A stretch of 64,000 bases of DNA from Planctomycetales bacterium 10988. Its GTDB lineage: Bacteria; Planctomycetota; Planctomycetia; Pirellulales; Pb10988. The notes beneath the pieces were generated by a model. It saw nothing but the letters and a program-made list of their open reading frames with translations, was not told where the DNA came from and searched no databases. Positions 1-64,000 of the stretch are shown one piece after another. The stretch is from positions 248,001 to 312,000 of the forward strand of contig CP043547.1 of assembly GCA_009664345.1 (NCBI GenBank), given 5' to 3'. Position 1 is the stretch's first letter. Each line of letters starts with the position of its first letter. The translations under genes were made by a program, and so were the position numbers.

Positions 1-185
1 GGATTTCGCAAAGAAACCAGACTGGTCTTGATTTTTTTTAGCTCTAGACGTACGGTCTTCTTTCGACGTGCAAGTGTTGCCGTAAAGCTGAGAATACGTA
101 GGCTTGTCGTTTTTCTTTTGCAGGACGCAGGATGCTCCATGCAATCGATTCCTATCGATATTCTCCGAACCTTCGGAGTTTCGGC

Positions 186-2126
186 ATGATGCCAATCCAA
201 TCGAACAATTCTATCAACCGGTCTGTTCTCCGTTTTGTTCACGGAAAAAAGGCCCTGTTGCTTAGTTATCTTTTGCTGATTTGTGTGCCTTCTACGGGAT
301 GTAATGAATTTTCCTTCCGCAAAAGCAAAGAGCTGGAAGCACCTAAGGAAGAGAAATTTGATTCCACGAAGTTGATTCGCGATGTTGCGGTGCCGACAGG
401 CCAGCAATCGATTCGTGTGGAAGCCGTTGCGTTAGTTACGCAATTGAAGGGAACTGGTGGCGATCCGCCTCCTTCTCCGCAGCGAAATAAGCTCCTCTCG
501 ATTCTGCAACGAGAAGAAACGAATAATCCAAATCAGGTTCTCGCGTCCCCGGATACCGCTTTGGTTTTAGTCCAAGGTTTTCTGAAGCCGGGAATTCGCA
601 AAGGGGATACGTTTGATGTGCGTGTCCGCGTGCCGGGGCGAAGTGATACAACGAGCCTTCGTGGTGGATTTTTGATGCCTACGGAACTCCGTGAATTCGC
701 CGTCCTGGGCGGTGCGATTCGTGAAGGTGATTTGTTAGGGATGGCTCAAGGTCCGATTCTTGTCGACCCTTCCGCGGAAGAGGGAGCAAACCGAATCGAT
801 GCCACGCGAGGTCGGATTCTCGGCGGGGGGCGTTCTCTGATGGATCGTTCTTTAGGCCTAGTGATGAAGCCGGAATCTCGGTCGGTCAGCTATGCCGCAC
901 TCACCGCCAAGGCGATTAACCTGCGTTTTCATTCCTTTCAACAAGGGATCAAAAAAGGAACCGCCACCGCGAAACGGGATGACTATATCGAACTCGATGT
1001 TCATCCTGATTACCGAAATAATATCGAGCGTTACCTGCAGGTAGTCCGTTGTATTCCGCTACGGGAATCGGACTCCAAACGCAAGCTTCGCATTGATCAG
1101 TTAAGCCAACAATTGCTTGATCCAATCACGGCTCGAAAGGCCGCGCTTCGTCTGGAAGCGATTGGGAAAGAGGGACTCGAAACTCTGCGAGAAGGCGCAA
1201 ATCACCAAAACGTCGAGGTTCGATTCTATTCCGCCGAGGCGATGGCTTACTTAGGCGATCGGGAAGCGGCAGGTGTTTTGGCGGAGATCGCCCGCGATGA
1301 ACGGGCTTTCCGGGTCTTTGCCTTGAATGCCTTGGCGGCGTTGGATGATTCTTATGAGGAACTTCGGGACTTGATGGATGTCGCTAGTGCGGAAACTCGC
1401 TATGGGGCCTTCCGGGCCTTGTGGACGCTCGACTCTTTTGATCCTTTCGTGCGGGGCGAAATGTTGGGTGGTGAATTTAGTTATCACTTGATCGATTCGC
1501 TCGGACCCCCGATGGTCCATGCCACGCAGAGCAAGCGCGCCGAAATCGTCCTTTTTGGGCATGATCAAACGTTTGTCACGCCGCTTGTCTGCGAAGCCGG
1601 GCCTCGCATCATGGTCCATTCAAACGGAGGAACCGAGATTCAAGTCACCCGTTTTAGCCCAAGTTTGCCTGATGAAAGCCGGATTGTGTCCACAAAAGTG
1701 GATGAAGTCATTCGTGCGATAATCGACCTAGGGGGCACTTATCCCGATGTCGTGCAATGCCTGCAAGAGGCTTACGATGGAAAGGCTCTTCAAGGCCGGT
1801 TCCTCGTGGATGCCTTGCCGGAAGCAGGTCGGATTTACGATCGCGAAATTGCCGAAGCGGATCGGGAATGGGACAAGCCTTCCAAAAGGAAAAAACTAGC
1901 GGAAGAAGTCGATGCCCTTGAAGACGAGCTGGCGAGTGAAGAAGGGGAATCTGCGGAGGACGAGGAAGAAGTCAAAACCGCGTCCTGGAAAAATATGCTC
2001 CATCGCGTCAATCCTTTCAAGCGATCTTCTGAGGACGAAGAAGGGGAAAAGGCCTTCCTCGACGAGGATGAACTTGAGTTGGACGACGAATTGATAGAAG
2101 AGGATTCCTCTACAGCCGACGAATAA
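186..2126 (+). CDS. FlgI-like domain / HEAT-repeat lipoprotein
   Basis: Probable lipid-anchored or secreted protein. The N-terminal third after the leader resembles the flagellar P-ring protein FlgI: a 'VALVTQLKGTGG' stretch, then 'VLVQGFLKPGIRKGDTFDV' and 'SLRGGFLMPTEL' follow the FlgI order. Alpha-helical HEAT-like repeats follow in the middle (around 'VEVRFYSAEAMAYLGD'). The tail is very acidic (Glu/Asp-rich) with one basic patch. I chose the ATG at 186, preceded by CGGAG, because it puts a hydrophobic leader and a relaxed lipobox (PSTGC) near the start. The upstream ATG at 132 has its own AGGA and would only lengthen the n-region. No flagellar genes lie nearby, so a real P-ring role is doubtful. 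smc follows 130 bp downstream on the same strand. The FlgI relationship is by eye and the function is unknown. Confidence 0.75.
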   Translation: MMPIQSNNSINRSVLRFVHGKKALLLSYLLLICVPSTGCNEFSFRKSKELEAPKEEKFDSTKLIRDVAVPTGQQSIRVEAVALVTQLKGTGGDPPPSPQRNKLLSILQREETNNPNQVLASPDTALVLVQGFLKPGIRKGDTFDVRVRVPGRSDTTSLRGGFLMPTELREFAVLGGAIREGDLLGMAQGPILVDPSAEEGANRIDATRGRILGGGRSLMDRSLGLVMKPESRSVSYAALTAKAINLRFHSFQQGIKKGTATAKRDDYIELDVHPDYRNNIERYLQVVRCIPLRESDSKRKLRIDQLSQQLLDPITARKAALRLEAIGKEGLETLREGANHQNVEVRFYSAEAMAYLGDREAAGVLAEIARDERAFRVFALNALAALDDSYEELRDLMDVASAETRYGAFRALWTLDSFDPFVRGEMLGGEFSYHLIDSLGPPMVHATQSKRAEIVLFGHDQTFVTPLVCEAGPRIMVHSNGGTEIQVTRFSPSLPDESRIVSTKVDEVIRAIIDLGGTYPDVVQCLQEAYDGKALQGRFLVDALPEAGRIYDREIAEADREWDKPSKRKKLAEEVDALEDELASEEGESAEDEEEVKTASWKNMLHRVNPFKRSSEDEEGEKAFLDEDELELDDELIEEDSSTADE

Positions 2127-2256
2127 TTTCCTTTCAACTATTTACTCCTATCGACCCGGACGACGAGAAAAAGACTCTTTCGCTCCGTGCAACGATCAGC
2201 ATTTCTGAACGCGATTCAGAAATTCATTTGGCTCCGTTGAAGGTACGATTCCTGCC

Positions 2257-5200
2257 ATGCTCAAATCTCTAGAATTGGTTGGCTTCAAAAGCTTTGCCGA
2301 CCGTACGCGATTTGAGTTCGCCCCGGGGATCACCGCGGTCGTCGGTCCGAATGGGTCCGGTAAGTCGAATGTCGTCGATGCCTTGAAGTGGGTTTTGGGG
2401 GCACAGAGTGCCAAAAGCCTTCGCGGTCAAGAGATGGCGGACGTCATCTTCAATGGCTCCGGTTCACGAAAGCCGCTGAACACCGCGGAAGTGACCCTCA
2501 CGTTCGACAATCGCAAATCGCTTCTGCCGCTGGATACGAAAGAAGTCAGCATCACCCGGCGTATCTACCGCAGTGGCGAAGGCGAATACCTCATCAATCG
2601 CGAAACCAGCCGGTTAAAATATATTCGCGATCTCTTTCGCGGGACCGGGGCGGGGAGTGATGCCTATTCGGTGATCGAGCAAGGCCGCGTCGATCGGCTC
2701 CTCAGTGCCACTGCCAAGGAACGAAGAGAACTCTTCGAAGAAGCCGCCGGGATCAGTCGCTTCAAATCGAAGAAACTGGAAACGCTCCGACGTCTAGAAC
2801 GGATCGATCAAAACCTGGTTCGCCTGGCGGATATTGTGGAAGAGGTCGAAAGCCAAGTTCGTTCCCTCCGCACCCAAGCCGGTAAGGCCCGCCGCTTCCG
2901 AGAGTATTCCGATCGGTTGCGTCAGCTTCGTACCCAAGTGGGATTTGCGGAATATCGCCATCTCAATGATCGTTTGGAAACGCTGGAGTCTGACCTCGGG
3001 GAAGAAAAGGTCGAAGTCGAAACTTTCACCAAGCAAGCCCTCGAACTGGAGCAAGAAGCCCAAAAGCTTGAGGAAACACTCGATGGGCTGAATCAGCATT
3101 TGCAGCAATGCCAGCGGGTTCTTTCGGAAGATCGTGAAAAGATCGCCACGATCGAAACCACGATCGAACATGAACGCAATCGCAGTCACGACCTGAGCCG
3201 GGACACCACCCGGTATCGACAGCGTATCGCGGCCATTGAGGAACGGCTCATCGACTTGCGGCACCAAGTGCAAACGGCCGTCACGAAAGAGCAGTCAGCA
3301 CGCGAGGCCTTTGAACAAGCGAAAGAGCGGCTGAATAACGGGGAAACATCACAAGGTCTGTTAACCTCACAAATCACTACTTCCGAACAATCGCTCTCGG
3401 AAAATCAACAACGCTTGCGAGAGCGTGCCCGATTTGCGGCTCAATTGACGAATGATATCAGTTCGCTGGAGTCCCAAGCCCAAGCCGCCCGCGAGACGCA
3501 TGCTCGGGCTGAGGAGCAACTTGCGGAGCTGGAAACCGTTCGGCAGGAACTTTTAGCCCGTATTGAACAATTGCAACGAGACGAAGCCGATCGACAACGG
3601 GCTGCCGAACGCGAGGCCGAACGTTCTCGCCAACTTCAGGCCCGTTTGCAAGAGCGTCGGGAGGAGCGATCGCGTCTTTCTTCGGAGTTGAGTTCAGCCA
3701 AAAGCCGACATGCCGCGACCGAAGAACGGATGGCGTTGCTCGTTGACTTGGAGAAACGCCGCGAAGGGGTCGGTGCCGGGGTAAAGCAGGTCCTCGAGGC
3801 CGCCCGCAATGAACCACATGGCCCTTTTGGGGAAGTGAAAGGGATCGTTGCCGAGCTTTTTCAAGTGAGTGTCGAGACGGCACCGCTCATCGAAATTGCC
3901 TTGGGCGAATCAACGCAATATCTCGTTGTGAGTTCAGGCCGCCGATTACTTGCTCACCTTACGCATCATCCGATTACCTGGAAAGGCCGGGTTTCGTTTG
4001 CTCGTTTGGATGTGCTTGATCCCGAGTTTGATGCAGATGTCGATCTCGATGGACATCGCGGAGTGATTGGCCGGGCCGATCGCTTTGTGGAAACCGACGA
4101 TGAATTTCGTCCTTTGCTCGAACGGCTGCTGGGAAAGATCTGGATTGTCGAAACGCTTGAAGACGCCTTTGAACTTTCCTCCTTTACCCAAGTCGAGTTT
4201 GTCACGCTCAATGGGGAATCCCTCAAGGCGGACGGGACGATTTCCGCAGGTCCACAACATTCGTCGATGGGGTTGATCTCGCGAAGAAGTGAACTGCGGG
4301 AGTTGCGTCTTCAAGTTGAACAAAGCCAAACGCAAATCGCCGAGCTAGAGATCGCGCTTGCTGAGTTAGATCAACGCATCGAAGACGATGTCGAACGGGC
4401 GAAGCTGCAAACCGAACGTCAGCAACATGCTCAAGAAAGTGTCAACGCCGTTCGTCAACAGGTGGGAACGATCGAAGGCCGGCTTGGTCAAGTCGATCAA
4501 CAACGGGAAAAATGGCGAGCTGAAAACAAACGGGCCGAGGAACAATCGCGAAACGTCACCGAAGGACTGCAATCCGCCAGGCAACAGAAGCAAGCCGCCG
4601 AAGAAGAAGTGACGGAGCTGGAACAGAAAATCCTCGGAGATCAGCAACATCTGAATGAGTCGCAAGCCCGCCGCGAGGCCCAATCGATCGAAGTGACGAC
4701 GGCCAAGATCGAGGTGGCCAAAAGTGAGGAACGCCTCGAAGGTTTGCAAAATCATTCGCAACAGCTCGCTCGAGAGTTGGAAGAACGCGAACGCTCCTTG
4801 GAAGAGGTCCGCACACAGCTCGAAGAGTGTTTGCAAAAGGCCGATTGGTCCTACTGGAGTATTCTGCAAGGGGAATCGGAACTCGCCTTGCTCTACCTGA
4901 GCAAAGAAAAACAGGCCCTTGCCTCTTATCAATATATTGAACAACGTGAAGCCTTGGCCTTGGAACGAAGTGATTTACTCCGTCAGGCACAACACCTCCG
5001 AGATCAGGTTCGTCGGCAAGAGGATGATCTCCATAGCCGCGATCTGAAAATCAACGAATTGAAGCTTCGTCGAAAAAATCTTCTCGATCGAATGCGAGAA
5101 GATTATGAGATCGACCTTGATAATCTTGAAGAAGCCCCTACGGAATCGGACCTCGTTCGTCGGGATGAAGCCGAGGCGGAGATTGAGTTGCTCCGTCGGA

Positions 5201-5883
5201 AGATTGCTCAGCTTGGCAATGTCAACTTGGATGCCTTGGAAGATCTAGAAGATCTAGAAGCCCGTTTCGAAAAACTCTCAGTGCAATTCAAGGACCTTAC
5301 GGAATCGAAACTGGCCATCCAACGCCTCATCAATCGGATTGATCAAGACAGCCGCCAGCTTTTTGTCGATACCCTCAACGAAATCAGGGTCCATTTCCAG
5401 GATCTCTTCCGTAAGCTATTCGGTGGTGGCCAGGCGGATATTGTTATTGAAGAAGGGACCGATCCGCTGGAAGGTGGGATCGAGATGATTGCCCGACCAC
5501 CTGGCAAGGAACTACGAAATGTGACCTTGCTCAGTGGTGGGGAAAAGACAATGACCTGCGTCGCTCTACTTTTGGCGATTTTCCGCAATCGGCCCAGCCC
5601 GTTTTGTGTTTTAGACGAAGTCGATGCGGCCTTGGACGAAGCGAATACCGATCGTTTCGTGAAAGTGCTGGAAGAATTTCTGGATGTGACTCAGTTTATT
5701 ATTATCTCACACTCGAAGAAAACGATGATCGCCGCACATGCCCTCTATGGAGTGACCATGGAAGAATCGGGAATTTCGAAACGGGTCTCTGTTCAATTCG
5801 AAGAGATGGGTGAGAAAGACATTGATGAATTTCTTCCCCCACCCCCGCAACCAGAAGCCGAAGAAGATCGACCAGCCGCCTAG
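2257..5883 (+). CDS. smc: Chromosome segregation protein SMC
   Basis: Structural maintenance of chromosomes ATPase that organises and segregates the nucleoid as a dimer, normally with ScpA/ScpB (not seen here). At 1208 residues it is the usual SMC length. The N-terminal head carries the Walker A motif GPNGSGKSN (about residues 31-39). Long heptad-rich coiled coils follow on both sides of a hinge at roughly residues 500-680. The C-terminal head has the ABC signature LLSGGEK and a Walker B ending in VLDEVDAALDEAN. The ATG at 2257 starts directly at the conserved 'LKSLELVGFKSFADRT' region, so the start is secure. The gene appears complete, with no frameshift. The C-terminal tail is proline- and glutamate-rich and not conserved in the family. 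Confidence 0.97.
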   Translation: MLKSLELVGFKSFADRTRFEFAPGITAVVGPNGSGKSNVVDALKWVLGAQSAKSLRGQEMADVIFNGSGSRKPLNTAEVTLTFDNRKSLLPLDTKEVSITRRIYRSGEGEYLINRETSRLKYIRDLFRGTGAGSDAYSVIEQGRVDRLLSATAKERRELFEEAAGISRFKSKKLETLRRLERIDQNLVRLADIVEEVESQVRSLRTQAGKARRFREYSDRLRQLRTQVGFAEYRHLNDRLETLESDLGEEKVEVETFTKQALELEQEAQKLEETLDGLNQHLQQCQRVLSEDREKIATIETTIEHERNRSHDLSRDTTRYRQRIAAIEERLIDLRHQVQTAVTKEQSAREAFEQAKERLNNGETSQGLLTSQITTSEQSLSENQQRLRERARFAAQLTNDISSLESQAQAARETHARAEEQLAELETVRQELLARIEQLQRDEADRQRAAEREAERSRQLQARLQERREERSRLSSELSSAKSRHAATEERMALLVDLEKRREGVGAGVKQVLEAARNEPHGPFGEVKGIVAELFQVSVETAPLIEIALGESTQYLVVSSGRRLLAHLTHHPITWKGRVSFARLDVLDPEFDADVDLDGHRGVIGRADRFVETDDEFRPLLERLLGKIWIVETLEDAFELSSFTQVEFVTLNGESLKADGTISAGPQHSSMGLISRRSELRELRLQVEQSQTQIAELEIALAELDQRIEDDVERAKLQTERQQHAQESVNAVRQQVGTIEGRLGQVDQQREKWRAENKRAEEQSRNVTEGLQSARQQKQAAEEEVTELEQKILGDQQHLNESQARREAQSIEVTTAKIEVAKSEERLEGLQNHSQQLARELEERERSLEEVRTQLEECLQKADWSYWSILQGESELALLYLSKEKQALASYQYIEQREALALERSDLLRQAQHLRDQVRRQEDDLHSRDLKINELKLRRKNLLDRMREDYEIDLDNLEEAPTESDLVRRDEAEAEIELLRRKIAQLGNVNLDALEDLEDLEARFEKLSVQFKDLTESKLAIQRLINRIDQDSRQLFVDTLNEIRVHFQDLFRKLFGGGQADIVIEEGTDPLEGGIEMIARPPGKELRNVTLLSGGEKTMTCVALLLAIFRNRPSPFCVLDEVDAALDEANTDRFVKVLEEFLDVTQFIIISHSKKTMIAAHALYGVTMEESGISKRVSVQFEEMGEKDIDEFLPPPPQPEAEEDRPAA

Positions 5884-6071
5884 TAGCTGTTCTTGACTTA
5901 TGTGCTTTTTCTGATTCAAGTTAAGGGATAAATACTAGCCGCCAAACCTATCCCAGTGATGGTTCTTATCGTGATTGGTTCTCGATATCATGATGCTTGG
6001 TCGGCTGCCGCCGAGAACGATTGTACCAAAACGCACCGACACTCTGGCGGACTTAGCATGAGGATGAAATC

Positions 6072-7109
6072 ATGAATGCCGAACGTGCGGCCGAGGTGTT
6101 GAGAACTTTTGCCCAAACGGGTTGTCGAGGACACTCGCCTCTTTATGAGCAACTTTGCTCCCGGATGGCGGAAGATGAGCATATTCTCAAAATCGTTCAG
6201 TCAGCCCCGGACACTCAACCGGCACCAAATCTCATTCTTGCCGCCGTCCATTGTCTGTTACTTGGTGGAATTCGGCATGAGTTAGGGGCGTACTATCCTT
6301 CGATCTCGGAATCCCCGCTGCCTCCCGAATCTGCCTTCAATCCCTTCAAGGCTTTTTGCTTGGAGCATGAATCGGCGATCCGTGAATTGGTAGCGACCCG
6401 CAGAGTGCAGACCAACGAAGTCAATCGATGCGCTTACTTGCTTCCAGCGTTTTGTCTCATCAGCAAGCAAAATCTCCAAAGACCACTGGCGATGATTGAA
6501 ATGGGGACAAGTGCCGGGCTTCTTTTGAACTGGGACCGATATTCCTACGATTTCGGCACAGGAAAGAGCTACGGACAGCCAAGCTCAGCCGTAAACATTC
6601 GCACGGAATGGCGAGGTACAAAAAAGCCTTTGCAACTCGAATCGTTGCCAGTAATTGCTGATAGGATTGGTCTCGATTTGCACCCCATCGATTTGAACGA
6701 TGAGAAAGAGTCATTGTGGCTTCGGGCCTTGGTTTGGCCAGATCAACCAGAACGTATGAAACGGATCTCGAATGCCATCCAAGAATTCAAGACGAATCCT
6801 GTGACACTCCTCGCAGGGGACGGCTTGGAGCGGCTTCCATCCGTTGTCGATTCAATTTCCAGGGAGGCCACGATTTGTGTGTTCCACTGTCACACACTGA
6901 ATCAACTGTCTGCCGAGAGGCGATCTGACTTCAACGAGTTGCTGAGCAAATGCTCAAAACAACGGCCAATTTACGAGCTTTCCGCGGAGTGGATAATGAC
7001 CGCCCAGCCAGAACTAAATTTGATTGAATGGGAGAACGGTCATTCGAAAAAATCCCATCTGGCGAATGTCGATCATCACGGTCGGTGGGTTGATTGGAAG
7101 CATGAATGA
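6072..7109 (+). CDS. DUF2332 family protein
   Basis: Uncharacterised cytoplasmic protein of 345 residues that I assign to DUF2332 from its overall pattern. It has an early 'AQTGCRGHSPLYEQL' block, then 'LILAAVHCLLL', a central 'MIEMGTSAGLLLNWDRYSYDF' region resembling a methyltransferase-like glycine-rich loop, and a late 'ICVFHCHTLNQL' strand. The family has no established reaction; the GTSAG loop only suggests a nucleotide- or SAM-binding fold. The ATG follows an AGGATG ribosome site. It stands alone: smc is 188 bp upstream and transposon debris lies downstream. The ORF is intact. Confidence 0.75.
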   Translation: MNAERAAEVLRTFAQTGCRGHSPLYEQLCSRMAEDEHILKIVQSAPDTQPAPNLILAAVHCLLLGGIRHELGAYYPSISESPLPPESAFNPFKAFCLEHESAIRELVATRRVQTNEVNRCAYLLPAFCLISKQNLQRPLAMIEMGTSAGLLLNWDRYSYDFGTGKSYGQPSSAVNIRTEWRGTKKPLQLESLPVIADRIGLDLHPIDLNDEKESLWLRALVWPDQPERMKRISNAIQEFKTNPVTLLAGDGLERLPSVVDSISREATICVFHCHTLNQLSAERRSDFNELLSKCSKQRPIYELSAEWIMTAQPELNLIEWENGHSKKSHLANVDHHGRWVDWKHE

Positions 7110-7496
7110 TGGCCGGAACTAGGGGCTGGCTTCATACCGTACACTCGTTTCTTATGAGATAACGACATCCCGAACGACGGTGGCGATGATTTGGATTCAA
7201 TCCAACTTTTTCACTGGGGAGCGTGATTCCACAATGTGACGATTCGGACCTGCCTCGCAATCGGCCCAGACAAGGCCGAGAAGATCGACGAGTCCACTGG
7301 AGCGTTACGATTATTGTAGTGGAAAATGAGAGGAAGCTCATCGAGATCGGCGACAACGGCAAACTGTCGGAAGATGTCGCATTGAATGACTTTCTGCGGG
7401 ATGTGATCGAGGCAACCGTAGCCACTTCGGCGGTCGGGGTTTCTTCCACTGTGGGTCGGCTACATCGGCTTTGAACGTGTTTTAAAATTCAGTTTT
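7110..7496. other. Gene-poor stretch before the transposase remnant
   Basis: Between the DUF2332 gene and the transposase fragment. An 83-codon plus-strand frame at 7223-7474 is open (it contains 'VTIIVVENERKLIEIG' and 'DFLRDVIEATVATSAVG'), but I recognise no family, and a minus-strand frame overlaps it. It may be the degraded edge of a gene cut by transposition. I see no RNA or terminator. Confidence 0.35.
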
Positions 7497-7733
7497 TTCG
7501 AATACACCGATCAAGGTTACACCGGCGAGTCCGCCGCCGCTCAAGCCGCCGAGCACGGGATCGAATTGCAAGTCGTGCGGCACCCCGAAGCCAAACGTGG
7601 CTTCCTGCTGTTGCCTCGCCGTTGGGTGGTGGAACGGACGTTTGCTTGGCTGGGTCGTTCTCGTCGTCTCGCTCGTGACTACGAACGCCTAGCGAGCGCC
7701 TTGGCGAGCTGGCACTGGCTAGGCTCTGTCTGA
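7497..7733 (+). pseudogene. C-terminal fragment of an IS5-like DDE transposase
   Basis: The plus frame here has no start of its own. It reads 'DQGYTGE', then 'GFLLLPRRWVVERTFAWLG' and 'RSRRLARDYERL'. These are the second catalytic Asp region and the C-terminal Glu region (WVVERTFAWL) of a DDE transposase of the IS5/IS1031 type. The N-terminal two thirds, including the first Asp, are absent. At CTA (7719-7721) the frame runs into the 940-bp IS copy 1. If that IS and one TA are removed, the frame continues as 'WLEKMAPWIDLC' to a stop at 8706-8708. This is an older transposase relic used as a landing site by a younger element. Confidence 0.85.
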
Positions 7734-7738
7734 AAAGG

Positions 7739-8233
7739 TTAGGCGATGATTAACTTCAAGTAGCGTTGAAGGATCGCCAGCTTGAGCATGCCGGCATAGT
7801 TAAGGGCGGTTTTCTCGAAGCGTGCGAAGACGCGGCGGCATTCTTTCAGCCAGCCGATGACGCGCTCGATGAGGTTGCGGCGGCGGTATTGGTCTTGATC
7901 GAACTCGGCCGCTCGCCGGTTTCGTTCGCTCGACTTGGAGGGGATTACCGGAGTGATTTCCAGCGACTCCAGGAGCTCGTCGATCCAATCTGCTCGGTAG
8001 GCTTTATCGCCCGCTAGCCGCATCGGCCAGGCCAGCGGTTGGCCGCACGAGTCGATCAACTCCTCCTCGGCACGTTCGAGCAACGGCTCCAGCGCGGTGC
8101 TCTCATGGGCTTGTCCGGCAGTGAGATGGAAGGCCAGCGGATGTCCCTGCCCGTCGCACAGGAGGTGGATTTTCGTGGAAAAACCTCCGCGAGAACGGCC
8201 TAAGGCGTGGTCGCTTGGCTCGTGCGGGTCGCT
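7739..8233 (-). CDS. IS5-family transposase OrfB (copy 1), expressed by -1 frameshift
   Basis: Catalytic C-terminal half of the DDE transposase, in the -1 frame relative to OrfA. It begins 'SDPHEPSDHALGRSRGGFST' right after the A6G slippery run and has no plausible start of its own. It carries 'KIHLLCDGQGHPLAFHLTAG', the second Asp in 'LAGDKAYRAD' and the final Glu in 'IERVIGWLKECRRV'. The stop lies within 2 bp of the inverted repeat. The frame stays open upstream through OrfA in the alternative reading, which is a shadow. Confidence 0.87.
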   Translation of the reverse strand, partial: SDPHEPSDHALGRSRGGFSTKIHLLCDGQGHPLAFHLTAGQAHESTALEPLLERAEEELIDSCGQPLAWPMRLAGDKAYRADWIDELLESLEITPVIPSKSSERNRRAAEFDQDQYRRRNLIERVIGWLKECRRVFARFEKTALNYAGMLKLAILQRYLKLIIA

Positions 8234-8577
8234 TTTTTGCCGCCGCCTGCCGCACAGCGATGGGCTCGGACGGAGGTCCCGTCGACGCACCACAGTTCGC
8301 CCTCGATCGCCCCGGTATCGAGGTAGGCCGCTCGCAACCGATCGAGAATCTGGTCGAGCGTCCCGTCGGCATTCCAGGCATTGAAGCGGTGATAAATCGT
8401 CTGCCACGGGCCGTACTCCGCGGGGAGGTCTCGCCAAGGAGACCCGGTCCGCAAGACCCACAAAATGGCGTTGATCACCTGACGTCGATCCTTCGGCGGC
8501 CGCCCGGTCCGTTGGGGTTGGGGGAACAGATCGTGGATACATTCCCACTGATCGTCGGTCAGTTGATGGCGTGGCAT
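8200..8577 (-). CDS. IS5-family transposase OrfA (copy 1)
   Basis: N-terminal transposase frame of 125 residues starting MPRHQLTDDQWECI, with a strong AAGGAGG ribosome site just upstream. It holds the DUF4096-type helical region ('TGRPPKDRRQVINAILWVL', 'WRDLPAEYGPWQTIYHRF') and the first catalytic Asp in 'WCVDGTSVRAHR'. Near its end the codons AAA AAA followed by G (A6G, 8238-8233) are a classical slippery run. A -1 slip there leads into OrfB and gives a fused protein of about 279 residues. Without the slip, translation ends in 'KKATRTSQATTP'. This OrfA/OrfB arrangement is known in several IS5 subgroups. Confidence 0.9.
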   Translation of the reverse strand: MPRHQLTDDQWECIHDLFPQPQRTGRPPKDRRQVINAILWVLRTGSPWRDLPAEYGPWQTIYHRFNAWNADGTLDQILDRLRAAYLDTGAIEGELWCVDGTSVRAHRCAAGGGKKATRTSQATTP

Positions 8578-8890
8578 AAGAACCTCCTTGGCGAAAGAAA
8601 CGGGTTCCTTCCAGTCTGCAAAAGTGCGAACAGAGATGCAAGTACCTTTTCAGACAGAGCCTAGAAAAAATGGCCCCTTGGATAGATCTCTGCAAAAATT
8701 CTTCTTAAAGTGTTTAATGACCCCCAGCAGGAATTCCCAAGCATTTCAAGGCGTCAAGCGGTGAGTTTCTGGGAAGATGCTGCCTGGTGTGTCGATTCCA
8801 AGCGGATGGATGGTTCTTGCTGATTTGCATGAGATATTCTTTTCCATCCTCCTGCCTTCGTTTCCTCCCTCACTTTCTTTGAGTTGAAAC

Positions 8891-10870
8891 ATGAAATACC
8901 GTTTACTTCTTTCTTGTTTGCTGGCCAGTCTGCTCGGTTCAGCGACGTTTGCCGCGGAAGATCATCCCAATGTGATTCTCTTCCTGGTCGATGACATGGG
9001 CTGGATGGACAGCACCGTTTATGGATCAGAGTACTACGAAACGCCGAATATGGAACGTTTCGCCGAACAATCGATGAAATTTACCGATGCGTATGCCGTT
9101 CCGCTTTGTTCGCCGACCCGGGCGTCGATCCTCACCGGGCAATATTCCTCTCGCCACGGAGTCACGAGTGCCAGCGGTCACCAAGCACCTGCCGCTGAAG
9201 ATGCCCCCAAGTATCCCGCCGGAGCCTCGCCGAGAAGTCAATTCGTCTATGCCAAATCCAAGAACTATCTCGATCCCAGTTTCATTACGATTGCGGAAGT
9301 GCTAAAAGAGGCAGGCTATCGTACAGGGCACTTCGGCAAATGGCACCTTGGGTTGATTGAAAAATATCGCCCTGCCCACCATGGTTTTGATGTCACGTGG
9401 CAGTGTGCTCCCGATCCCGGTCCGCCGAGCTATTTCTCTCCGTATGGTGTTTCGCCCGATGGACGACCGACCGGACAGCATCACGTCGGCAATATTACCG
9501 ATGGCCCCGATGGTGAATACATTACCGATCGCGTGACCGACGAGGCAATTGCCTTTATGGAAGAGAGCAAGGACGGCCCGTTTTTCCTGAATCTCTGGCA
9601 TTACGGGGTGCATGGTCCTTGGGGACATAAGGAAGAGTACACCAAAGAATTTGCCAAGAAGACCGACCCTCGCGGCGAGCAACGCAACCCGATCATGGCT
9701 TCGATGTTGAAAAGTGTCGATGAAAGCCTCGGCCGCATCATGGCCAAGGTTGAGGAACTCGGCCTCGCGGACAATACCCTTTTCATCTTCTATTCGGACA
9801 ACGGTGGCAACTTTCACAGCAACACGCCGGGAAGTCGGCAAATGTCGGTGCCCCCGACGCATCCCAAGTATCAAAACGTTCTCGATTGGAAGAAGTGGGC
9901 CGGTCCAGAACCGCCAACGAACAATGCTCCTTTACGAGAAGGAAAGGGCCGCATTTACGAAGGCGGACAGCGGGTGCCTTTGATGGTTCGCTGGCCTGGC
10001 AAGATCGAAGCGGCTTCGGAAAACCACGACGTCGTTGGCCCGATCGACCTTTATCCGACGATTCTCGAAGCGGTCGATCTCGAAAAGCCGGCCGATCACA
10101 TTGTCGATGGCGAGTCGATCATGCCGCTGTTGAAGCAAGAAGGGGAACTCGAGCGCGACGCACTTTTCACTTGGTTCCCGCACCTCATTCCCGCCGCTTC
10201 CGTCCGTCAAGGCGATTGGAAGTTGATTCGCCGCTTCGAACCGCACCCGGATTATCCTGACACGGTCGAGCTTTACAACTTGAAAAAGGATATCGGCGAA
10301 ACCAACAACGTTGCCGAGCAACACCCCGAAAAGGTGGAGCAGTTGCAAGCGTTGATCGATGAGTTTGTCGAAGAGACCGGGGCGCTCTATCCTAAGCCGA
10401 ATCCCAATTATCAGCCCAATGCCGTGGTAAACAACCGTCCTGGACGGGACCCGACCTTTGGCTTAGTCCCTCGATCGAGCGAACTGAAAGTTGCCGATGG
10501 AATGTTGGAAGTGGCGATCACCGGACGCAATCCGTTCCTGGGAACGGCTCAGGCGAAAGGGCAAGGCCCAATGAAGTTCACCATCAAAGCCCGATCCCAA
10601 AAAGGGGGAACCGGGAAACTCGTTTGGAAAACTGCCGAGCAAGAAACCTTTGACCTCGAAGGACAGGCCGTTTCCTATGAACTCGCCGCCAAAGACGATT
10701 GGCAAGAAGTCACCGTCTTGATGCCCGTTGAGGGCAAAGCTCAAACGGTTCGCATCTACCTTCCTGAGCAAGTCCCTTCCTTGGAAATTGCGTCGATGGA
10801 ATTCACCTCGGCCCAGTCCGGCAAGTCCATCAAAATCTGGGATTTCACGAAGGCGAAAGCTTCTAAGTAA
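8891..10870 (+). CDS. Secreted sulfatase
   Basis: Formylglycine-dependent sulfatase (alkaline-phosphatase superfamily) that would hydrolyse sulfate esters, probably on polysaccharides, outside the cytoplasm. It has a signal peptide (about residues 1-21, ending ATFAAE), the N-terminal metal site 'NVILFLVDDMGW', and the modification motif C-S-P-T-R with Cys at about residue 73. 'GHFGKWHLG' and 'FIFYSDNGG' complete the active site. A C-terminal beta-rich region (about 500-650) lies beyond the catalytic domain and may bind substrate. At 659 residues it is longer than a minimal sulfatase because of that region. It stands alone with its own terminator. The anaerobic-type or FGE maturation enzyme is not in the window. 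The substrate cannot be read from sequence. Confidence 0.93.
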   Translation: MKYRLLLSCLLASLLGSATFAAEDHPNVILFLVDDMGWMDSTVYGSEYYETPNMERFAEQSMKFTDAYAVPLCSPTRASILTGQYSSRHGVTSASGHQAPAAEDAPKYPAGASPRSQFVYAKSKNYLDPSFITIAEVLKEAGYRTGHFGKWHLGLIEKYRPAHHGFDVTWQCAPDPGPPSYFSPYGVSPDGRPTGQHHVGNITDGPDGEYITDRVTDEAIAFMEESKDGPFFLNLWHYGVHGPWGHKEEYTKEFAKKTDPRGEQRNPIMASMLKSVDESLGRIMAKVEELGLADNTLFIFYSDNGGNFHSNTPGSRQMSVPPTHPKYQNVLDWKKWAGPEPPTNNAPLREGKGRIYEGGQRVPLMVRWPGKIEAASENHDVVGPIDLYPTILEAVDLEKPADHIVDGESIMPLLKQEGELERDALFTWFPHLIPAASVRQGDWKLIRRFEPHPDYPDTVELYNLKKDIGETNNVAEQHPEKVEQLQALIDEFVEETGALYPKPNPNYQPNAVVNNRPGRDPTFGLVPRSSELKVADGMLEVAITGRNPFLGTAQAKGQGPMKFTIKARSQKGGTGKLVWKTAEQETFDLEGQAVSYELAAKDDWQEVTVLMPVEGKAQTVRIYLPEQVPSLEIASMEFTSAQSGKSIKIWDFTKAKASK

Positions 10871-10903
10871 TTTTATATTTTATAAAAAGTGCTTTTTAGG
10901 TTT

Positions 10904-10932
10904 GGGGCTAGCATTTCGTTAGCCCCTTTTTA
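10904..10932 (+). terminator. Rho-independent terminator after the sulfatase
   Basis: The 7-bp stem GGGGCTA (10904-10910) pairs with TAGCCCC (10920-10926) and is followed by TTTTTATTTAT. It lies 34 bp after the sulfatase stop and before the next gene. Confidence 0.85.
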
Positions 10933-10967
10933 TTTATGGTCTTACTAAACAATAAAGTTGTTGGTGA

Positions 10968-11477
10968 TTGAAAATGAATTGGGGGAACGTCTTTGAGATC
11001 AAGCAAAAGCAAGCACCCGCTACGGATGATCAGATCCTGTATCTACAAAAGGAAACGTTAAAGCCTTTAACTAGTGAAGAGATCGCAGGTGCCATCTCTA
11101 TGCAACTCCTTCCTCTTGATCCCGTGCCATGGGAACTCCCACAAAAGCCTTTTCCACAAAGCTACGTTGATTTTCTGAGGTGGTCCAATGGCGGCAGCTT
11201 TGTCCATGGAGAACGTGAGTTCGATATGTTCGACACCCATTCGATTCGAGAGTATCTCCTTGCCTACCAACTTCCAGCGTATATGAAAGGGGCGATACCC
11301 TTTGCATTTAATGGTGGTGGGGTTTTCTACCTTTTCGATATGCGTCGGGAACCCATCAAAGGAGAATACCCAATCTTCATGGCTGATAGTGGGAGCCTTG
11401 ATTGGGAGGATGCACTCCACGTGGCAGATTCTTTTATCAGTGCCTGTCGGGGAACGACGGACCTTTGGTACGCTTAA
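10968..11477 (+). CDS. SMI1/KNR4 (SUKH) family protein
   Basis: 169-residue cytoplasmic protein with the SUKH fold signature: 'FPQSYVDFLRWSNGGSF' near residue 60, then 'IPFAFNGGGVFYLFDMR' and a C-terminal 'WEDALHVADSFISAC' helix. In bacteria this superfamily is rich in immunity proteins for polymorphic toxins, though many members are orphans of unknown role. No toxin gene is adjacent; the upstream gene is a sulfatase and the downstream, convergent gene is glutamate dehydrogenase, with only 13 bp between the stops. The start is read at ATG 10973 or the in-frame codon just before it. Function beyond the fold is unassigned. Confidence 0.75.
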   Translation: MKMNWGNVFEIKQKQAPATDDQILYLQKETLKPLTSEEIAGAISMQLLPLDPVPWELPQKPFPQSYVDFLRWSNGGSFVHGEREFDMFDTHSIREYLLAYQLPAYMKGAIPFAFNGGGVFYLFDMRREPIKGEYPIFMADSGSLDWEDALHVADSFISACRGTTDLWYA

Positions 11478-11490
11478 AACTTCGGCTTGT

Positions 11491-12840
11491 TTAAAACACG
11501 CCGTAGGCGAGCATGGCTTCGGCGACTTTTTGAAAACCGGCGATGTTGGCCCCATCGATGTAATTGACCCGGCCGTTTTGTTTTCCTTTTTCGACACAAC
11601 GGCGGTGAATCTCTTTCATTACTTTTTGAAGTCGTTCGTCGACTTCCTCCCTCGACCAACTGATCCGCATCGAGTTCTGACTTTGCTCCAGACCGCTGAC
11701 GGTGACGCCGCCGGCGTTTGAGGCTTTGCCGGGAGCATGAAGGATTTGGTTCTCTCGATATAGCTCGGCCGCTGCCGCAGTCGTCGGCATGTTGGCCCCT
11801 TCGCAAACGGCTATTACCCCATTTTGAATGAGGGTTTTCGCGTCTTTCTCTTCGAGTTCATTTTGCGTTGCACAGGGCATGGCCACATCGCATTTCACTC
11901 CCCAAGGTCGAGCCCCTTCGTGATATTCCACGCCTTGAAATTTCTCCGCGAGTTCAGAGATACGGCCACGCTGATTCAGCTTGATCTCTTTGACGGATTC
12001 CAGCTGCTCCGAAGTGACACCGTCTTTGATGTAAACGAAACCGCTGGAATCGCTGAGCGTGAGGACTTTGGCGGATTTTTCCAAGGCTTTTTCCGCGGCA
12101 TAGATCGCGACATTGCCACTGCCGCTGATCGCAATCGACTTGCCTTCCAAACCTTCATCGTGCTGATGCAGCATGTTTTCACAGAAATAAACACACCCAT
12201 ATCCAGTCGCTTCTGTCCGCACGGCACTTCCGCCAAAGGAGAGGCCCTTGCCAGTCAGGACACCGCTCCAGCGATTTTCGAGCCGCATGTATTGCCCAAA
12301 GAGATAGCTAATCTCTCGGGAACCGACGCCGATATCGCCGGCGGGTACGTCAACGTCTTCCCCGATATGGCGATGGAGTTCGATCATCATCGACTGGCAG
12401 AACCGCATCACCTCGTCGTCGCTTTTTCCCTTCGGATTGAAATTCGAACCGCCCTTAGCCCCACCCATGGGTAACCCGGTCAGGCTGTTCTTGAAAATCT
12501 GTTCGAACCCCAAAAACTTCAGCACACTCTGAGTTACACTCGGATGGAAGCGGAGCCCCCCTTTATAGGGACCAAGCGAATGATTGAACTGCACCCGCCA
12601 CGCCCGATTGGCCCGGATTTCCCCTGTGTCGGTCTGCCAGGAGACCCGGAAAATCACAATGCGATCCGGTTCGGTGATACGCTCCAAGATTTGGGCCTTG
12701 TGATACTTTTGTTGATCGAGATACCACGGCATCACCGAGGTGACGACCTCCTCGACGGCTTGATGAAATTCCTTTTCGTGGGGATTCCGTTTCTTCAAGC
12801 CTTTCATAAAGTGATCGAGTTCTTTTTGGGCTGCAGACAT
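11491..12840 (-). CDS. gdhA: NADP-type glutamate dehydrogenase
   Basis: Reversible reductive amination of 2-oxoglutarate with ammonium to L-glutamate, in the cytoplasm. About 449 residues, the usual length of the small hexameric class. Substrate-site motifs are 'GPYKGGLRFHPSV' and the catalytic-lysine block 'LPMGGAKGGSNFNPKGK', followed by 'DVPAGDIGVGSREI'. The Rossmann domain has 'ISGSGNVAIYAAEKA'. The C-terminal region has 'SNAGGVTVSGLEQSQN'. I place the start at the ATG at 12840 ('MSAAQKELDHF'), preceded by AAAGG. An upstream in-frame extension to 12897 lacks family similarity. Monocistronic. Confidence 0.95.
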   Translation of the reverse strand: MSAAQKELDHFMKGLKKRNPHEKEFHQAVEEVVTSVMPWYLDQQKYHKAQILERITEPDRIVIFRVSWQTDTGEIRANRAWRVQFNHSLGPYKGGLRFHPSVTQSVLKFLGFEQIFKNSLTGLPMGGAKGGSNFNPKGKSDDEVMRFCQSMMIELHRHIGEDVDVPAGDIGVGSREISYLFGQYMRLENRWSGVLTGKGLSFGGSAVRTEATGYGCVYFCENMLHQHDEGLEGKSIAISGSGNVAIYAAEKALEKSAKVLTLSDSSGFVYIKDGVTSEQLESVKEIKLNQRGRISELAEKFQGVEYHEGARPWGVKCDVAMPCATQNELEEKDAKTLIQNGVIAVCEGANMPTTAAAAELYRENQILHAPGKASNAGGVTVSGLEQSQNSMRISWSREEVDERLQKVMKEIHRRCVEKGKQNGRVNYIDGANIAGFQKVAEAMLAYGVF

Positions 12841-12967
12841 AGGGGACCTTTCGCTCGTTAAGTTGGGGGTTAAACGTTTTAATACTTTATTCCTCAACTT
12901 TAGAACCGACCATGGCGGAAAAAATGAACGAGCCTCTCTTTGGGAGCCTGATGCAGAGGCATGCGAG

Positions 12968-14287
12968 CTAGGGAGTTGTCTCGGTCTGTTGATCTACGTC
13001 GGCTTCCCAGGCATCAAGCATCTCGCTGAGTTGCAGGGCAAGCTTGGGGCGAGACTTGATCAAATTCCTGGTTTCGCTGATATCTCGTTGAAGATTAAAG
13101 AGGGCCGCCTCGCCATCGACCGGCTCGAACAGTTTCCATTCGCCCAGTCGAACAGTGCGTCCTTCGTCAAGATTTTTGCGACGAGGGCCATTCTTCCGCC
13201 GCCAAAAAAGAGGACGTTCTTCAAGCGACTTTTCGGAGAGAAGTACCGGCATGAGATCAACTCCGTCTCCGGCTGAAGGATCGACCTCGCAACCTCCCAA
13301 CCGAGTGAAGGTCGCGCTCCAATCCATCGTGATGGCTGGTTCGCTGCAAGTCGTATTCGCGGCCAGGACGCCGGGCCAGCGAGCAATGCAAGGGACTCGG
13401 ATCCCGCCTTCATAGAGCGTTCCTTTATAATCCCTTAGCGGAGCATTTCTCGACCAAGTATGGCCGCCGTTATCGGAGCTGAAGACAACCAGCGTTTGAT
13501 CTCGAAGTTCCAGCTCATCCAGCTTTTTCAAAACCTGACCGATTCCGAAGTCCATCCGCTCGACCATTGCGACATAGGTTTCTCGATCGCCTTGTTGCCA
13601 GGTCTTTTTCTTTGGTTCTACGACCTTTTCAATATCGTCCGGCCCTTGCCAGGGAAAATGCGGAGCGGCATGCGAAAGGTAAAGAAAGAACCGTTGATCT
13701 TGATTTTTCTCCAAGAACGCGAGGGCGTCCTCGGTGATCAGGTCGGTGGTATACCCTTCTTCGGTAATTGCCTGATTCCCCCGCCAGAGGTCGGGCACGC
13801 CAATCCGATCCATATGTTCGAAGTAATGATGATTGCCACTTAACAGACCAAAGAAATGGTTAAACCCCTGCTGAAGCGGCTTCCGCTCGTGGTCGTAGCC
13901 TAGATGCCATTTGCCGGAAAGACCCGTTGTATACCCTGCCGCCTGGAGGAAATCGGCGATTGTTTTTCCATCTTCGGGGAGCCCTCGCCCCATCTCTTGA
14001 TAAGTGAGAGCGTTCTCCATCCCGAACCGTTGTTGATATCTCCCTGTCAGAAAGGCAATCCTGGTCGGCGAGCAGACAGGCCCATTGGCATAAAAGTCTG
14101 TAAATAGAACGCCTTCGTTCGCCAGCCGGTCCAAATTCGGAGTCTGAATATCCGGACAGCCATAACAACCCAAATCCCCATAACCGAGGTCATCCGCCAG
14201 AATAAAAACGAGGTTCGGTCGGTCCTTGGCCAGAAGTGGGGAAAAGGAAATGGCAAAGCATGCCAAAACAAGGAGGCGTAAAAGCAT
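12968..14287 (-). CDS. Secreted sulfatase
   Basis: Sulfatase of 439 residues with a signal peptide (to about residue 20, SPLLAKD). It has the metal-binding 'NLVFILADDLGYGDLG', the formylglycine motif C-S-P-T-R (Cys about 72), 'GLSGKWHLGYDH' and 'VVFSSDNGGHTW'. The start at 14287 follows AGAAGG and begins at the hydrophobic leader; the open frame extends 61 codons upstream but that part is unlikely to be translated. The length fits a minimal arylsulfatase A-like enzyme with no extra domain. A second sulfatase is divergently placed 423 bp away. The substrate is unknown but likely a sulfated glycan given its neighbours. Confidence 0.93.
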   Translation of the reverse strand: MLLRLLVLACFAISFSPLLAKDRPNLVFILADDLGYGDLGCYGCPDIQTPNLDRLANEGVLFTDFYANGPVCSPTRIAFLTGRYQQRFGMENALTYQEMGRGLPEDGKTIADFLQAAGYTTGLSGKWHLGYDHERKPLQQGFNHFFGLLSGNHHYFEHMDRIGVPDLWRGNQAITEEGYTTDLITEDALAFLEKNQDQRFFLYLSHAAPHFPWQGPDDIEKVVEPKKKTWQQGDRETYVAMVERMDFGIGQVLKKLDELELRDQTLVVFSSDNGGHTWSRNAPLRDYKGTLYEGGIRVPCIARWPGVLAANTTCSEPAITMDWSATFTRLGGCEVDPSAGDGVDLMPVLLSEKSLEERPLFWRRKNGPRRKNLDEGRTVRLGEWKLFEPVDGEAALFNLQRDISETRNLIKSRPKLALQLSEMLDAWEADVDQQTETTP

Positions 14288-14710
14288 TGGAAAGAACCTT
14301 CTATGGGGGTGGAACTTGATGGTCGAAAATTCGAGAGAACTTTTGTATTTATCCAAATCGAGTTCAGTGACGATTTGCTTTCGTTCGTGACCAACCATCC
14401 TAACCAATGCAAAGATGGGAAGAAAGAAAGGCAACAACGGATTCGAACGGGGATGATTGACTCTCTCCAAAGAGCGGCTTAGGATCGTGAGAAGGTTTTT
14501 TTGTATTGAACAGGTTACGACTGAGCACCTTTTACAAGCGTTGCTCTCCTTTGTGGTACTGAATCGTTCAATAAGCCGAAAGAAAAGTGGGAAATCGATC
14601 TGTCGTGCTGATGGATGAGAGTACGTTTTTTCTTTATCTCTAACCTTTAAAACGGACGCTTGTTTGTATCGATCAGCATCGCGTAAATAAACGATGGCGG
14701 GAGAATTGAA
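14288..14710. other. Divergent intergenic region between two sulfatase genes
   Basis: About 420 bp separating two divergent sulfatase genes, so it should hold both promoters. I see no strong -35/-10 pair, riboswitch or tRNA. A 'GGATTCGAACG' string at about 14440 is not part of a foldable tRNA. Confidence 0.5.
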
Positions 14711-16129
14711 GTGTTGAAGAAATATCGTCCAGCAATGGGCTATGTAGTTGGGTTCGTTATCTGTTTTTCGGCCTTGATTGTTCAGGCTGATGAGAAGGGA
14801 ACTGCTGTCAAGAAATCGCCGCCGAATGTGGTGTTATTCTTTGTGGATGATCTTGGCTGGTCGGACCTGGGTTTTCGCAACCCGAAGTTCGAGACTCCGA
14901 ATATTGATGAACTCGCCCACGAATCGCTGAATTTTCCTCAAGCTTATATCGCCTCGCCGACTTGTTCGCCTAGTCGGGCGACGTTGGTAACGGGACAACA
15001 TCCCGCCCGACTGCAACTTGTTCGCCACATCCCTCACAAAGTCGGTCGAGGAGGGTTTACAGAAAGTGGGGAGGCCTCGGAAGCCTTCCACCTTTGGGAG
15101 ACCGATCCGGCTCAGTTTCCCTCGGCGAATTGGCTGGACTTGGAACATACAACCTATGCCGAAGCGTTGAAAGGGTTGGGATATTACAATGTCTTTGTGG
15201 GAAAATGGCATTTGGGACACGAACCGTATCACCCCATCCATCAAGGTTTTGATCAGCAGATCGGTACGACCAATTGGGGGCACCCGAAATCTTACTATCC
15301 GCCTTACTTCCGCGATTCCGAGGTATTTGCAGAAGAGAAGGAACGCTATCTCACCGACAAGTTGACGGATGAAGCGGTGGCTTTCATCGATCAATACGAC
15401 CGCGAAAAGCCGTTTATGCTCTCGTTTTGGTATTATTCCGTGCATAAGCCGCACGTGGGTCGGGAGGACTTGGTTGAAAAATTCGAACAACAGGGGCTCG
15501 AAGGAAATCAGGCCCACTATGCCGCCATGGTCACGGCGGTCGATGAGTCGGTCGGGCGTGTGCGGGCGGCTCTGAAAGAGAAAGGAATCGAGAAAGAGAC
15601 GATCGTTATCTTCCTGTCCGATCAAGGCGGCTACTTTGAAAATCCACCTTTTCACGGGGAAAAAACGGTCGACACGCTCTATGAGGGTGGTTCTCGTGTT
15701 CCGTTCTTTTTCTATTGGCCGGGAGTTACCAAGGCCGCCGAGAATCCGAGCCTCGTTCAATCGACGGACCTTTTTCCCACGCTGGTAGAGATCGCTGGAG
15801 GGAACCCAGCGGATTATGAACATCTTGATGGGGTCTCTTTGGCTTCAACGATTCACAAGAATGAACGGTTAAAGCGGGGCAAGCCGTTGTTCGGCTATCG
15901 AGCCTACGAGGACCTTTATGCTTCGGTCCGTCAAGGGAAGTGGAAATTGCTGGCCTATCGAAGTGGCACCGTGAAGCTTTATAACATTGCCGAGGACATC
16001 GGCGAAACCAACGATCTCGCAGCGGCTCAACCTGCGATCGTCAAGAAGCTGACACAAAAGCTCGTCCGTTGGGAGCGAGAAATGGGAGTTGCCGAGTATT
16101 CGGGAGTTCAGGACGTCTCCTCAAATTAA
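14711..16129 (+). CDS. Secreted sulfatase (GTG start)
   Basis: 472-residue sulfatase. The GTG at 14711 is preceded by GGGAG at good spacing; an ATG eight codons later is possible. A hydrophobic leader runs to about residue 26. Conserved blocks are 'NVVLFFVDDLGWSDLGF', the formylglycine motif C-S-P-S-R (Cys about 85), 'VFVGKWHLGHEP', 'WYYSVHKPHVGR' and 'IFLSDQGGYF'. The last has Gln where the other sulfatases here have Asn next to the metal-binding Asp. It ends 25 bp from a convergent gene. With the genes at 8891 and 12968 it makes three sulfatases in about 7 kb, suggesting shared use on sulfated polysaccharide. Confidence 0.92.
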   Translation: MLKKYRPAMGYVVGFVICFSALIVQADEKGTAVKKSPPNVVLFFVDDLGWSDLGFRNPKFETPNIDELAHESLNFPQAYIASPTCSPSRATLVTGQHPARLQLVRHIPHKVGRGGFTESGEASEAFHLWETDPAQFPSANWLDLEHTTYAEALKGLGYYNVFVGKWHLGHEPYHPIHQGFDQQIGTTNWGHPKSYYPPYFRDSEVFAEEKERYLTDKLTDEAVAFIDQYDREKPFMLSFWYYSVHKPHVGREDLVEKFEQQGLEGNQAHYAAMVTAVDESVGRVRAALKEKGIEKETIVIFLSDQGGYFENPPFHGEKTVDTLYEGGSRVPFFFYWPGVTKAAENPSLVQSTDLFPTLVEIAGGNPADYEHLDGVSLASTIHKNERLKRGKPLFGYRAYEDLYASVRQGKWKLLAYRSGTVKLYNIAEDIGETNDLAAAQPAIVKKLTQKLVRWEREMGVAEYSGVQDVSSN

Positions 16130-16154
16130 GAAGCTTGGCTCGATGAAAAGCCCT

Positions 16155-17342
16155 CTATTTCTCCTCTTGGAGGAAGCTTGAAAGGGCAATCATCGCGAAT
16201 GGGGTCGCGATCAGGGGATCGTCTTCCCGCATCCAAGGGAGAGGATTCGACCAAGAGCCGTCCTCCTGCTGACCCTCCAAAAGAGTCATGAGGATTCTTT
16301 GACGGACTTCCGTAAAGCGAGGGTCTGGAGAGTTGGCCCAAACTTTCGCGAACGCGGCTGCATCATAATAGTAAAGGCCGTTCAAAATCGAATCGACGGA
16401 ATCATCGCTCTCCGAGAGGTTCTTGACCAACCGGGGTGGAGTGAGTCGAGTTAGTGCGGTCGTCATCAATGTTCGTCGTCCTTCGGAAACCGCCTTTTCG
16501 CAAAGCCGGATCGCCCTTACTCCATCGCAAGTGGTGGAGTGATAACTATTCGCACGGAGTTTTCCGCTGGGCAGTTGATGCCATTGGGCTTTGTTTAATG
16601 GATGGTCCGGCTGAGGTGTGAAATAGAAGCCAACTTCCGTCGAGTCGTTCGGTTGTTGAACTTGGCAACGGCTCAAAAAATTGGCCGCCGAGGCTTGGAT
16701 CTCCGGAGTAAGAGCGTCGGCGAAGTGCAGGGTTTCTAAGACATGGGCTGTCACAGAGATGTTCGCAGGGATTGGAAGCGGCGGATCACCTGCCTGCCAA
16801 AAGCCCGGTCCCCAGCCGCCTAAATCGGCTGAGTCTCCCCGCCACTTATTTGCTTCCGTACGTTGTGCTTTTAACAATCCTTCGACCAGTTTAGATTCCC
16901 ATCCACCCGACACTTCCACCGGACGGAGTTTCATGGCTGAAAGCGTTAGGGCGGAAGCATAAACCGGATAGTCGGCGGCCCCTTCCGAATCACGAATGAG
17001 ACCGTCATCGTTTAATGGCCGGGTTTGGATGGCAATGCCACGTTGATAGCAATCGACGTTCTGCTTGAATTCATCCTCCGGAAGATGAGCCATGGCATAG
17101 AGAACCAAGGCGGTATTGCCGACGCCGGAAGACATTGTGCCATACGCTTCCGAATGCCACCGGCCGTCGGTGGATTGATGTTCTTTCAGCCAACGAAGTC
17201 CCTTTTGTAAAGCAATTCGTACGGATGCTTCAAGTTTTAACTCCGCTGAACTTGGGGAAAGCCTCGGCTCTTGCGACCACAAATTGCCAGCAGAGAACCA
17301 ACTCCAAAGCAACAAACTGAGCGAAAGAACTTTCCACAACAT
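16155..17342 (-). CDS. Secreted prenyltransferase/squalene-oxidase-repeat protein
   Basis: 395-residue protein with a signal peptide (MLWKVLSLSLLLWSWFSAG, cleaved before SQEP). It has repeated alpha/alpha-barrel motifs of the terpene cyclase/prenyltransferase-repeat type: 'GLRWLKEHQSTDGRWHSE', 'FEDGSWSNP'-like blocks near the C terminus ('LLEGQQEDGSWSNPLPWM') and 'DALTPEIQASAANFLSRCQ'. I do not see the DXDD or DXDDTA motif of true squalene-hopene cyclases. It is therefore probably a structural or binding relative common in planctomycetes, not a cyclase. Its ATG overlaps the stop of the upstream gene by one base (TAATG), so the two are translationally coupled. Confidence 0.8.
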   Translation of the reverse strand: MLWKVLSLSLLLWSWFSAGNLWSQEPRLSPSSAELKLEASVRIALQKGLRWLKEHQSTDGRWHSEAYGTMSSGVGNTALVLYAMAHLPEDEFKQNVDCYQRGIAIQTRPLNDDGLIRDSEGAADYPVYASALTLSAMKLRPVEVSGGWESKLVEGLLKAQRTEANKWRGDSADLGGWGPGFWQAGDPPLPIPANISVTAHVLETLHFADALTPEIQASAANFLSRCQVQQPNDSTEVGFYFTPQPDHPLNKAQWHQLPSGKLRANSYHSTTCDGVRAIRLCEKAVSEGRRTLMTTALTRLTPPRLVKNLSESDDSVDSILNGLYYYDAAAFAKVWANSPDPRFTEVRQRILMTLLEGQQEDGSWSNPLPWMREDDPLIATPFAMIALSSFLQEEK

Positions 17343-18481
17343 TAGAGATCGGACTTCGAGAGAAATTGATTCGGCCCCATCAGCGTCAAGAGGGCAGCGG
17401 CAGTACAAAAGGTTCGATCGACAATGCAATGATGCCCACTCCAACTGCCGTCACGATTTTGACGAACGACAAGCTTTCGACTTACCGTGGGATACCAGAA
17501 CTTGAACTGAGGCCGAGGATCGTGGACCAAACATTCGGTCACCAGGGCGAGGGAATAATATTCTTCTCCTCCGGCGAGATCGAAAATCCGCGGATCATTT
17601 CGAATGATTTCAAAGAGATGTTCCAAGGTATCCATCAAGAGGGGGCTCTCTCGATATTTGCTGAAAGAATAAAGCACCCGAACGCTGGCCGCATCATTAT
17701 AAAGTCGGAACATCCAACTCTCTTCAAGACCGCGTTTGCGTTCGAGATTTTCCATGAGGGTTTCCGCCACTTTCTTCGCCGAGGCGTCAATGCGAAAACC
17801 CGCCGAGGCCGAGGTCCTCAGCGATTCCCAACCAATCACGGTGCCGAGGATCGGTGCCCAACTTTCACTTCCCCAGGTTCCATCTTCTTTTTGAGTCAGA
17901 CAAATGTGGTGGATCAGCCGTTCGATTGTCTCTCTCAGCATCTCTTCATCGTAGGGAGTTTCGTAATAAACTTCGGTGAGAAACAGCAGAGCGAGGAAAA
18001 GATCGGCATTTCGACCAATTTTTCGCTGCACTAATGCCGTTTTTCCAAAGGCATAGCTTTCATCCAGCCGTTGATCGACTAATCGCAACAGCCCGTAGAG
18101 GAGCTTGTCCGTTTGCTGGGAGTAACGACCTTGGGTGGGGGTATTGCCATCGGCGAGCAATGCCAGCCCCACGATCGCGGTCGATGCCAAGTCCGGCTTG
18201 AAAGAAGGATTTGCCTCCGTACCGATAGTCCCATCCTTGCGAAGCCCCGCCATTAACCATTCAAAACCGCGATCGATGGAATCTTGAGCGATCGAATCAA
18301 TGACAATCTCTTCGCCATAAACGGACGTCGGCTCTTCGGAACCTTCGGCGGCGAGACTTTCACTCGTTAAACTGAAAAGAGCCATCGCACAGACAGCAAC
18401 GAGAAATGCCATCCTTGGGGCAAAGGAAACACGGAAAGTCTTCAAGACGCGATCACCGAAAGGTTGGAAACGGATCGTCAT
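17342..18481 (-). CDS. Secreted prenyltransferase/squalene-oxidase-repeat protein
   Basis: About 379 residues, starting at the ATG at 18481 (AGGAA upstream) with a leader ending SLTSESLAAEG. Repeat blocks include 'GFEWLMAGLRKDGTIGTE', 'IHHICLTQKEDGTWGSESW' and 'KLVVRQNRDGSWSGHHC', the QxDGSW-type signature of the squalene-cyclase/prenyltransferase fold. No cyclase DXDD motif is seen. It is the first gene of a coupled pair with the overlapping gene downstream. A third related gene lies 185 bp upstream on the same strand, so the three may form one transcription unit. The role is unknown. Confidence 0.8.
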   Translation of the reverse strand: MTIRFQPFGDRVLKTFRVSFAPRMAFLVAVCAMALFSLTSESLAAEGSEEPTSVYGEEIVIDSIAQDSIDRGFEWLMAGLRKDGTIGTEANPSFKPDLASTAIVGLALLADGNTPTQGRYSQQTDKLLYGLLRLVDQRLDESYAFGKTALVQRKIGRNADLFLALLFLTEVYYETPYDEEMLRETIERLIHHICLTQKEDGTWGSESWAPILGTVIGWESLRTSASAGFRIDASAKKVAETLMENLERKRGLEESWMFRLYNDAASVRVLYSFSKYRESPLLMDTLEHLFEIIRNDPRIFDLAGGEEYYSLALVTECLVHDPRPQFKFWYPTVSRKLVVRQNRDGSWSGHHCIVDRTFCTAAALLTLMGPNQFLSKSDL

Positions 18482-18666
18482 GGAAAGTATTCCTAATCGT
18501 GAATTCGATTTCGTCGCCCAATCCTGCAAGACGACGGAAGACGGAGAAGTTCGAAGGAGGAGTGATAGAGTATTGAGAGTTTAATGGTTCTTTAATGATC
18601 GCAGAAATCTGGACAAGAAGCAACAGATTTCCTATTAACCCCCGAAGAGAGGTATAAGTCCGTTTG

Positions 18667-19737
18667 CTACAGGGCGAAGAGCGGAATCTGGCTGAGGGGA
18701 AATTGTAAAATCAAGAGGGCCATCGCCGTGGCATATTCATCCCCAATGATTGAATCTTCCCACTTTCCTTGGGAAGTTTGACGCTTGAGAAGTTCGTCTC
18801 GGGTCTGGGGGAACCAGGCATCCCATGCCTCGTCGCCTGCCAACCACGCCGCATGGGTGGCGTAAAACAATCCATAATAATAGTATTCCGAACGGCCATC
18901 ACGGGGTGATTTTTCCGGAACCGAGTTCTCCCATAAATATTTGAAAGCCTTTTCCACAGCATGATCTCGAAGAAGGCCAGAGAAAATCAACGTCACGATC
19001 ACCGCTGCAGAGCGAGGGAACAACGAAACAGGCGGATCGATTAAGCGATAACGGAATCCTCCATCGGGATTTTGGCAACGCTGCAAAAAGCTGACGCCCC
19101 GTTCGATTGCTTCCCGAGGGACGGAAATCCCCGCTTGATGAGCAGAGAAGAGCGACATCATCATACAAGTGGTGATCGAAGTATCTGCATCGTCTGGTTC
19201 CGTGGAATATTGCCAAGCTCCTTCGGAATCTTGCAACCGGAGAGTCAGCTCGGTCGCGCGTTGCAGACAATCTCGCAAGCCATGTTCATCGAACTCCCCG
19301 TAAGCCTGTCCTAAAAACAGCGTTGAATACCCATGCCCATACAGCGGAGCGTGTGTGCAAACTTCCTCTTCTACAATAAAACCGTCGGTCTGTTCTCTGC
19401 CTAGCAAATACCGAATGCACCGAGCAATCTCTTGCCGATACGGCCCTCGGGGACCGCAAGAAGAAAGAAATGCCAACCCACTTAAAGCACAAACCCCGAC
19501 GTTGCGGGAGTAGCTTCTCCCTCGGCCAAAGCCTCCGTCCGGCATTTGCCGGGAAGCAAGCCAATCAAGGCCCTTGGCGATACTCGTTTCGATTTCCGGC
19601 GTGATATGACGGCCATTGATCGAAGGAGTTTGCGATTTCCCAAAGGCCCGCAGAGAAGACCGGCTTTGGAATACTGCCGCCAAACCGAGCAGGCTTTGCT
19701 TAAGGGCAAATCGACGTGACCAGCTGGAGGGCTTCAT
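18667..19737 (-). CDS. Tat-exported prenyltransferase/squalene-oxidase-repeat protein
   Basis: 356 residues with a twin-arginine-like leader ('SWSRRFALKQSLLGLAAVF'), so export folded across the membrane is likely. Repeats of the terpene cyclase/prenyltransferase type include 'GLDWLASRQMPDGGFGRGRS', 'LQDSEGAWQYSTEPDDADTS' and 'FLQRCQNPDGGFRY'. 'DDADTS' is the nearest thing in the trio to a cyclase acidic motif, but it is not a canonical DXDD in the expected context. It is the first of three consecutive family members on the minus strand. A 238-bp divergent region separates it from the NlpC/P60-like gene. Confidence 0.8.
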   Translation of the reverse strand: MKPSSWSRRFALKQSLLGLAAVFQSRSSLRAFGKSQTPSINGRHITPEIETSIAKGLDWLASRQMPDGGFGRGRSYSRNVGVCALSGLAFLSSCGPRGPYRQEIARCIRYLLGREQTDGFIVEEEVCTHAPLYGHGYSTLFLGQAYGEFDEHGLRDCLQRATELTLRLQDSEGAWQYSTEPDDADTSITTCMMMSLFSAHQAGISVPREAIERGVSFLQRCQNPDGGFRYRLIDPPVSLFPRSAAVIVTLIFSGLLRDHAVEKAFKYLWENSVPEKSPRDGRSEYYYYGLFYATHAAWLAGDEAWDAWFPQTRDELLKRQTSQGKWEDSIIGDEYATAMALLILQFPLSQIPLFAL

Positions 19738-19975
19738 TGCAACACCTACTTGAGGAATCGATTTGAATTAAACGATATTAAAAATCACACCATCACCATA
19801 ACAGAATCTAGCTTCAAGGACAGAGTAAGATTTTCGGTGCCCACAGAGATTGGATCGAAAAAGTAGAATCTCGACGCACTACATGGTATGAAGAAAAGGT
19901 GATTTCGTTGGCAATGATCGTTTTCCCCAGCATCTGACGAATTCCGATCCCCAACCCAGCAGGAACAGAGAACCT

Positions 19976-21316
19976 ATGTTTGTAACCAAGTCACGATTAC
20001 GCCACTCTTTGATACTTTTTGTCTCATTCTCACTGTTGATGCATTCTTCGTTGGATGCGGAGGAACAAAACTCGGAGTCGCTGACTGACGCTTCTTCCGC
20101 TATAGAGATGAAACAGTCCATCAAGTATGCCCACCTCTTGTCTCGTGTGAAGTGGAAGCCTGTAGCTCAAGGAATGCCAAGAAGAAGGGGAGCTTTTGAA
20201 CCTGGAGTCGAAGTGACCGGGGTGCCCTATTCAAGCGTGAAGAGCGTCGGGCGATACATCGGATTTGATATCTATTTGAAAACCTTTTTAGCCGCCGTTG
20301 AGAATCCCCAGAGTGTCGTTTACACCGAGAACCTCCGCGGCGAGGTGCCCAACGCCGAATGCTATTACGGAACGGTCTGTTCTGGCTACACCAGCTATGC
20401 TTTGCAGTGTGGCATTTGGTATCTGAGTCGCGTTCATACGCCGGACTATCGGGAGGGGATTCATTTGGTAGAACCGCAATCGGCTCAATCTGCCCAGCCG
20501 GGCGACCTGATTTTCACTCCGCCGAGGCCCGGCTCTCACATTGAATTGGTGACAGGCGTTACCCGAGACAAAGAAGGAAAGGTTACGCACGTTCGCGTCG
20601 AGGAAAGTCGGCCCCCGACCACGATGAACACCAATCGCACCGAGGCCGAGTTCAATACTCATCTGGCTTCAAAGAACAGAAAACTCTATCGCATTACCGA
20701 TCTGGATGCTTGGCGAGGGGCAAACCGGGCCGATGCCTTCATGTTTCCCAATTACGAAGAAGATTCCGCCACCCCGGTCATCAATCGTGTTTTGCTGTTG
20801 GATCGAGGGGATTGGGTCGCTTATCGAAAAGACCAGCCGGTGAAGATCAACATTATGGACCGGGATCGCCAGGAAGTGCAGCAACTGGTGGTGAAGCGTG
20901 GAGAATCGATTGTCGAAACAATTGAACAACCGGGCATCGGAATGATTGAGCGGAACTTCCCCGCCGCCGGGAATTATTCAGCGTATTGCATTTTAGGAGA
21001 TGGCTCACAGAGTCAGGCGTGTGAATTCGCGGTTTGCGATCTTGGCTTTCAATTACCTGAGGAAGACATCAAATTAGGTAAACCCTGGGAGATCGAGCTC
21101 TCTTCTGACAATATGCAACCGATCCTACTTTACTTTCGAAGTGCAAAAAATAGTTATGCTCAAAACATGATCTTCCTCACCGAGGCTGATCGACGAAATG
21201 GGAAAGTCTCTATCCCTGCGGATTTGCTTCAAGACAAAGGAAAGACGGAAGTCTGGCTCATCGGAGAAAACCAATATGGACGCCTCAAAGAGCGAAAAGA
21301 GTTTCAGTTGAGGTAA
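19976..21316 (+). CDS. Secreted NlpC/P60-like cysteine hydrolase domain protein
   Basis: 446 residues with a signal peptide (to about LMHSSLDAEE). The middle carries a papain-like pattern: a candidate nucleophile in 'CYYGTVCSGYTSYALQCG', then 'QPGDLIFTPPRPGSHIELVTG' with a candidate His. This spacing is typical of NlpC/P60 or CHAP-type amidases that act on peptides or cell-wall material. The C-terminal 200 residues look like beta-sandwich modules and are not recognised. Since planctomycetes have thin peptidoglycan, either wall turnover or peptide processing is possible. It is followed by a shared bidirectional terminator. Confidence 0.65.
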   Translation: MFVTKSRLRHSLILFVSFSLLMHSSLDAEEQNSESLTDASSAIEMKQSIKYAHLLSRVKWKPVAQGMPRRRGAFEPGVEVTGVPYSSVKSVGRYIGFDIYLKTFLAAVENPQSVVYTENLRGEVPNAECYYGTVCSGYTSYALQCGIWYLSRVHTPDYREGIHLVEPQSAQSAQPGDLIFTPPRPGSHIELVTGVTRDKEGKVTHVRVEESRPPTTMNTNRTEAEFNTHLASKNRKLYRITDLDAWRGANRADAFMFPNYEEDSATPVINRVLLLDRGDWVAYRKDQPVKINIMDRDRQEVQQLVVKRGESIVETIEQPGIGMIERNFPAAGNYSAYCILGDGSQSQACEFAVCDLGFQLPEEDIKLGKPWEIELSSDNMQPILLYFRSAKNSYAQNMIFLTEADRRNGKVSIPADLLQDKGKTEVWLIGENQYGRLKERKEFQLR

Positions 21317-21346
21317 TCAACAACGAACAACCATCTCTCCACAAAT

Positions 21347-21386
21347 AAAAAGCACCTTTTGAAAATAAATCCAAAAGGTGCTTTTT
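21347..21386. terminator. Bidirectional terminator between convergent genes
   Basis: AAAAAGCACCTTTTG pairs with CCAAAAGGTGCTTTTT around a short A/T loop. The A-run on the left and T-run on the right make it work in both directions. It serves the NlpC/P60-like gene (plus) and the DoxX gene (minus). Confidence 0.88.
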
Positions 21387-21406
21387 ATGAGACAAAGATG
21401 CTCGAA

Positions 21407-21799
21407 TTAAGATTCGGTCGATGGGCCGAAACCCATCGCGAGTCGAAAGACTTCCGGCTTCCGTAAGCCAAGGGCGATCCAAACCAAGATGCCGATGAGA
21501 ATGGGAAAGAAGAAAGCCTCGCCAACTCGAACATGAGTCGCGGTGGCTCCTCCCAAGTATCCAGTCAAGAGAATCGCCGCCACGAAGCCGGCACGCGGGA
21601 CGAGGAAGAGGAGAGCGATCGCTATTTCTAAAACGCCGATCCAGTTCATCAGCGATTGGGTATACCCCATTTGCTGAAACATCTCCTCTTTCCCCTCCCA
21701 CTCGACAAATTTTCCAACCGCACTCGGACCGATGAGAAAGAGTGCCAATAGCACGCTCAGAATCCAACCGGCAATCCGCTGTCTTTTCGAACCTATCAT
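21407..21799 (-). CDS. DoxX family membrane protein
   Basis: 130 residues with four predicted transmembrane segments ('IAGWILSVLLALFLIGPSAV', 'LMNWIGVLEIAIALLFLVP', 'FVAAILLTGYLGGATATHV', 'FFFPILIGILVWIALGL'), the size and layout of DoxX/DoxX-like proteins. The hallmark 'GYTQSLMNWIGVLEIAIALL' segment and 'LGGATATHVR' fit the family. I prefer the ATG at 21799, which has GGAGGG just upstream, over the GTG four codons earlier. The biochemical role is not established for most members. Monocistronic. Confidence 0.82.
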   Translation of the reverse strand: MIGSKRQRIAGWILSVLLALFLIGPSAVGKFVEWEGKEEMFQQMGYTQSLMNWIGVLEIAIALLFLVPRAGFVAAILLTGYLGGATATHVRVGEAFFFPILIGILVWIALGLRKPEVFRLAMGFGPSTES

Positions 21800-21927
21800 G
21801 TTTCCCTCCACAAAGGTAAATGGGCTTTCTTGTTCCGTCTCTCTAATCGATTGAAGGCTACCCGTTTCGACAAGAAAGTGCGGAGATTGCCAAAATTTTA
21901 CGGAGAAGAAACAGGCTTTTGAAAGGC

Positions 21928-24900
21928 TCAGTTCTTCAAAGTGCGTAGATAGGTTAACAAGTCAAGGAATTCAAGCGGGGCGAGCGACTTCGCTAGGCCT
22001 TCGGGCATGCTACTTTGTTTGATGGTCGCCATGCCCTCGATCGAGTCTTTATAAATCTCGATCACTTTGAACTCTTTGCCGGATTCATCCGGAACTTTGA
22101 GGGTCACAATATCCTCCGATTCATCCGCGATCAAACCAGTGTGGACGATCCCTTCATCGGTGAGAATCTGCGTGGATGCAAATTTAGGATCGACCTTGGC
22201 GTTCGGATCAAGGATCGATTCGATGATCTCCTCAGGCTTCAGCCGTTTGCCGACATCCGTCAGCGCGGGGCCAAGTTCAAAGCCTTCATCACCTACTTTG
22301 TGGCAATTGCGACAAGTTCGAGCGTAAACCTCATGGCCATTTTTGGCATCGCCTTTCAACCCGATCAACGTTTGCAAGGCTCGGGTTTTCTCTCGGCTGC
22401 GTGCCGTTTCCGATAGGAGCGTATCGAGAATCCCTTGGGCTTTTGCCCCGGCTTTGTCAGCAACGCCGTAATCTGCCAAGTACTTCGCTGCTTGATCACT
22501 GACCGCGAGCGTCCCTTGTTTGAGGGCGGGCTCCCAAACCGGCTGAAGGGCACCGAGGGAATGCTGCATCGTATAAGTGAGCCAATAATCATTTTGCAGA
22601 TCGAGCGTCGAGAGGATTGCTTCAACCGATTGAAGTTCCGGGAAGTAGCTCAACGCTCGCAGGGCCTCCAAGCGAACACGGGGATGTTGATCGTTCGCAG
22701 CAGCGATCAACAAGGGGAAAACAGTACTCTCGGTCTTTCCGCGAAAGGCTTCGGCGGCGACATGCACCGCGGCTGCCCGAGCATCCGGCGTACTTGCCGA
22801 GAGGGCCTTTTGCAATAGATCCACGTCGACGGCATGGTGGGCTTGTTGAACCCACAGGGCTTCGCAGAGGAGTCGATCGTACACTTCGTCATTGCTATCA
22901 AGCTCTGACAACCAGGCTTCGATCGCGGCGAGGACTTCCTCGGTAGGTCGATCGCGGAGTTCACGTCGGACACGGTATCGGGTTCGCGGCTCGTATTCGC
23001 GGAACTGTTCCAACAGTTCGGGAATGCTCTTTTGATATTGGGTTACTGGGGTGATTAACGGTTTGTCTTCGTAAATCAGTCGATAGATTCGCCCATGCGA
23101 ATGGTCTCGATTCGGGTCACGTTGCGAGTATTGCATGTGCCCAATCAAGGCCGCGGACCAATCCCCAAACCAAATCGTGCCATCGGGACCGATTTGCGGA
23201 TCGACGGGGCGAAAGTGTTTATCGGTACTTGAAAGCAAATCGGCAATGCGATCGCCATGATATCCCGCACCGTCGTCCCCGACCGTGAATCGGGTGAAGC
23301 CATTCATATTGATCACGCAAGCATAGATGAATTGGCCTTGCACGGAGTCCGGGAACTGCCGCGTAAAGAGAAGTTCATTTCCGACAACGGGCCGCATTCC
23401 TTCATTGTCGAAGATCGGATTCAGGCCGCGACGTCCTCGAACCGGAGCGGTGGTCAGCGGCGAACTCCAGACTTGAATGCCGTTGGTCCCATCGCCGACG
23501 AATCCTTGTCCCCAGGGATTGAAGACATTACACCAGGGATTCGCTTGCCCTGGCGTGAGGGTATGGCGAACTTCGAGCGTACGCGGGTCAAGGTGATAAC
23601 AGCCAGAAGTGCCCGAGTTACGCAGCGGTCCCCATGGCGTTTCGATCGTCGTACTCATCGCGATTCCTTCGAGCATCTTCAAGATTCCTCCATGGGAATA
23701 TTCGAAGGCCCCGATGGTATGGTGAGTATCTTGCGTGGCCCAACCGTCAATCAATTGCACAACCTTGTCCGCTCGATCATCTCCATCGGTATCTTTCAAC
23801 CAAATGAGTCGCGGTTGGTCGACAACAAGGACGCCGCCATTCCAAAATTCGAACCCAGTCGGGCAGTGGAGTTTGTCATAAAATGTCTTGCAGACATCCG
23901 CTTCGCCGTCGCCATCGGTGTCTTCGAAAATCAATAACTTGTCGTTCGGTTTCGGATCGCCTGGCCGCCACTGCGGATACGTGGGCATGCAAGAAACCCA
24001 CAAACGACCTTGATTGTCAAAGCCGAGTTGGGCTGGATTCGCCAGTTCGGGGAAGTCCAGTTCATCGGCGAAGAGCTTGACCTTGAAGCCATCTGGAGTT
24101 TGGAACGAGTCGATTTGTTCTTGCGTCGTGAGATAGCGAAGCTCTTCGGCTTCCGAATAATTTTGCCGCGGGTCACCGAAACGAGTTTCTGGAACAATTA
24201 ATTCTCCGGTCTCCGAATCATCCGGTTGCGGGGGAACTTCTTTTCCTTGGGCAATGTCCCAGGCGTATTGATCTCGCACGGCGACCATCGCGCGAAGCTT
24301 TTGGTATTCGCGAGGGAAGGTTTCGGTGTCCCAAGTCCGGCGACCGCCATAAACATACCAACCATTGACCATGCGATAATCTTGCTGGTGGAGCCAAGCT
24401 TTATCGATCACGACTTCTCGGAGTTGTTCGAATCGTTCTTGGTCGAACGTGTCCGCATCGGTTTTGCCGAGGAGGGCCACATTCAACAGTTGCCCCATTT
24501 CACGATCCCCGGCTTCGTTGAGATGGCAGCCATTGATCGTATATTGCAGACCTTCTTCTTGACTGAAAAGTGACAAGGTAGGATTAAAGAGATCGACAAA
24601 CGGAAGGGATCGCTCTTGGGCAAGCTCCGCAATGGCCTCAGTATAAAGAGCAAGGTTCTTATTTTCCTCGGTCCCTTCCGGCAAGAAACGTTCGCCACTC
24701 GATTCAAAGGCAGCAGGTGAAATCAAGATAAATCGAGGGGCTTCGCCATTCTGACGCGGATAACGTTCGGCAATCTGATCGAGTAATTTGCCATAATCCT
24801 TCTGGAAAAGTTCGACCGCCTCCGAACCCGCATAGCTTTCATTCGAGCCAAAGAAACAAAGGTAGGTGTCCGCGGAAAACAGTTCGAGGGGATCGCCAAG

Positions 24901-25224
24901 TTTGGTGTAATCCCTCGGACGTTGTCGATTGCCCACCTCATCCGCTGGCCAGCCGAAGTTACGAATGACCAATTCCTTTTCGGGAAATCGCAAGAGGAGT
25001 TCGGTTTCAAAATGTCCATAAAGTCCCATCCGCTCCGCTTGCGAACCTCCGAGGAACGCGATCCGTTCGCCTTGTGAAACTTCAAGAGGAGGATGCGTTA
25101 CAAGGGTTTCGTCTTCCGTGGTGGCAGGCGACTTGGCTAGTTCATCCGCAATCGACGGCATCTGGCTGAGAGAAAAGAACGCAAGGATTAACCAAAGGGG
25201 GAGTCTTCGCTTCATAAATTTCAT
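21928..25224 (-). CDS. SGNH / PVC-type heme-binding membrane-bound dehydrogenase
   Basis: 1098-residue secreted multidomain protein of a kind found in Planctomycetota and relatives. A signal peptide leads to an SGNH/GDSL-hydrolase-like region ('IAFLGGSQAERMG', 'DTYLCFFGSNESYAG', 'NGCHLNEAGDREMG'). A beta-propeller dehydrogenase domain follows ('TPDGFKVKLFADELDFPELA', 'IFEDTDGDGEADVCKTFYD', 'GPDGTIWFGDWSAALIG'). Then come HEAT repeats and a C-terminal cytochrome c domain with C-R-N-C-H and 'ELGPALTDVGKRLKPEEI'. It probably oxidises a sugar or related compound and passes electrons to heme. It is the last gene of the sigma/FecR operon, 45 bp after the FecR-LamG stop. The start may instead be the ATG three codons later. 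Confidence 0.9.
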   Translation of the reverse strand: MKFMKRRLPLWLILAFFSLSQMPSIADELAKSPATTEDETLVTHPPLEVSQGERIAFLGGSQAERMGLYGHFETELLLRFPEKELVIRNFGWPADEVGNRQRPRDYTKLGDPLELFSADTYLCFFGSNESYAGSEAVELFQKDYGKLLDQIAERYPRQNGEAPRFILISPAAFESSGERFLPEGTEENKNLALYTEAIAELAQERSLPFVDLFNPTLSLFSQEEGLQYTINGCHLNEAGDREMGQLLNVALLGKTDADTFDQERFEQLREVVIDKAWLHQQDYRMVNGWYVYGGRRTWDTETFPREYQKLRAMVAVRDQYAWDIAQGKEVPPQPDDSETGELIVPETRFGDPRQNYSEAEELRYLTTQEQIDSFQTPDGFKVKLFADELDFPELANPAQLGFDNQGRLWVSCMPTYPQWRPGDPKPNDKLLIFEDTDGDGEADVCKTFYDKLHCPTGFEFWNGGVLVVDQPRLIWLKDTDGDDRADKVVQLIDGWATQDTHHTIGAFEYSHGGILKMLEGIAMSTTIETPWGPLRNSGTSGCYHLDPRTLEVRHTLTPGQANPWCNVFNPWGQGFVGDGTNGIQVWSSPLTTAPVRGRRGLNPIFDNEGMRPVVGNELLFTRQFPDSVQGQFIYACVINMNGFTRFTVGDDGAGYHGDRIADLLSSTDKHFRPVDPQIGPDGTIWFGDWSAALIGHMQYSQRDPNRDHSHGRIYRLIYEDKPLITPVTQYQKSIPELLEQFREYEPRTRYRVRRELRDRPTEEVLAAIEAWLSELDSNDEVYDRLLCEALWVQQAHHAVDVDLLQKALSASTPDARAAAVHVAAEAFRGKTESTVFPLLIAAANDQHPRVRLEALRALSYFPELQSVEAILSTLDLQNDYWLTYTMQHSLGALQPVWEPALKQGTLAVSDQAAKYLADYGVADKAGAKAQGILDTLLSETARSREKTRALQTLIGLKGDAKNGHEVYARTCRNCHKVGDEGFELGPALTDVGKRLKPEEIIESILDPNAKVDPKFASTQILTDEGIVHTGLIADESEDIVTLKVPDESGKEFKVIEIYKDSIEGMATIKQSSMPEGLAKSLAPLEFLDLLTYLRTLKN

Positions 25225-25269
25225 CCGGAGTAAAAGAGCAAAAGGGAGCTAGGAACAATAGAAGTAAAC

Positions 25270-26976
25270 TCAGGGTCTACCCACTTCATAAATGTGTTGA
25301 ATTTCAGTGTCAGTGAGGGCTTGATTGAAGATGATCAACTCATCCATCCGGCCATTGAGATTGCGGACGCGAATGTGGCTGCGAAATCTTGTCGGGGGGC
25401 TGGACCAATTCCCAATCGTGGCATCCCCCACGCTCAACAGGCCTTCCGCAGCATTCTTAAGCGGCTCTCTGGTCGCAATCTGGCCGTTTACATAATGGGT
25501 GATACGCCGTTGATCACTATCATAAACCGTTGCCAAATGCACCCACTGACCAAGTCGAAAGAGATTGAAAATCGAATCGGTTTGGTAGTCGTAATTCACC
25601 GTTTGAGTATGTCGCAAACCGAGAATGAGAGGGCCATCCCGGCGAATCTGCCAATGAGGTCGATTGATACTGAAGCCATCCGGCAAAAGCAATGAATTGA
25701 ATTCTCGATCGAGGCCATCGACTCGCAACCAAGTGGAATAAGTGAGCGAAGGAAATTCACCGGGAATTTGCACACGGACGCGATCACCAGGCCGCTTGAA
25801 ATCCAAACAAGATTTGCCCGGCCAACGACCTTCGGCCCATTCACAACCGACGATGGCCCCTTCGAGTTGCCTCCCGCCAGCGGCATAACCTGTGAGAATA
25901 CGATCACGAGTGGAATCTTTTTCAAAAGGAAAATAGGCAACGATCCGCGAATCGTGCTCTAGGTCATTTCGGAACGTCCGCCATTTCTGCCATTGTTCTT
26001 GGCGACGGGCATCAGTAAGCGAATCCAAACGATTTGGCGTGACGAAATCTTCTTCACGAGGGCTGATCTTGTTGGAAGCCCCGTCTTGGGCAACGGTGAG
26101 GGCATCGCCGGCATTTAGTTCGCGGCGGGTTTGTTGATCGCGGTTCGATTCGGCATCGTAGAGTTCGACTTTTCCATCAAAGACATGCACTTCCGTAGCG
26201 CCGGAGTCTTTGATTTCCATTCCAAATTCGGTGCCAAGATCGACAAGTTCCACGGTGGGGGCAAGGACCGAAAAGCCGCGAGCAGGTTCCGGGACGCGAG
26301 CACGAAGACGTCCTGAATGGCAAAGGACTCGCGATTCATCCAGAATTTCCAGTGAAGCCGGGCCCTCCACCACCACGGTCGCTCCACAATAGAACTCAAG
26401 TTGAATAAGTCCCGACTTCCATTTCAATGCACTGGGGGGAACCGTTTCTCCGACTCGCCACAGCCCGTTCTCTGCTCCTTGTAAATTCACCACTCTGGTC
26501 AAGACGGCGACGCCACCATCGCGTTCTTCACTAGCCATTGGCGACTCGTTCTCTGGAAAATGCTCGAAGCGAATGTCCTTAGCCAACATGCCTGCCAGTG
26601 CCAAAAGTGCTGCCGCGGCGATGACCCAACCTGCAAGTCCTCGCCAGCTCGATTTTGACGAAGTATCCTCCCAACGCACTTCTTTTTTCTCTGGCTTGGC
26701 AGAAACGTTCTTGGCAGAAGAGAGAACCTGATCGATAAAAGAGATCGATTCCTGGGAGGCCTGAGTACGTGTGGTTAAGCTTTGGAGAAATCGCTCTTCG
26801 CTACGAAGTTCTTCTTCGTACTGCGAAAGCCGATCGCTTAATTGGAGGTGTGTCCGCAATAGCTGAAGTTGATATGGGTTTTGCGAAGCCATCGCGACAA
26901 GCTCGTCGAGTTGTTCGCCAGAGACCTCGTCGTCAAGCAAGAGACTCAGCAACTCTTCGAAACGGGCTTGGCTCAT
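25270..26976 (-). CDS. FecR-LamG membrane protein (putative sigma regulator)
   Basis: 568 residues. A cytoplasmic helical N-terminus ('FEELLSLLLDDEVSGEQLDE') is followed by one membrane span at about 113-131 ('GLAGWVIAAAALLALAGML'). A FecR-like beta domain comes next ('CGATVVVEGPASLEILDESR', 'VELVDLGTEFGMEI', 'VHVFDGKVELYD'). A C-terminal LamG/concanavalin-like domain completes it ('LDREFNSLLLPDGFSIN', 'WVHLATVYDSDQRRITHYVN', 'GRMDELIIFNQALTDTEI'). The topology suits an anti-sigma or signal-transducing partner of the ECF sigma factor encoded 51 bp upstream, with LamG as an outside sensor or ligand binder. That role is inferred from gene order; FecR proteins regulate sigma factors in other bacteria. 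Confidence 0.88.
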   Translation of the reverse strand: MSQARFEELLSLLLDDEVSGEQLDELVAMASQNPYQLQLLRTHLQLSDRLSQYEEELRSEERFLQSLTTRTQASQESISFIDQVLSSAKNVSAKPEKKEVRWEDTSSKSSWRGLAGWVIAAAALLALAGMLAKDIRFEHFPENESPMASEERDGGVAVLTRVVNLQGAENGLWRVGETVPPSALKWKSGLIQLEFYCGATVVVEGPASLEILDESRVLCHSGRLRARVPEPARGFSVLAPTVELVDLGTEFGMEIKDSGATEVHVFDGKVELYDAESNRDQQTRRELNAGDALTVAQDGASNKISPREEDFVTPNRLDSLTDARRQEQWQKWRTFRNDLEHDSRIVAYFPFEKDSTRDRILTGYAAGGRQLEGAIVGCEWAEGRWPGKSCLDFKRPGDRVRVQIPGEFPSLTYSTWLRVDGLDREFNSLLLPDGFSINRPHWQIRRDGPLILGLRHTQTVNYDYQTDSIFNLFRLGQWVHLATVYDSDQRRITHYVNGQIATREPLKNAAEGLLSVGDATIGNWSSPPTRFRSHIRVRNLNGRMDELIIFNQALTDTEIQHIYEVGRP

Positions 26977-27027
26977 GATGGTCGGTTCCTATCAATTCGT
27001 TTTAGCTTTAATAGTACAGGATTCCGC

Positions 27028-27564
27028 TTAAAAACTCTCAGCGACTTTTTGTTCGATACATGCCTTGAGTTGTCGTCGTATTCGCATCAAGGCTTTGCGA
27101 ACGGCGACCGCACTCATTCCGAGGTTGTCTGCCAGGTCGGGTGCCTTCCAACCGTCGCAATAGCGGTTCGTCACCAGTTGGCGACTCTTCGCAGGCAATT
27201 GTTCAACACAATCCCGCAATGCGGTTAGTTGGGAGGTTTTCCACAAGGCCGCCTCTGGCTCTTCCGCGGAAGTCTCCACCAGCAACTCGGCAAGTCCTTC
27301 ATGCAAGATCCGCTGCCGCCGGGCTTGTTTACGAATCTCATTTCTTACAAGATTCCGAGCAATGCCTCGCAGCCATTTGCCCAAGTCCTGTTGTCGATCG
27401 AAAGATTCCTGTTCTCGCAAGGCGACTAAAAACACCTCTTGAGCCAAGTCATCGACCCATTCCGGATCAACTCCCAACGTTCGTACAAAGGCCCGCAAGG
27501 GAACATGGTGTTCGATCACCAGTCGCTTGAAAGCCTGATCAAGATTCATTGCAGATCGATCCAT
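27028..27564 (-). CDS. ECF-type sigma-70 factor (planctomycete family)
   Basis: About 178 residues with sigma region 2 ('LRAFVRTLGVDPEWVDDLAQ', 'EVFLVALREQESFDRQQDLG', 'WLRGIARNLVRNEIRK') and region 4 ('LPAKSRQLVTNRYCDGWKAP', 'NLGMSAVAVRKALMRIRRQL'). There is no region 1 or 3, as in ECF factors. I favour the ATG at 27564 (AAGG upstream); ATG 27588 and TTG 27603 are also in frame. It heads an operon with the FecR-LamG protein and the PVC-heme dehydrogenase, a common planctomycete arrangement. It would direct polymerase to surface-carbohydrate genes, possibly including its own operon. A repeated motif, TTTTGACC..TGGCTCTAA, lies just upstream. Confidence 0.9.
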   Translation of the reverse strand: MDRSAMNLDQAFKRLVIEHHVPLRAFVRTLGVDPEWVDDLAQEVFLVALREQESFDRQQDLGKWLRGIARNLVRNEIRKQARRQRILHEGLAELLVETSAEEPEAALWKTSQLTALRDCVEQLPAKSRQLVTNRYCDGWKAPDLADNLGMSAVAVRKALMRIRRQLKACIEQKVAESF

Positions 27565-27609
27565 TACTCTTACCTTGTCGCGACTCATCCAAGTGTTCCC
27601 CAAAAAACT

Positions 27610-27704
27610 TTAGAGCCAATGGTCAAAACCTATCAGAAAGAGCGACATCCTTGGAAAAGGTTGCTTTCTATTTACTTTTGACCAGCTTCTCAAAAGTAGT
27701 TTAG
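27610..27704. repeat. Dispersed repeat, 27-kb copy
   Basis: TTAGAGCCAATGGTCAAAAC at 27610-27629 matches 61860-61879 with one difference. Within this copy TGGTCAAAA (27620-27628) is inverted at 27676-27684 (TTTTGACCA). CAAAAGTAGTTTAG at 27691-27704 occurs in inverse orientation at 61905-61918. It lies in the 260-bp region between the sigma factor and tetR. Confidence 0.75.
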
Positions 27705-27752
27705 CAGGCTTCCGCTTCGTTCACCCTCCTTGGGAAATGACAAATCTTCTCT

Positions 27753-27781
27753 TGACGGAAATTCTGGAGATGCCTACGATT
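27753..27781 (+). promoter_or_regulatory. Sigma-70-type promoter of the tetR-efflux operon
   Basis: -35 TTGACG (27753-27758), exactly 17 bp of spacer, then -10 TACGAT (27776-27781). Transcription would start near 27788, just upstream of the palindromic operator and the tetR ATG at 27824. Confidence 0.6.
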
Positions 27782-27790
27782 CGAAAAACG

Positions 27791-27806
27791 GACGGACGAG
27801 TCCGTC
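27791..27806. promoter_or_regulatory. Palindromic candidate TetR operator
   Basis: GACGGAC-GA-GTCCGTC is a perfect 7-bp inverted repeat with a 2-bp centre, placed at about +4 to +19 of the predicted promoter and 17 bp before the tetR start. The size and position suit a TetR-family dimer site for autorepression of the efflux operon. Confidence 0.65.
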
Positions 27807-27823
27807 TAAAAACGAGAAGGCTT

Positions 27824-28507
27824 ATGGAAGTTTCTAAACGAAATCAAAAGACAGAAGGACGGAAAGCGGAAATCCTCCGCAACGCCATGAAGGTTTTTGC
27901 GAAAGAAGGATTTCATCGAACCGATGTTCAAGAGATCGCTGACTTGGCAAAAGTCGGCAAAGGGACCGTCTATCGGCATTTTGGCAATAAAGAAGAATTG
28001 TTTCTGGCCGTGGCCAAGTATTCCCTGGAGCAAATGGGGGAGTTCTTTATGGAGCATCTCAACGAGTGCCGGGAGCCTGCGGAGATCGCGGCTCAAGGGG
28101 ATATCGCGGAGTTGTTGCGGAGGATCGGTGTTGTCTATGCCCGGTATTACGAAACGCACCCTTACGCGGTAGAAATCATGATTCATGAGCGGGCGGAATT
28201 TCGCGAATCGGTCTTTCCCACGCATCTGATGTATCGAGCAGAGAACCGCTCCGGTCTTGATTCAATTCTCGCCGCGGCGGCGGAGGCTGGACAGATCCGA
28301 GCTTACGATGCTCAAAAGATTACAGATGCCCTGGCCGACTTGCTCTTCGGGTCGGTCGTGAATGGATGTCTGGCAGGTGGAAGTAAGAACCTTGTCGAGC
28401 GAGTCTCGCAAGCGATGGAAATGTTTATTCAAGGATTAATTCCTGAGCAAAATCACGCCCTGGAAACCAAGTCGGTGAAAAGTCCGAACAAGGAAGGTCG
28501 AAAATGA
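27824..28507 (+). CDS. TetR/AcrR family transcriptional repressor
   Basis: About 227 residues. The N-terminal helix-turn-helix reads 'ILRNAMKVFAKEGFHRTDVQ', 'EIADLAKVGKGTVYRHFGNK' and 'EELFLAVAKY'. The C-terminal ligand/dimer domain is divergent, as usual for the family. I place the start at the ATG at 27824, which has GAGAAGG upstream; an extension to 27737 would run through the promoter and operator described here. The stop overlaps the start of the adaptor gene (ATGA). It is probably a drug- or metabolite-responsive repressor of the adaptor and RND pump genes that follow. Confidence 0.92.
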   Translation: MEVSKRNQKTEGRKAEILRNAMKVFAKEGFHRTDVQEIADLAKVGKGTVYRHFGNKEELFLAVAKYSLEQMGEFFMEHLNECREPAEIAAQGDIAELLRRIGVVYARYYETHPYAVEIMIHERAEFRESVFPTHLMYRAENRSGLDSILAAAAEAGQIRAYDAQKITDALADLLFGSVVNGCLAGGSKNLVERVSQAMEMFIQGLIPEQNHALETKSVKSPNKEGRK

Positions 28508-29910
28508 GTCCGCTGTTCAAGAAACCCAAAGCCGGCTGGTGGAAAGGGATCGCCACGATTCTTACCCTCAGTGTCGTGGCGGGGCTTCTCTATTTCTATG
28601 TCAATCGAGAAGCAGCCTCCCCGCAAACTTCAGAGGAAGTCCCGCTTACCAAGGAACATCCTCCGCAGCCGATTCGCGTCGCATCGGCCACCCAAGAGAC
28701 GATCCGTGCCTGGGTCTTTGCCGAAGGGACCGCTCGTTCCGTGCAACGCGAATATCTCACCTTCGATCGAGCCGGGCGAGTCACCTTTGTTAAGAAGAGA
28801 GAAGACGGGGAGGATCTGCGAACCGGTGAAGAAGTGACCAAAGGAACGGTTCTGGCCCGGCTCGATGTGCGACAATACGAAAGCGAAATTGATTCCGCTG
28901 AGGCAAACGTGGCCGAAGCAAAGGCACAGCTCAACGTTGCTCAGTCCGATATCACCAAAGCTCAAACCCAGTACGATCTCGCCAACGCTCAGTTACGTCG
29001 GGCCAAACAATTGCGGAACAACCAAGCCATTTCCGATGCTGAATTTGAAGAAGCTGAGGCCACCCTCAAGGATGCCGAGGCAGGACAGACCGCTGCGAAT
29101 GTTAAGTTGCAAGCCTTAGAAGCAAGTGTTAAAGCCGCCCAAGCCAAGTTGCGACAGGCGGAACTGACGCTGGATGAAATTGAAATCGTCTCGCCCATCG
29201 ATGGGATTATCGCTTATCTCAATATCGAAGAGGGCTTTTACTTTACACAAAATAACATCCGCACCACCAGCGAATCCGAGGCACTTCAGACCATCCCCGT
29301 CGTGGTGATTGATCCCCGTCATTATGAAATCACCGTCGATGTTCCTGCCTATCAAGCCAATCGTCTCCAAGTAAATCAGGAAGTTCTCATCATCCCCGGC
29401 GATATGTCCGCCACGGCAGCCTTCGAAGGCGTAGTCAAGCCTGAAGAAGTAAACTCGAAAGAAGTCATCGACACTTGGAAAGTCCGTGGGACGGTCTTCT
29501 CCATCAATCCCGCGGTGAATCCCGGTGGCCGAAGTGTGCAAATGAAAATCCGCACTACCTCCGGGGCTGAGCAACTGAAAGATGGCATGTTCGTTGCCTG
29601 TTGGATTCAGGTTGAGAATAAAGAAAATGCCACCGTCGCTCCTTTCGATGCCTTTTTGTACGAAGAGAATCGCCCTTATGTATTTGTCATCGATCCTCAA
29701 CAGCCGACCGAAGAAGAGCCGGAAAAACACGATTTAGGCATCGTCCGCCGCGTGGATGTTCCGGTGGGAATTGAAAGTTTGACCAATCGCGAAATCATCG
29801 CTGGTGTCAATCCTGGCAAACTCTTGGCAACGGATGGACGTTATCGACTGGTCGATGGAGCACCTGTGCGTATTGTCAATTCTGAAATCCTGACACAGGC
29901 CCGAAAGTAA
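28504..29910 (+). CDS. RND efflux periplasmic adaptor (HlyD/MFP family)
   Basis: 468-residue membrane-fusion protein linking the RND pump to an outer-membrane channel. A single N-terminal membrane anchor ('GIATILTLSVVAGLLYFYVN') is followed by a lipoyl/barrel-sandwich half motif ('RVTFVKKREDGEDLRTGEEV'). A long alpha-helical hairpin comes next ('IDSAEANVAEAKAQLNVAQS', 'LRRAKQLRNNQAISDAEFEE'). The second lipoyl half ('IVSPIDGIIAYLNIEEGFYF') and beta-barrel and membrane-proximal domains complete it. It overlaps tetR by 4 bp (ATGA), so coupling is clear. The RND gene starts 76 bp downstream. No outer-membrane factor is encoded next to it. Confidence 0.93.
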   Translation: MSPLFKKPKAGWWKGIATILTLSVVAGLLYFYVNREAASPQTSEEVPLTKEHPPQPIRVASATQETIRAWVFAEGTARSVQREYLTFDRAGRVTFVKKREDGEDLRTGEEVTKGTVLARLDVRQYESEIDSAEANVAEAKAQLNVAQSDITKAQTQYDLANAQLRRAKQLRNNQAISDAEFEEAEATLKDAEAGQTAANVKLQALEASVKAAQAKLRQAELTLDEIEIVSPIDGIIAYLNIEEGFYFTQNNIRTTSESEALQTIPVVVIDPRHYEITVDVPAYQANRLQVNQEVLIIPGDMSATAAFEGVVKPEEVNSKEVIDTWKVRGTVFSINPAVNPGGRSVQMKIRTTSGAEQLKDGMFVACWIQVENKENATVAPFDAFLYEENRPYVFVIDPQQPTEEEPEKHDLGIVRRVDVPVGIESLTNREIIAGVNPGKLLATDGRYRLVDGAPVRIVNSEILTQARK

Positions 29911-29986
29911 GCAAACTTCACCTCTCACCGTTCCCTTGATCTATCTTCCAAAGGCTCCTTCTGGGCCGAGTTGTAGGGTAAGCGTT

Positions 29987-32900
29987 ATGAATACAGAGAA
30001 CCCCCCATCGGAAAATGTCGGCGAACAGCCAATAGAAACACCGGCATCCGGCCTCGCCAACTTCTTTATTTTACAGCCGACCTTTGGATTGCTCCTCTTG
30101 ATTTTAATTGTTTCAGGAGGGCTGATCGCCTACGACCTGTTAGTGAAAGAATCGCTCCCGGATTTAGAAATTCCCCAAGCGACGATTTCGACCTTCTGGC
30201 CGGGAGCCGATCCACAAACGATTGAGCAGGAAGTGACCGAGATCATCGAGAAAGAGCTGACCACACTCAAAGGGGTGAAAAAGATCAGTAGTGCTTCCTT
30301 TGATTCTTATTCTTTGATCGCCGTGGAGTTTCTCGCGGAAGCGGACCTCACGGAGTCGATGCAACTGCTTCGGGCAAAGATCGACGACGCAGAGCCAGAG
30401 CTTCCTCGCGACATCGAGCCGCCTACCGTCAATCAAGTCAGTGTCGATGACCGCCCCATCATCAGCGTGGCCCTGTATGGCGATGTGAATGCCGCGATTC
30501 TCAGCCGAACCGCACAAGAACTTGAGGATCGACTGGAGCGAGTTCAAGGGGTAAACGAAGTCAAAATCGGAGGACTTCGTGAAGAAGTCGTTCGTATCCA
30601 ACTCATCCCCGAGCGACTGGTGGCGTTGAGAATCTCACCAACAACCGTGCAAAACGCCGTGCAAATGGCGAATCGCGACATGCCCTGGGGAGAGATTGAC
30701 AGCACGGACCTTGGAGCCACCGCTCGGCTTTATGGAAGATTCCGTAAGATTGAAGACTTGCAAAATCTCCCCGTGGCACGCTTGGAAGGCCTCAGCGGTC
30801 GGGTTGTGCGGCTGAAGGAAATTGCCGATGTCCGCCGCGATCTGGAACGCGAAACCTCCCGGGCTTTTCTAAGTTTCGATGGTTCTCCTTTCAAGCGTTC
30901 CATCGAAATCTCTCTGACAAAAGTCCCCGGTGCCGACACCCTCATGGCAATCGAGCGAACCAAAGCGGAGCTTGCCCAGGCCCGTGCGGAGGAAAATTGG
31001 CCGTATGGGTTGGAATACAGAATCACAAGCGACCAATCCGAAAAGATTTGGGAATCCTTGCTCCGGGTGTTCGATAATGGTTGGCAGGCCATGCTGTGCG
31101 TATTTGTCATTCTTCTCTTCATGCTAACTTGGCGGGAGGCCCTCATCGCCGGGCTTTCGATTCCGCTTTCCTTTCTTGGAGCGATGGCCGCCGTGTGGAT
31201 GCTCGGCTACACGTTGAATGAAATGGTCCTCATCGGCATGGTCCTAGCTTTAGGACTCTTGGTCGATGTCTTTATTCTGATGATGGAAGGGATGCACGAA
31301 GGAATTTATGTGGAAGAGCTGACCTTCAGCCAGGCGGCGATGGCCACCGTGAAGCGATACGCATTGCCTGCCTTCGCCGGACAAATGACAACCATCCTTG
31401 CCCTGGTTCCTTTGATGGCGATCAGCGGGGTCTCTGGAAAGTTCATTCGCATCCTGCCGATTACCACGGTTTGTTGTCTCGTCATGAGTTTCATTGTGGC
31501 CTTGCTGATCGACATTCCTTTGTCGCGATATATCCTCAAAATTAAGGGACCCGGCGTAGATCGAAAGACCTTGATTGACCGCTTAACGATTTGGCTCTCA
31601 GACAAATTGAGTCGTTTTAATCTCCGCGTGACGGTTCCAAATCGCTGGATCGCTCTCCTCTGGGTGCTGGTCGTCGGGGGACTTTTTATCTATTCTGCTG
31701 GGGCGTTTGGCAGTTTGCCCATGCAAATGTATAGCGAACGTGATGGCCGCAACCTCGGAGTGACCATCGAGCTTCCCGCCGGTTCCACCATGGAAACTTC
31801 CCAAGCCGCCGCGGACCTTGTTGGTGAAATCCTTCGCAAGAAAGAGTATTTAGAAAGCACCGTCAAGCTTGTCGGGCAAAAAAGTCCGATGTCGCAAGGG
31901 GCCTTGTCCGATGCCCTTGCCCCGACGCAAGGGGATTACCTTGTCGGTTTTTCCAGTGTTTTCAAGCCTCGCGAGGATCGCGAATTCGCCGCCTATGATT
32001 ATACCGACGGACTTCGCGAAGAAATCGTGACGGCCATCGATCAACATTTCCCCGGAGCAACGGTGGTCCTAGCCGCGGAAACCGGCAAGCCCGAGGCTGG
32101 GGATCCGGTTCAGATCGAAGTGATCGGCGATGAGATGGAAGAACTTCGCGAGCTTTCCAAAGAAGTGCAACTTGCCCTGGAGAGTGTTCCAGGCACAGTC
32201 GACGTTCGTGACAATCTTGGCAATCTTCAGGTGGATATTCGCCTGGAACCAAAGCGGGAGGCCCTCGATTTTTACGAGATTGACCACAATGAGTTGGCAA
32301 ATCAAATCCGTTTTGCCATGAATGACCAGGAGATCGGCAAGTTTGCCGCGGATGGAGTTCAAGAAGACCTCGAAATCCGCCTGGGCACTGCTTGGCCAAG
32401 TCGGAATGGAGCCTTGGGAGGTCCGACGTTGATGGAAGAATTGCTGACAGTGCGTGCTTTTCAGCCGGATGGGAAAACCGTTCCGGTCATGGCGGTGGTT
32501 GAGCCGCACGTCAGTACTTCGCCCCTTTCGATCACCCGGCAAGATAGTCAACGATCGATCGTGGTTTCGAGTAAAGTTGATGACCGAGTCGTTTCGGAAA
32601 TCATTGACGAGGTGCTTCCTCAGCTTGAAGAGTTGCAAAAGAGCTGGCCGACAGGTTACTCCTACCATATCGCCGGCGAAGCCGAAGACACCGCCGAAAC
32701 CTTTGGTTCCACGGGGCAGGCAATGATGGTTGCCCTCTTCCTGGTCTTTGCTCTGCTGGTCCTTTTGTTCCGGTCGTTTACGCAACCCTTCATTATTGTG
32801 TTGACGATTCCCATGGCGATGATCGGAACGTTTTCAGGATTTTATTTTCTGGGAATGCCTTTTTCTTTCACCGCCATGATTGGGATCGTTTCGCTCATTG

Positions 32901-33220
32901 GGATTGTCGTCAATGATGCCATTGTGATGGTCGAGACCATGAACGAACATCTCCGCCAAGGAGCAACGATTCAACATGCTGCCGCCCAAGGTGGAGCCGA
33001 TCGTTTACGACCGATTGTCAGTACAAGTTTAACAACCACGATCGGTTTAATTCCTTTAATGTTAAGCGATCCGATGTGGGAACCACTTTGTCTTTCAATT
33101 ATCTTTGGATTAGCCGCATCAACATTTTTTTCATTATTGATCATCCCTTCTTTGTATTTTCTATTAACACAAAAAAGTAGACAATTAGAAAACGCTTCAG
33201 AGATCATTCGTGCAACCTAG
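29987..33220 (+). CDS. RND efflux transporter permease (AcrB-like)
   Basis: 1077-residue inner-membrane proton antiporter of the HAE-type RND family. TM1 ('FGLLLLILIVSGGLIAYDLL') is followed by the first porter domain ('FWPGADPQTIEQEVTEIIEK'). TM2-6 follow ('AMLCVFVILLFMLTWREALI', 'LIGMVLALGLLVDVFILMME' with the charged TM4). TM7, the second porter domain and TM8-12 complete it ('MMVALFLVFALLVLLFRSFT', 'IGIVVNDAIVMVETMNEHLR'). The start is the ATG at 29987 after AGGGTAAG; a TTG at 29936 is less likely. It would expel drugs, lipids or metabolites with the adaptor upstream. From about 33,000 the sequence turns sharply AT-rich (23% GC by hand count at 33,121-33,180), although the protein stays recognisable. 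Confidence 0.95.
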   Translation: MNTENPPSENVGEQPIETPASGLANFFILQPTFGLLLLILIVSGGLIAYDLLVKESLPDLEIPQATISTFWPGADPQTIEQEVTEIIEKELTTLKGVKKISSASFDSYSLIAVEFLAEADLTESMQLLRAKIDDAEPELPRDIEPPTVNQVSVDDRPIISVALYGDVNAAILSRTAQELEDRLERVQGVNEVKIGGLREEVVRIQLIPERLVALRISPTTVQNAVQMANRDMPWGEIDSTDLGATARLYGRFRKIEDLQNLPVARLEGLSGRVVRLKEIADVRRDLERETSRAFLSFDGSPFKRSIEISLTKVPGADTLMAIERTKAELAQARAEENWPYGLEYRITSDQSEKIWESLLRVFDNGWQAMLCVFVILLFMLTWREALIAGLSIPLSFLGAMAAVWMLGYTLNEMVLIGMVLALGLLVDVFILMMEGMHEGIYVEELTFSQAAMATVKRYALPAFAGQMTTILALVPLMAISGVSGKFIRILPITTVCCLVMSFIVALLIDIPLSRYILKIKGPGVDRKTLIDRLTIWLSDKLSRFNLRVTVPNRWIALLWVLVVGGLFIYSAGAFGSLPMQMYSERDGRNLGVTIELPAGSTMETSQAAADLVGEILRKKEYLESTVKLVGQKSPMSQGALSDALAPTQGDYLVGFSSVFKPREDREFAAYDYTDGLREEIVTAIDQHFPGATVVLAAETGKPEAGDPVQIEVIGDEMEELRELSKEVQLALESVPGTVDVRDNLGNLQVDIRLEPKREALDFYEIDHNELANQIRFAMNDQEIGKFAADGVQEDLEIRLGTAWPSRNGALGGPTLMEELLTVRAFQPDGKTVPVMAVVEPHVSTSPLSITRQDSQRSIVVSSKVDDRVVSEIIDEVLPQLEELQKSWPTGYSYHIAGEAEDTAETFGSTGQAMMVALFLVFALLVLLFRSFTQPFIIVLTIPMAMIGTFSGFYFLGMPFSFTAMIGIVSLIGIVVNDAIVMVETMNEHLRQGATIQHAAAQGGADRLRPIVSTSLTTTIGLIPLMLSDPMWEPLCLSIIFGLAASTFFSLLIIPSLYFLLTQKSRQLENASEIIRAT

Positions 33221-33249
33221 ATTGTAGAAGACTTAGAGAGAAGAATCCA

Positions 33250-33432
33250 ATGATAGAAATACTTACTGCGGTGATATTTCTAATAAGTGGAGTCGTCTTG
33301 ATAGTCCTTTCTAACTACTTGGCGTGGAGCAAACTGATAAGCTGCATGGGTTGTATTCACGTGATAGTTGCATTGATTATAGGACTTGTTGGATTGTTTC
33401 GAATCCTTGCTAACGTCATTTGGAGTATTTAA
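33250..33432 (+). CDS. Small two-helix membrane protein, unknown
   Basis: 60 residues, almost entirely two hydrophobic helices ('ILTAVIFLISGVVLIVLSNY' and 'IHVIVALIIGLVGLFRILAN') joined by a short loop with C-M-G-C. The ATG is preceded by GAGAGAAG, and the gene lies 29 bp after the RND pump, so it could be its last operon member. I recognise no family. DNA is AT-rich like the end of the pump gene. It could be a small pump accessory or an unrelated short membrane protein. Confidence 0.5.
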   Translation: MIEILTAVIFLISGVVLIVLSNYLAWSKLISCMGCIHVIVALIIGLVGLFRILANVIWSI

Positions 33433-33491
33433 CAAGAGTCACTACTAGAAATATAAAATATCAACTCATTTAAACAGCAGCTCTTATCGTT

Positions 33492-34760
33492 TTATAAAGA
33501 ACTCAATTCTAATTTTAACTGATTCATTGTTTCTTGTTGACGTTGATGAACAAAAGCTTGGGCTTTGAGTGCTTTTGCTTTGGATGCCTGCGGATTTTTT
33601 GCCATTTCTAGAACGGTGGGAACAACTCTTTCCACTTCATCTTCATGATCAAGATTAAACAACCATTCGCCCAAACCAATATCTTCCCACATATAACCTT
33701 TTGTAGTTTGCTCCGCCCAACGACAAACAATCGCTGGAACGCCATGTCCAATACACATAATGGGCGAGTGCATCTCATTGCCAAAGAGTCCGGCACTGCG
33801 AACGTACGTGCTGACCGCTTCCCCGGTGAGCCAATAATTCGGCCGCCAAACAACTTTCTTTTTTGCATTTTCTGAAAGTTGATCAAGCAGCATTTCTTTA
33901 CCAACTTTCATTTGTGTTTGATCTTCAGGACAGACTAACACTTTTAAATCGGTCTGACGGACCACTTCTTCAATTGCTTGACGCAAAGGGTGGTGATCGT
34001 GTTCTTTCATCTCTTCATTGCGAGCATGTTTTACCGGGTCGAGAGGGCGATTCTTTGAAGGGATCGTCCAGTAAGGAGTGTAACGAAGTCGAGGGATACA
34101 ACATAAAAATTTTCCATCTTCCAATTGGTGCTTTTTGAGAAAAGCTTTTGCTTTTGCCTCATCTTTTAAATCACAAGCGAACGCGCCATCGGGACCAAAT
34201 TCCATAATGGGACATTCACATCCCAACTGTTTAGCAAATGCCAAAGACTTTGAATCTCGAAAGTAAACAAACTGTGCTTGATTTAAAACTTGCACCGTTG
34301 TTGAAAGTGCATCCTGACTTAAATCTTCGGTCGCGGAAGATTTGCGAGGAGGCAACGTGATTCCATAAATTCCATAAGGCTTTCCCGTCGCGTTGTGCCA
34401 TTTAATAACATCTCTTTCCGCGACTAAAGAAGCCCCGGAGCTATGCAATAGAAAGTCGCAAGTTTGAAAGGCTTCTTGGAGGGCCTTCGTGCCTTGTGCA
34501 AGCTTTAGCTTTGGAAAACGATCTAACAGTAATTGATCGACTCCATTATCAAGCTTACTAGGCCATAAATAAATTTCAGCTTCGGGCAGATATTGTTCAA
34601 GCAAAGCCAAAACACCGGGCGTATGCGCGATGTCGCCAATATTGACTGTCTGCCAAGAAGACCTCAACAAGATTCGCGGAGGGCGACCTTGGGCTGCTCT
34701 TCCAATGAGTGAGCTACTAAGTGCGATTGTCAGAGCTTGTAGAAAAGTTCGTCGTTGCAT
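33492..34760 (-). CDS. Polysaccharide pyruvyl transferase family protein with export leader
   Basis: About 422 residues. The leader begins [17 protein letters not shown] with a twin Arg, suggesting Tat export. The body matches the PS_pyruv_trans family: '[20 protein letters not shown]' near the N terminus, then '[19 protein letters not shown]', '[10 protein letters not shown]', '[18 protein letters not shown]' and '[11 protein letters not shown]', with a late '[20 protein letters not shown]'. In known members pyruvate is added to sugars of surface polymers in the cytoplasm, so an exported relative is unusual. The ATG at 34760 (GGCGGA upstream) is preferred to 34778. Codon use is AT-rich. Confidence 0.78.
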
Positions 34761-34902
34761 TGATCCGCCTACCTTCATTGTTTGGAGTGATCATCAATTG
34801 AACTTCCCGTTTTACCAAGAAGGAAGCGGGGATCGCAAGATGATGGAAGTAGGTAGAAAAAATGTAATCCTATAAGCGTCGCTTGAACGAGTAGCTATAA
34901 AT

Positions 34903-34941
34903 AAAAAAAGCCGCTGTCAGTATAATTTCACTGACAGCGGC
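34903..34941 (-). terminator. Rho-independent terminator of the SOD gene
   Basis: A 12-bp perfect stem, GCCGCTGTCAGT (34910-34921) with ACTGACAGCGGC (34930-34941), has seven A residues to its left, which become a U tract on the minus-strand transcript. It is 43 bp past the SOD stop. Confidence 0.92.
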
Positions 34942-34983
34942 ATTCATTAAATTAAAATCAATGTCTAATCGTCTGGTTAACCG

Positions 34984-35547
34984 TTACTTCCCTTCAGCGA
35001 CTCCGATGACTCCAAGGGCAACACGTGGTCCGGCGTCACCTGAGGGTTGACTTGTGAAGTCATCCGCTTCGCCATGGACGACGATTGCTCGACCTAATAC
35101 GAAGTGAATCTTTAAATCTTTCGAGAGGATATCAATCGTGGCAACACCTTCGGAATTTGCTGTAATATTTCCTAAGTCACCGACATGATGCTCGTGATCT
35201 TCTGGAGAGCCGTGTTTGTGGTCGGTTGGGTTGAAGTGTCCACCAGCAGATTTTCCCGCAGGGTCACGCAGGTCCCCATATTCATGAATATGAAAACCAT
35301 GTTCCCCCGGCGTCAGTCCGGTGACTTCCCCCGAAAAATGAACACCTTCGGATTGTTTCGTAAGCGTAATCGTTCCTTTTACCTGATTCCCTTCCGTTGG
35401 CATGAGAACGACCACGGCTGCGGTCGGCAGATCAGGTTGTTCATGCTCTCCATGGTGAGAATGTTTTTGATGATCCCCGGCAAGGCTCACCGTTGGGAAG
35501 GCAACCAAGGCGGCAAACATTGCGGAAAATGCTAAGTGTCTAAACAT
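34984..35547 (-). CDS. sodC: Cu/Zn superoxide dismutase family protein lacking cysteines
   Basis: Secreted enzyme converting superoxide to peroxide and oxygen. 187 residues from the ATG at 35547 (AGGAGA upstream), with a signal peptide ending VSLAGDH and a His-rich segment after it ('DHQKHSHHGEHE'). The metal ligands are in place: 'HGFHIHEYGD', 'GGHFNPTDHKHG', 'HHVGDLGN' and 'VVHGEADDF'. The active-site Arg is in 'GPRVA'. The mature sequence contains no cysteine: the usual Cys before SAGGHFNP is replaced (KSAGG) and the partner in ACGVIG reads ALGVIG, so the conserved intramolecular disulfide is absent. It has its own terminator. Confidence 0.93.
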   Translation of the reverse strand: MFRHLAFSAMFAALVAFPTVSLAGDHQKHSHHGEHEQPDLPTAAVVVLMPTEGNQVKGTITLTKQSEGVHFSGEVTGLTPGEHGFHIHEYGDLRDPAGKSAGGHFNPTDHKHGSPEDHEHHVGDLGNITANSEGVATIDILSKDLKIHFVLGRAIVVHGEADDFTSQPSGDAGPRVALGVIGVAEGK

Positions 35548-35773
35548 AATAAGTAATCTCCTTTTGTGAAAATCAAAATCATTGGCGGTGTCCAAGTTTC
35601 TCAAGGTTTCAGATTCACGGAACCTCGAAAAAAACGATTGGACAACCGCCGATTTGGTTGATCTATCATCATACCGCCTGGATCACTGACAAAATTCAAA
35701 GTACCAGGCTAAATACGACGATCACAACAGGAGATTTAAAAAGCAAACCTGATGCCGGATATACTCTGTTAGA

Positions 35774-37714
35774 TTAATCCTCGGTCTTTTCTTTTGTGAG
35801 GAGAGAAACGACTACCAGGGTCAGGAAACCAAGCGGAATGGTGATAATGCCGGGTTGGCTAAAGGGAGCCAGGGCATCTTCAGCAGGAAGGCCATAAACT
35901 TTGGAATAGGTATCCCCACTCAGCAAAATCCAACCAAGTGAAGAAGTCATTCCCACGATAACAGCGGAAATGATTCCCTGGCGAGTTACTCCTTTCCAAA
36001 AGAGAGGAACCACCAGCGAAGGGAGATTTGCCGAAGCCGCCACACTAAAGGCCCAACCAACCAAGTAGCTAACATTTAACTTTTCAAACAGAATGCCAAG
36101 CACAATCGCAATCCCGCCAACGGCCACCGAGGCGATCTTCGCTAAGCGAACTTTTTCATGGTCGGTCATCTCAACCGTTCGGAAGTTCGACACAAGGTCG
36201 TGAGTCACCGCCCCGGCGGATGCCAAAATCAAACCGCTTACGGTACCCAGCACGGTGGTAAAGGCGATGGCGGAAATAATCGCAAAGAGCAGTTCGCTGA
36301 TACTTTTCGCCAAGAGCGGAGCGGCCATGTTGCTATTGGTCACATCCATCGATCCACTCGTCATCGCCCCAAGACCGAGATAGAGCGTGAGCACATAGAA
36401 GAAGCCGATACTCGCGATCCCCACGATGGTACTCTTGCGGGCACTGGCCTCGTCCTTCACGGTATAGTAACGAATGAGAATGTGTGGCAGAGACGCCGTT
36501 CCGCAGAAAAGGGCCAACATAAGCGAGAGAAAGTTCAGTTTATCCAGCCAATGATCACTACGAATTCCGGCAAAGCGAGGATGTTCCCCGGGGCGTAGAA
36601 TTTGGCTCCCCGGCGTCGGCTTTTGATAATAGACCGTCAAGGATTGTCCTTCGTCATCCACTCCCGGTTGACTTGCCCAAAGAACGACTTCACTCTCTTG
36701 AAGTGTACTAAAAAACGATAGCGGTCCGAGCGGTCCCGTTTTTTCTTGCCCATCCGGAAGTTCACTAATATAGCCGATGGGATGCAACTCAGGTTCGCCT
36801 TTCTGCGTCCCTTTGACTTGACCATTGACCAATGTTTCGCCGGAAGGAGAAGTCCCGACCGTTTGTGCTTCCAAAAGGTACTTTTCGTTTTCGTTCTTTG
36901 AATAGACACTCCAGTACGAAGGTCGTTCCAGTTTGGCATCTTCGAAGCGAAGAATGGTTGTCTTATCAGAACTTAACGATTCAACCTTTTCCCCTTCAGT
37001 AAGCTCGCTCGGGAGGTCCCACTCTTCAAAAGTAGCTTTTGTATCAAAGGGGCCGTATTCCCGAAAGGCATAGCCATCGATTCCCCCCGGTGCTGTTTCA
37101 AAGCCGCGTCCGAGAAGGATCACGGTCAGAATCAAGCTAAAGACAACGAGCAGTGAGCCTTTGAGGAACTGAACCCAAGTCGTTGAAACCATCCCGGCGG
37201 TGACGACGATCACAATGACGATCGCCCCGACCATCAACACACCAACCCAATGCGGGAAGCCAAGCAGTGGTTGAATAAGAACTCCGGCACCGACCATCTG
37301 CGGAATCAAATAGAACATACTCACTGCGAGGGTGCTGATTCCTGCCGCGAGGCGAATTCCACGCGAGCCATATTTTGCATCAAGGGCATCAGCAAACGTG
37401 AACTTGCCCAGGCGTTTCATCGGTTCGGCCACCACAAACAGGGCGACAATCCAACCTGCCAGATATCCGATCGAATAGAGAAAACCATCATAGCCATAAA
37501 AGGCAATCATCCCGCAAATACCGAGAAACGACGCTGCCGAGAGGTAATCTCCGGCGAACGCCACGCCATTGATAAACCACGGGATCTGGCCATGTGCCGC
37601 AAAATAGCCTTGGGAGGATTTGGCTTTTCCGCCCAAATAAAAACTAAGGCCAAGGGTAAAGCCCACAAAGAGCAAGAAAATCACAACCGCCACCATGGAG
37701 GGTTCGTAAATCAT
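35774..37714 (-). CDS. ActP-like sodium/solute (monocarboxylate) symporter
   Basis: 646-residue member of the sodium:solute symporter family, closest by eye to acetate permease ActP, which takes up acetate or related short acids. Early helices and conserved blocks include 'SSQGYFAAHGQIPWFINGVA', 'GDYLSAASFLGICGMIAFYG' and 'GKFTFADALDAKYGSRGIRL'. The core continues with 'FCGTASLPHILIRYYTVKDE', 'VLGTVSGLILASAGAVTHDL' and 'WAFSVAASANLPSLVVPLFW'. It is about 100 residues longer than ActP because of a hydrophilic segment around residues 215-385 between helices. Its ATG overlaps the stop of the DUF485 gene (ATGA), the usual pairing for this family. Confidence 0.9.
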   Translation of the reverse strand: MIYEPSMVAVVIFLLFVGFTLGLSFYLGGKAKSSQGYFAAHGQIPWFINGVAFAGDYLSAASFLGICGMIAFYGYDGFLYSIGYLAGWIVALFVVAEPMKRLGKFTFADALDAKYGSRGIRLAAGISTLAVSMFYLIPQMVGAGVLIQPLLGFPHWVGVLMVGAIVIVIVVTAGMVSTTWVQFLKGSLLVVFSLILTVILLGRGFETAPGGIDGYAFREYGPFDTKATFEEWDLPSELTEGEKVESLSSDKTTILRFEDAKLERPSYWSVYSKNENEKYLLEAQTVGTSPSGETLVNGQVKGTQKGEPELHPIGYISELPDGQEKTGPLGPLSFFSTLQESEVVLWASQPGVDDEGQSLTVYYQKPTPGSQILRPGEHPRFAGIRSDHWLDKLNFLSLMLALFCGTASLPHILIRYYTVKDEASARKSTIVGIASIGFFYVLTLYLGLGAMTSGSMDVTNSNMAAPLLAKSISELLFAIISAIAFTTVLGTVSGLILASAGAVTHDLVSNFRTVEMTDHEKVRLAKIASVAVGGIAIVLGILFEKLNVSYLVGWAFSVAASANLPSLVVPLFWKGVTRQGIISAVIVGMTSSLGWILLSGDTYSKVYGLPAEDALAPFSQPGIITIPLGFLTLVVVSLLTKEKTED

Positions 37715-37953
37715 TTTTTCCCTCCTTCGGAAGCGTTCGTACTTTCGGAGCGAGCAATCAGCCCATAGATCATGGCAAGAATGAAGGCAGCGATAATCAG
37801 CCCAAAACCGGAGAGAATCGCCAAATTGACCCCCGCAAACGGGGTGATTTCCATAGTTTCCGCAGAAAAGGCATTTAAGAAAACGAACCCGCCATAAAGG
37901 ACGAGATAGATCATAAACAGGACTAACCCGATGCGGGCGTTAGCGGTCTGCAT
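37711..37953 (-). CDS. DUF485 family membrane protein
   Basis: 80 residues with two membrane helices ('IGLVLFMIYLVLYGGFVFLN' and 'LAILSGFGLIIAAFILAMIY'), the standard layout of DUF485 proteins found next to ActP-type symporters. The ATG at 37953 has GGAG nine bases upstream; a TTG at 37968 is also in frame. It overlaps the symporter by 4 bp. It is probably an accessory subunit or regulator of the symporter; its biochemical role is not settled. Confidence 0.88.
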   Translation of the reverse strand: MQTANARIGLVLFMIYLVLYGGFVFLNAFSAETMEITPFAGVNLAILSGFGLIIAAFILAMIYGLIARSESTNASEGGKK

Positions 37954-37968
37954 GGGGGGATTCTCCAA

Positions 37969-38297
37969 CGATTGTTTTATAGGGCAGTAGCCTTCGGGCA
38001 GCGGGCCCCCTGGCTTTTCCGTTGCGATGTACTCGATTCTTAGCCGAAATCATGGTTTGATTGGTAAGTGTCCATGAGCAAAATATTCAGCGGGATAAGA
38101 ATATCAGGTCCAATCGCGGACCACAACCCAACCGACGTGAATCACGAAAGATTTGAAGCGGAGAACCACCCGATTATCGCACTTAATCCAATTGTCTGTT
38201 CTTCAAGCGTGAAATGAAAAGTCCCTTGAAAACCATCTTAAAGAAGTGCTTTTCATTTTCTAATATGTTTTATTCTACTTCAATAGTTGAAAATATT
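37969..38297. other. Intergenic region upstream of the symporter operon
   Basis: About 330 bp with no convincing gene. It should include the promoter of the DUF485-symporter pair, but no clear -35/-10 was found. It becomes strongly AT-rich beyond 38,200. Confidence 0.45.
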
Positions 38298-38337
38298 TAA
38301 AAAAAAAGGAGATACAAACAAAAAGTTATATCTCCTT
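38298..38337 (-). terminator. Terminator of the intradiol dioxygenase gene
   Basis: AAGGAGATA (38306-38314) pairs with TATCTCCTT (38329-38337). A long A-run to the left gives a U tract on the minus strand. It lies 33 bp past the dioxygenase stop. Confidence 0.8.
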
Positions 38338-38369
38338 CTTTTACTATTTTAAATAAACTCTAGAAAAGT

Positions 38370-39062
38370 TTATTCCATGGTGGGTGTGACACCTTTTTTG
38401 TGGGGACTGTCTAAAATAACCGCGAAATGACCAAGTGGAATGTCAGGACTTTCACTTGTTTTTGCAAAGTCGAGGGTGACGTTTTCTTTTTCGGCCCGAC
38501 TTAAGCGGCGATAAATTCCATCCTTTTGATTAAGGCTTGGTTCATCTTCAAAATAAATTTGTGTTGTTAAGGTTCTACCGCTCGGTGCAAAAATTTTAGT
38601 GTGAATATGTAAGGTACGGCCGGGGTATTTTCCTGGCCGAATCGTGAGGAATTCGTACTTCCCTTCTTCATCGGCGATTGCCCTACCCCAATATTGAAAG
38701 TTTGGGTCCATCGGGGCATTTCGTCGGTCTCGAGGATGAGAATATTTTCCATGGGCGTTGGTCTGCCAAATTTCCACCACCGCCCCGGAAATCGGTTCGC
38801 CTTGAAGGTTCTTGACGGTCCCCTTCAAAGCGATGATATCTCCCAAGGATTGTGGCGACTCCGGCGACAATCGGGTTAAATCGTGATCGCAGTACCGTTG
38901 TTTTTCGATCGCTGGAATTGGATAAAAGGGACCCTCGGTTGCCGATGGAGTCTGCACTTGATCGGCGTGGAGCAGTTGAGGCATCAGAGAACCCGAGGCC
39001 ATGGCTCCGCCTGCAAGTTGTAACATTTGTCTACGATTTGTAATAAGTTGGGGAGGTTTCAT
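38370..39062 (-). CDS. Intradiol ring-cleavage dioxygenase-like protein
   Basis: 230 residues with a Tat-type leader ('NRRQMLQLAGGAM'). The body resembles protocatechuate 3,4-dioxygenase / intradiol dioxygenases: 'TEGPFYPIPAIEKQRYCDHD', 'GAVVEIWQTNAHGKYSHPRD', 'NFQYWGRAIADEEGKYEFLT' and 'PGRTLHIHTKIFA'. The two Tyr and two His that hold ferric iron fit 'HGKYSHP', 'QYWGRA' and 'LHIH'. These enzymes open catechol rings between the hydroxyls. An exported version may act on aromatic material outside the cytoplasm, but no other aromatic-pathway gene is adjacent. Moderately AT-rich DNA and its own terminator. Confidence 0.88.
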   Translation of the reverse strand: MKPPQLITNRRQMLQLAGGAMASGSLMPQLLHADQVQTPSATEGPFYPIPAIEKQRYCDHDLTRLSPESPQSLGDIIALKGTVKNLQGEPISGAVVEIWQTNAHGKYSHPRDRRNAPMDPNFQYWGRAIADEEGKYEFLTIRPGKYPGRTLHIHTKIFAPSGRTLTTQIYFEDEPSLNQKDGIYRRLSRAEKENVTLDFAKTSESPDIPLGHFAVILDSPHKKGVTPTME

Positions 39063-39346
39063 ACTTTCTCCTTACAAGGAAATAAAAAATATCTCTGCCG
39101 AGCATGGCTCGCATTTGGAAGCGTTGGCGATGAAAAGCGTGGGCCTCTTGATAAAAGTGACTTTGCCGACGCTCTCACTTTGAGGGATGAAAGGGAAAGC
39201 CCCCGGTCAATCCAATGTGAACAATTTGCTTGAAGGGGCGATTCAACATTCCTATGCTAGAGGCGGATCAAATTCGCAAGTTCTCCATCTATCCAAGTTT
39301 TTGGTCTTTGGCTCTTACCACGCCGCCTATTCAAGGAACATCTACC

Positions 39347-40795
39347 ATGTCGACAGCAACGTTTCCTACCTACTTATTGAACCGACTGATGGTCATTGGG
39401 TTCTGTTTTATTCCATGGATTTCCCAAATTCAGGCTCAGCAAGTAGAGAAGAACCCCGAAAAGCCCTTCAATATCCTCTTTATCGCGGTAGATGACTTAC
39501 GGCCACAGCTCAATTGCTACGGCAAAAGCAAAATGGTTTCTCCAAATATCGACCGATTGGCCAGTGAAGGCGTCCTTTTTGAACGGGCATTTTGCATGGT
39601 TCCCACCTGTGGAGCTTCGAGAGCCAGCTTAATGACGAGTATTCGTCCAACCCGAACGCGTTTCACAACCTACCTCACTTATGCTGAAAAAGATGCTCCC
39701 GGCATCGTGCCACTCAATACCTACTTTAAACAAAACGGGTATACCACCGTTTCCTTGGGAAAGGTTTATCATCATAAGGATGACCATGCAGAAGGGTGGT
39801 CGGAACCCGCTTGGCGACCGCGGACGCAGGCTTATAAGCTCGAAGAGAATATGAAGATCGTCCGTAGCCAGGCAGGGAAAGGCAAAAAGGCAAGAGGACC
39901 GTCCTACGAATCGGCGGATGCCCCGGATGAAGAATACCCTGATGGGTTGCTTGCCCAACAAGCAATGGAACAACTAAGCCAACTTTCAAAGAATGAAGAG
40001 CCTTTCTTTTTAGCAGTAGGATTTATCAAACCCCATCTTCCTTTCGTTTGCCCCCAGCGAGATTGGGACCTTTATTCGGAAGAGGAGATTCAGCTACCTC
40101 CGAACTTCGCACGACCCGAAGATGTGCCGCAAGAAGCACTCCATAACTCAGGCGAGTTAAGGGCCTATTCAGATATCCCCGCGAAAGGACCGATCCCTGA
40201 AGAAACCTGTCGGAAGTTGATTCACGGTTATTACGCCTGTGTGAGTTTTACTGATCGGCAAATTGGAAAAGTGTTGCAGAAGTTGGAAGATTTAAATTTA
40301 AAAGAGAACACCATCGTTGTGCTTTGGGGGGATCATGGTTGGAATTTAGGTGAACATAACTTGTGGTGTAAACACTGTTGTTTTGAAACTTCCATGCACA
40401 TCCCGTTAATCGTTCGCGTCCCGGGACTCAGTGAAGGCCAAGGTTCTTACGCGTTAATCGAAACGGTTGATATTTATCCAACCTTGTGTGATTTGGCGGG
40501 GATTGCCTTGCCCACACATGTCCAGGGAAAAAGTTTCCTTCCGATTCTACAAGACCCCACCTTAGCTGGTAAAGAAACCGCAATCGGAAGATTTCGAGAT
40601 GGCGACACCGTGCGGACGGATAAATTTCGCTACAGCGAATACACCGATAAGAAAGGGAAACTGCTTGGCAAGATGCTCTTTAATCATAAACAAGACCCCG
40701 AAGAAGATCAGAATCTTGCAGAACAGAAGAAGAATCAAGAAAAGGTTTCCGAACTTTCCAACTATTTAAAAGAGAGTAAAAAAATCAATCCATAG
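39347..40795 (+). CDS. Secreted sulfatase, iduronate-2-sulfatase-like
   Basis: 482 residues with a leader to about residue 30 (ISQIQAQQ). Blocks typical of the iduronate-2-sulfatase-like group are 'NILFIAVDDLRPQLNCYGKS', 'VSPNIDRLASEGVLFERAF' and 'LAVGFIKPHLPFVCPQRDWD', followed by 'VVLWGDHGWNLGEHNLWCKH'. The formylglycine site reads C-G-A-S-R (Cys about 88), with Ala where most sulfatases, including the three upstream, have Pro; maturation of such sites is plausible but should not be assumed. The ATG at 39347 follows AAGGA. The stop is embedded in a strong terminator hairpin. It is convergent with the ThuA operon. Confidence 0.92.
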   Translation: MSTATFPTYLLNRLMVIGFCFIPWISQIQAQQVEKNPEKPFNILFIAVDDLRPQLNCYGKSKMVSPNIDRLASEGVLFERAFCMVPTCGASRASLMTSIRPTRTRFTTYLTYAEKDAPGIVPLNTYFKQNGYTTVSLGKVYHHKDDHAEGWSEPAWRPRTQAYKLEENMKIVRSQAGKGKKARGPSYESADAPDEEYPDGLLAQQAMEQLSQLSKNEEPFFLAVGFIKPHLPFVCPQRDWDLYSEEEIQLPPNFARPEDVPQEALHNSGELRAYSDIPAKGPIPEETCRKLIHGYYACVSFTDRQIGKVLQKLEDLNLKENTIVVLWGDHGWNLGEHNLWCKHCCFETSMHIPLIVRVPGLSEGQGSYALIETVDIYPTLCDLAGIALPTHVQGKSFLPILQDPTLAGKETAIGRFRDGDTVRTDKFRYSEYTDKKGKLLGKMLFNHKQDPEEDQNLAEQKKNQEKVSELSNYLKESKKINP

Positions 40796-40825
40796 ACAAC
40801 CTGTCTATGGATTGATTTCTATTTA
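40782..40825 (+). terminator. Long-stem terminator overlapping the sulfatase stop codon
   Basis: AAATCAATCCATAGACA (40782-40798) is fully complementary to 40802-40818 across a 3-nt loop, followed by CTATTTAAA. The stop TAG (40793-40795) is inside the left arm. It probably serves the sulfatase and may block read-through from the convergent ThuA gene. Confidence 0.8.
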
Positions 40826-40868
40826 AAATGAGCCATATTGATACCACGCAGGTATTGAGATGGCTTTT

Positions 40869-42023
40869 TTATTCTTTGATAGAAGTCGCTGGTAGTTGAT
40901 GTTCTTCAAGTGTCATTTCTCGATCCGTCCAATAATTGGGTGCCTTTTGAAATTGAAAGGCAGAAGGTTCGTACTCTCCAACTAAACTTACTTCGGAGCC
41001 AGTCGAAGGAATCTGGTCTTCCATTTTTAAACACCAATAAACACCATTGACAAGAAGGCGGCGGGTTCCATCATTCAGCATGTCGGTAGCAGCACCAATC
41101 GTAGAAGTAAATACTCGCCCTTTTTTACCGCCAGGAATTTTATAGCTCTTGGTCCAAGCGATCGGCATCAAAGGATCATTGGGATCTTCCAAGTCAGGCC
41201 TTCGAGGATTACTTGTCGCAAGCGTTGTATCCGTATCACGCATTCCATACAGTGGATCATTAGCATCGTATTCCCTTTCTCGGTCAATGACTTGGCCAAG
41301 AATGATCGGCTTGGAATCGCCGGGAAGTGGCAGTCGCACCGTATAAACATCCGACGGCCCCCAAATATCGCCGCTTTGAATTCCTCTTGAAATTGGATGT
41401 TGCTTCGCATTCGGAGCAATCACACCTCGAGCACTTTGATGTCGATGATGCCCATGATGACTAATCCATTGTTCACCTAAAACTAATCGCCCAAAGCCCC
41501 CTTCCCAAGCTTTCTTTTCACCTTGATACCCATTACTATAGTGCCACCACTCATGAGGTTGGGGATAGAAAAAAGCATGGGTAGCTGTACGAATCCCAAG
41601 CACTGGCTTTCCACTTTTCAAATAGTTATCAATCAACTTCATCTGCTTCCCTGGCAGTGCTCGATACCGCGTAAAGATGATCATCAAGTCGGCATCTTTT
41701 AAAGCTTCAAGTCCGGGAATATTGTCAGAAATATTGGGGTTGATCAATCCTGTCTCAGGATCAATAGAAAATAGAACTGTACATTCAAACCCATGATGAA
41801 TTGTTAAAATTTTTCCAAGTTGTGGCAAGGCTTCTTCCGAACGATATTCTTCATCCCCGGAGATTAAAACAATCTTTTTCCCATTCGCTTTTTCCTGAGA
41901 AGGTGAATACGTAACTCCTACCTCCCCACAATGAGAAAAGTTTGGAAACGTTGCCATCAAGATTAGAAAACAGGAAGCCAAGGTTATTAACTGAGAACGA
42001 GTAAACATATAGATTGCTTTCAT
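40869..42023 (-). CDS. ThuA domain protein (trehalose-utilisation family)
   Basis: About 384 residues with a hydrophobic leader ('LITLASCFLILMATFPNFSH'). The ThuA glutamine-amidotransferase-like fold reads 'KKIVLISGDEEYRSEEALPQ', 'ALKDADLMIIFTRYRALPGK', 'YLKSGKPVLGIRTATHAFFY' and 'GGFGRLVLGEQWISHHGHHR', ending in 'GGKKGRVFTSTIGAATDMLN'. The conserved Cys nucleophile of amidotransferases is absent (GIRTATHAF), as in other ThuA proteins. In this phylum the family accompanies cytochrome-linked sugar catabolism genes. The start is uncertain: ATG 42023 lies 22 bp from the DUF1501 stop. It is the last gene of the three-gene minus-strand module. Confidence 0.86.
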   Translation of the reverse strand: MKAIYMFTRSQLITLASCFLILMATFPNFSHCGEVGVTYSPSQEKANGKKIVLISGDEEYRSEEALPQLGKILTIHHGFECTVLFSIDPETGLINPNISDNIPGLEALKDADLMIIFTRYRALPGKQMKLIDNYLKSGKPVLGIRTATHAFFYPQPHEWWHYSNGYQGEKKAWEGGFGRLVLGEQWISHHGHHRHQSARGVIAPNAKQHPISRGIQSGDIWGPSDVYTVRLPLPGDSKPIILGQVIDREREYDANDPLYGMRDTDTTLATSNPRRPDLEDPNDPLMPIAWTKSYKIPGGKKGRVFTSTIGAATDMLNDGTRRLLVNGVYWCLKMEDQIPSTGSEVSLVGEYEPSAFQFQKAPNYWTDREMTLEEHQLPATSIKE

Positions 42024-42045
42024 TTGGGGGCTGGATTGAAAAAGA

Positions 42046-43479
42046 TTAAACAAGGATATCTTTGACGACATGACCATGAACATCCGTTAAACGAAAGCGT
42101 CGACCTTGATATTTATAAGTTAGCCGTTTGTGATCGATGCCTAATAAATGCAAAATCGTTGCTTGTAGGTCATGCACATGGACAGGGTTTTCTGACACAT
42201 TATAACTAAAGTCATCGGTATTCCCATAGGTCTTCCCCGGTTGAATTCCCCCTCCCGCCATCCAATACGTGAAGCACCGCGGATGGTGGTCGCGACCAAA
42301 ATTTGTCGCCGTTAGCTTTCCTTGACAGTAGTTAGTACGCCCGAATTCACCTCCCCAGATCACTAAAGTATCTTCCAGTAATCCCCGGCGTTTTAAATCC
42401 AACACTAAAGCCGCTGAGGCTTGATCCGTTTGTTTACATTGTCGTTTGATACTTTTCGGAAGACCGCCGTGGTGATCCCAACCTTGATGATAAAGTTGAA
42501 TGAAGCGAACCCCTTTTTCCGCTAATCTGCGAGCCAATAAACAATTCGCTGCATAGGTCCCCGGCGTTCGCGAGTCCTCTCCATAAAGTTGAAATGTCTC
42601 TTCAGATTCATCTTGAAAGTTTACAACATCGGGAATCGATTGTTGCATCCGATAGGCCAATTCATATTGAGCCATCCTAGCTTCCAACAAAGGGTCCGAA
42701 GTTTGCTCTTCGTGTAAAGCTTTTAAAGTGTCTAACATCTCGCGTCGGACGGATTGATTGATTCCGGCAGGATTTGAGAGATAAAGGATTGGGTCTTTGC
42801 CCGAGCGAAAACGGACCCCTTGATGGTGTGAAGGAAGAAAGCCATTTCCCCAAAACCGAGAAACAAGCGGTTGTCCTTTCTGATCCTTTGTAACCAAAAC
42901 TACAAAGTTAGGAAGATTTTCATTTTCTGAACCAAGACCATAACTGAGCCAAGCCCCTAAACTTGGACGCCCCGCAAGAGGAGAACCTGTTTGTAGAAAA
43001 GTAACCGCGGGGCCATGATTGATAGAATCGGTATGAAGAGACTTGATAAAACAAAGTTCATCAACAATTTTTGCGGTATGAGGAAGAAGTTCGCTGACCC
43101 AAGCCCCGCTTTTTCCATATTGATGAAAAGAGAAAGGAGAACCAACGAGAGGCAGACTTGTTTGATTGCCACTCATGCCCGTCAAGCGTTGGCCTTTTCT
43201 GACACTTTCTGGAAGTTGGGTTCCATGTTTTTCTCTCAAGATCGGCTTTTCGTCAAACAGATCAATCTGGGAAGGAGCACCGGATTGTAAAAGAAAGATG
43301 ACACGCTTCGCCTTTGGAGGAAAGTGCGGAATTGTCGGGAGACCTTGTGATTCCGTAGCAAAACTTGGTTGATCTTTACTTAACAGCTCAGCCAAGGCAA
43401 TCGAGCCAAGACTAACTCCGGACTGTTGGATAAAGAGTCTGCGTGAAACTTTGTTCTGCTGTTTGTTAAATAGATTCAT
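42046..43479 (-). CDS. DUF1501 protein with Tat leader
   Basis: 477 residues, starting with a twin-arginine leader ('KVSRRLFIQQSGVSLGSIAL'). Typical DUF1501 features are 'KRVIFLLQSGAPSQIDLFDE', 'INHGPAVTFLQTGSPLAGRP', 'GWDHHGGLPKSIKRQCKQTD' and 'DTLVIWGGEFGRTNYCQGK', then 'GRDHHPRCFTYWMAGGGIQP'. The fold is alkaline-phosphatase/sulfatase-like but lacks the formylglycine Cys. It is almost always encoded beside DUF1549/DUF1553 cytochrome proteins, as here (91 bp downstream of one). Its substrate is unknown; a periplasmic hydrolase or redox partner are the main ideas. Confidence 0.93.
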   Translation of the reverse strand: MNLFNKQQNKVSRRLFIQQSGVSLGSIALAELLSKDQPSFATESQGLPTIPHFPPKAKRVIFLLQSGAPSQIDLFDEKPILREKHGTQLPESVRKGQRLTGMSGNQTSLPLVGSPFSFHQYGKSGAWVSELLPHTAKIVDELCFIKSLHTDSINHGPAVTFLQTGSPLAGRPSLGAWLSYGLGSENENLPNFVVLVTKDQKGQPLVSRFWGNGFLPSHHQGVRFRSGKDPILYLSNPAGINQSVRREMLDTLKALHEEQTSDPLLEARMAQYELAYRMQQSIPDVVNFQDESEETFQLYGEDSRTPGTYAANCLLARRLAEKGVRFIQLYHQGWDHHGGLPKSIKRQCKQTDQASAALVLDLKRRGLLEDTLVIWGGEFGRTNYCQGKLTATNFGRDHHPRCFTYWMAGGGIQPGKTYGNTDDFSYNVSENPVHVHDLQATILHLLGIDHKRLTYKYQGRRFRLTDVHGHVVKDILV

Positions 43480-43570
43480 GGAACAACTCTCTATTAAAAA
43501 TGTTTTTTAGGTTCTTTATCAAACGCTGCTTCAATGGACTATATCGAGTGTCAGGCTCTCGCCCGAGCTT

Positions 43571-46500
43571 TTATTTTCTTCGTACACAATCATCGAAGTT
43601 GAAGAGGGTATTGCTAACAACGGTCAAGGCTGCAAGTGTCGAAAGTTCCTGCAAGTCGGACGATTGTTGTTTTTTCTCAGCTTTTAAACCTAGATAAACC
43701 TTCGCTTCTTGCGGATGCTGGTGATAGTAATTTTTTTGCGTTTGATAAAGACGAAGAACAATAGAGAACTCGCGTTCCGAAGGTTGGCGGCTTGTCAGCA
43801 GTCGAAAGATGTCGCGTAGAGAGTCTTCTTCATTTTGCTGTTTCGCAATGATCTTTCTACTTAATGCTTTTGAGGCTTCTACAAGTTGTGGATCATTTAA
43901 CATGACCAGCGATTGGAGGGGCGAAAGAGTTCGTTCCCGCTTGACTCTACAAACTTCCCGTTTGGAAGCATCAAAGGTCATCATCACCGGAGCGGGACCG
44001 GTCTGTTTCCAGTAAGTATACAAACTGCGTCGATGTCGACCGTCCCCTTCATCTGCACTGACAGGTTTAAAGGAAACTTCCACTTCTAAAGGCTTTGCCG
44101 GAGGGCCGCCGATTTTTTCTACAAGTAGCCCACTTACCGCTAAAGCATTATCTCTCAACATTTCAGCGGTGAGGCGGTGCCCGGAGCTTCGACTCCAAAG
44201 TTTATTCTCAGGGTCTTGTTGAAGTTTATTCGTGTCAGTATGGACGGACTGTCGATAGGTTGCTGACATTACCATTTGCTTCAATAAGTCTTTAACATTC
44301 CATCCACTTTCTTGAAAGGAGACAGCGAGGTGATCCAACAGTTGCGGATGTGTCGGGAGTTGTCCTTGACTACCAAAGTCTTCCGGAGTTCGCACCAACC
44401 CATCTCCGAAGATTAACTGCCAGAAATGATTGACCGCGACGCGTGCCGTTAAAGGGTTTTCTGCATTCGTTACCCACTTCGCTAAAGCTAAACGGTCTTT
44501 CACTTCATCGGAGTTTTCTAATTGAAAGACATCCGGCGTTGTGGCGATCACTTCTTCTGCGTGGTCGTTGTAAGCCCCTCGGTTAAGTAAATAGGTAACG
44601 CGACGATCTGACAGTTCCTTCATCGTCATGATTTCATCAATTCCATCAAACAGTTGATTATACGCTTGCCGCGAATTCTGTAATTGATAGAGTTGACTGT
44701 TAACAATAGGATTGATTGCCGACAAATAATACGCTTTTAAAAGTTGTCGTTGTTTCTTGCTTAATGATTTCGTTTTCTGTGAAAGTGCTTCAATCAAACT
44801 TGTAGAATTTTGGTTAGGAACCTCTTTCAGATGTTGAATCTCGATCGGCGACAACTCTCGATTAAATAAATAAAGTTCGTCAAGCTTTCCGTTGGTAAAG
44901 CCACGATCCCTGTATCTAGCTCCTAAAGAAATGGTATCTTTCCCGCCACCTGTAATTTGTTTCGTGAGTTGATCGCGAACAATCTCGATGGAGGCTAGTT
45001 CCCCATTCATATAAAATTTTAAACCCGATGCTTGACTTGATCCGTCATAGGTCAAGGTCACATGCTGCCAAGTGTTTAATGGAAAAGCCTCCTCTGTGCG
45101 AATCTCGATAGCATTTCCTGGCAAGAAGTGAACGAGCGAAGCCGTTAAATGTCCTTCTTCCAACAAGATTTGATAACCTCGGCTACCGGCATCTGTCCAT
45201 GCTCTCGACCGATGGAGAATGACGGCTCTTTCCTTTTTATCTGGCGTCCACATCCAAAAGGAAATAGTAAACGGTTCGCTACGTTGAACGTTTCCTGTTT
45301 TGAGATGATATTCAGTATCTCCACTGAATTGGATTGCTTGATGTTGAATGCCAGGGACTTGGTTGTTCTCCCCTTCAGGCAATTTTTCAAAGGAATGATA
45401 GTCAACCAACCCAGGGATCAATTTTTCAATGGAAGGATCAATATCTTTATTATTTTTATGATTCGAATCTTTATTTAAAGTGCTTGCTTGTTGAAGCAAA
45501 GATTGTCGGTGCTTAGCAAGCCATTGTTTAAAAGGAATTCTCTGTCTATCTGCCAGCGTTTTTAAATGTGTTTCTTGTTGTAGAATTTTTGCTTTCCATT
45601 CAGCCAGTTTTTTCTCTTCTTGTTTCGTAGGTAACAAGAGTGTAGGGGTTGGAATGGACTCTGTAAAAAAGGAATAGAGACCCGCTTCTTCAATATTGTT
45701 GAAGTACGCAGAAAATTGATAATATTCTTTTTGCGAGATCGGATCGTATTTATGATCATGACAGCGGGCACATTCTAGTGTTAAACCTAGAAACACAGTG
45801 CCAAAGGTTTGGGTTCGATCCGAAACATACTCGTTGCGGAACTCTTCCGGAATACTTCCACCTTCGGCTTTTTGAGGATGCAAACGGTTGAAGGCAGTCG
45901 CCAACTGTTGATCGCGCGTTGGATTAGGCAATAAATCTCCGGCTAGCTGCCAAGTGATGAATTGATCATAAGGCAGGTTCTGATTGAACGCCCGAATGAC
46001 CCAATCTCGCCACGGCCAAACATAGCGATCCCGGTCCACTTGATAACCATACGTATCGCTGTAGCGGGCAGCATCCAGCCAAAAACTGGCGAGGCGTTCT
46101 CCAAAATGAGGGGAATTCAACAGGCGATCGACATAATGTTCGTAAGCCTGTGGGCTTTCGTCTGAGAGGAAAGTATCCAATTCTTCCAAACTCGGGGGTA
46201 GTCCGGTTAGATCAAAACTCAAACGCCTGGCAAGAATTTCTTTGGGGGCTTCAAGAGTCGGTTCTAAATGGGCGGCTTCCAACTTGGAGAGAATAAAGGG
46301 ATCAATTTCATTCCGAATCCAAGCTGGGTTCTGAACCGGCGGTGGTTCCTGAGTGGTCGGCTTTTCAAAAGACCAGTGCTTTTGCCAAGTGGCCCCTTGT
46401 GCGATCCACTTCCGAATCAACTCTTTTTCTTCTGCGGTGACCGAGAGATTGGATTCCGGCGGCGGCATGATTTCGTAATCTTCCTCCGCCTCAAGCCGTC

Positions 46501-46774
46501 GTACCAATTCACTTTGATCTGGATCGCCAGGGGTAATGATCGAGGGAACGATTCCCCCATAGGATTCTCCGAAGGCTCCTTCGGGGGTGTCAAGGCGAAG
46601 GTCGCCCTCTCGATGGGCAGCATCGGGGCCGTGGCAGACAAAGCAGCGATCAGAGAGAATCGGCTTGATCTGTGTTTGAAAGTCGATCCTTTCCTCGGCA
46701 TAAATGAAAGCTGAGGAGACGCATATGCCAAGGAAACTACAAAGAATGAGTTGGTGCCAATTGCCGTATTTCAA
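43571..46774 (-). CDS. PSCyt1-DUF1549-LamG-DUF1553 cytochrome protein (TTG start)
   Basis: 1067-residue exported protein. A leader ending FIYAEERI is followed by a planctomycete cytochrome domain with C-F-V-C-H (Cys 44 and 47). DUF1549 has 'LARRLSFDLTGLPPSLEELD', 'FWLDAARYSDTYGYQVDRDR' and a second C-A-R-C-H. A LamG domain lies at about 480-680 ('PFTISFWMWTPDKKERAVIL', 'WQHVTLTYDGSSQASGLKFY'). DUF1553 completes it ('NPLTARVAVNHFWQLIFGDG', 'VMSATYRQSVHTD'). The start is TTG with GGAGAGAG upstream; no ATG is near. It probably oxidises or binds a carbohydrate and passes electrons on. GC is about 20% in mid-gene (45,421-45,480) but 63% near the 5' end (46,561-46,620). Confidence 0.93.
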   Translation of the reverse strand: MKYGNWHQLILCSFLGICVSSAFIYAEERIDFQTQIKPILSDRCFVCHGPDAAHREGDLRLDTPEGAFGESYGGIVPSIITPGDPDQSELVRRLEAEEDYEIMPPPESNLSVTAEEKELIRKWIAQGATWQKHWSFEKPTTQEPPPVQNPAWIRNEIDPFILSKLEAAHLEPTLEAPKEILARRLSFDLTGLPPSLEELDTFLSDESPQAYEHYVDRLLNSPHFGERLASFWLDAARYSDTYGYQVDRDRYVWPWRDWVIRAFNQNLPYDQFITWQLAGDLLPNPTRDQQLATAFNRLHPQKAEGGSIPEEFRNEYVSDRTQTFGTVFLGLTLECARCHDHKYDPISQKEYYQFSAYFNNIEEAGLYSFFTESIPTPTLLLPTKQEEKKLAEWKAKILQQETHLKTLADRQRIPFKQWLAKHRQSLLQQASTLNKDSNHKNNKDIDPSIEKLIPGLVDYHSFEKLPEGENNQVPGIQHQAIQFSGDTEYHLKTGNVQRSEPFTISFWMWTPDKKERAVILHRSRAWTDAGSRGYQILLEEGHLTASLVHFLPGNAIEIRTEEAFPLNTWQHVTLTYDGSSQASGLKFYMNGELASIEIVRDQLTKQITGGGKDTISLGARYRDRGFTNGKLDELYLFNRELSPIEIQHLKEVPNQNSTSLIEALSQKTKSLSKKQRQLLKAYYLSAINPIVNSQLYQLQNSRQAYNQLFDGIDEIMTMKELSDRRVTYLLNRGAYNDHAEEVIATTPDVFQLENSDEVKDRLALAKWVTNAENPLTARVAVNHFWQLIFGDGLVRTPEDFGSQGQLPTHPQLLDHLAVSFQESGWNVKDLLKQMVMSATYRQSVHTDTNKLQQDPENKLWSRSSGHRLTAEMLRDNALAVSGLLVEKIGGPPAKPLEVEVSFKPVSADEGDGRHRRSLYTYWKQTGPAPVMMTFDASKREVCRVKRERTLSPLQSLVMLNDPQLVEASKALSRKIIAKQQNEEDSLRDIFRLLTSRQPSEREFSIVLRLYQTQKNYYHQHPQEAKVYLGLKAEKKQQSSDLQELSTLAALTVVSNTLFNFDDCVRRK

Positions 46775-47231
46775 CGTTCTCTCTCCGAAGATAGGGAGGT
46801 GATCGGGATTGTTGAGAAAGGGACAAGTAGAGGAACCAGAGGGTTCTCGGCAGGCATCATTGACTTTAACTGTCCCTGTGGTGGGGCAATGAGCCTCACT
46901 CTAGCCGCATCAGAGGGCTATCCATAAGAGTATTTTGATGAATATTTGCGCTGTCGTCAAATATTTCTCGCTGGAATTCGATGAGACTGAGGGATCGCTT
47001 GCCCTCTGGCCCAGAGAAGGCCCTTTAACTGTTATAGATAATAGACTGCCGCTAAACTTTTCCAGCTTACGGAAACTGATTTTCACTTGCTCTAAAAAGC
47101 ACGATTTTACTTGTCAAGGTTCGACGATATAGATAAACTGATGTTGATAAGTTCATCCTTTTGCGCATTTATTTTTGTCCCATTTCGAAGTGATATTCAA
47201 CTTGATGCTGCACTGTTATTGCCTACCTTTC
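46775..47231. other. Divergent control region between two cytochrome modules
   Basis: About 457 bp between the DUF1549/DUF1553 gene (minus) and the DUF1592 gene (plus). It must carry both promoters. TTGTCA near 47,112 followed by an AT-rich stretch is a weak candidate for the plus promoter. I see no terminator or RNA gene. Confidence 0.5.
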
Positions 47232-49571
47232 ATGAACCGATTTTCTGAGAAGTATCTTTGCTCTCTGGTGGCTCTTCTGGCGTTTACCTGGGGTTCGGCG
47301 ATTGTGCCTCTCCGAGCTGCAACGCCTGAGAATTCTCCGCAGCTAACCCCTTTGGCGGAAGTTTATACGAAGTCGATTCGACCGATGTTGATGAAAAGTT
47401 GCTCGCTTTGTCATGATCCCGAGGACACTTCGAGCGAAATCGATTTTCTCCATCATCAAACGGCGGATGAAGTTGCCTCGGCTCGTTCGATGTGGCGAAG
47501 TGTGGCTATGCAATTGAGTAATCGGACGATGCCTCCCGAGGACGAAGAGCAGCCAACGGAGGAAGAACGGTTGCAAATGGTGCAATGGATCGAGGCCTGG
47601 CTGCAAGAAACGGCTTGCCGTCAAGGGGATTATGCCGGACAAGTCACGACCCGTCGCCTCAATCGTAAGGAATATGACAACACCATCCGCGATCTTATCG
47701 GACTCGAATTGGACTTTTCGGATCGTTTCCCCGTCGATGGGGCCGGTGGCGAAGGCTTTGATAATAATGGGGAAACGCTCTTTTTGCCTCCGCTATTGAT
47801 GGAACGGTATTTAGAAGCGGCTCAAGAGATGCTCGATCTCGTCGTGATCACGCCTCCGTTGGCCGAGGAGTTTCTTGGCAAGGACCTCAAGCCTGCGGCG
47901 AAGGAAGAAAAGAAACTCAACGATCCGCGAGGTCGCCTGCTGCAAAGTGGTGAAGAAGTAGCCTACTTACAAACGATTCACCTTGCCGGGGATTATCAGG
48001 TCAAGGTAGAGATCATTCCGCAACAGAACTTGGATGCCCAAATTGCCCTGAAGATCGATGGCATTGTGGCCCACCGTTATCGATTGGAAAAGAATTCGAA
48101 AGATGCTCAGGCGAAGCAGTATCTAACGACCAAGATTCGTCTTTCCCGTGGGTTGCACCGCATTTCTTTTCGCTGCGTGGGAAAAGATAGCGAATTGGAG
48201 CTGGTTCGCGGAAAGCTTGAGGAGATTCGAAAGAAGCCGACTCAAGAAAAAATTGCCCGCCACGAGCAACTTTTTGGTAAGGAAAACGTAGGCGAATCCG
48301 AACAGGAGTTGCGAGCGGCTGCTCGGAAGGTTTTGACTCGGTTTGCTCGGCGTGCTTTCCGTCGCCCTATTAATCAAGAGGAAATCGACCTTTACCTGAC
48401 CCTCTTTGATCGAGCGATTTCGCGCGGAGATACTTACGAAGAGGCGATGAAACTCCCGTTGAAAGGGATTCTCGTCTCGCCGCACTTTCTCTTTCGGATC
48501 GAGCAGGAACCTAGTTCGGAGGCTTTGGAACTGATCTCTTCTTATGAATTGGCTTCCCGGCTTTCTTATTTTCTCTGGTCAAGTATGCCGGATGAAACGC
48601 TCTTCCAACTGGCGGAAAGTGGAGCTTTGCAAGATGAAGAGGTCTTACGCGAGCAAGTCCGTCGCATGCTCCAAGACCCAAAATCATTCGCCTTTGTCGA
48701 AAGTTTTGTTGGTCAATGGCTCGGCACACGGGAAGTCGGCGGGCGAGTCGTGCCTGATCCGGCCCTCTTCAAAGGGATTTATTATTCGGACCTTGCGGTG
48801 AGTATGCGGGCCGAACCTGTGATGATGATGCAATATTTGCTTCAGGAAAATCGCAGCATCCTCGAGTTTCTCGATGCCGATTACACGTTTCTCAATCAAA
48901 AACTTGCCAAGCATTATGGAATCTCCGGGATTAGAGGAGACAAGTTTCGCAAGGTCGAGCTGAAGACCGAGGAACGCGGGGGCATTTTAGGATTCGGAGC
49001 CGTCCATGTTTTGACTTCTTTCCCGCGACGGACCAGTGCCGTCTTGCGAGGGGCTTGGGTCTTGGAAACGCTACTAGGCATTCGCGTACCTAGCCCGCCG
49101 GATGATGTCCCTTCGCTTGATGAACGTCGTAAAGAAACCCGCAATATGACGATGCGGGAGAAACTGGAACACCACCGTAAAAATCCCGCCTGTGCGGCTT
49201 GTCATAACTTGATGGACCCGATCGGTTTTGGGTTGGAAAATTACGATGCCATCGGACGCTGGCGAACCGAAGCTGATAAGAAACCGCTGGATGTAAGTGG
49301 GGTGATGCCTTCCGGCGAGAAGTTCGAAGGTCCGAACGATCTCAAGGAAATCATCTTAAATCGAAAGGATGAATTCATCCATCATCTGTGTGAACGAATG
49401 CTGGGCTATGCTCTTGGGCGGAGCCTGGAAGATCAGGATGCCTGTACGATTCAAACCATTGCTCACCAATGGGAACGCGAAGGATATCAAGCTCAGACAT
49501 TGATCGAAGAAGTCGTGCTGAGTACTCCGTTCCGTTTTCGCCAACAACTTCCCGAAGCCACTTCCCATTAA
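47232..49571 (+). CDS. DUF1587/DUF1592/DUF1588/DUF1585 cytochrome protein
   Basis: 779 residues after a signal peptide (ending VPLRAATPEN). C-S-L-C-H at 57-61 is a cytochrome c site. Successive planctomycete domains are DUF1587 ('TRRLNRKEYDNTIRDLIGLE', 'FPVDGAGGEGFDNNGETLFL'), DUF1595/1592 ('RFARRAFRRPINQEEIDLYL', 'GILVSPHFLFRIEQEPSSEA', 'ELASRLSYFLWSSMPDETLF'), DUF1588 ('RTSAVLRGAWVLETLLGIRV' and a second C-A-A-C-H in 'NPACAACHNLMDPIGFG') and DUF1585. Two DUF1552 genes follow, 13 and 66 bp apart. It is a presumed extracytoplasmic electron-transfer protein; the substrate is unknown. The ATG at 47232 is chosen for the leader, with no strong ribosome site. Confidence 0.92.
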   Translation: MNRFSEKYLCSLVALLAFTWGSAIVPLRAATPENSPQLTPLAEVYTKSIRPMLMKSCSLCHDPEDTSSEIDFLHHQTADEVASARSMWRSVAMQLSNRTMPPEDEEQPTEEERLQMVQWIEAWLQETACRQGDYAGQVTTRRLNRKEYDNTIRDLIGLELDFSDRFPVDGAGGEGFDNNGETLFLPPLLMERYLEAAQEMLDLVVITPPLAEEFLGKDLKPAAKEEKKLNDPRGRLLQSGEEVAYLQTIHLAGDYQVKVEIIPQQNLDAQIALKIDGIVAHRYRLEKNSKDAQAKQYLTTKIRLSRGLHRISFRCVGKDSELELVRGKLEEIRKKPTQEKIARHEQLFGKENVGESEQELRAAARKVLTRFARRAFRRPINQEEIDLYLTLFDRAISRGDTYEEAMKLPLKGILVSPHFLFRIEQEPSSEALELISSYELASRLSYFLWSSMPDETLFQLAESGALQDEEVLREQVRRMLQDPKSFAFVESFVGQWLGTREVGGRVVPDPALFKGIYYSDLAVSMRAEPVMMMQYLLQENRSILEFLDADYTFLNQKLAKHYGISGIRGDKFRKVELKTEERGGILGFGAVHVLTSFPRRTSAVLRGAWVLETLLGIRVPSPPDDVPSLDERRKETRNMTMREKLEHHRKNPACAACHNLMDPIGFGLENYDAIGRWRTEADKKPLDVSGVMPSGEKFEGPNDLKEIILNRKDEFIHHLCERMLGYALGRSLEDQDACTIQTIAHQWEREGYQAQTLIEEVVLSTPFRFRQQLPEATSH

Positions 49572-49584
49572 TTAGGAATCACGA

Positions 49585-50964
49585 ATGAATCCTTTTTCCT
49601 GGCAAATTTCCCGCCGAACGCTCCTTCAAGGGGCAGGGGTCTCGCTCGCACTTCCATGGTTGGAAGTGATGGCTCCTCGATCCTTGGCAGCGACCCGTCT
49701 TTCAGAACCCCCTGTCCGCATGGCGTTTTTGTTCATGCCTAACGGCGTGCGTCCGGGGAAGTGGTTGCCGGAGAAACAAGGCCCATTGACGAATCTCTCG
49801 CCGATGTTGCAACCGCTTCAGCCGGTGAAAGAGGATATCGTCGTTCTTTCGAATCTCTGGAATCAGAAGACGTTAGGTCCTGACGGACACTACCGCAAAG
49901 TCGCGGCTTGGCTGACGGGAACGCAAATCACCAAGACCATGGGTAAGGACCTCAATGCCAATGGGGTTTCCGTTGATCAACTCGTTGCTCAGAAATTAGG
50001 CCATCTGACTCCGCTTGCTTCGATGGAACTCGGCACCCAACCCGTTCGCACTGGCGTCGATACCATTGTCGGGTATACCAGGGTCTATGGAGGATATGTC
50101 TCTTGGAGTAGCCCCACGACGCCAGTTCCCAAAGAGATCATTCCGCAACTGGCCTTTGACCGTCTCTTTAAAATGGGACAGACCAACTCCGGACTTTCCG
50201 GTTGGGACCCGAATCTGCCTCAAGTGCAAAAATCATTGGCCCGCGATGATGCGAAGTTGCTCGATCTGGTTTTGGAAGACGCCAGTCGGCTCAAGAAACG
50301 TATCAGTATGAACGACCGCCGGAAAATGGACGAATATCTTGAAGCCGTTCGCTCGATTGAGCAACGGATCGAACACCAAATGAAACCGCTTCCCCGCTGG
50401 ATCAATGAAGGCGATTTGGGAATCCCACGCCCTGCCAACGGTATTCCGAGAGATTATGCAGAGCATGTCCAGCTAATGCTCGATATTATTTTGCTCGCTT
50501 TTTGGACTGACACCACGCGGGTTTCGAGTTTCATGTTCGGAAATGCTGTCTCCGGCCAGAACTTTTCTTTCCTTGATGGCGTATCTAGTGGGCATCATCA
50601 GGTCTCCCATCATCGCAATGAGGAAGATAAAATGGCCCAGTACGAGAAGATTGGGACTTGGCATGTCCAGCAATATTCCAACCTACTGCAACGCATGAAG
50701 TCGTTGAAAGAGGGCGATTCGACCTTGCTCGATAACTCGATGGTCCTCTTTGGCTCTGCGCTCAATGATGGAAATCGCCATCAACCGCAAGACCTCCCCT
50801 TGGTTCTCGGCGGCTCCGGCGGCAAGACGATTCAAACCGGCCGACACTTGGCTTCCGAAAAAAATACCCCGCTCTGTAACCTCTATGTCTCGATGCTGCA
50901 CCGAATGGGCTTGAATGTCGAACAATTCGGAGACAGCACTGGACCATTGAAAGCCCTCGGCTAA
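49585..50964 (+). CDS. DUF1552 protein with Tat leader (first paralogue)
   Basis: 459 residues. A twin-arginine leader ('SRRTLLQGAGVSLALPWLEV') precedes the DUF1552 core: 'VRMAFLFMPNGVRPGKWLPE', 'QLVAQKLGHLTPLASMELG', 'YVSWSSPTTPVPKEIIPQLA', 'MLDIILLAFWTDTTRVSSFM' and 'LLDNSMVLFGSALNDGNRHQ'. The family is thought to be DUF1501-like in fold and is the standard partner of DUF1592 cytochrome proteins. It starts 13 bp after the DUF1592 stop, so it is in the same operon. Function unknown. Confidence 0.93.
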   Translation: MNPFSWQISRRTLLQGAGVSLALPWLEVMAPRSLAATRLSEPPVRMAFLFMPNGVRPGKWLPEKQGPLTNLSPMLQPLQPVKEDIVVLSNLWNQKTLGPDGHYRKVAAWLTGTQITKTMGKDLNANGVSVDQLVAQKLGHLTPLASMELGTQPVRTGVDTIVGYTRVYGGYVSWSSPTTPVPKEIIPQLAFDRLFKMGQTNSGLSGWDPNLPQVQKSLARDDAKLLDLVLEDASRLKKRISMNDRRKMDEYLEAVRSIEQRIEHQMKPLPRWINEGDLGIPRPANGIPRDYAEHVQLMLDIILLAFWTDTTRVSSFMFGNAVSGQNFSFLDGVSSGHHQVSHHRNEEDKMAQYEKIGTWHVQQYSNLLQRMKSLKEGDSTLLDNSMVLFGSALNDGNRHQPQDLPLVLGGSGGKTIQTGRHLASEKNTPLCNLYVSMLHRMGLNVEQFGDSTGPLKALG

Positions 50965-51030
50965 GCGATTCCATCCGAGATCGCCGTCTTCGAGTCCCAA
51001 CCAATTTTCGCTTTTTGCGAGAGATTCACC

Positions 51031-52413
51031 ATGCATCAACCGATTCCACGTCGAACCCTCTTGAAAGGCTTGGGAGCCTCATTGGCGTTGCCTTGGCTGG
51101 AAGCGATGACGCCGACGATTTGCAGTGCGGCACAATCGAAGCAGCTCTCCGAACCGCCGCGACGAATCGCCTATCTCTTTATGCCCAATGGTGTCCGGCC
51201 CGATCATTGGACCCCACCGGGCGATGGCGAGAAGTGGGAAATGACCCCGATGCTCAAACCTTTGGCCAACGTCAAAGACGAGCTGATTCTCTTGGAAAAT
51301 CTTTGGCATGAGCAAACCACCGGGCGAAATGGTCACTGGCCAAAAGTTCCCGCTTGGCTCTCTGGCGGTTTTGTCGTTCGGACGTCCGGTCGAGACATGG
51401 ATACGGGGAATATCTCCGCCGATCAGTTCTTAGCCCAGAAAATCGGGATGCGAACGCCGCTTCCATCCTTGGAATTAGGAGTCGACGCCGCTTATACCGG
51501 GGTAGATAACATCGGCGGGGGATTCACACGGATCTATGGCTCCCATATTGCTTGGAAAGACCCGCATACCCCGGTTCCCAAAGAGATCCTTCCCCAGCTT
51601 GCCTTCGATCGGCTTTTCCGAAGTGGAACCGCCGGGCCTGTCTTGTCGGGCTTTAATCCAAATACACAAGCGGTCAATCAATCACTTCAACGCGATGACA
51701 ACAGTGTGCTGGACCTTGTTTTGGAGGATGCAAAAAGTCTTCAACGGAAGGTCAGCACCAAAGATCGCTTGAAACTGGCGGAGTATCTGGAATCTGTCCG
51801 GGCGGTAGAGCGGCAAATTGAGAACTCGATGAAACCGCAAGTACGTTGGATTAATGAAGGCAAATACGAGTTGGCTCGCCCCGGTCAAGGGATTCCTGAG
51901 GACCATCAAGAGCATGTTCGCCTGATGCTTGATATTATGATGCTGGCTTTTTGGACGGACTCGACACGCATCGCGACTTTCATGTTCGGCAATGCCCAAA
52001 CGGGGCGAAACTTCTCTTTTATTGATGGGGTCAAAGGGAGTTTTCACCAGCTTTCTCACCATCGAGACGAACCCAAAATCCGTGATCAATACGAAAAGAT
52101 CGGCTATTGGCACGTCGAGCAAGTTGCTTATTGTTTGGAGAAGATGAAGCAGCTTGATGAAGGCGGCAGTTCCCTGCTCGACAATAGTATGGTTTTGTTT
52201 GGTTCTTCACTGAAAGATGGAAACCGCCACGACAACCATGACTTGCCGTTGGTGCTTGCCGGTCGCGGAGCAGGAGCCCTCCGACCCGGTCGCCGTGTTC
52301 GTGCGGAAGTCGATACGCCCTTTTGCAATCTCCACCTCGCCCTCATCCAACGCATGGGTGTCGAAATCGAGACCTTCGGCGACAGCACCGCCTCCCTAAA
52401 GGGTCTTAGTTAA
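51031..52413 (+). CDS. DUF1552 protein with Tat leader (second paralogue)
   Basis: 460 residues, parallel along its whole length to the preceding gene: leader 'PRRTLLKGLGASLALPWLEA', then 'RRIAYLFMPNGVRPDHWTPP', 'FLAQKIGMRTPLPSLELGVD', 'HIAWKDPHTPVPKEILPQLA' and 'LLDNSMVLFGSSLKDGNRHD'. The two are a tandem duplication that has diverged, possibly giving two subunits or two specificities. It is the last gene of the plus-strand module. An IS5-family element starts 61 bp downstream, and a likely operon terminator sits beyond it (54077-54121). Confidence 0.93.
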   Translation: MHQPIPRRTLLKGLGASLALPWLEAMTPTICSAAQSKQLSEPPRRIAYLFMPNGVRPDHWTPPGDGEKWEMTPMLKPLANVKDELILLENLWHEQTTGRNGHWPKVPAWLSGGFVVRTSGRDMDTGNISADQFLAQKIGMRTPLPSLELGVDAAYTGVDNIGGGFTRIYGSHIAWKDPHTPVPKEILPQLAFDRLFRSGTAGPVLSGFNPNTQAVNQSLQRDDNSVLDLVLEDAKSLQRKVSTKDRLKLAEYLESVRAVERQIENSMKPQVRWINEGKYELARPGQGIPEDHQEHVRLMLDIMMLAFWTDSTRIATFMFGNAQTGRNFSFIDGVKGSFHQLSHHRDEPKIRDQYEKIGYWHVEQVAYCLEKMKQLDEGGSSLLDNSMVLFGSSLKDGNRHDNHDLPLVLAGRGAGALRPGRRVRAEVDTPFCNLHLALIQRMGVEIETFGDSTASLKGLS

Positions 52414-52512
52414 AGTATTCTGCTCAAGGAATGGAGTTAAGGAATTTCACTTACTTCTAACACATCTTCTATTGAGTCGTCCCTGAAAAAAGGTCTTTTT
52501 TTCTCGCTTTTA

Positions 52513-53397
52513 TCAAGCGAGGAGGGGAGTGCGGGTTCGGGGGGGAGCCATTGCTGGGCAGGTAAACGCTTCTTTGAGGAGCTTGAGGAGCAGGGCGAGC
52601 TGTTGCCACGGCCAACCAATCCGCGCAGGCCCGAAAGCCAAAAGTAGTTTTCGGATGTTCGCCGCCGCTCCAGCCAAGACCGCGTTGATCGCGTCACCGG
52701 CCAAGCCCTTGAGAAAGCAACGTCCCAGAAGGTGGTCCGACTTGAGGTGGCCGATCTTTGGCTCGATCGCGTTGCGGCGTCGGCGGCGTTTTTTCTGGGT
52801 CCGACTCAGGCCTCGCGTGCTGCTGCCGGCCAAGTGAACCCTCGCTGGACCACGGTAATCATGGCCGCGATATCCCTTGTCAACGAAGGCGTCGCTCACC
52901 GCTTGGCCGGTCGTCGACTCGACCGTTTGCAGCGTCGCGGCGAGGGTGTGGCCGTCGTACGGATTGCCCTCGCACAGCCGCACGCCGACGACCCAATTGC
53001 CGCGATTGCTCGTCGCGAGGGCGATCTTTTGCCCGAATTCGTACCGCCGGTGGGCCTTGCCTTTGCTGATGCAAACCACCTCCGGCTCGTGGAGGCTGTA
53101 GAGTTTTTGCTTATCATGCGGCTGCTGCCGGTGGACGCGTTCGCACAAGAACAGCAGTTTTTCCAGGGAAAAATCGGGCTTCGGCTGCTTGCGGCGGACG
53201 TCGCGGATCACCCGACCGAGGCAAGTGCGGAGCTTTTTGAGGCGGCGTCGCATCCGCTTGAACTGCTTGGCGTGGGCATAACGACTCGCTTGCAGGGCGG
53301 CCTGCTTGGCGACGTTGACATACGATTGCCGCAGGCGAATGCCCCGCGTTTTGGCCGCCTTGCCGAGTTTGTGGATCGCCTTCAGCAGCAACTTCGA
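52513..53397 (-). pseudogene. IS5-family transposase, C-terminal part
   Basis: Continues the transposase after the frameshift from 'DSKLLLKAIHKLGKAAKTRG'. It carries the second Asp in 'VSDAFVDKGYRGHDY' and the last Glu in 'RRRNAIEPKIGHLKSDH'. The tail 'LLGRCFLKGLAGDAINAVLA' is characteristic of IS5-group enzymes. It has no credible ribosome site of its own. With the N-terminal part it would make a protein of roughly 460 residues. Confidence 0.75.
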
Positions 53398-53882
53398 GTC
53401 GGCGGCGTGATATTTTTCTCCTGCACGGTCGTGTCGACGGTGACCTGCCGCAGCTCTTGAGGCCGGACTTGCTTGCTACGAACGGCCAGAGCGAGGGTCT
53501 CTTCCAGCAGCTGTTGCAGCCGTTCGGCCCCGACGCGTTGCCGCCATTTGATGAGCGCGGTGGGATGAATCGGCGGCACATGTTGCATCGTCGTGAAGCC
53601 GCAAAAGCACTGCCAGTACGGGTTTTCCACCCAACGATCCAGCAGCGATTCGTCCGACTCGCCGAAGGCGTGCTTGAGATAATGCAGCCCGACCATCAGC
53701 CGGGTGGCCTTCGCCGGAGCCCCGAAGTCGGCGGCATAACAGCCCTCGAACGCCGCCTCAAACCGCCGCCAATCGATCCGCTCGGCGAGACGAACAAGCG
53801 GATGCTCGGGGTTGAGAATCTGCTCGAACGACGCCCGAAACAGGTCCTGCTGGTTCGACTCTGGGTTCAAAGGCGGCTTCAT
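53382..53882 (-). pseudogene. IS5-family transposase, N-terminal part
   Basis: Starts MKPPLNPESNQQDLF with GGAG upstream. It has the DUF772 region ('HPLVRLAERIDWRRFEAAFE', 'TRLMVGLHYLKHAFGESDES', 'WVENPYWQCFCGFTTMQHVP') and the first catalytic Asp in 'QVTVDTTVQEKNIT'. It then runs out of frame into 'PPTRSCC' and stops. The remainder continues in the -1 frame. There is no strong slippery heptamer at the switch (only a run of five A), so a small deletion that disabled the gene is more likely than programmed shifting. Confidence 0.75.
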
Positions 53883-54076
53883 CACCGTTCTCCGTTTGCA
53901 AGGTTTGCAAGGTCAAGGCCGAAAATCCTGGCAAAGTTTACCCTACCCTTCGCCGGTGTTAAAGTTATCATACCCAGGAAAAATTGAATTTTTAAGACTT
54001 TTTCAGGGAGGACTAATTAATGGTGAGTATCAATAAATTCATTGAGTAGAAAACACTTGATCTTTTCCAACTTAAC

Positions 54077-54121
54077 AGCTTGCTCCCGTTAAATAGGGGA
54101 TGGTGCAAGCTATTTTCTTTT
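54077..54121 (+). terminator. Orphaned hairpin terminator
   Basis: AGCTTGC (54077-54083) pairs with GCAAGCT (54105-54111), with an inner TCCC/GGGGA extension, followed by ATTTTCTTTT. It is 63 bp beyond the IS end. No gene ends just upstream except the DUF1552 gene on the far side of the IS, whose terminator it probably was. Confidence 0.65.
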
Positions 54122-54311
54122 GATCAATTCTTACATAAAAGTCAGAAGAAACATTTGCAATCACCAAAACTCTGAGGTATGTTACCTCAATTATCGTGGA
54201 TAATTGTATATCACTTGGATCAATGAGGCTTTTATCGACTCCGTACTTTTCATGAATCGACTATCAAGTGATCCTTAGTTGAATTTCGAGGCACCCCACC
54301 AAGGAAGAAAA

Positions 54312-55274
54312 ATGTCAGATGAAAAAATAGACATGTCCACAGAAGGTCAAATTAGCGGGAAAGCTATGGTAAGTTTTCTTTTTGGAGTCTCTTCTTTCGG
54401 TTGTTTATGTCTAACAGGAATTCCAGCTATTATCCTCGGTTTTTTGGCCCGTGGTGAGATTCAAGAAACTGAAGGAAGACTTCGTGGAAATGGCCTTGCA
54501 TTGACAGGCATCATTCTTGGAGGGATTTCGACGCTAGGAACTGTCATTTTATTACCTCTTATCGCTCTACTTTTACCGGCAATTCAAGCGACCCAAGCTT
54601 TGGCCAAACAGCAACTGAGTATCAACCGTGCAAGAATGGTCGGGCTTGCCTGTGTGCAATACGAGTCTAGCCATGGTTATTTTAGAGGAACGGTAGATCA
54701 ATCTGACATTGCACCGGAAAACCGGCTTAGTCTCTTTGTAGAATTATTGCCTTATATGGAACGTCAGGATGTTTATGCAAATGTAAATAAAGAATTGGGT
54801 TGGGACGATCCAAATCAATCGGACGCATTAAATATTTCCTTACCGCAACTCCTTCATCCTGACGCATCTCAAAATCAACCTTTTACAACTTACATTGGAA
54901 ATGCGGGACTTGGGAAAAATGTAGCAAGTTTAAAAGTGGACGATCCTAACGCTGGAATTTTTCTCAATGATGAAAAGGTAACAATTTCCATGATTCAGGA
55001 TGGCGATGGCACTGCTTACACCGCGATGATTTTGGATACACGCAATCAACTCGGCCCGTGGGCAGCCGGCGGATTTCCCACGATTCGAGGGCTTATCCCA
55101 GAGAGAACTCCCTACATTGGACAGACTGGGCAATTTGGTGGGTGGGACGCCGCAGGAACAATCGTCATCTTTGCAGACGTTCATGTTTCAACTTACCTCC
55201 CTAATACTGATGCGGAAGTCTTTCAAGCTCTATTTACAAAAGATGGAAAAGAAGAAGCCTCTCTCATAGAATAA
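54312..55274 (+). CDS. DUF4190/DUF1559 membrane protein
   Basis: 320 residues. The N-terminus has two membrane helices in a DUF4190 arrangement ('MVSFLFGVSSFGCLCLTGIP', 'LALTGIILGGISTLGTVILL'). A DUF1559-like extracytoplasmic region follows ('LLPYMERQDVYANVNKELGW', 'ISMIQDGDGTAYTAMILDTR', 'TIVIFADVHVSTYLPN'). DUF1559 proteins are abundant in planctomycetes and usually carry a pilin-like leader; here the membrane anchor is the DUF4190 module instead. The ATG at 54312 follows AGGAAG. The DNA is AT-rich. Function is unknown, perhaps a pseudopilin-like surface component. Confidence 0.8.
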   Translation: MSDEKIDMSTEGQISGKAMVSFLFGVSSFGCLCLTGIPAIILGFLARGEIQETEGRLRGNGLALTGIILGGISTLGTVILLPLIALLLPAIQATQALAKQQLSINRARMVGLACVQYESSHGYFRGTVDQSDIAPENRLSLFVELLPYMERQDVYANVNKELGWDDPNQSDALNISLPQLLHPDASQNQPFTTYIGNAGLGKNVASLKVDDPNAGIFLNDEKVTISMIQDGDGTAYTAMILDTRNQLGPWAAGGFPTIRGLIPERTPYIGQTGQFGGWDAAGTIVIFADVHVSTYLPNTDAEVFQALFTKDGKEEASLIE

Positions 55275-55409
55275 TCACTGAAATAGAAATGATACTTCCT
55301 TAAGCTAAAGCCTTTTCTATAGAAGAGGAAAGGAATTATTCTTCATAAATCTTTTTATATAGAGGATTTAGGTCATCATTAAGAAGTAGGCATTAGATGG
55401 AAGTGAGAA

Positions 55410-55433
55410 CTGCCCAGCAAGGACTCGAACCTA
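55410..55433 (-). tRNA. 3' half of an IS-interrupted tRNA-like gene
   Basis: Read on the minus strand this half gives the T arm (stem, TTCGAGT loop) and the 3' acceptor CTGGGCA plus discriminator G; no CCA is encoded. The 5' half lies at 56374-56422 beyond a 940-bp IS. The junction is CTA|IS|TAG, inside the T stem. Confidence 0.75.
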
Positions 55434-55517
55434 GGCTCTGTCTGAAAAGGTACTTGCATCTCTGTTCGCACTTTCTCAGACTGGAAGGAACTCGTTTCTT
55501 TCGCCAAGGAGGTTCTT

Positions 55518-55895
55518 ATGCCACGCCATCAACTGACCGACGATCAGTGGGAATGTATCCACGATCTGTTCCCCCAACCCCAACGGACCGGGCGGCCGCC
55601 GAAGGATCGACGTCAGGTGATCAACGCCATTTTGTGGGTCTTGCGGACCGGGTCTCCTTGGCGAGACCTCCCCGCGGAGTACGGCCCGTGGCAGACGATT
55701 TATCACCGCTTCAATGCCTGGAATGCCGACGGGACGCTCGACCAGATTCTCGATCGGTTGCGAGCGGCCTACCTCGATACCGGGGCGATCGTGGGCGAAC
55801 TGTGGTGCGTCGACGGGACCTCCGTCCGAGCCCATCGTTGTGCGGCAGGCGGTGGCAAAAAAGCGACCCGCACGAACCAAGCGACCACGCCTTAG
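55518..55895 (+). CDS. IS5-family transposase OrfA (copy 2)
   Basis: Counterpart of the copy 1 OrfA: 125 residues, start MPRHQLTDDQWECI after AAGGAGG, first catalytic Asp in 'WCVDGTSVRAHR'. The slippery A6G run is at 55857-55863, with the codons AAA AAA followed by G. It differs from copy 1 at one Glu/Val and one Ser/Asn position. Confidence 0.9.
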   Translation: MPRHQLTDDQWECIHDLFPQPQRTGRPPKDRRQVINAILWVLRTGSPWRDLPAEYGPWQTIYHRFNAWNADGTLDQILDRLRAAYLDTGAIVGELWCVDGTSVRAHRCAAGGGKKATRTNQATTP

Positions 55896-56356
55896 GCCGT
55901 TCTCGCGGGGGTTTTTCCACGAAAATTCACCTCCTGTGCGACGGGCAGGGACATCCGCTGGCCTTCCATCTCACTGCCGGACAAGCCCATGAGAGCACCG
56001 CGCTGGAGCCGTTGCTCGAACGTGCCGAGGAGGAGTTGATCGACTCGTGCGGCCAACCGCTGGCCTGGCCGATGCGGCTGGCGGGCGATAAAGCCTACCG
56101 AGCAGATTGGATCGACGAGCTCCTGGAGTCGCTGGAAATCACTCCGGTAATCCCCTCCAAGTCGAGCGAACGAAACCGGCGAGCGGCCGAGTTCGATCAA
56201 GACCAATACCGCCGCCGCAACATCGTCGAGCGCGTCATCGGCTGGCTGAAAGAATGCCGTCGCGTCTTCGCACGCTTCGAGAAAACCGCCCTCAACTATG
56301 CCGGCATGCTCAAACTGGCGATCATTCAACGCTACTTGAAGTTAATCATCGCCTAA
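55862..56356 (+). CDS. IS5-family transposase OrfB (copy 2), expressed by -1 frameshift
   Basis: Catalytic half of the transposase, reached by a -1 slip at A6G and beginning 'SDPHEPSDHALGRSRGGFST'. The second Asp is in 'LAGDKAYRAD' and the Glu in 'VERVIGWLKECRRV'. The stop overlaps the first base of the right inverted repeat. The frame is intact, so this copy should make an active enzyme of about 279 residues. Confidence 0.87.
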   Translation, partial: SDPHEPSDHALGRSRGGFSTKIHLLCDGQGHPLAFHLTAGQAHESTALEPLLERAEEELIDSCGQPLAWPMRLAGDKAYRADWIDELLESLEITPVIPSKSSERNRRAAEFDQDQYRRRNIVERVIGWLKECRRVFARFEKTALNYAGMLKLAIIQRYLKLIIA

Positions 56357-56373
56357 CCTTTTCAGACAGAGCC

Positions 56374-56422
56374 TAGACTAACCGATTAAGGTCAGCCGTG
56401 CTGCCGATTACACCACTGGGCA
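56374..56422 (-). tRNA. 5' half of an IS-interrupted tRNA-like gene
   Basis: On the minus strand this reads TGCCCAG (5' acceptor, fully complementary to the 3' half), a D arm 'GTGTAATCGGCAGCAC' typical of Gln/Glu-type tRNAs, and an anticodon arm. Rejoined with 55410-55433 after removing the IS and one TA, it makes a 71-nt cloverleaf. The anticodon hairpin CTGAC/GTTAG leaves an 8-nt loop (CTTAATCG) instead of 7, so the anticodon is uncertain and the gene may have been decaying before the insertion. Confidence 0.7.
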
Positions 56423-56747
56423 ATGCCTTGAATTTTCTAATCGCTTGGACGAGCTATCTTCGAATGAGGTTCGTTTTCTAGGACGATTTTTGAGCTTATC
56501 CCACTTCCCGAAAAATTGGTCTCAACATGAACGCCCTTTTCTATTAGAGTCTTGTCGTTCACTCGATCACTTCTACGTAAATTACTGAAATCAACGTTTT
56601 GTCTCTTCAGAGATAAAAGCAAATCAATAACGAGATCACCAGAAATATCGGGAGTTGCCCCGAATCTGGCGGTTTTGAAGATACCCCCTCTCTTTCTTTG
56701 CAGGAAGCGAAGAGACCATCATTTCTAAATAAGCCGGGTAGGAACCC
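56423..56747. other. Intergenic region upstream of the WecA/MraY-like gene
   Basis: About 325 bp between the tRNA-like 5' end and the transferase gene. It should carry both promoters. I see no gene, hairpin terminator or repeat in it. Confidence 0.5.
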
Positions 56748-58439
56748 ATGATCAATTTGGTATTTGTCACTCTGGCGGCAATGATTGCAACGCTAGTGTT
56801 GACCCCGATCGTTCGGGTCCTCGCTCTCAAAGTAGGGCTGATGGACTCTCCGGATGGACATCGAAAAACACATCCTTTGCCGGTTTCTTTAGGAGGCGGA
56901 TTGGCGGTGCTGCTCGGTTTGCTTCTGGGTCTGGGATTTATTATCTGCTATTCCGCCGATTTAAGGGCTCAGTTTTGGGCCGATTTCCGAGATTTGAGTA
57001 GCCTGTTTGTGGCCGCATTGGTGATCACCGGCGTGGGGCTGGTCGATGATGTTTGGGGATTGCGAGGAAGGCAAAAACTCATTGGTCAGATTGTGGCCGC
57101 CGGCGTTCTCGTTTTCACCGGATTAGTTGTCGAGCAAGTGAGTCTTCTCGGTTGGGAAATTCACTTAGGTGTCTTGGCGATTCCTTTCACTATCTTTTGG
57201 TTGTTGGGAGCGATCAATTCGCTCAATCTTATTGATGGCATTGATGGCTTGGCGAGTAGCACCGGGATCATTTTAAGTTTAACCGTTGGAACGATGGCCT
57301 TGGCGACTTCCCACGTTCCGGAGGCTGTTCTCTGTTTTGCCTTGGCGGGGAGTTTATTTGGATTTCTCCGTTATAATTTTCCCCCGGCGAAAATCTTTCT
57401 CGGCGATGCGGGAAGCATGCTGATTGGGCTTTTCATAGGCGTAATGGCTATTAAAGCCGCCCTGAAAGGTCCGGCCACCGCAGCGATGGCGGCTCCCCTG
57501 ACAGTCTGGATTGTGCCGATATTGGATTCTTCTGCGGCGATTTTGCGAAGAAAGCTGACAGGCAGAAGCATCTATGTGCCGGATCGAGGACATCTCCATC
57601 ATTGCCTGTTGAATCGAGGGTGGAGTAATCGAGCAACGCTTGGTTGGATTTCAACTCTTTGCGCGATCAGCGGCATCGGGGCATTAATTACAGTATATCA
57701 AAAGAACGAACTTTTCGCCCTCTTGGTCGCTTTGGCGATGATTGCGATTTTGGTCAGTTTTCGCGTCTTTGGGCATGTGGAGTTTCTACTCTTCCGTGCT
57801 CGGCTTTCCTCGATCGGTTGGTCCCTATTGACACCTTTGACCAGAAGACGCCAAGGGGAAGTTTTCACAAATGCCTTGCAATTGGAAGGAACACGGCGGT
57901 GGGATGCCATTTGGCAACAGATGGTTCAAACCGCAGAGCAATTTCAATTAACCGGTTTAGAATTGAATATTGTTTTGCCTTCGTTAAGCGAAAACTTTCA
58001 TGCTCACTGGTCGCAAAAGAGCAACGCCGATCGCGAGAAACAGTGGACGATCTCTCTGCCTTTCTTGCGAAAAGGCCACCTGATTGGAAATTTGCAACTG
58101 AGTGGAAAGCCGGAAAAGAGTTTTATCTGTGCCCAACTTGGCCCGATCCTGCAACGTTTCCATGAATTCGAAACGGAGCTGTTGGTGTTAGCGGACTTGC
58201 AGCAGGAAACCTCGGCGGCTCCGTTGGACGAAGCCGCGATCGAGGCAAAAGAACAAGCGATTATCGCCGAGCTTATCGAAGAAAACTCCTCTTTCCCCGT
58301 TGTTTATCAAGGGGAAACGCATACTAGTCCGGCACTGGAAGAGGCAACCACCGACGAAGAGGCAACCACCGACGAAGAGAAGACTTCCGAAGATCGCAAC
58401 GACGACGATCAACAATGGCCTCGTCGGGCTTCGGCGTAA
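56748..58439 (+). CDS. MraY/WecA-family undecaprenyl-phosphate sugar-1-P transferase
   Basis: 563-residue integral membrane enzyme that moves a sugar-1-phosphate from a UDP-sugar to undecaprenyl phosphate, starting a surface polysaccharide. Helices run through the first 340 residues. Motifs are 'DSPDGHRKTHPLPVSLGGGL', 'GVGLVDDVWGLRGRQKLIGQ', 'SLNLIDGIDGLASSTG', 'KIFLGDAGSMLIGL' and the HxxH in 'GHLHHCLLNRGW'. It looks closer to WecA than to peptidoglycan MraY. About 220 soluble C-terminal residues are extra for the family. They end in short tandem acidic repeats (EEATTD twice, encoded by an 18-bp DNA repeat near 58,340-58,378). Confidence 0.9.
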   Translation: MINLVFVTLAAMIATLVLTPIVRVLALKVGLMDSPDGHRKTHPLPVSLGGGLAVLLGLLLGLGFIICYSADLRAQFWADFRDLSSLFVAALVITGVGLVDDVWGLRGRQKLIGQIVAAGVLVFTGLVVEQVSLLGWEIHLGVLAIPFTIFWLLGAINSLNLIDGIDGLASSTGIILSLTVGTMALATSHVPEAVLCFALAGSLFGFLRYNFPPAKIFLGDAGSMLIGLFIGVMAIKAALKGPATAAMAAPLTVWIVPILDSSAAILRRKLTGRSIYVPDRGHLHHCLLNRGWSNRATLGWISTLCAISGIGALITVYQKNELFALLVALAMIAILVSFRVFGHVEFLLFRARLSSIGWSLLTPLTRRRQGEVFTNALQLEGTRRWDAIWQQMVQTAEQFQLTGLELNIVLPSLSENFHAHWSQKSNADREKQWTISLPFLRKGHLIGNLQLSGKPEKSFICAQLGPILQRFHEFETELLVLADLQQETSAAPLDEAAIEAKEQAIIAELIEENSSFPVVYQGETHTSPALEEATTDEEATTDEEKTSEDRNDDDQQWPRRASA

Positions 58440-58475
58440 CTTATTTACTTGGAAGCAACGGAAGAAAGCGTTCCC

Positions 58476-60059
58476 TTATTCCCATTCAATCGTGGCTGGG
58501 GGTTTGGAGCTGATGTCGTAAACAACTCGGTTGACGCCCTTCACTTCATTGATAATTCGAGTGGAGATTTGGGCGAGAAGGTCGTAAGGCAAGCGACTCC
58601 AATCGGCGGTCATGAAGTCATCGGTATTGACGGCCCGGATCGCGATGCAATTTTCGTAAGTCCGGGCATCGCCCATCACACCGACGGATTGCACCGGCAA
58701 GAGAACCGCGAAACATTGAGCGGTTTTGTCGTAATAACCGGCCTTTTTAATCTCATCGATCAGGAGATGGTCCGCTTCTCGCAAGATCACCAGGCGATCG
58801 CGGGTGACTTCGCCCAAGCAGCGAACGGCCAAACCCGGACCGGGGAACGGATGTCGCCAAACAATTTCCGCTGGCAAACCAAGCTCCGTGCCGAGGCGGC
58901 GAACTTCATCTTTGAATAAATCCCGTAGCGGTTCGATCAATTCTAAACCAAGTTCCGCCGGCAAACCGCCTACATTATGATGAGACTTGATTGTCTCCGC
59001 AGGACCATCGATGGCGGCACCACTTTCAATCACGTCAGGATAGAGAGTTCCTTGAGCGAGGAAGTGGGCATCTTCAATCTCTTTGGCTTCTTCCCGAAAG
59101 CATTCGATAAAACGATGCCCGATCCGAATCCGTTTGGTTTGCGGATCGACCGTTCCTGCCAAATCCGCCAAGAAGCTGTCTTCCGCTTCGTTGACATGGA
59201 GATCGGTTTTGAAATGCTGAGAAAATTCTCGAGTGACCGACTCTTTCTCGCCTTTTCGTAAAAGGCCGTTATCAACCAAAATACAAGAGAGTTGATCTCC
59301 AATCGCTTTTTGAATCAACGCCGCGGTGACGGAAGAATCGACCCCACCTGAAAGCCCGCAAATGACCCTTTTCTTGCCCACTCGTTTGCGGATTTGTTCG
59401 ATCATTTCTTGGGCAAAATCGTCCAGCTTCCAATTCTTTTCACATTTGCAAACTTGGAAAAGGAAATTGGCGAGGATCTGTTTCCCTTGCGGAGTGTGTG
59501 TCACTTCCGGATGAAACTGCAAACCATAAACAGGGCGAGAGACATGCTTGACGGCAGCGAAGGGACTGGAAGAAGTCCGAGCAAGGGAAACAAAATCGGA
59601 AGAGACTTCCTCGACATAATCTCCGTGGCTCATCCAAACTTCAAATTTATCGGGAAGATCAACTAAAAGATCGTTCTCAATGAGTTGCTCGCAGAAGGCC
59701 CGGCCATATTCGCGGGTCGAAGTGTTTTGGACTTTGCCGCCAAGCTGTTCACAAGCGAGTTGCATTCCATAACAAATGCCCAGAATCGGAATGCCGAGTT
59801 CCATTACATCCGGGTCGCACTTGGGGGCACCTTTGGCATAAACACTGGAAGGTCCACCGGAGAAGATGATCCCTTTGGGGTTGAGTTCCTTCACCCGAGA
59901 GGCGGGGAGATCGTGGCGAACGATTTGGCAATAAACTTCTTGTTCGCGGACGCGGCGGGCGATGAGCTGTGCATATTGGGAGCCAAAGTCGAAAACGAGG
60001 ACCGATCCTTGTGCGGCATCAAGGGTGGTGACTGGATTGGTTTCGGCTTCCGTTGGCAT
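58476..60059 (-). CDS. guaA: GMP synthase (glutamine-hydrolysing)
   Basis: Amination of XMP to GMP with glutamine and ATP, in the cytoplasm. 527 residues, the normal size. The glutaminase domain has the Cys nucleophile in '[12 protein letters not shown]' and His-Glu in '[12 protein letters not shown]'. The synthetase domain has the PP-loop '[16 protein letters not shown]' and the C-terminal dimer region with '[18 protein letters not shown]' and '[16 protein letters not shown]'-like ending. The start is the ATG at 60059 with GGGGGAG upstream; the open frame extends 39 codons further without similarity. Convergent with the WecA/MraY-like gene 36 bp away. Confidence 0.96.
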
Positions 60060-60242
60060 CGCAAATTCTCCCCCGGTGCAATCACATCGTGAGTTGCTAA
60101 CTGATTCAGGCTCAAGGGTTTCCTCTAATAAACTTTCAGAGAAAACTTCCTCAAAAGCAAAGAATGAGTTTACCAACTTAGGATGAAATTGCCCAGGGGG
60201 AGGAGGGAACTTCTGAAAAGAGAATCTTCTCTTTTGTTCAGG

Positions 60243-61532
60243 TTAGTCTCGTTTTTCCAACGGAACGAATTCACGATGTTGCGGACCTTCATAAATCTGA
60301 CGAGGTCGGCAAATCCGCGAGGTCTTCGAAGCGTGCATCTCCTTCCAATGGCCAATCCAACCTGGCAGGCGGCCAATGGCGAAGAGGACCGTGAACATCG
60401 GGACCGGTATGCCCATCAAGCGATAGATCACTCCGGAGTAGAAGTCGACATTCGGATAGAGTTTACGATCCTTGAAGTAACTGTCGGAAAGGGCCGCTTC
60501 TTCAAGTTCCTTGGCAATGTCAAAGAACGGGTCTTTGACTTCCAATTTACCGAGGAGTTTATCGCAGGTCTTCTTGATGATCTTCGCGCGAGGATCGTAA
60601 TTTTTATAGACACGGTGGCCAAAGCCCATCAAGCGGAAACCGCTCTCTTTGTTTTTGGCCATGTCAATATATTTACCGACATCGCCGCCATCGCGTTTGA
60701 TGGCTTCAAGCATATTGACCACCGCTTCGTTGGCACCACCATGCAGCGGTCCCCAGAGTGCCCCGATCCCGGCGGAAATCGAAGCGAAGAGGTTCGCTCC
60801 ACTACTTCCTACCATACGGACCGTCGAGGTACTACAGTTTTGTTCGTGATCGGCATGCACAATCAACAACAGATTCAACGCATCGACCATATCTTGATCG
60901 AGTTCGTATTCCTCTGTCGGCACCGAAAACATCATGTGCAAGAAGTTCGCACAATAGTCCAGCGAATTGCGGGGGTAAGCCAGCGGTTGGCCGATCGATT
61001 TCTTATGGCTATAGGCAGCGATCGTCGGGAGTTTCGCCAAGAGACGGTGCTCAGAAATGCGGACTTGAGCAGGATCGCGCGGATCGAGCGAATCTTGATA
61101 GAAGGTCGACATGGCCCCGACGACGGAACTCAGCATCGCCATCGGGTGGGCATCGCGAGGAAACCCGTTGTAGAACAGTTTTAAATCTTCATGCAACATC
61201 GTGTGGTTGCGAAGATCGGATTTAAATTGGTTGATTTGCTCTTCATTGGGCAAAGACCCGTAAAGCAGCAGATAAACAATTTCCACAAAGCTGCATTGCA
61301 AGCAAAGGTCTTCGATGGAATAGCCACGATAGCGTAAAACGCCGGCTTCCCCATCAAGATAAGTGATTGCACTGCGAGTGGCTCCCGTATTTGCATACCC
61401 TTCATCTAAAGTGATATATCCGGTCTGCCCCCGAAGCTTGGAGATGTCGATCCCTTTTTCTTCTTCCGTCCCTTCCACAACGGGAAGTTCGATTTCTTTG
61501 TCAGCGAGTACAATCTTGGCAACCTCGCTCAT
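60243..61532 (-). CDS. gltA: Citrate synthase
   Basis: Condenses acetyl-CoA with oxaloacetate to citrate, the entry step of the TCA cycle. 429 residues, typical bacterial hexameric type. The catalytic residues are in 'GALWGPLHGGANEAV' (His), 'LMGFGHRVYKNYDPR' (His) and 'YPNVDFYSGVIYRLMG' (Asp). The ATG at 61532 has AGGAG upstream. It is a single gene, with guaA 183 bp downstream on the same strand. The motif TTTTGACC..TGGCTCT shared with the sigma-factor upstream region lies about 35-50 bp before the start. Confidence 0.97.
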   Translation of the reverse strand: MSEVAKIVLADKEIELPVVEGTEEEKGIDISKLRGQTGYITLDEGYANTGATRSAITYLDGEAGVLRYRGYSIEDLCLQCSFVEIVYLLLYGSLPNEEQINQFKSDLRNHTMLHEDLKLFYNGFPRDAHPMAMLSSVVGAMSTFYQDSLDPRDPAQVRISEHRLLAKLPTIAAYSHKKSIGQPLAYPRNSLDYCANFLHMMFSVPTEEYELDQDMVDALNLLLIVHADHEQNCSTSTVRMVGSSGANLFASISAGIGALWGPLHGGANEAVVNMLEAIKRDGGDVGKYIDMAKNKESGFRLMGFGHRVYKNYDPRAKIIKKTCDKLLGKLEVKDPFFDIAKELEEAALSDSYFKDRKLYPNVDFYSGVIYRLMGIPVPMFTVLFAIGRLPGWIGHWKEMHASKTSRICRPRQIYEGPQHREFVPLEKRD

Positions 61533-61565
61533 GGAGGCACTTCTCCTTTCTCAAGACACGTGATA

Positions 61566-61585
61566 AGAGCCAGGGGTCAAAAGTA
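61566..61585. repeat. Dispersed repeat, short copy upstream of gltA
   Basis: AGAGCCAGGGGTCAAAAGTA shares AGAGCCA.(T/G)GGTCAAAA with copies at 27610 and 61860. GGTCAAAAGTA (61575-61585) is inverted at 61911-61921. Confidence 0.6.
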
Positions 61586-61859
61586 ACCGGACCAGCGGGA
61601 AATACGGGAAAATGCAATCATCCAAGCCAAATGTCCCGGAACGATTGGCTTCTCGCGAAGAGCGGCATCCGGCGATTCGCCAAATGGCTCACACTTTTGA
61701 AAGCACACGAGAAAGCAAGCCGTGATTGTTTTGCGTAGATTGGAAAACCACGATGGCGGCTGGTGTTCAACCTCTGCTCAACGGGTCCTATCCGATGATC
61801 CTTATCGGTATTGTCGCACCCAATTAGGTTTGACAAGTAGTACTTTGATGCAATTTCTT

Positions 61860-61922
61860 AGAGCCAGTGGTCAAAACCCTTCAGAACCAGGTAAAGGTGA
61901 CTCCTAAACTACTTTTGACCAC
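61860..61922. repeat. Dispersed repeat, 61-kb copy
   Basis: TAGAGCCAGTGGTCAAAACC from 61859 matches the 27-kb copy except for one base. TGGTCAAAA (61869-61877) is inverted as TTTTGACCA at 61914-61922. CTAAACTACTTTTGACC (61905-61921) is the inverse of the right part of the 27-kb copy. Confidence 0.75.
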
Positions 61923-62074
61923 AAACTCTTAAACTGTTTCAAAGATAGTCATCCAGGAAACATTCTGCTAGACGCGGACGGTGAGGAAATACCGCTTCTT
62001 TTCGAATCTTCGCGAATTTCTAACGTTTCTCCCGTTGGTGGTGGATATTTTTGCTTGATCCATTCAACCGAGGG

Positions 62075-62755
62075 TTAAATCTCCTTCTTCGCGGACTTAT
62101 GATAAATTCCGATTTGAATGGCTCCATACTTGCGGAAATCCCAATCATCGAGATGAGGAACGGTTTCCATGGAAAGTCGAGGATCGGCTTCAATGACCAT
62201 TAAGCTATCCTCAGGAGCGGCCTGGAGGATTTCTGCCAACATAGTCATGAGTTCTTGGCGACGATCTTCAAAAAAGGCATAGGGAGGAGAACAAAACACC
62301 AACCAGGGAAGCGTTTTCTCAGGCGTTTGCTGCTTCCACCAGTAAAAGGTATCGGATGGAAAAATTTCCACAAGGGACGCAATGTCCAAGTGGGCGACAT
62401 TCTCTTTTAAAACATCCACGGTCGGAAAATGTCGTTCAATAAAGATCGCACGTTTGCTTCCGCGGCTGATCGCTTCCAGCCCCAAGGCCCCGGTTCCCGC
62501 AAACAGATCAATAGCCAGTTTCCCTTCCACTCGTTTTCCGAGCAGGTTGAATACCGATTCGCGAATACGGTCTTTCATTGGACGAGTCACGTCCAACCCG
62601 GAGTATTTTAAGCGGCTACGGCGAAAGCGACCACCAATGATTCGCAATTCGTTATCGACTTTGGCCGCAGGGTTTGTTTTTTTCGAACGATTGGAACCTG
62701 CTGATTTGTGCTTTTTTTTGCGTTTTGCCACCGATGTTGTTCTCTCTTCCTGCAA
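62075..62755 (-). CDS. rsmD: RsmD-family 16S rRNA methyltransferase
   Basis: Methylates N2 of G966 in 16S rRNA using SAM. 226 residues, with a basic Lys-rich N-terminal extension ('[16 protein letters not shown]'). Family blocks are '[20 protein letters not shown]', '[20 protein letters not shown]' and the SAM loop '[20 protein letters not shown]'. The catalytic motif IV, normally D/N-P-P-F/Y, reads S-P-P-Y ('[12 protein letters not shown]'), an uncommon change that may alter activity or specificity. The DUF1080 gene is divergent 285 bp away. The start at 62755 gives the basic extension; an internal start is not indicated. Confidence 0.88.
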
Positions 62756-63040
62756 ATTTCACCTGCCGCACCTTTTTTTCGGACTTGCTACGTACTACGC
62801 TACCATGTTACGGACGTTTGCTTAAGAGTGGGGCTTGAAAACGGTGGTGGCAGTGGCTTCCTTTTCATGTTTTCTCGCCACATCCCAAATAAAGCAATCG
62901 CGTTCCTGCCAACCAAGAGCGTTTCTACTTGGAGAATCCAGCGGAAAACGCTTCAAGCGAGAGGTCTAAAATGGGATTCCTTCCTCGAACCTCTCTTTCT
63001 TTCTCTTCTAAGATCTTTTGTAAAACAAGGAGATCAAGCT

Positions 63041-64000
63041 ATGTCCCCAGCGGGAAATGCTTCGCGATGGCTGAAAGTCACAACCCTGAGTGCCGTCACG
63101 CTCACCATGTTGAGTACCGTTTCCATGGCCTTCTATCCGGAATATTTAAGTGGAATCGTATGGCCTGAGCCTCCTGTCATCACTCCGGGCACCGATGGTG
63201 GCCCCCCTTCAGATGCGATCGTTTTGTTTGATGGAACCGATCTTTCCAGGTGGGAAGGTGGCGAACAGTGGGAAATCAAAGATGGCTATGCAGTAACCGC
63301 TGGTGGAGAAATCACCACGAAGCAAGAGTTCGGCGATATCCAAATTCATCTCGAATGGGCATCGCCTGTCGAAGTTGAAGGCGACGGGCAAGGCCGTGGC
63401 AATAGCGGCATCTTTCTGGCCGGACGTTATGAAATCCAAATTCTCGATTCTTATAATAACCCGACTTATTTCGATGGGCAGGCCGGCTCGCTTTATAAAC
63501 AACAACCCCCGATGGTCAATGCTTGCCGACCCCCTGGCGAATGGCAAACCTATGACATTCTCTTCTCCGCTCCTCGCTTCGATGAAAATCAACAACTGAT
63601 GCGTCCCGGCTATGTAACGGTCTTACATAATGGCGTCGCGGTTCATCATCGTACAGAAATCAAAGGAAATACCGCCTTCAATATGCCGGCAATGTACGAA
63701 GCGTATTCTGGAAAAGGTCCTCTTGCATTGCAATTCCATCGCGATCAGGTCCGTTTCCGCAATATCTGGGTGCGAGAGTTGAATCCCATCGTCGGGGACT
63801 ATCCGGCGGAGCGTGCTCCCTGGTCGCCAGAAGTTCTCAAACGACAAAAGAAAAAACAATCCGCCAAGACCGCCGCATTAACCAAAGAGAGGGAAGCAGC
63901 TGAGAAGAGCGCAGAAGGAAACACTGGTACAAAGCTGACAAAGAAGCAAAATCGAAAACCTGCCGAGTCAGTAGCAAAAGACCCACCTTTAAAAAAGTAA
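63041..64000 (+). CDS. DUF1080 (3-keto-disaccharide hydrolase-like) secreted protein
   Basis: 319 residues, starting at the ATG at 63041 (AAGGAG upstream). The open frame runs upstream to 62708 but without signal or family match. A leader covers about 30 residues ('[20 protein letters not shown]'). The concanavalin-like DUF1080 domain has '[20 protein letters not shown]', '[20 protein letters not shown]', '[20 protein letters not shown]' and '[20 protein letters not shown]'. Related proteins act on 3-keto sugars or bind carbohydrate outside the cytoplasm. The C-terminal 60 residues are Lys/Ala/Glu-rich and low-complexity. The stop is the last codon of the window, so the gene is complete. Confidence 0.88.

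What the first reader, a model, noticed from the sequence alone, without database searches (positions are those of the whole stretch)
34984..35547. Cu/Zn SOD with all metal ligands but no cysteine
The copper and zinc ligands and active-site Arg are present, but both Cys of the conserved disulfide are replaced (KSAGG and ALGVIG). The disulfide normally stabilises the subunit and the active loop. A His-rich segment after the leader may load metal.
Basis: partly seen in the sequence, partly recalled or inferred. Interest (0 to 1): 0.55.

Follow-up and report, generated by a model that had tools for sequence, protein, structure and literature searches.

The report
Disulfide-free planctomycete copper-zinc superoxide dismutase
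A bacterial antioxidant enzyme (copper-zinc superoxide dismutase) that lacks the usual stabilising disulfide bond is really encoded here, but this is the normal, already published form of the enzyme in this group of bacteria.

Summary
Window 34984-35547 (-) encodes a 187-residue SodC with a leader, every Cu/Zn ligand, the active-site Arg and no cysteine at all. The two relevant codons (Leu93 CTG, Leu178 CTT) are 3 and 2 base changes from Cys, so a sequencing slip is not the cause. It is not unusual for its lineage: of the SodC domains found in sampled genomes of the window's class, 46 of 48 lack both cysteines, and the window protein sits in a starred clade of 26 rows that all lack them. Wright et al. 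2021 (PMC8382915) already defined such enzymes as Group 3b, mainly Planctomycetes, with the disulfide replaced by a hydrophobic contact. Furukawa et al. [quoted passage not shown] Most likely this is an ordinary active periplasmic SOD whose loop IV is held to strand beta-8 by Leu93/Leu178 packing; that contact is inferred, not measured. Lack of disulfide machinery is not the likely reason: the genome carries a VKOR-thioredoxin/DsbA fusion. Added here: the class-wide tally, occurrence in Verrucomicrobiota and the phylum of L061, and relatives with cysteines crowded in loop IV instead.

The parts
34984..35547 (-). sodC CDS, 187 aa, Cys-free Cu/Zn superoxide dismutase
   Evidence: Pfam PF00080 E 1.4e-42
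35479..35547 (-). likely signal peptide, residues 1-23 (boundary by eye)
   Evidence: hydrophobic stretch ending SLA in the translation; no predictor run
35437..35478 (-). His-rich N-terminal extension, residues 24-37 (5 His)
   Evidence: mostly low pLDDT
34993..35421 (-). CuZnSOD beta-barrel domain, residues 43-185
   Evidence: AlphaFold model and PDB match 7b4o, Z 27.2, rmsd 1.0 over 147 residues
35269..35271 (-). Leu93 (CTG) where Cys-bearing bacterial relatives have the loop IV Cys (GDC)
35254..35256 (-). Gly98, at the eukaryotic-type (human Cys57) loop Cys position
   Evidence: by eye, counted from the SAG motif in the alignment to human SOD1
35014..35016 (-). Leu178 (CTT) at the beta-8 Cys position (human Cys146)
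35558..35563 (-). Shine-Dalgarno-like AAGGAG, 10 nt before the ATG
   Evidence: sequence
34910..34941 (-). terminator-like hairpin plus T tract
   Evidence: 1 found, 1.2 expected in shuffles, so the scan alone is no evidence; position and 13-pair stem are the argument

Best explanation
An ordinary, secreted, catalytically competent Cu/Zn superoxide dismutase of the published disulfide-free planctomycete type (Group 3b). Shown by sequence: complete Cu and Zn ligand sets, bridging His, active-site Arg, SOD fold (predicted), no Cys. Inferred: loop IV is tethered to strand beta-8 by hydrophobic packing (Leu93 against Leu178) in place of the disulfide; it dimerises through the eukaryote-like (E-class) face, since the human Gly150 equivalent is kept; it needs no oxidative-folding step; and the flexible His-rich tail helps capture Cu or Zn in the periplasm.
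For: All eight ligand/Arg positions intact in the window protein and in 81 of 84 distinct domains lacking both Cys. 46 of 48 SodC domains in sampled genomes of the same class lack both Cys. Starred 26-row all-Cys-less clade containing the window protein. Hydrophobic pairs predominate at the two positions: L/V 22, L/L 9, L/F 7, V/V 5 among the 84. Gly150 equivalent is Gly in 75 of 84 Cys-less against 12 of 129 Cys-bearing domains. AlphaFold block means of pLDDT 93-99 over residues 41-180; best PDB match is BbCuZnSOD 7b4o, an E-class Group 3a enzyme. Wright 2021 describes Group 3b as mainly planctomycete enzymes without the disulfide, replaced by a hydrophobic interaction. Furukawa 2023 showed activity of a Cys-less CuZnSOD and decreased activity on mutating the replacing contacts.
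Against: No activity, metal content or oligomer data for this protein; none for a Group 3b enzyme in the passages I read. The loop tetrad here is GDLR, not the GDXT/S pattern that Wright links to E-class dimers. Not every pair is hydrophobic (V/Q 6, L/Q 5, Q/T 3, V/H 1 of 84), so a simple packing rule does not cover all relatives. Wright 2021 expects weakened dimers for this group. The Gly150 contrast is confounded by ancestry.
Confidence: 0.88

Rival explanations
1. A SOD-like protein that binds metal but no longer works mainly as a dismutase (for example a copper or zinc carrier), the disulfide having been lost by relaxed selection.
For: The Cys pair is absent; the His-rich tail could hold metal. 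Bacillus YojM is a precedent for inactive SOD-like proteins (passage in PMC10432803).
Against: All Cu, Zn and Arg positions are kept here and in 81 of 84 Cys-less relatives, unlike YojM, whose copper site is disrupted; it is the genome's only CuZnSOD.
Confidence: 0.08
2. The cysteines were lost because the organism cannot make disulfides outside the cytoplasm, as suggested for Firmicutes.
For: Furukawa 2023 argues along these lines for Paenibacillus (passages); VKOR was not found in 12 of 32 tested planctomycete genomes with only Cys-less SodC.
Against: The window's genome carries a VKOR domain joined to a thioredoxin/DsbA-like domain with CYTCPHC. VKOR was found in 20 of 32 Cys-less genomes, 3 of 14 Cys-bearing and 2 of 5 one-sided ones (Fisher p 0.023 for the first two, not corrected for relatedness). 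These are 51 genomes that I picked from the 105 other planctomycete genomes with a match; the own genome is not among them. DsbB was not searched.
Confidence: 0.03
3. Sequencing or assembly error.
For: None found.
Against: Codons 3 and 2 changes from Cys; same state in 46 of 48 class members.
Confidence: 0.005

Closest known systems
Group 3b eukaryotic-like bacterial CuZnSOD (Wright et al. 2021, PMC8382915; passages and section 6 read)
   Same: Mainly planctomycete, mostly predicted secreted, extended N-terminus, no intrasubunit disulfide cysteines, E-class-like sequence
   Different: No essential difference found; the window protein is a further member. Wright has seven; their supplementary sequences were not seen
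Group 3a BbCuZnSOD (PDB 7b4o/7b4p)
   Same: Best structural match and best single-domain sequence match in the PDB: 47% identity, Z 27.2
   Different: Keeps the GDC...ACGVIG disulfide cysteines
PaSOD of Paenibacillus lautus (Furukawa et al. 2023, PMC10432803; abstract, passages and section 8 read)
   Same: CuZnSOD domain without any Cys, experimentally active, disulfide replaced by hydrophobic contacts
   Different: PaSOD has an N-terminal PF07833 dimerisation domain, absent here, and uses Phe179/Gly264 plus Ile174, where this protein has Leu178 and Asp92 at the beta-8 and Ile174 places
Human SOD1 / periplasmic SodC
   Same: Same fold and ligands; about 47% identity to human SOD1
   Different: Both have the disulfide
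SodC with His-rich N-terminus (Battistoni et al. 2001, known only as cited in PMC8382915)
   Same: His-rich extension before the SOD domain
   Different: Those are P-class enzymes, which carry the disulfide

Membership tests
Cu/Zn superoxide dismutase (PF00080) | Sod_Cu domain over the curated cut-off | tested here: met
   145.7 bits against 28.9
Cu/Zn superoxide dismutase (PF00080) | four Cu His, Zn His/His/His/Asp, active-site Arg | tested here: met
   HHHHHDHR at the aligned positions
Cu/Zn superoxide dismutase (PF00080) | intrasubunit disulfide cysteines (usual, not defining: absent from PaSOD and Group 3b) | tested here: not met
   0 Cys in 187 residues
Cu/Zn superoxide dismutase (PF00080) | dismutase activity | not testable with these tools
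   needs the protein
Group 3b bacterial CuZnSOD (Wright 2021) | no intrasubunit disulfide cysteines | tested here: met
Group 3b bacterial CuZnSOD (Wright 2021) | planctomycete origin in the main, extended N-terminus without CXC motif | tested here: met
   the 12 best hits, L002-L013, bear planctomycete names (some genera placed from recall); extension residues 24-42, no Cys
Group 3b bacterial CuZnSOD (Wright 2021) | 17-residue disulfide subloop, one longer than the eukaryotic one | tested here: inconclusive
   HIH-to-HFNP span is 22 residues, as in 71 of 84 Cys-less domains; Wright's own boundaries were not reproduced
Group 3b bacterial CuZnSOD (Wright 2021) | groups with Wright's seven sequences in a tree | not tested
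   their accession list is in a supplement that was not read
PaSOD type (Furukawa 2023) | N-terminal PF07833 domain fused to a Cys-less SOD domain | tested here: not met
   only PF00080 found
NCBIfam SodC equivalogs NF047632 / NF007628 / NF047631 | score over the curated cut-off | tested here: not met
   82.1 of 250, 67.2 of 165, 38.8 of 230 bits

The most novel reading that the evidence does not exclude
The disulfide-free state is a near-fixed, old trait of SodC in the window's class (Planctomycetia by inference) and recurs in Verrucomicrobiota and the phylum of L061. It is linked to a His-rich metal-capturing tail and to an E-class dimer, giving a periplasmic SOD that matures by metal binding alone. 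Some relatives moved the cysteines into loop IV (for example GDCNCADGKC with no beta-8 Cys), a candidate alternative intra-loop disulfide.
Probability: 0.3. Interest if true: 0.4.

Novelty: new member of a known kind. Interest (0 to 1): 0.17.

Why it matters
The CuZnSOD disulfide is usually presented as a hallmark of the fold (so in the 2026 review PMC13017621, passages seen), and its failure matters in human SOD1 disease (recalled). Natural enzymes that do without it show how the fold can be held otherwise. The kind itself is already in print. Furukawa 2023 described Cys-less CuZnSOD as found only in Paenibacillaceae; Wright 2021 and the counts here contradict that.

Tried and rejected
Sequencing error: rejected by codon distance and conservation. 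Missing disulfide machinery: disfavoured by the VKOR fusion in the own genome and by the VKOR counts. Conserved gene neighbourhood: none found. Eight neighbouring proteins searched with tblastn at E 1e-10 in loci L001-L110 hit only the window's own locus, apart from one 22%-identity RND match in L010; 30 of these 110 loci (L001, L082-L110) carry only about 1.5 kb of flank or less, and loci L111 onward were not searched. PaSOD could not be placed in the tree because its sequence was not obtained; I recognised no PaSOD entry among the rows shown (60 of 156, 50 of 600, 50), which shows nothing either way. Single origin of the trait: the quick tree needs at least 13 changes for the Cys-less label against the other two groups, at least 5 forced by starred branches, but 138 columns for 143 rows resolve little and direction is not told. 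A search of the window's own family held no genome but its own.

Rows dropped before counts: three partial phylum matches were not fetched (G342:C18, G314, G313), so 104 of the 106 genomes with a match gave a domain. For the tree the 223 distinct domains were clustered at 85% identity (same label) to 143, leaving out L188 and any row with under 90 aligned residues. L144 repeats L111 and is counted once in the 61. L206 and L218-L220 are partial and left out of the two further tallies.

Full report
What is there. The minus strand at 34984-35547 encodes a 187-residue protein with a leader peptide (by eye), a His-rich stretch (GDHQKHSHHGEHEQ) and one Sod_Cu domain. It has a good ribosome-binding site, a terminator-like hairpin just downstream, and no cysteine anywhere. 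All Cu and Zn ligands and the active-site Arg are present. The genome holds no second PF00080 match. Neighbours are a polysaccharide pyruvyl transferase-like gene and an ActP-like symporter with a DUF485 partner; no relatives of them were found next to sodC in loci L001-L110 other than the window's own.

Where it comes from. The tools give codes, not names. A genome of the same order (G092, L102) has a contig of exactly the length of the Blastopirellula marina contig of L010 (4267655), so the order is that of Blastopirellula; the class name Planctomycetia is recalled.

The cysteine positions. In Cys-bearing bacterial relatives the loop IV cysteine is in GDC and the strand beta-8 cysteine in A-C-G-V-I or a close variant. 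The window protein has GDL (Leu93) and ALGVIG (Leu178). The codons are 3 and 2 base changes from Cys.

How common it is. I collected 223 distinct SodC domains from 189 loci. [quoted passage not shown] At the two exact columns the counts are 129 both, 88 neither, 5 loop only and 1 beta-8 only. The 223 are not a fair sample of bacteria, since they come from a search with this protein (the best 80 of 422 loci) and from planctomycete genomes. Of the 84, 58 have no Cys at all in the aligned core and 26 have one or more elsewhere. In sampled genomes of the window's class, 46 of 48 domains (45 genomes) have neither; the two exceptions come from one genus of the same order (L082, L083). In the rest of the phylum the counts are 25 neither, 26 both and 10 one-sided of 61. 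CuZnSOD itself was found in 33 of 196 genomes of the order and 79 of 392 of the phylum, so most of the sampled genomes have none. The named planctomycete TBK1r (L022) keeps both cysteines and is outside these counts. Outside the phylum, 7 of 13 complete domains from the phylum of L019 (Verrucomicrobiota; 14 of 288 genomes had a match) have neither, and 4 of 11 from the phylum of L061 (13 of 149 genomes), with 6 both and 1 one-sided. The genomes that led me there (those of L019, L061 and L056) are among these counts, one in the first and two in the second.

Tree. In a quick maximum-likelihood tree of 143 representatives, with the cysteine columns left out, the window protein is in a starred clade (SH-aLRT 99) of 26 rows, all without the cysteines. 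Across the tree the Cys-less label needs at least 13 changes, at least 5 of them forced by starred branches. Few columns support it, so the number of losses is open.

Structure. AlphaFold gives a confident SOD barrel (pLDDT block means 93-99 over residues 41-180) with a low-confidence N-terminus. The best solved match is the Bacteroidetes CuZnSOD 7b4o: Z 27.2, rmsd 1.0 over 147 residues, 47% identity; rows below it with human and bovine SOD1 are close behind (Z 25-26.5). 7b4o is Wright's Group 3a enzyme, an E-class dimer. The Gly150 equivalent, which marks E-class dimers, is Gly here and in 75 of 84 Cys-less domains, against 12 of 129 Cys-bearing ones; this contrast is confounded by ancestry.

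What holds loop IV. The two positions are mostly filled by hydrophobic pairs (L/V, L/L, L/F, V/V), though some are not (V/Q, L/Q, Q/T). Wright 2021 states that in Group 3b the disulfide is replaced by a hydrophobic interaction, as in yeast CCS. Furukawa 2023 showed in PaSOD that mutating the replacing residues lowers activity and resistance to EDTA at 45 C. So the mechanism is suggested by precedent, but the Leu93-Leu178 contact itself was not measured.

Why no disulfide. The genome has a VKOR domain joined to a thioredoxin/DsbA-like domain with a CYTCPHC motif (Pfam VKOR, Thioredoxin_4 and DSBA all over cut-off), so a disulfide-making route is likely available. VKOR was found in 20 of 32 genomes with Cys-less SodC, 3 of 14 with Cys-bearing SodC and 2 of 5 one-sided. 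I picked these 51 from the 105 other planctomycete genomes with a match; relatedness was not corrected for and DsbB was not searched. This does not favour the idea that lack of machinery drove the loss.

His-rich tail. In the 19-residue stretch before the barrel, at least 3 His fall in 35 of 84 Cys-less, 5 of 129 Cys-bearing and 2 of 10 one-sided domains, but 20 of 84 Cys-less have none. The stretch was cut from stop-to-stop frames without setting start codons, and ancestry was not corrected for. Metal loading is plausible by analogy with His-rich SodC proteins (Battistoni 2001, as cited in Wright 2021) and untested.

Literature. Wright et al. 2021 (PMC8382915; passages and section 6 read) already defines these enzymes. 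Furukawa et al. 2023 (PMC10432803; abstract, passages and section 8 read) gives the experimental precedent in Paenibacillus and describes the trait as found only in Paenibacillaceae, which Wright 2021 and the counts here contradict. Two more papers were seen in passages only: PMC12362111 and the review PMC13017621. Searches were made; (Verrucomicrobi plus 'without disulfide') found no paper, which is a narrow test, so I do not claim that the wider distribution is unpublished.

Verdict.

Noticed in passing
L111:173-1252 (-): One open frame of 360 residues with two tandem SOD domains; both have three Cys in loop IV (GDCNCADGKC, GDCNCGDGKC) and none on beta-8: candidate intra-loop disulfide.
   Followed up: partly
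L117, L150, L151, L181, L182: Further SodC with two or three Cys inside loop IV and no beta-8 Cys (such as GDCNCDDGKC, GDVTCPDGKC, GYCGSSDALC).
   Followed up: partly
L125 and L207: SodC with a lone Cys on beta-8 and none in loop IV, a possible intermediate state.
   Followed up: no
L190:1384-2769 (+), window's own genome: VKOR domain joined to a thioredoxin/DsbA-like domain with CYTCPHC, next to leuCD-like genes (named by eye).
   Followed up: partly
L194, L196, L201: Verrucomicrobiota SodC with Leu/Gly at the two Cys positions; PaSOD also has Gly at its beta-8 position.
   Followed up: no
window 28504-33220 (+): RND pump and membrane-fusion protein pair; substrate not clear, since every NCBIfam match of the pump is under its cut-off.
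   Followed up: no
window 35774-37714 (-): ActP-like symporter whose SSF match falls in two stretches, as if split by an insert, with a DUF485 partner.
   Followed up: no
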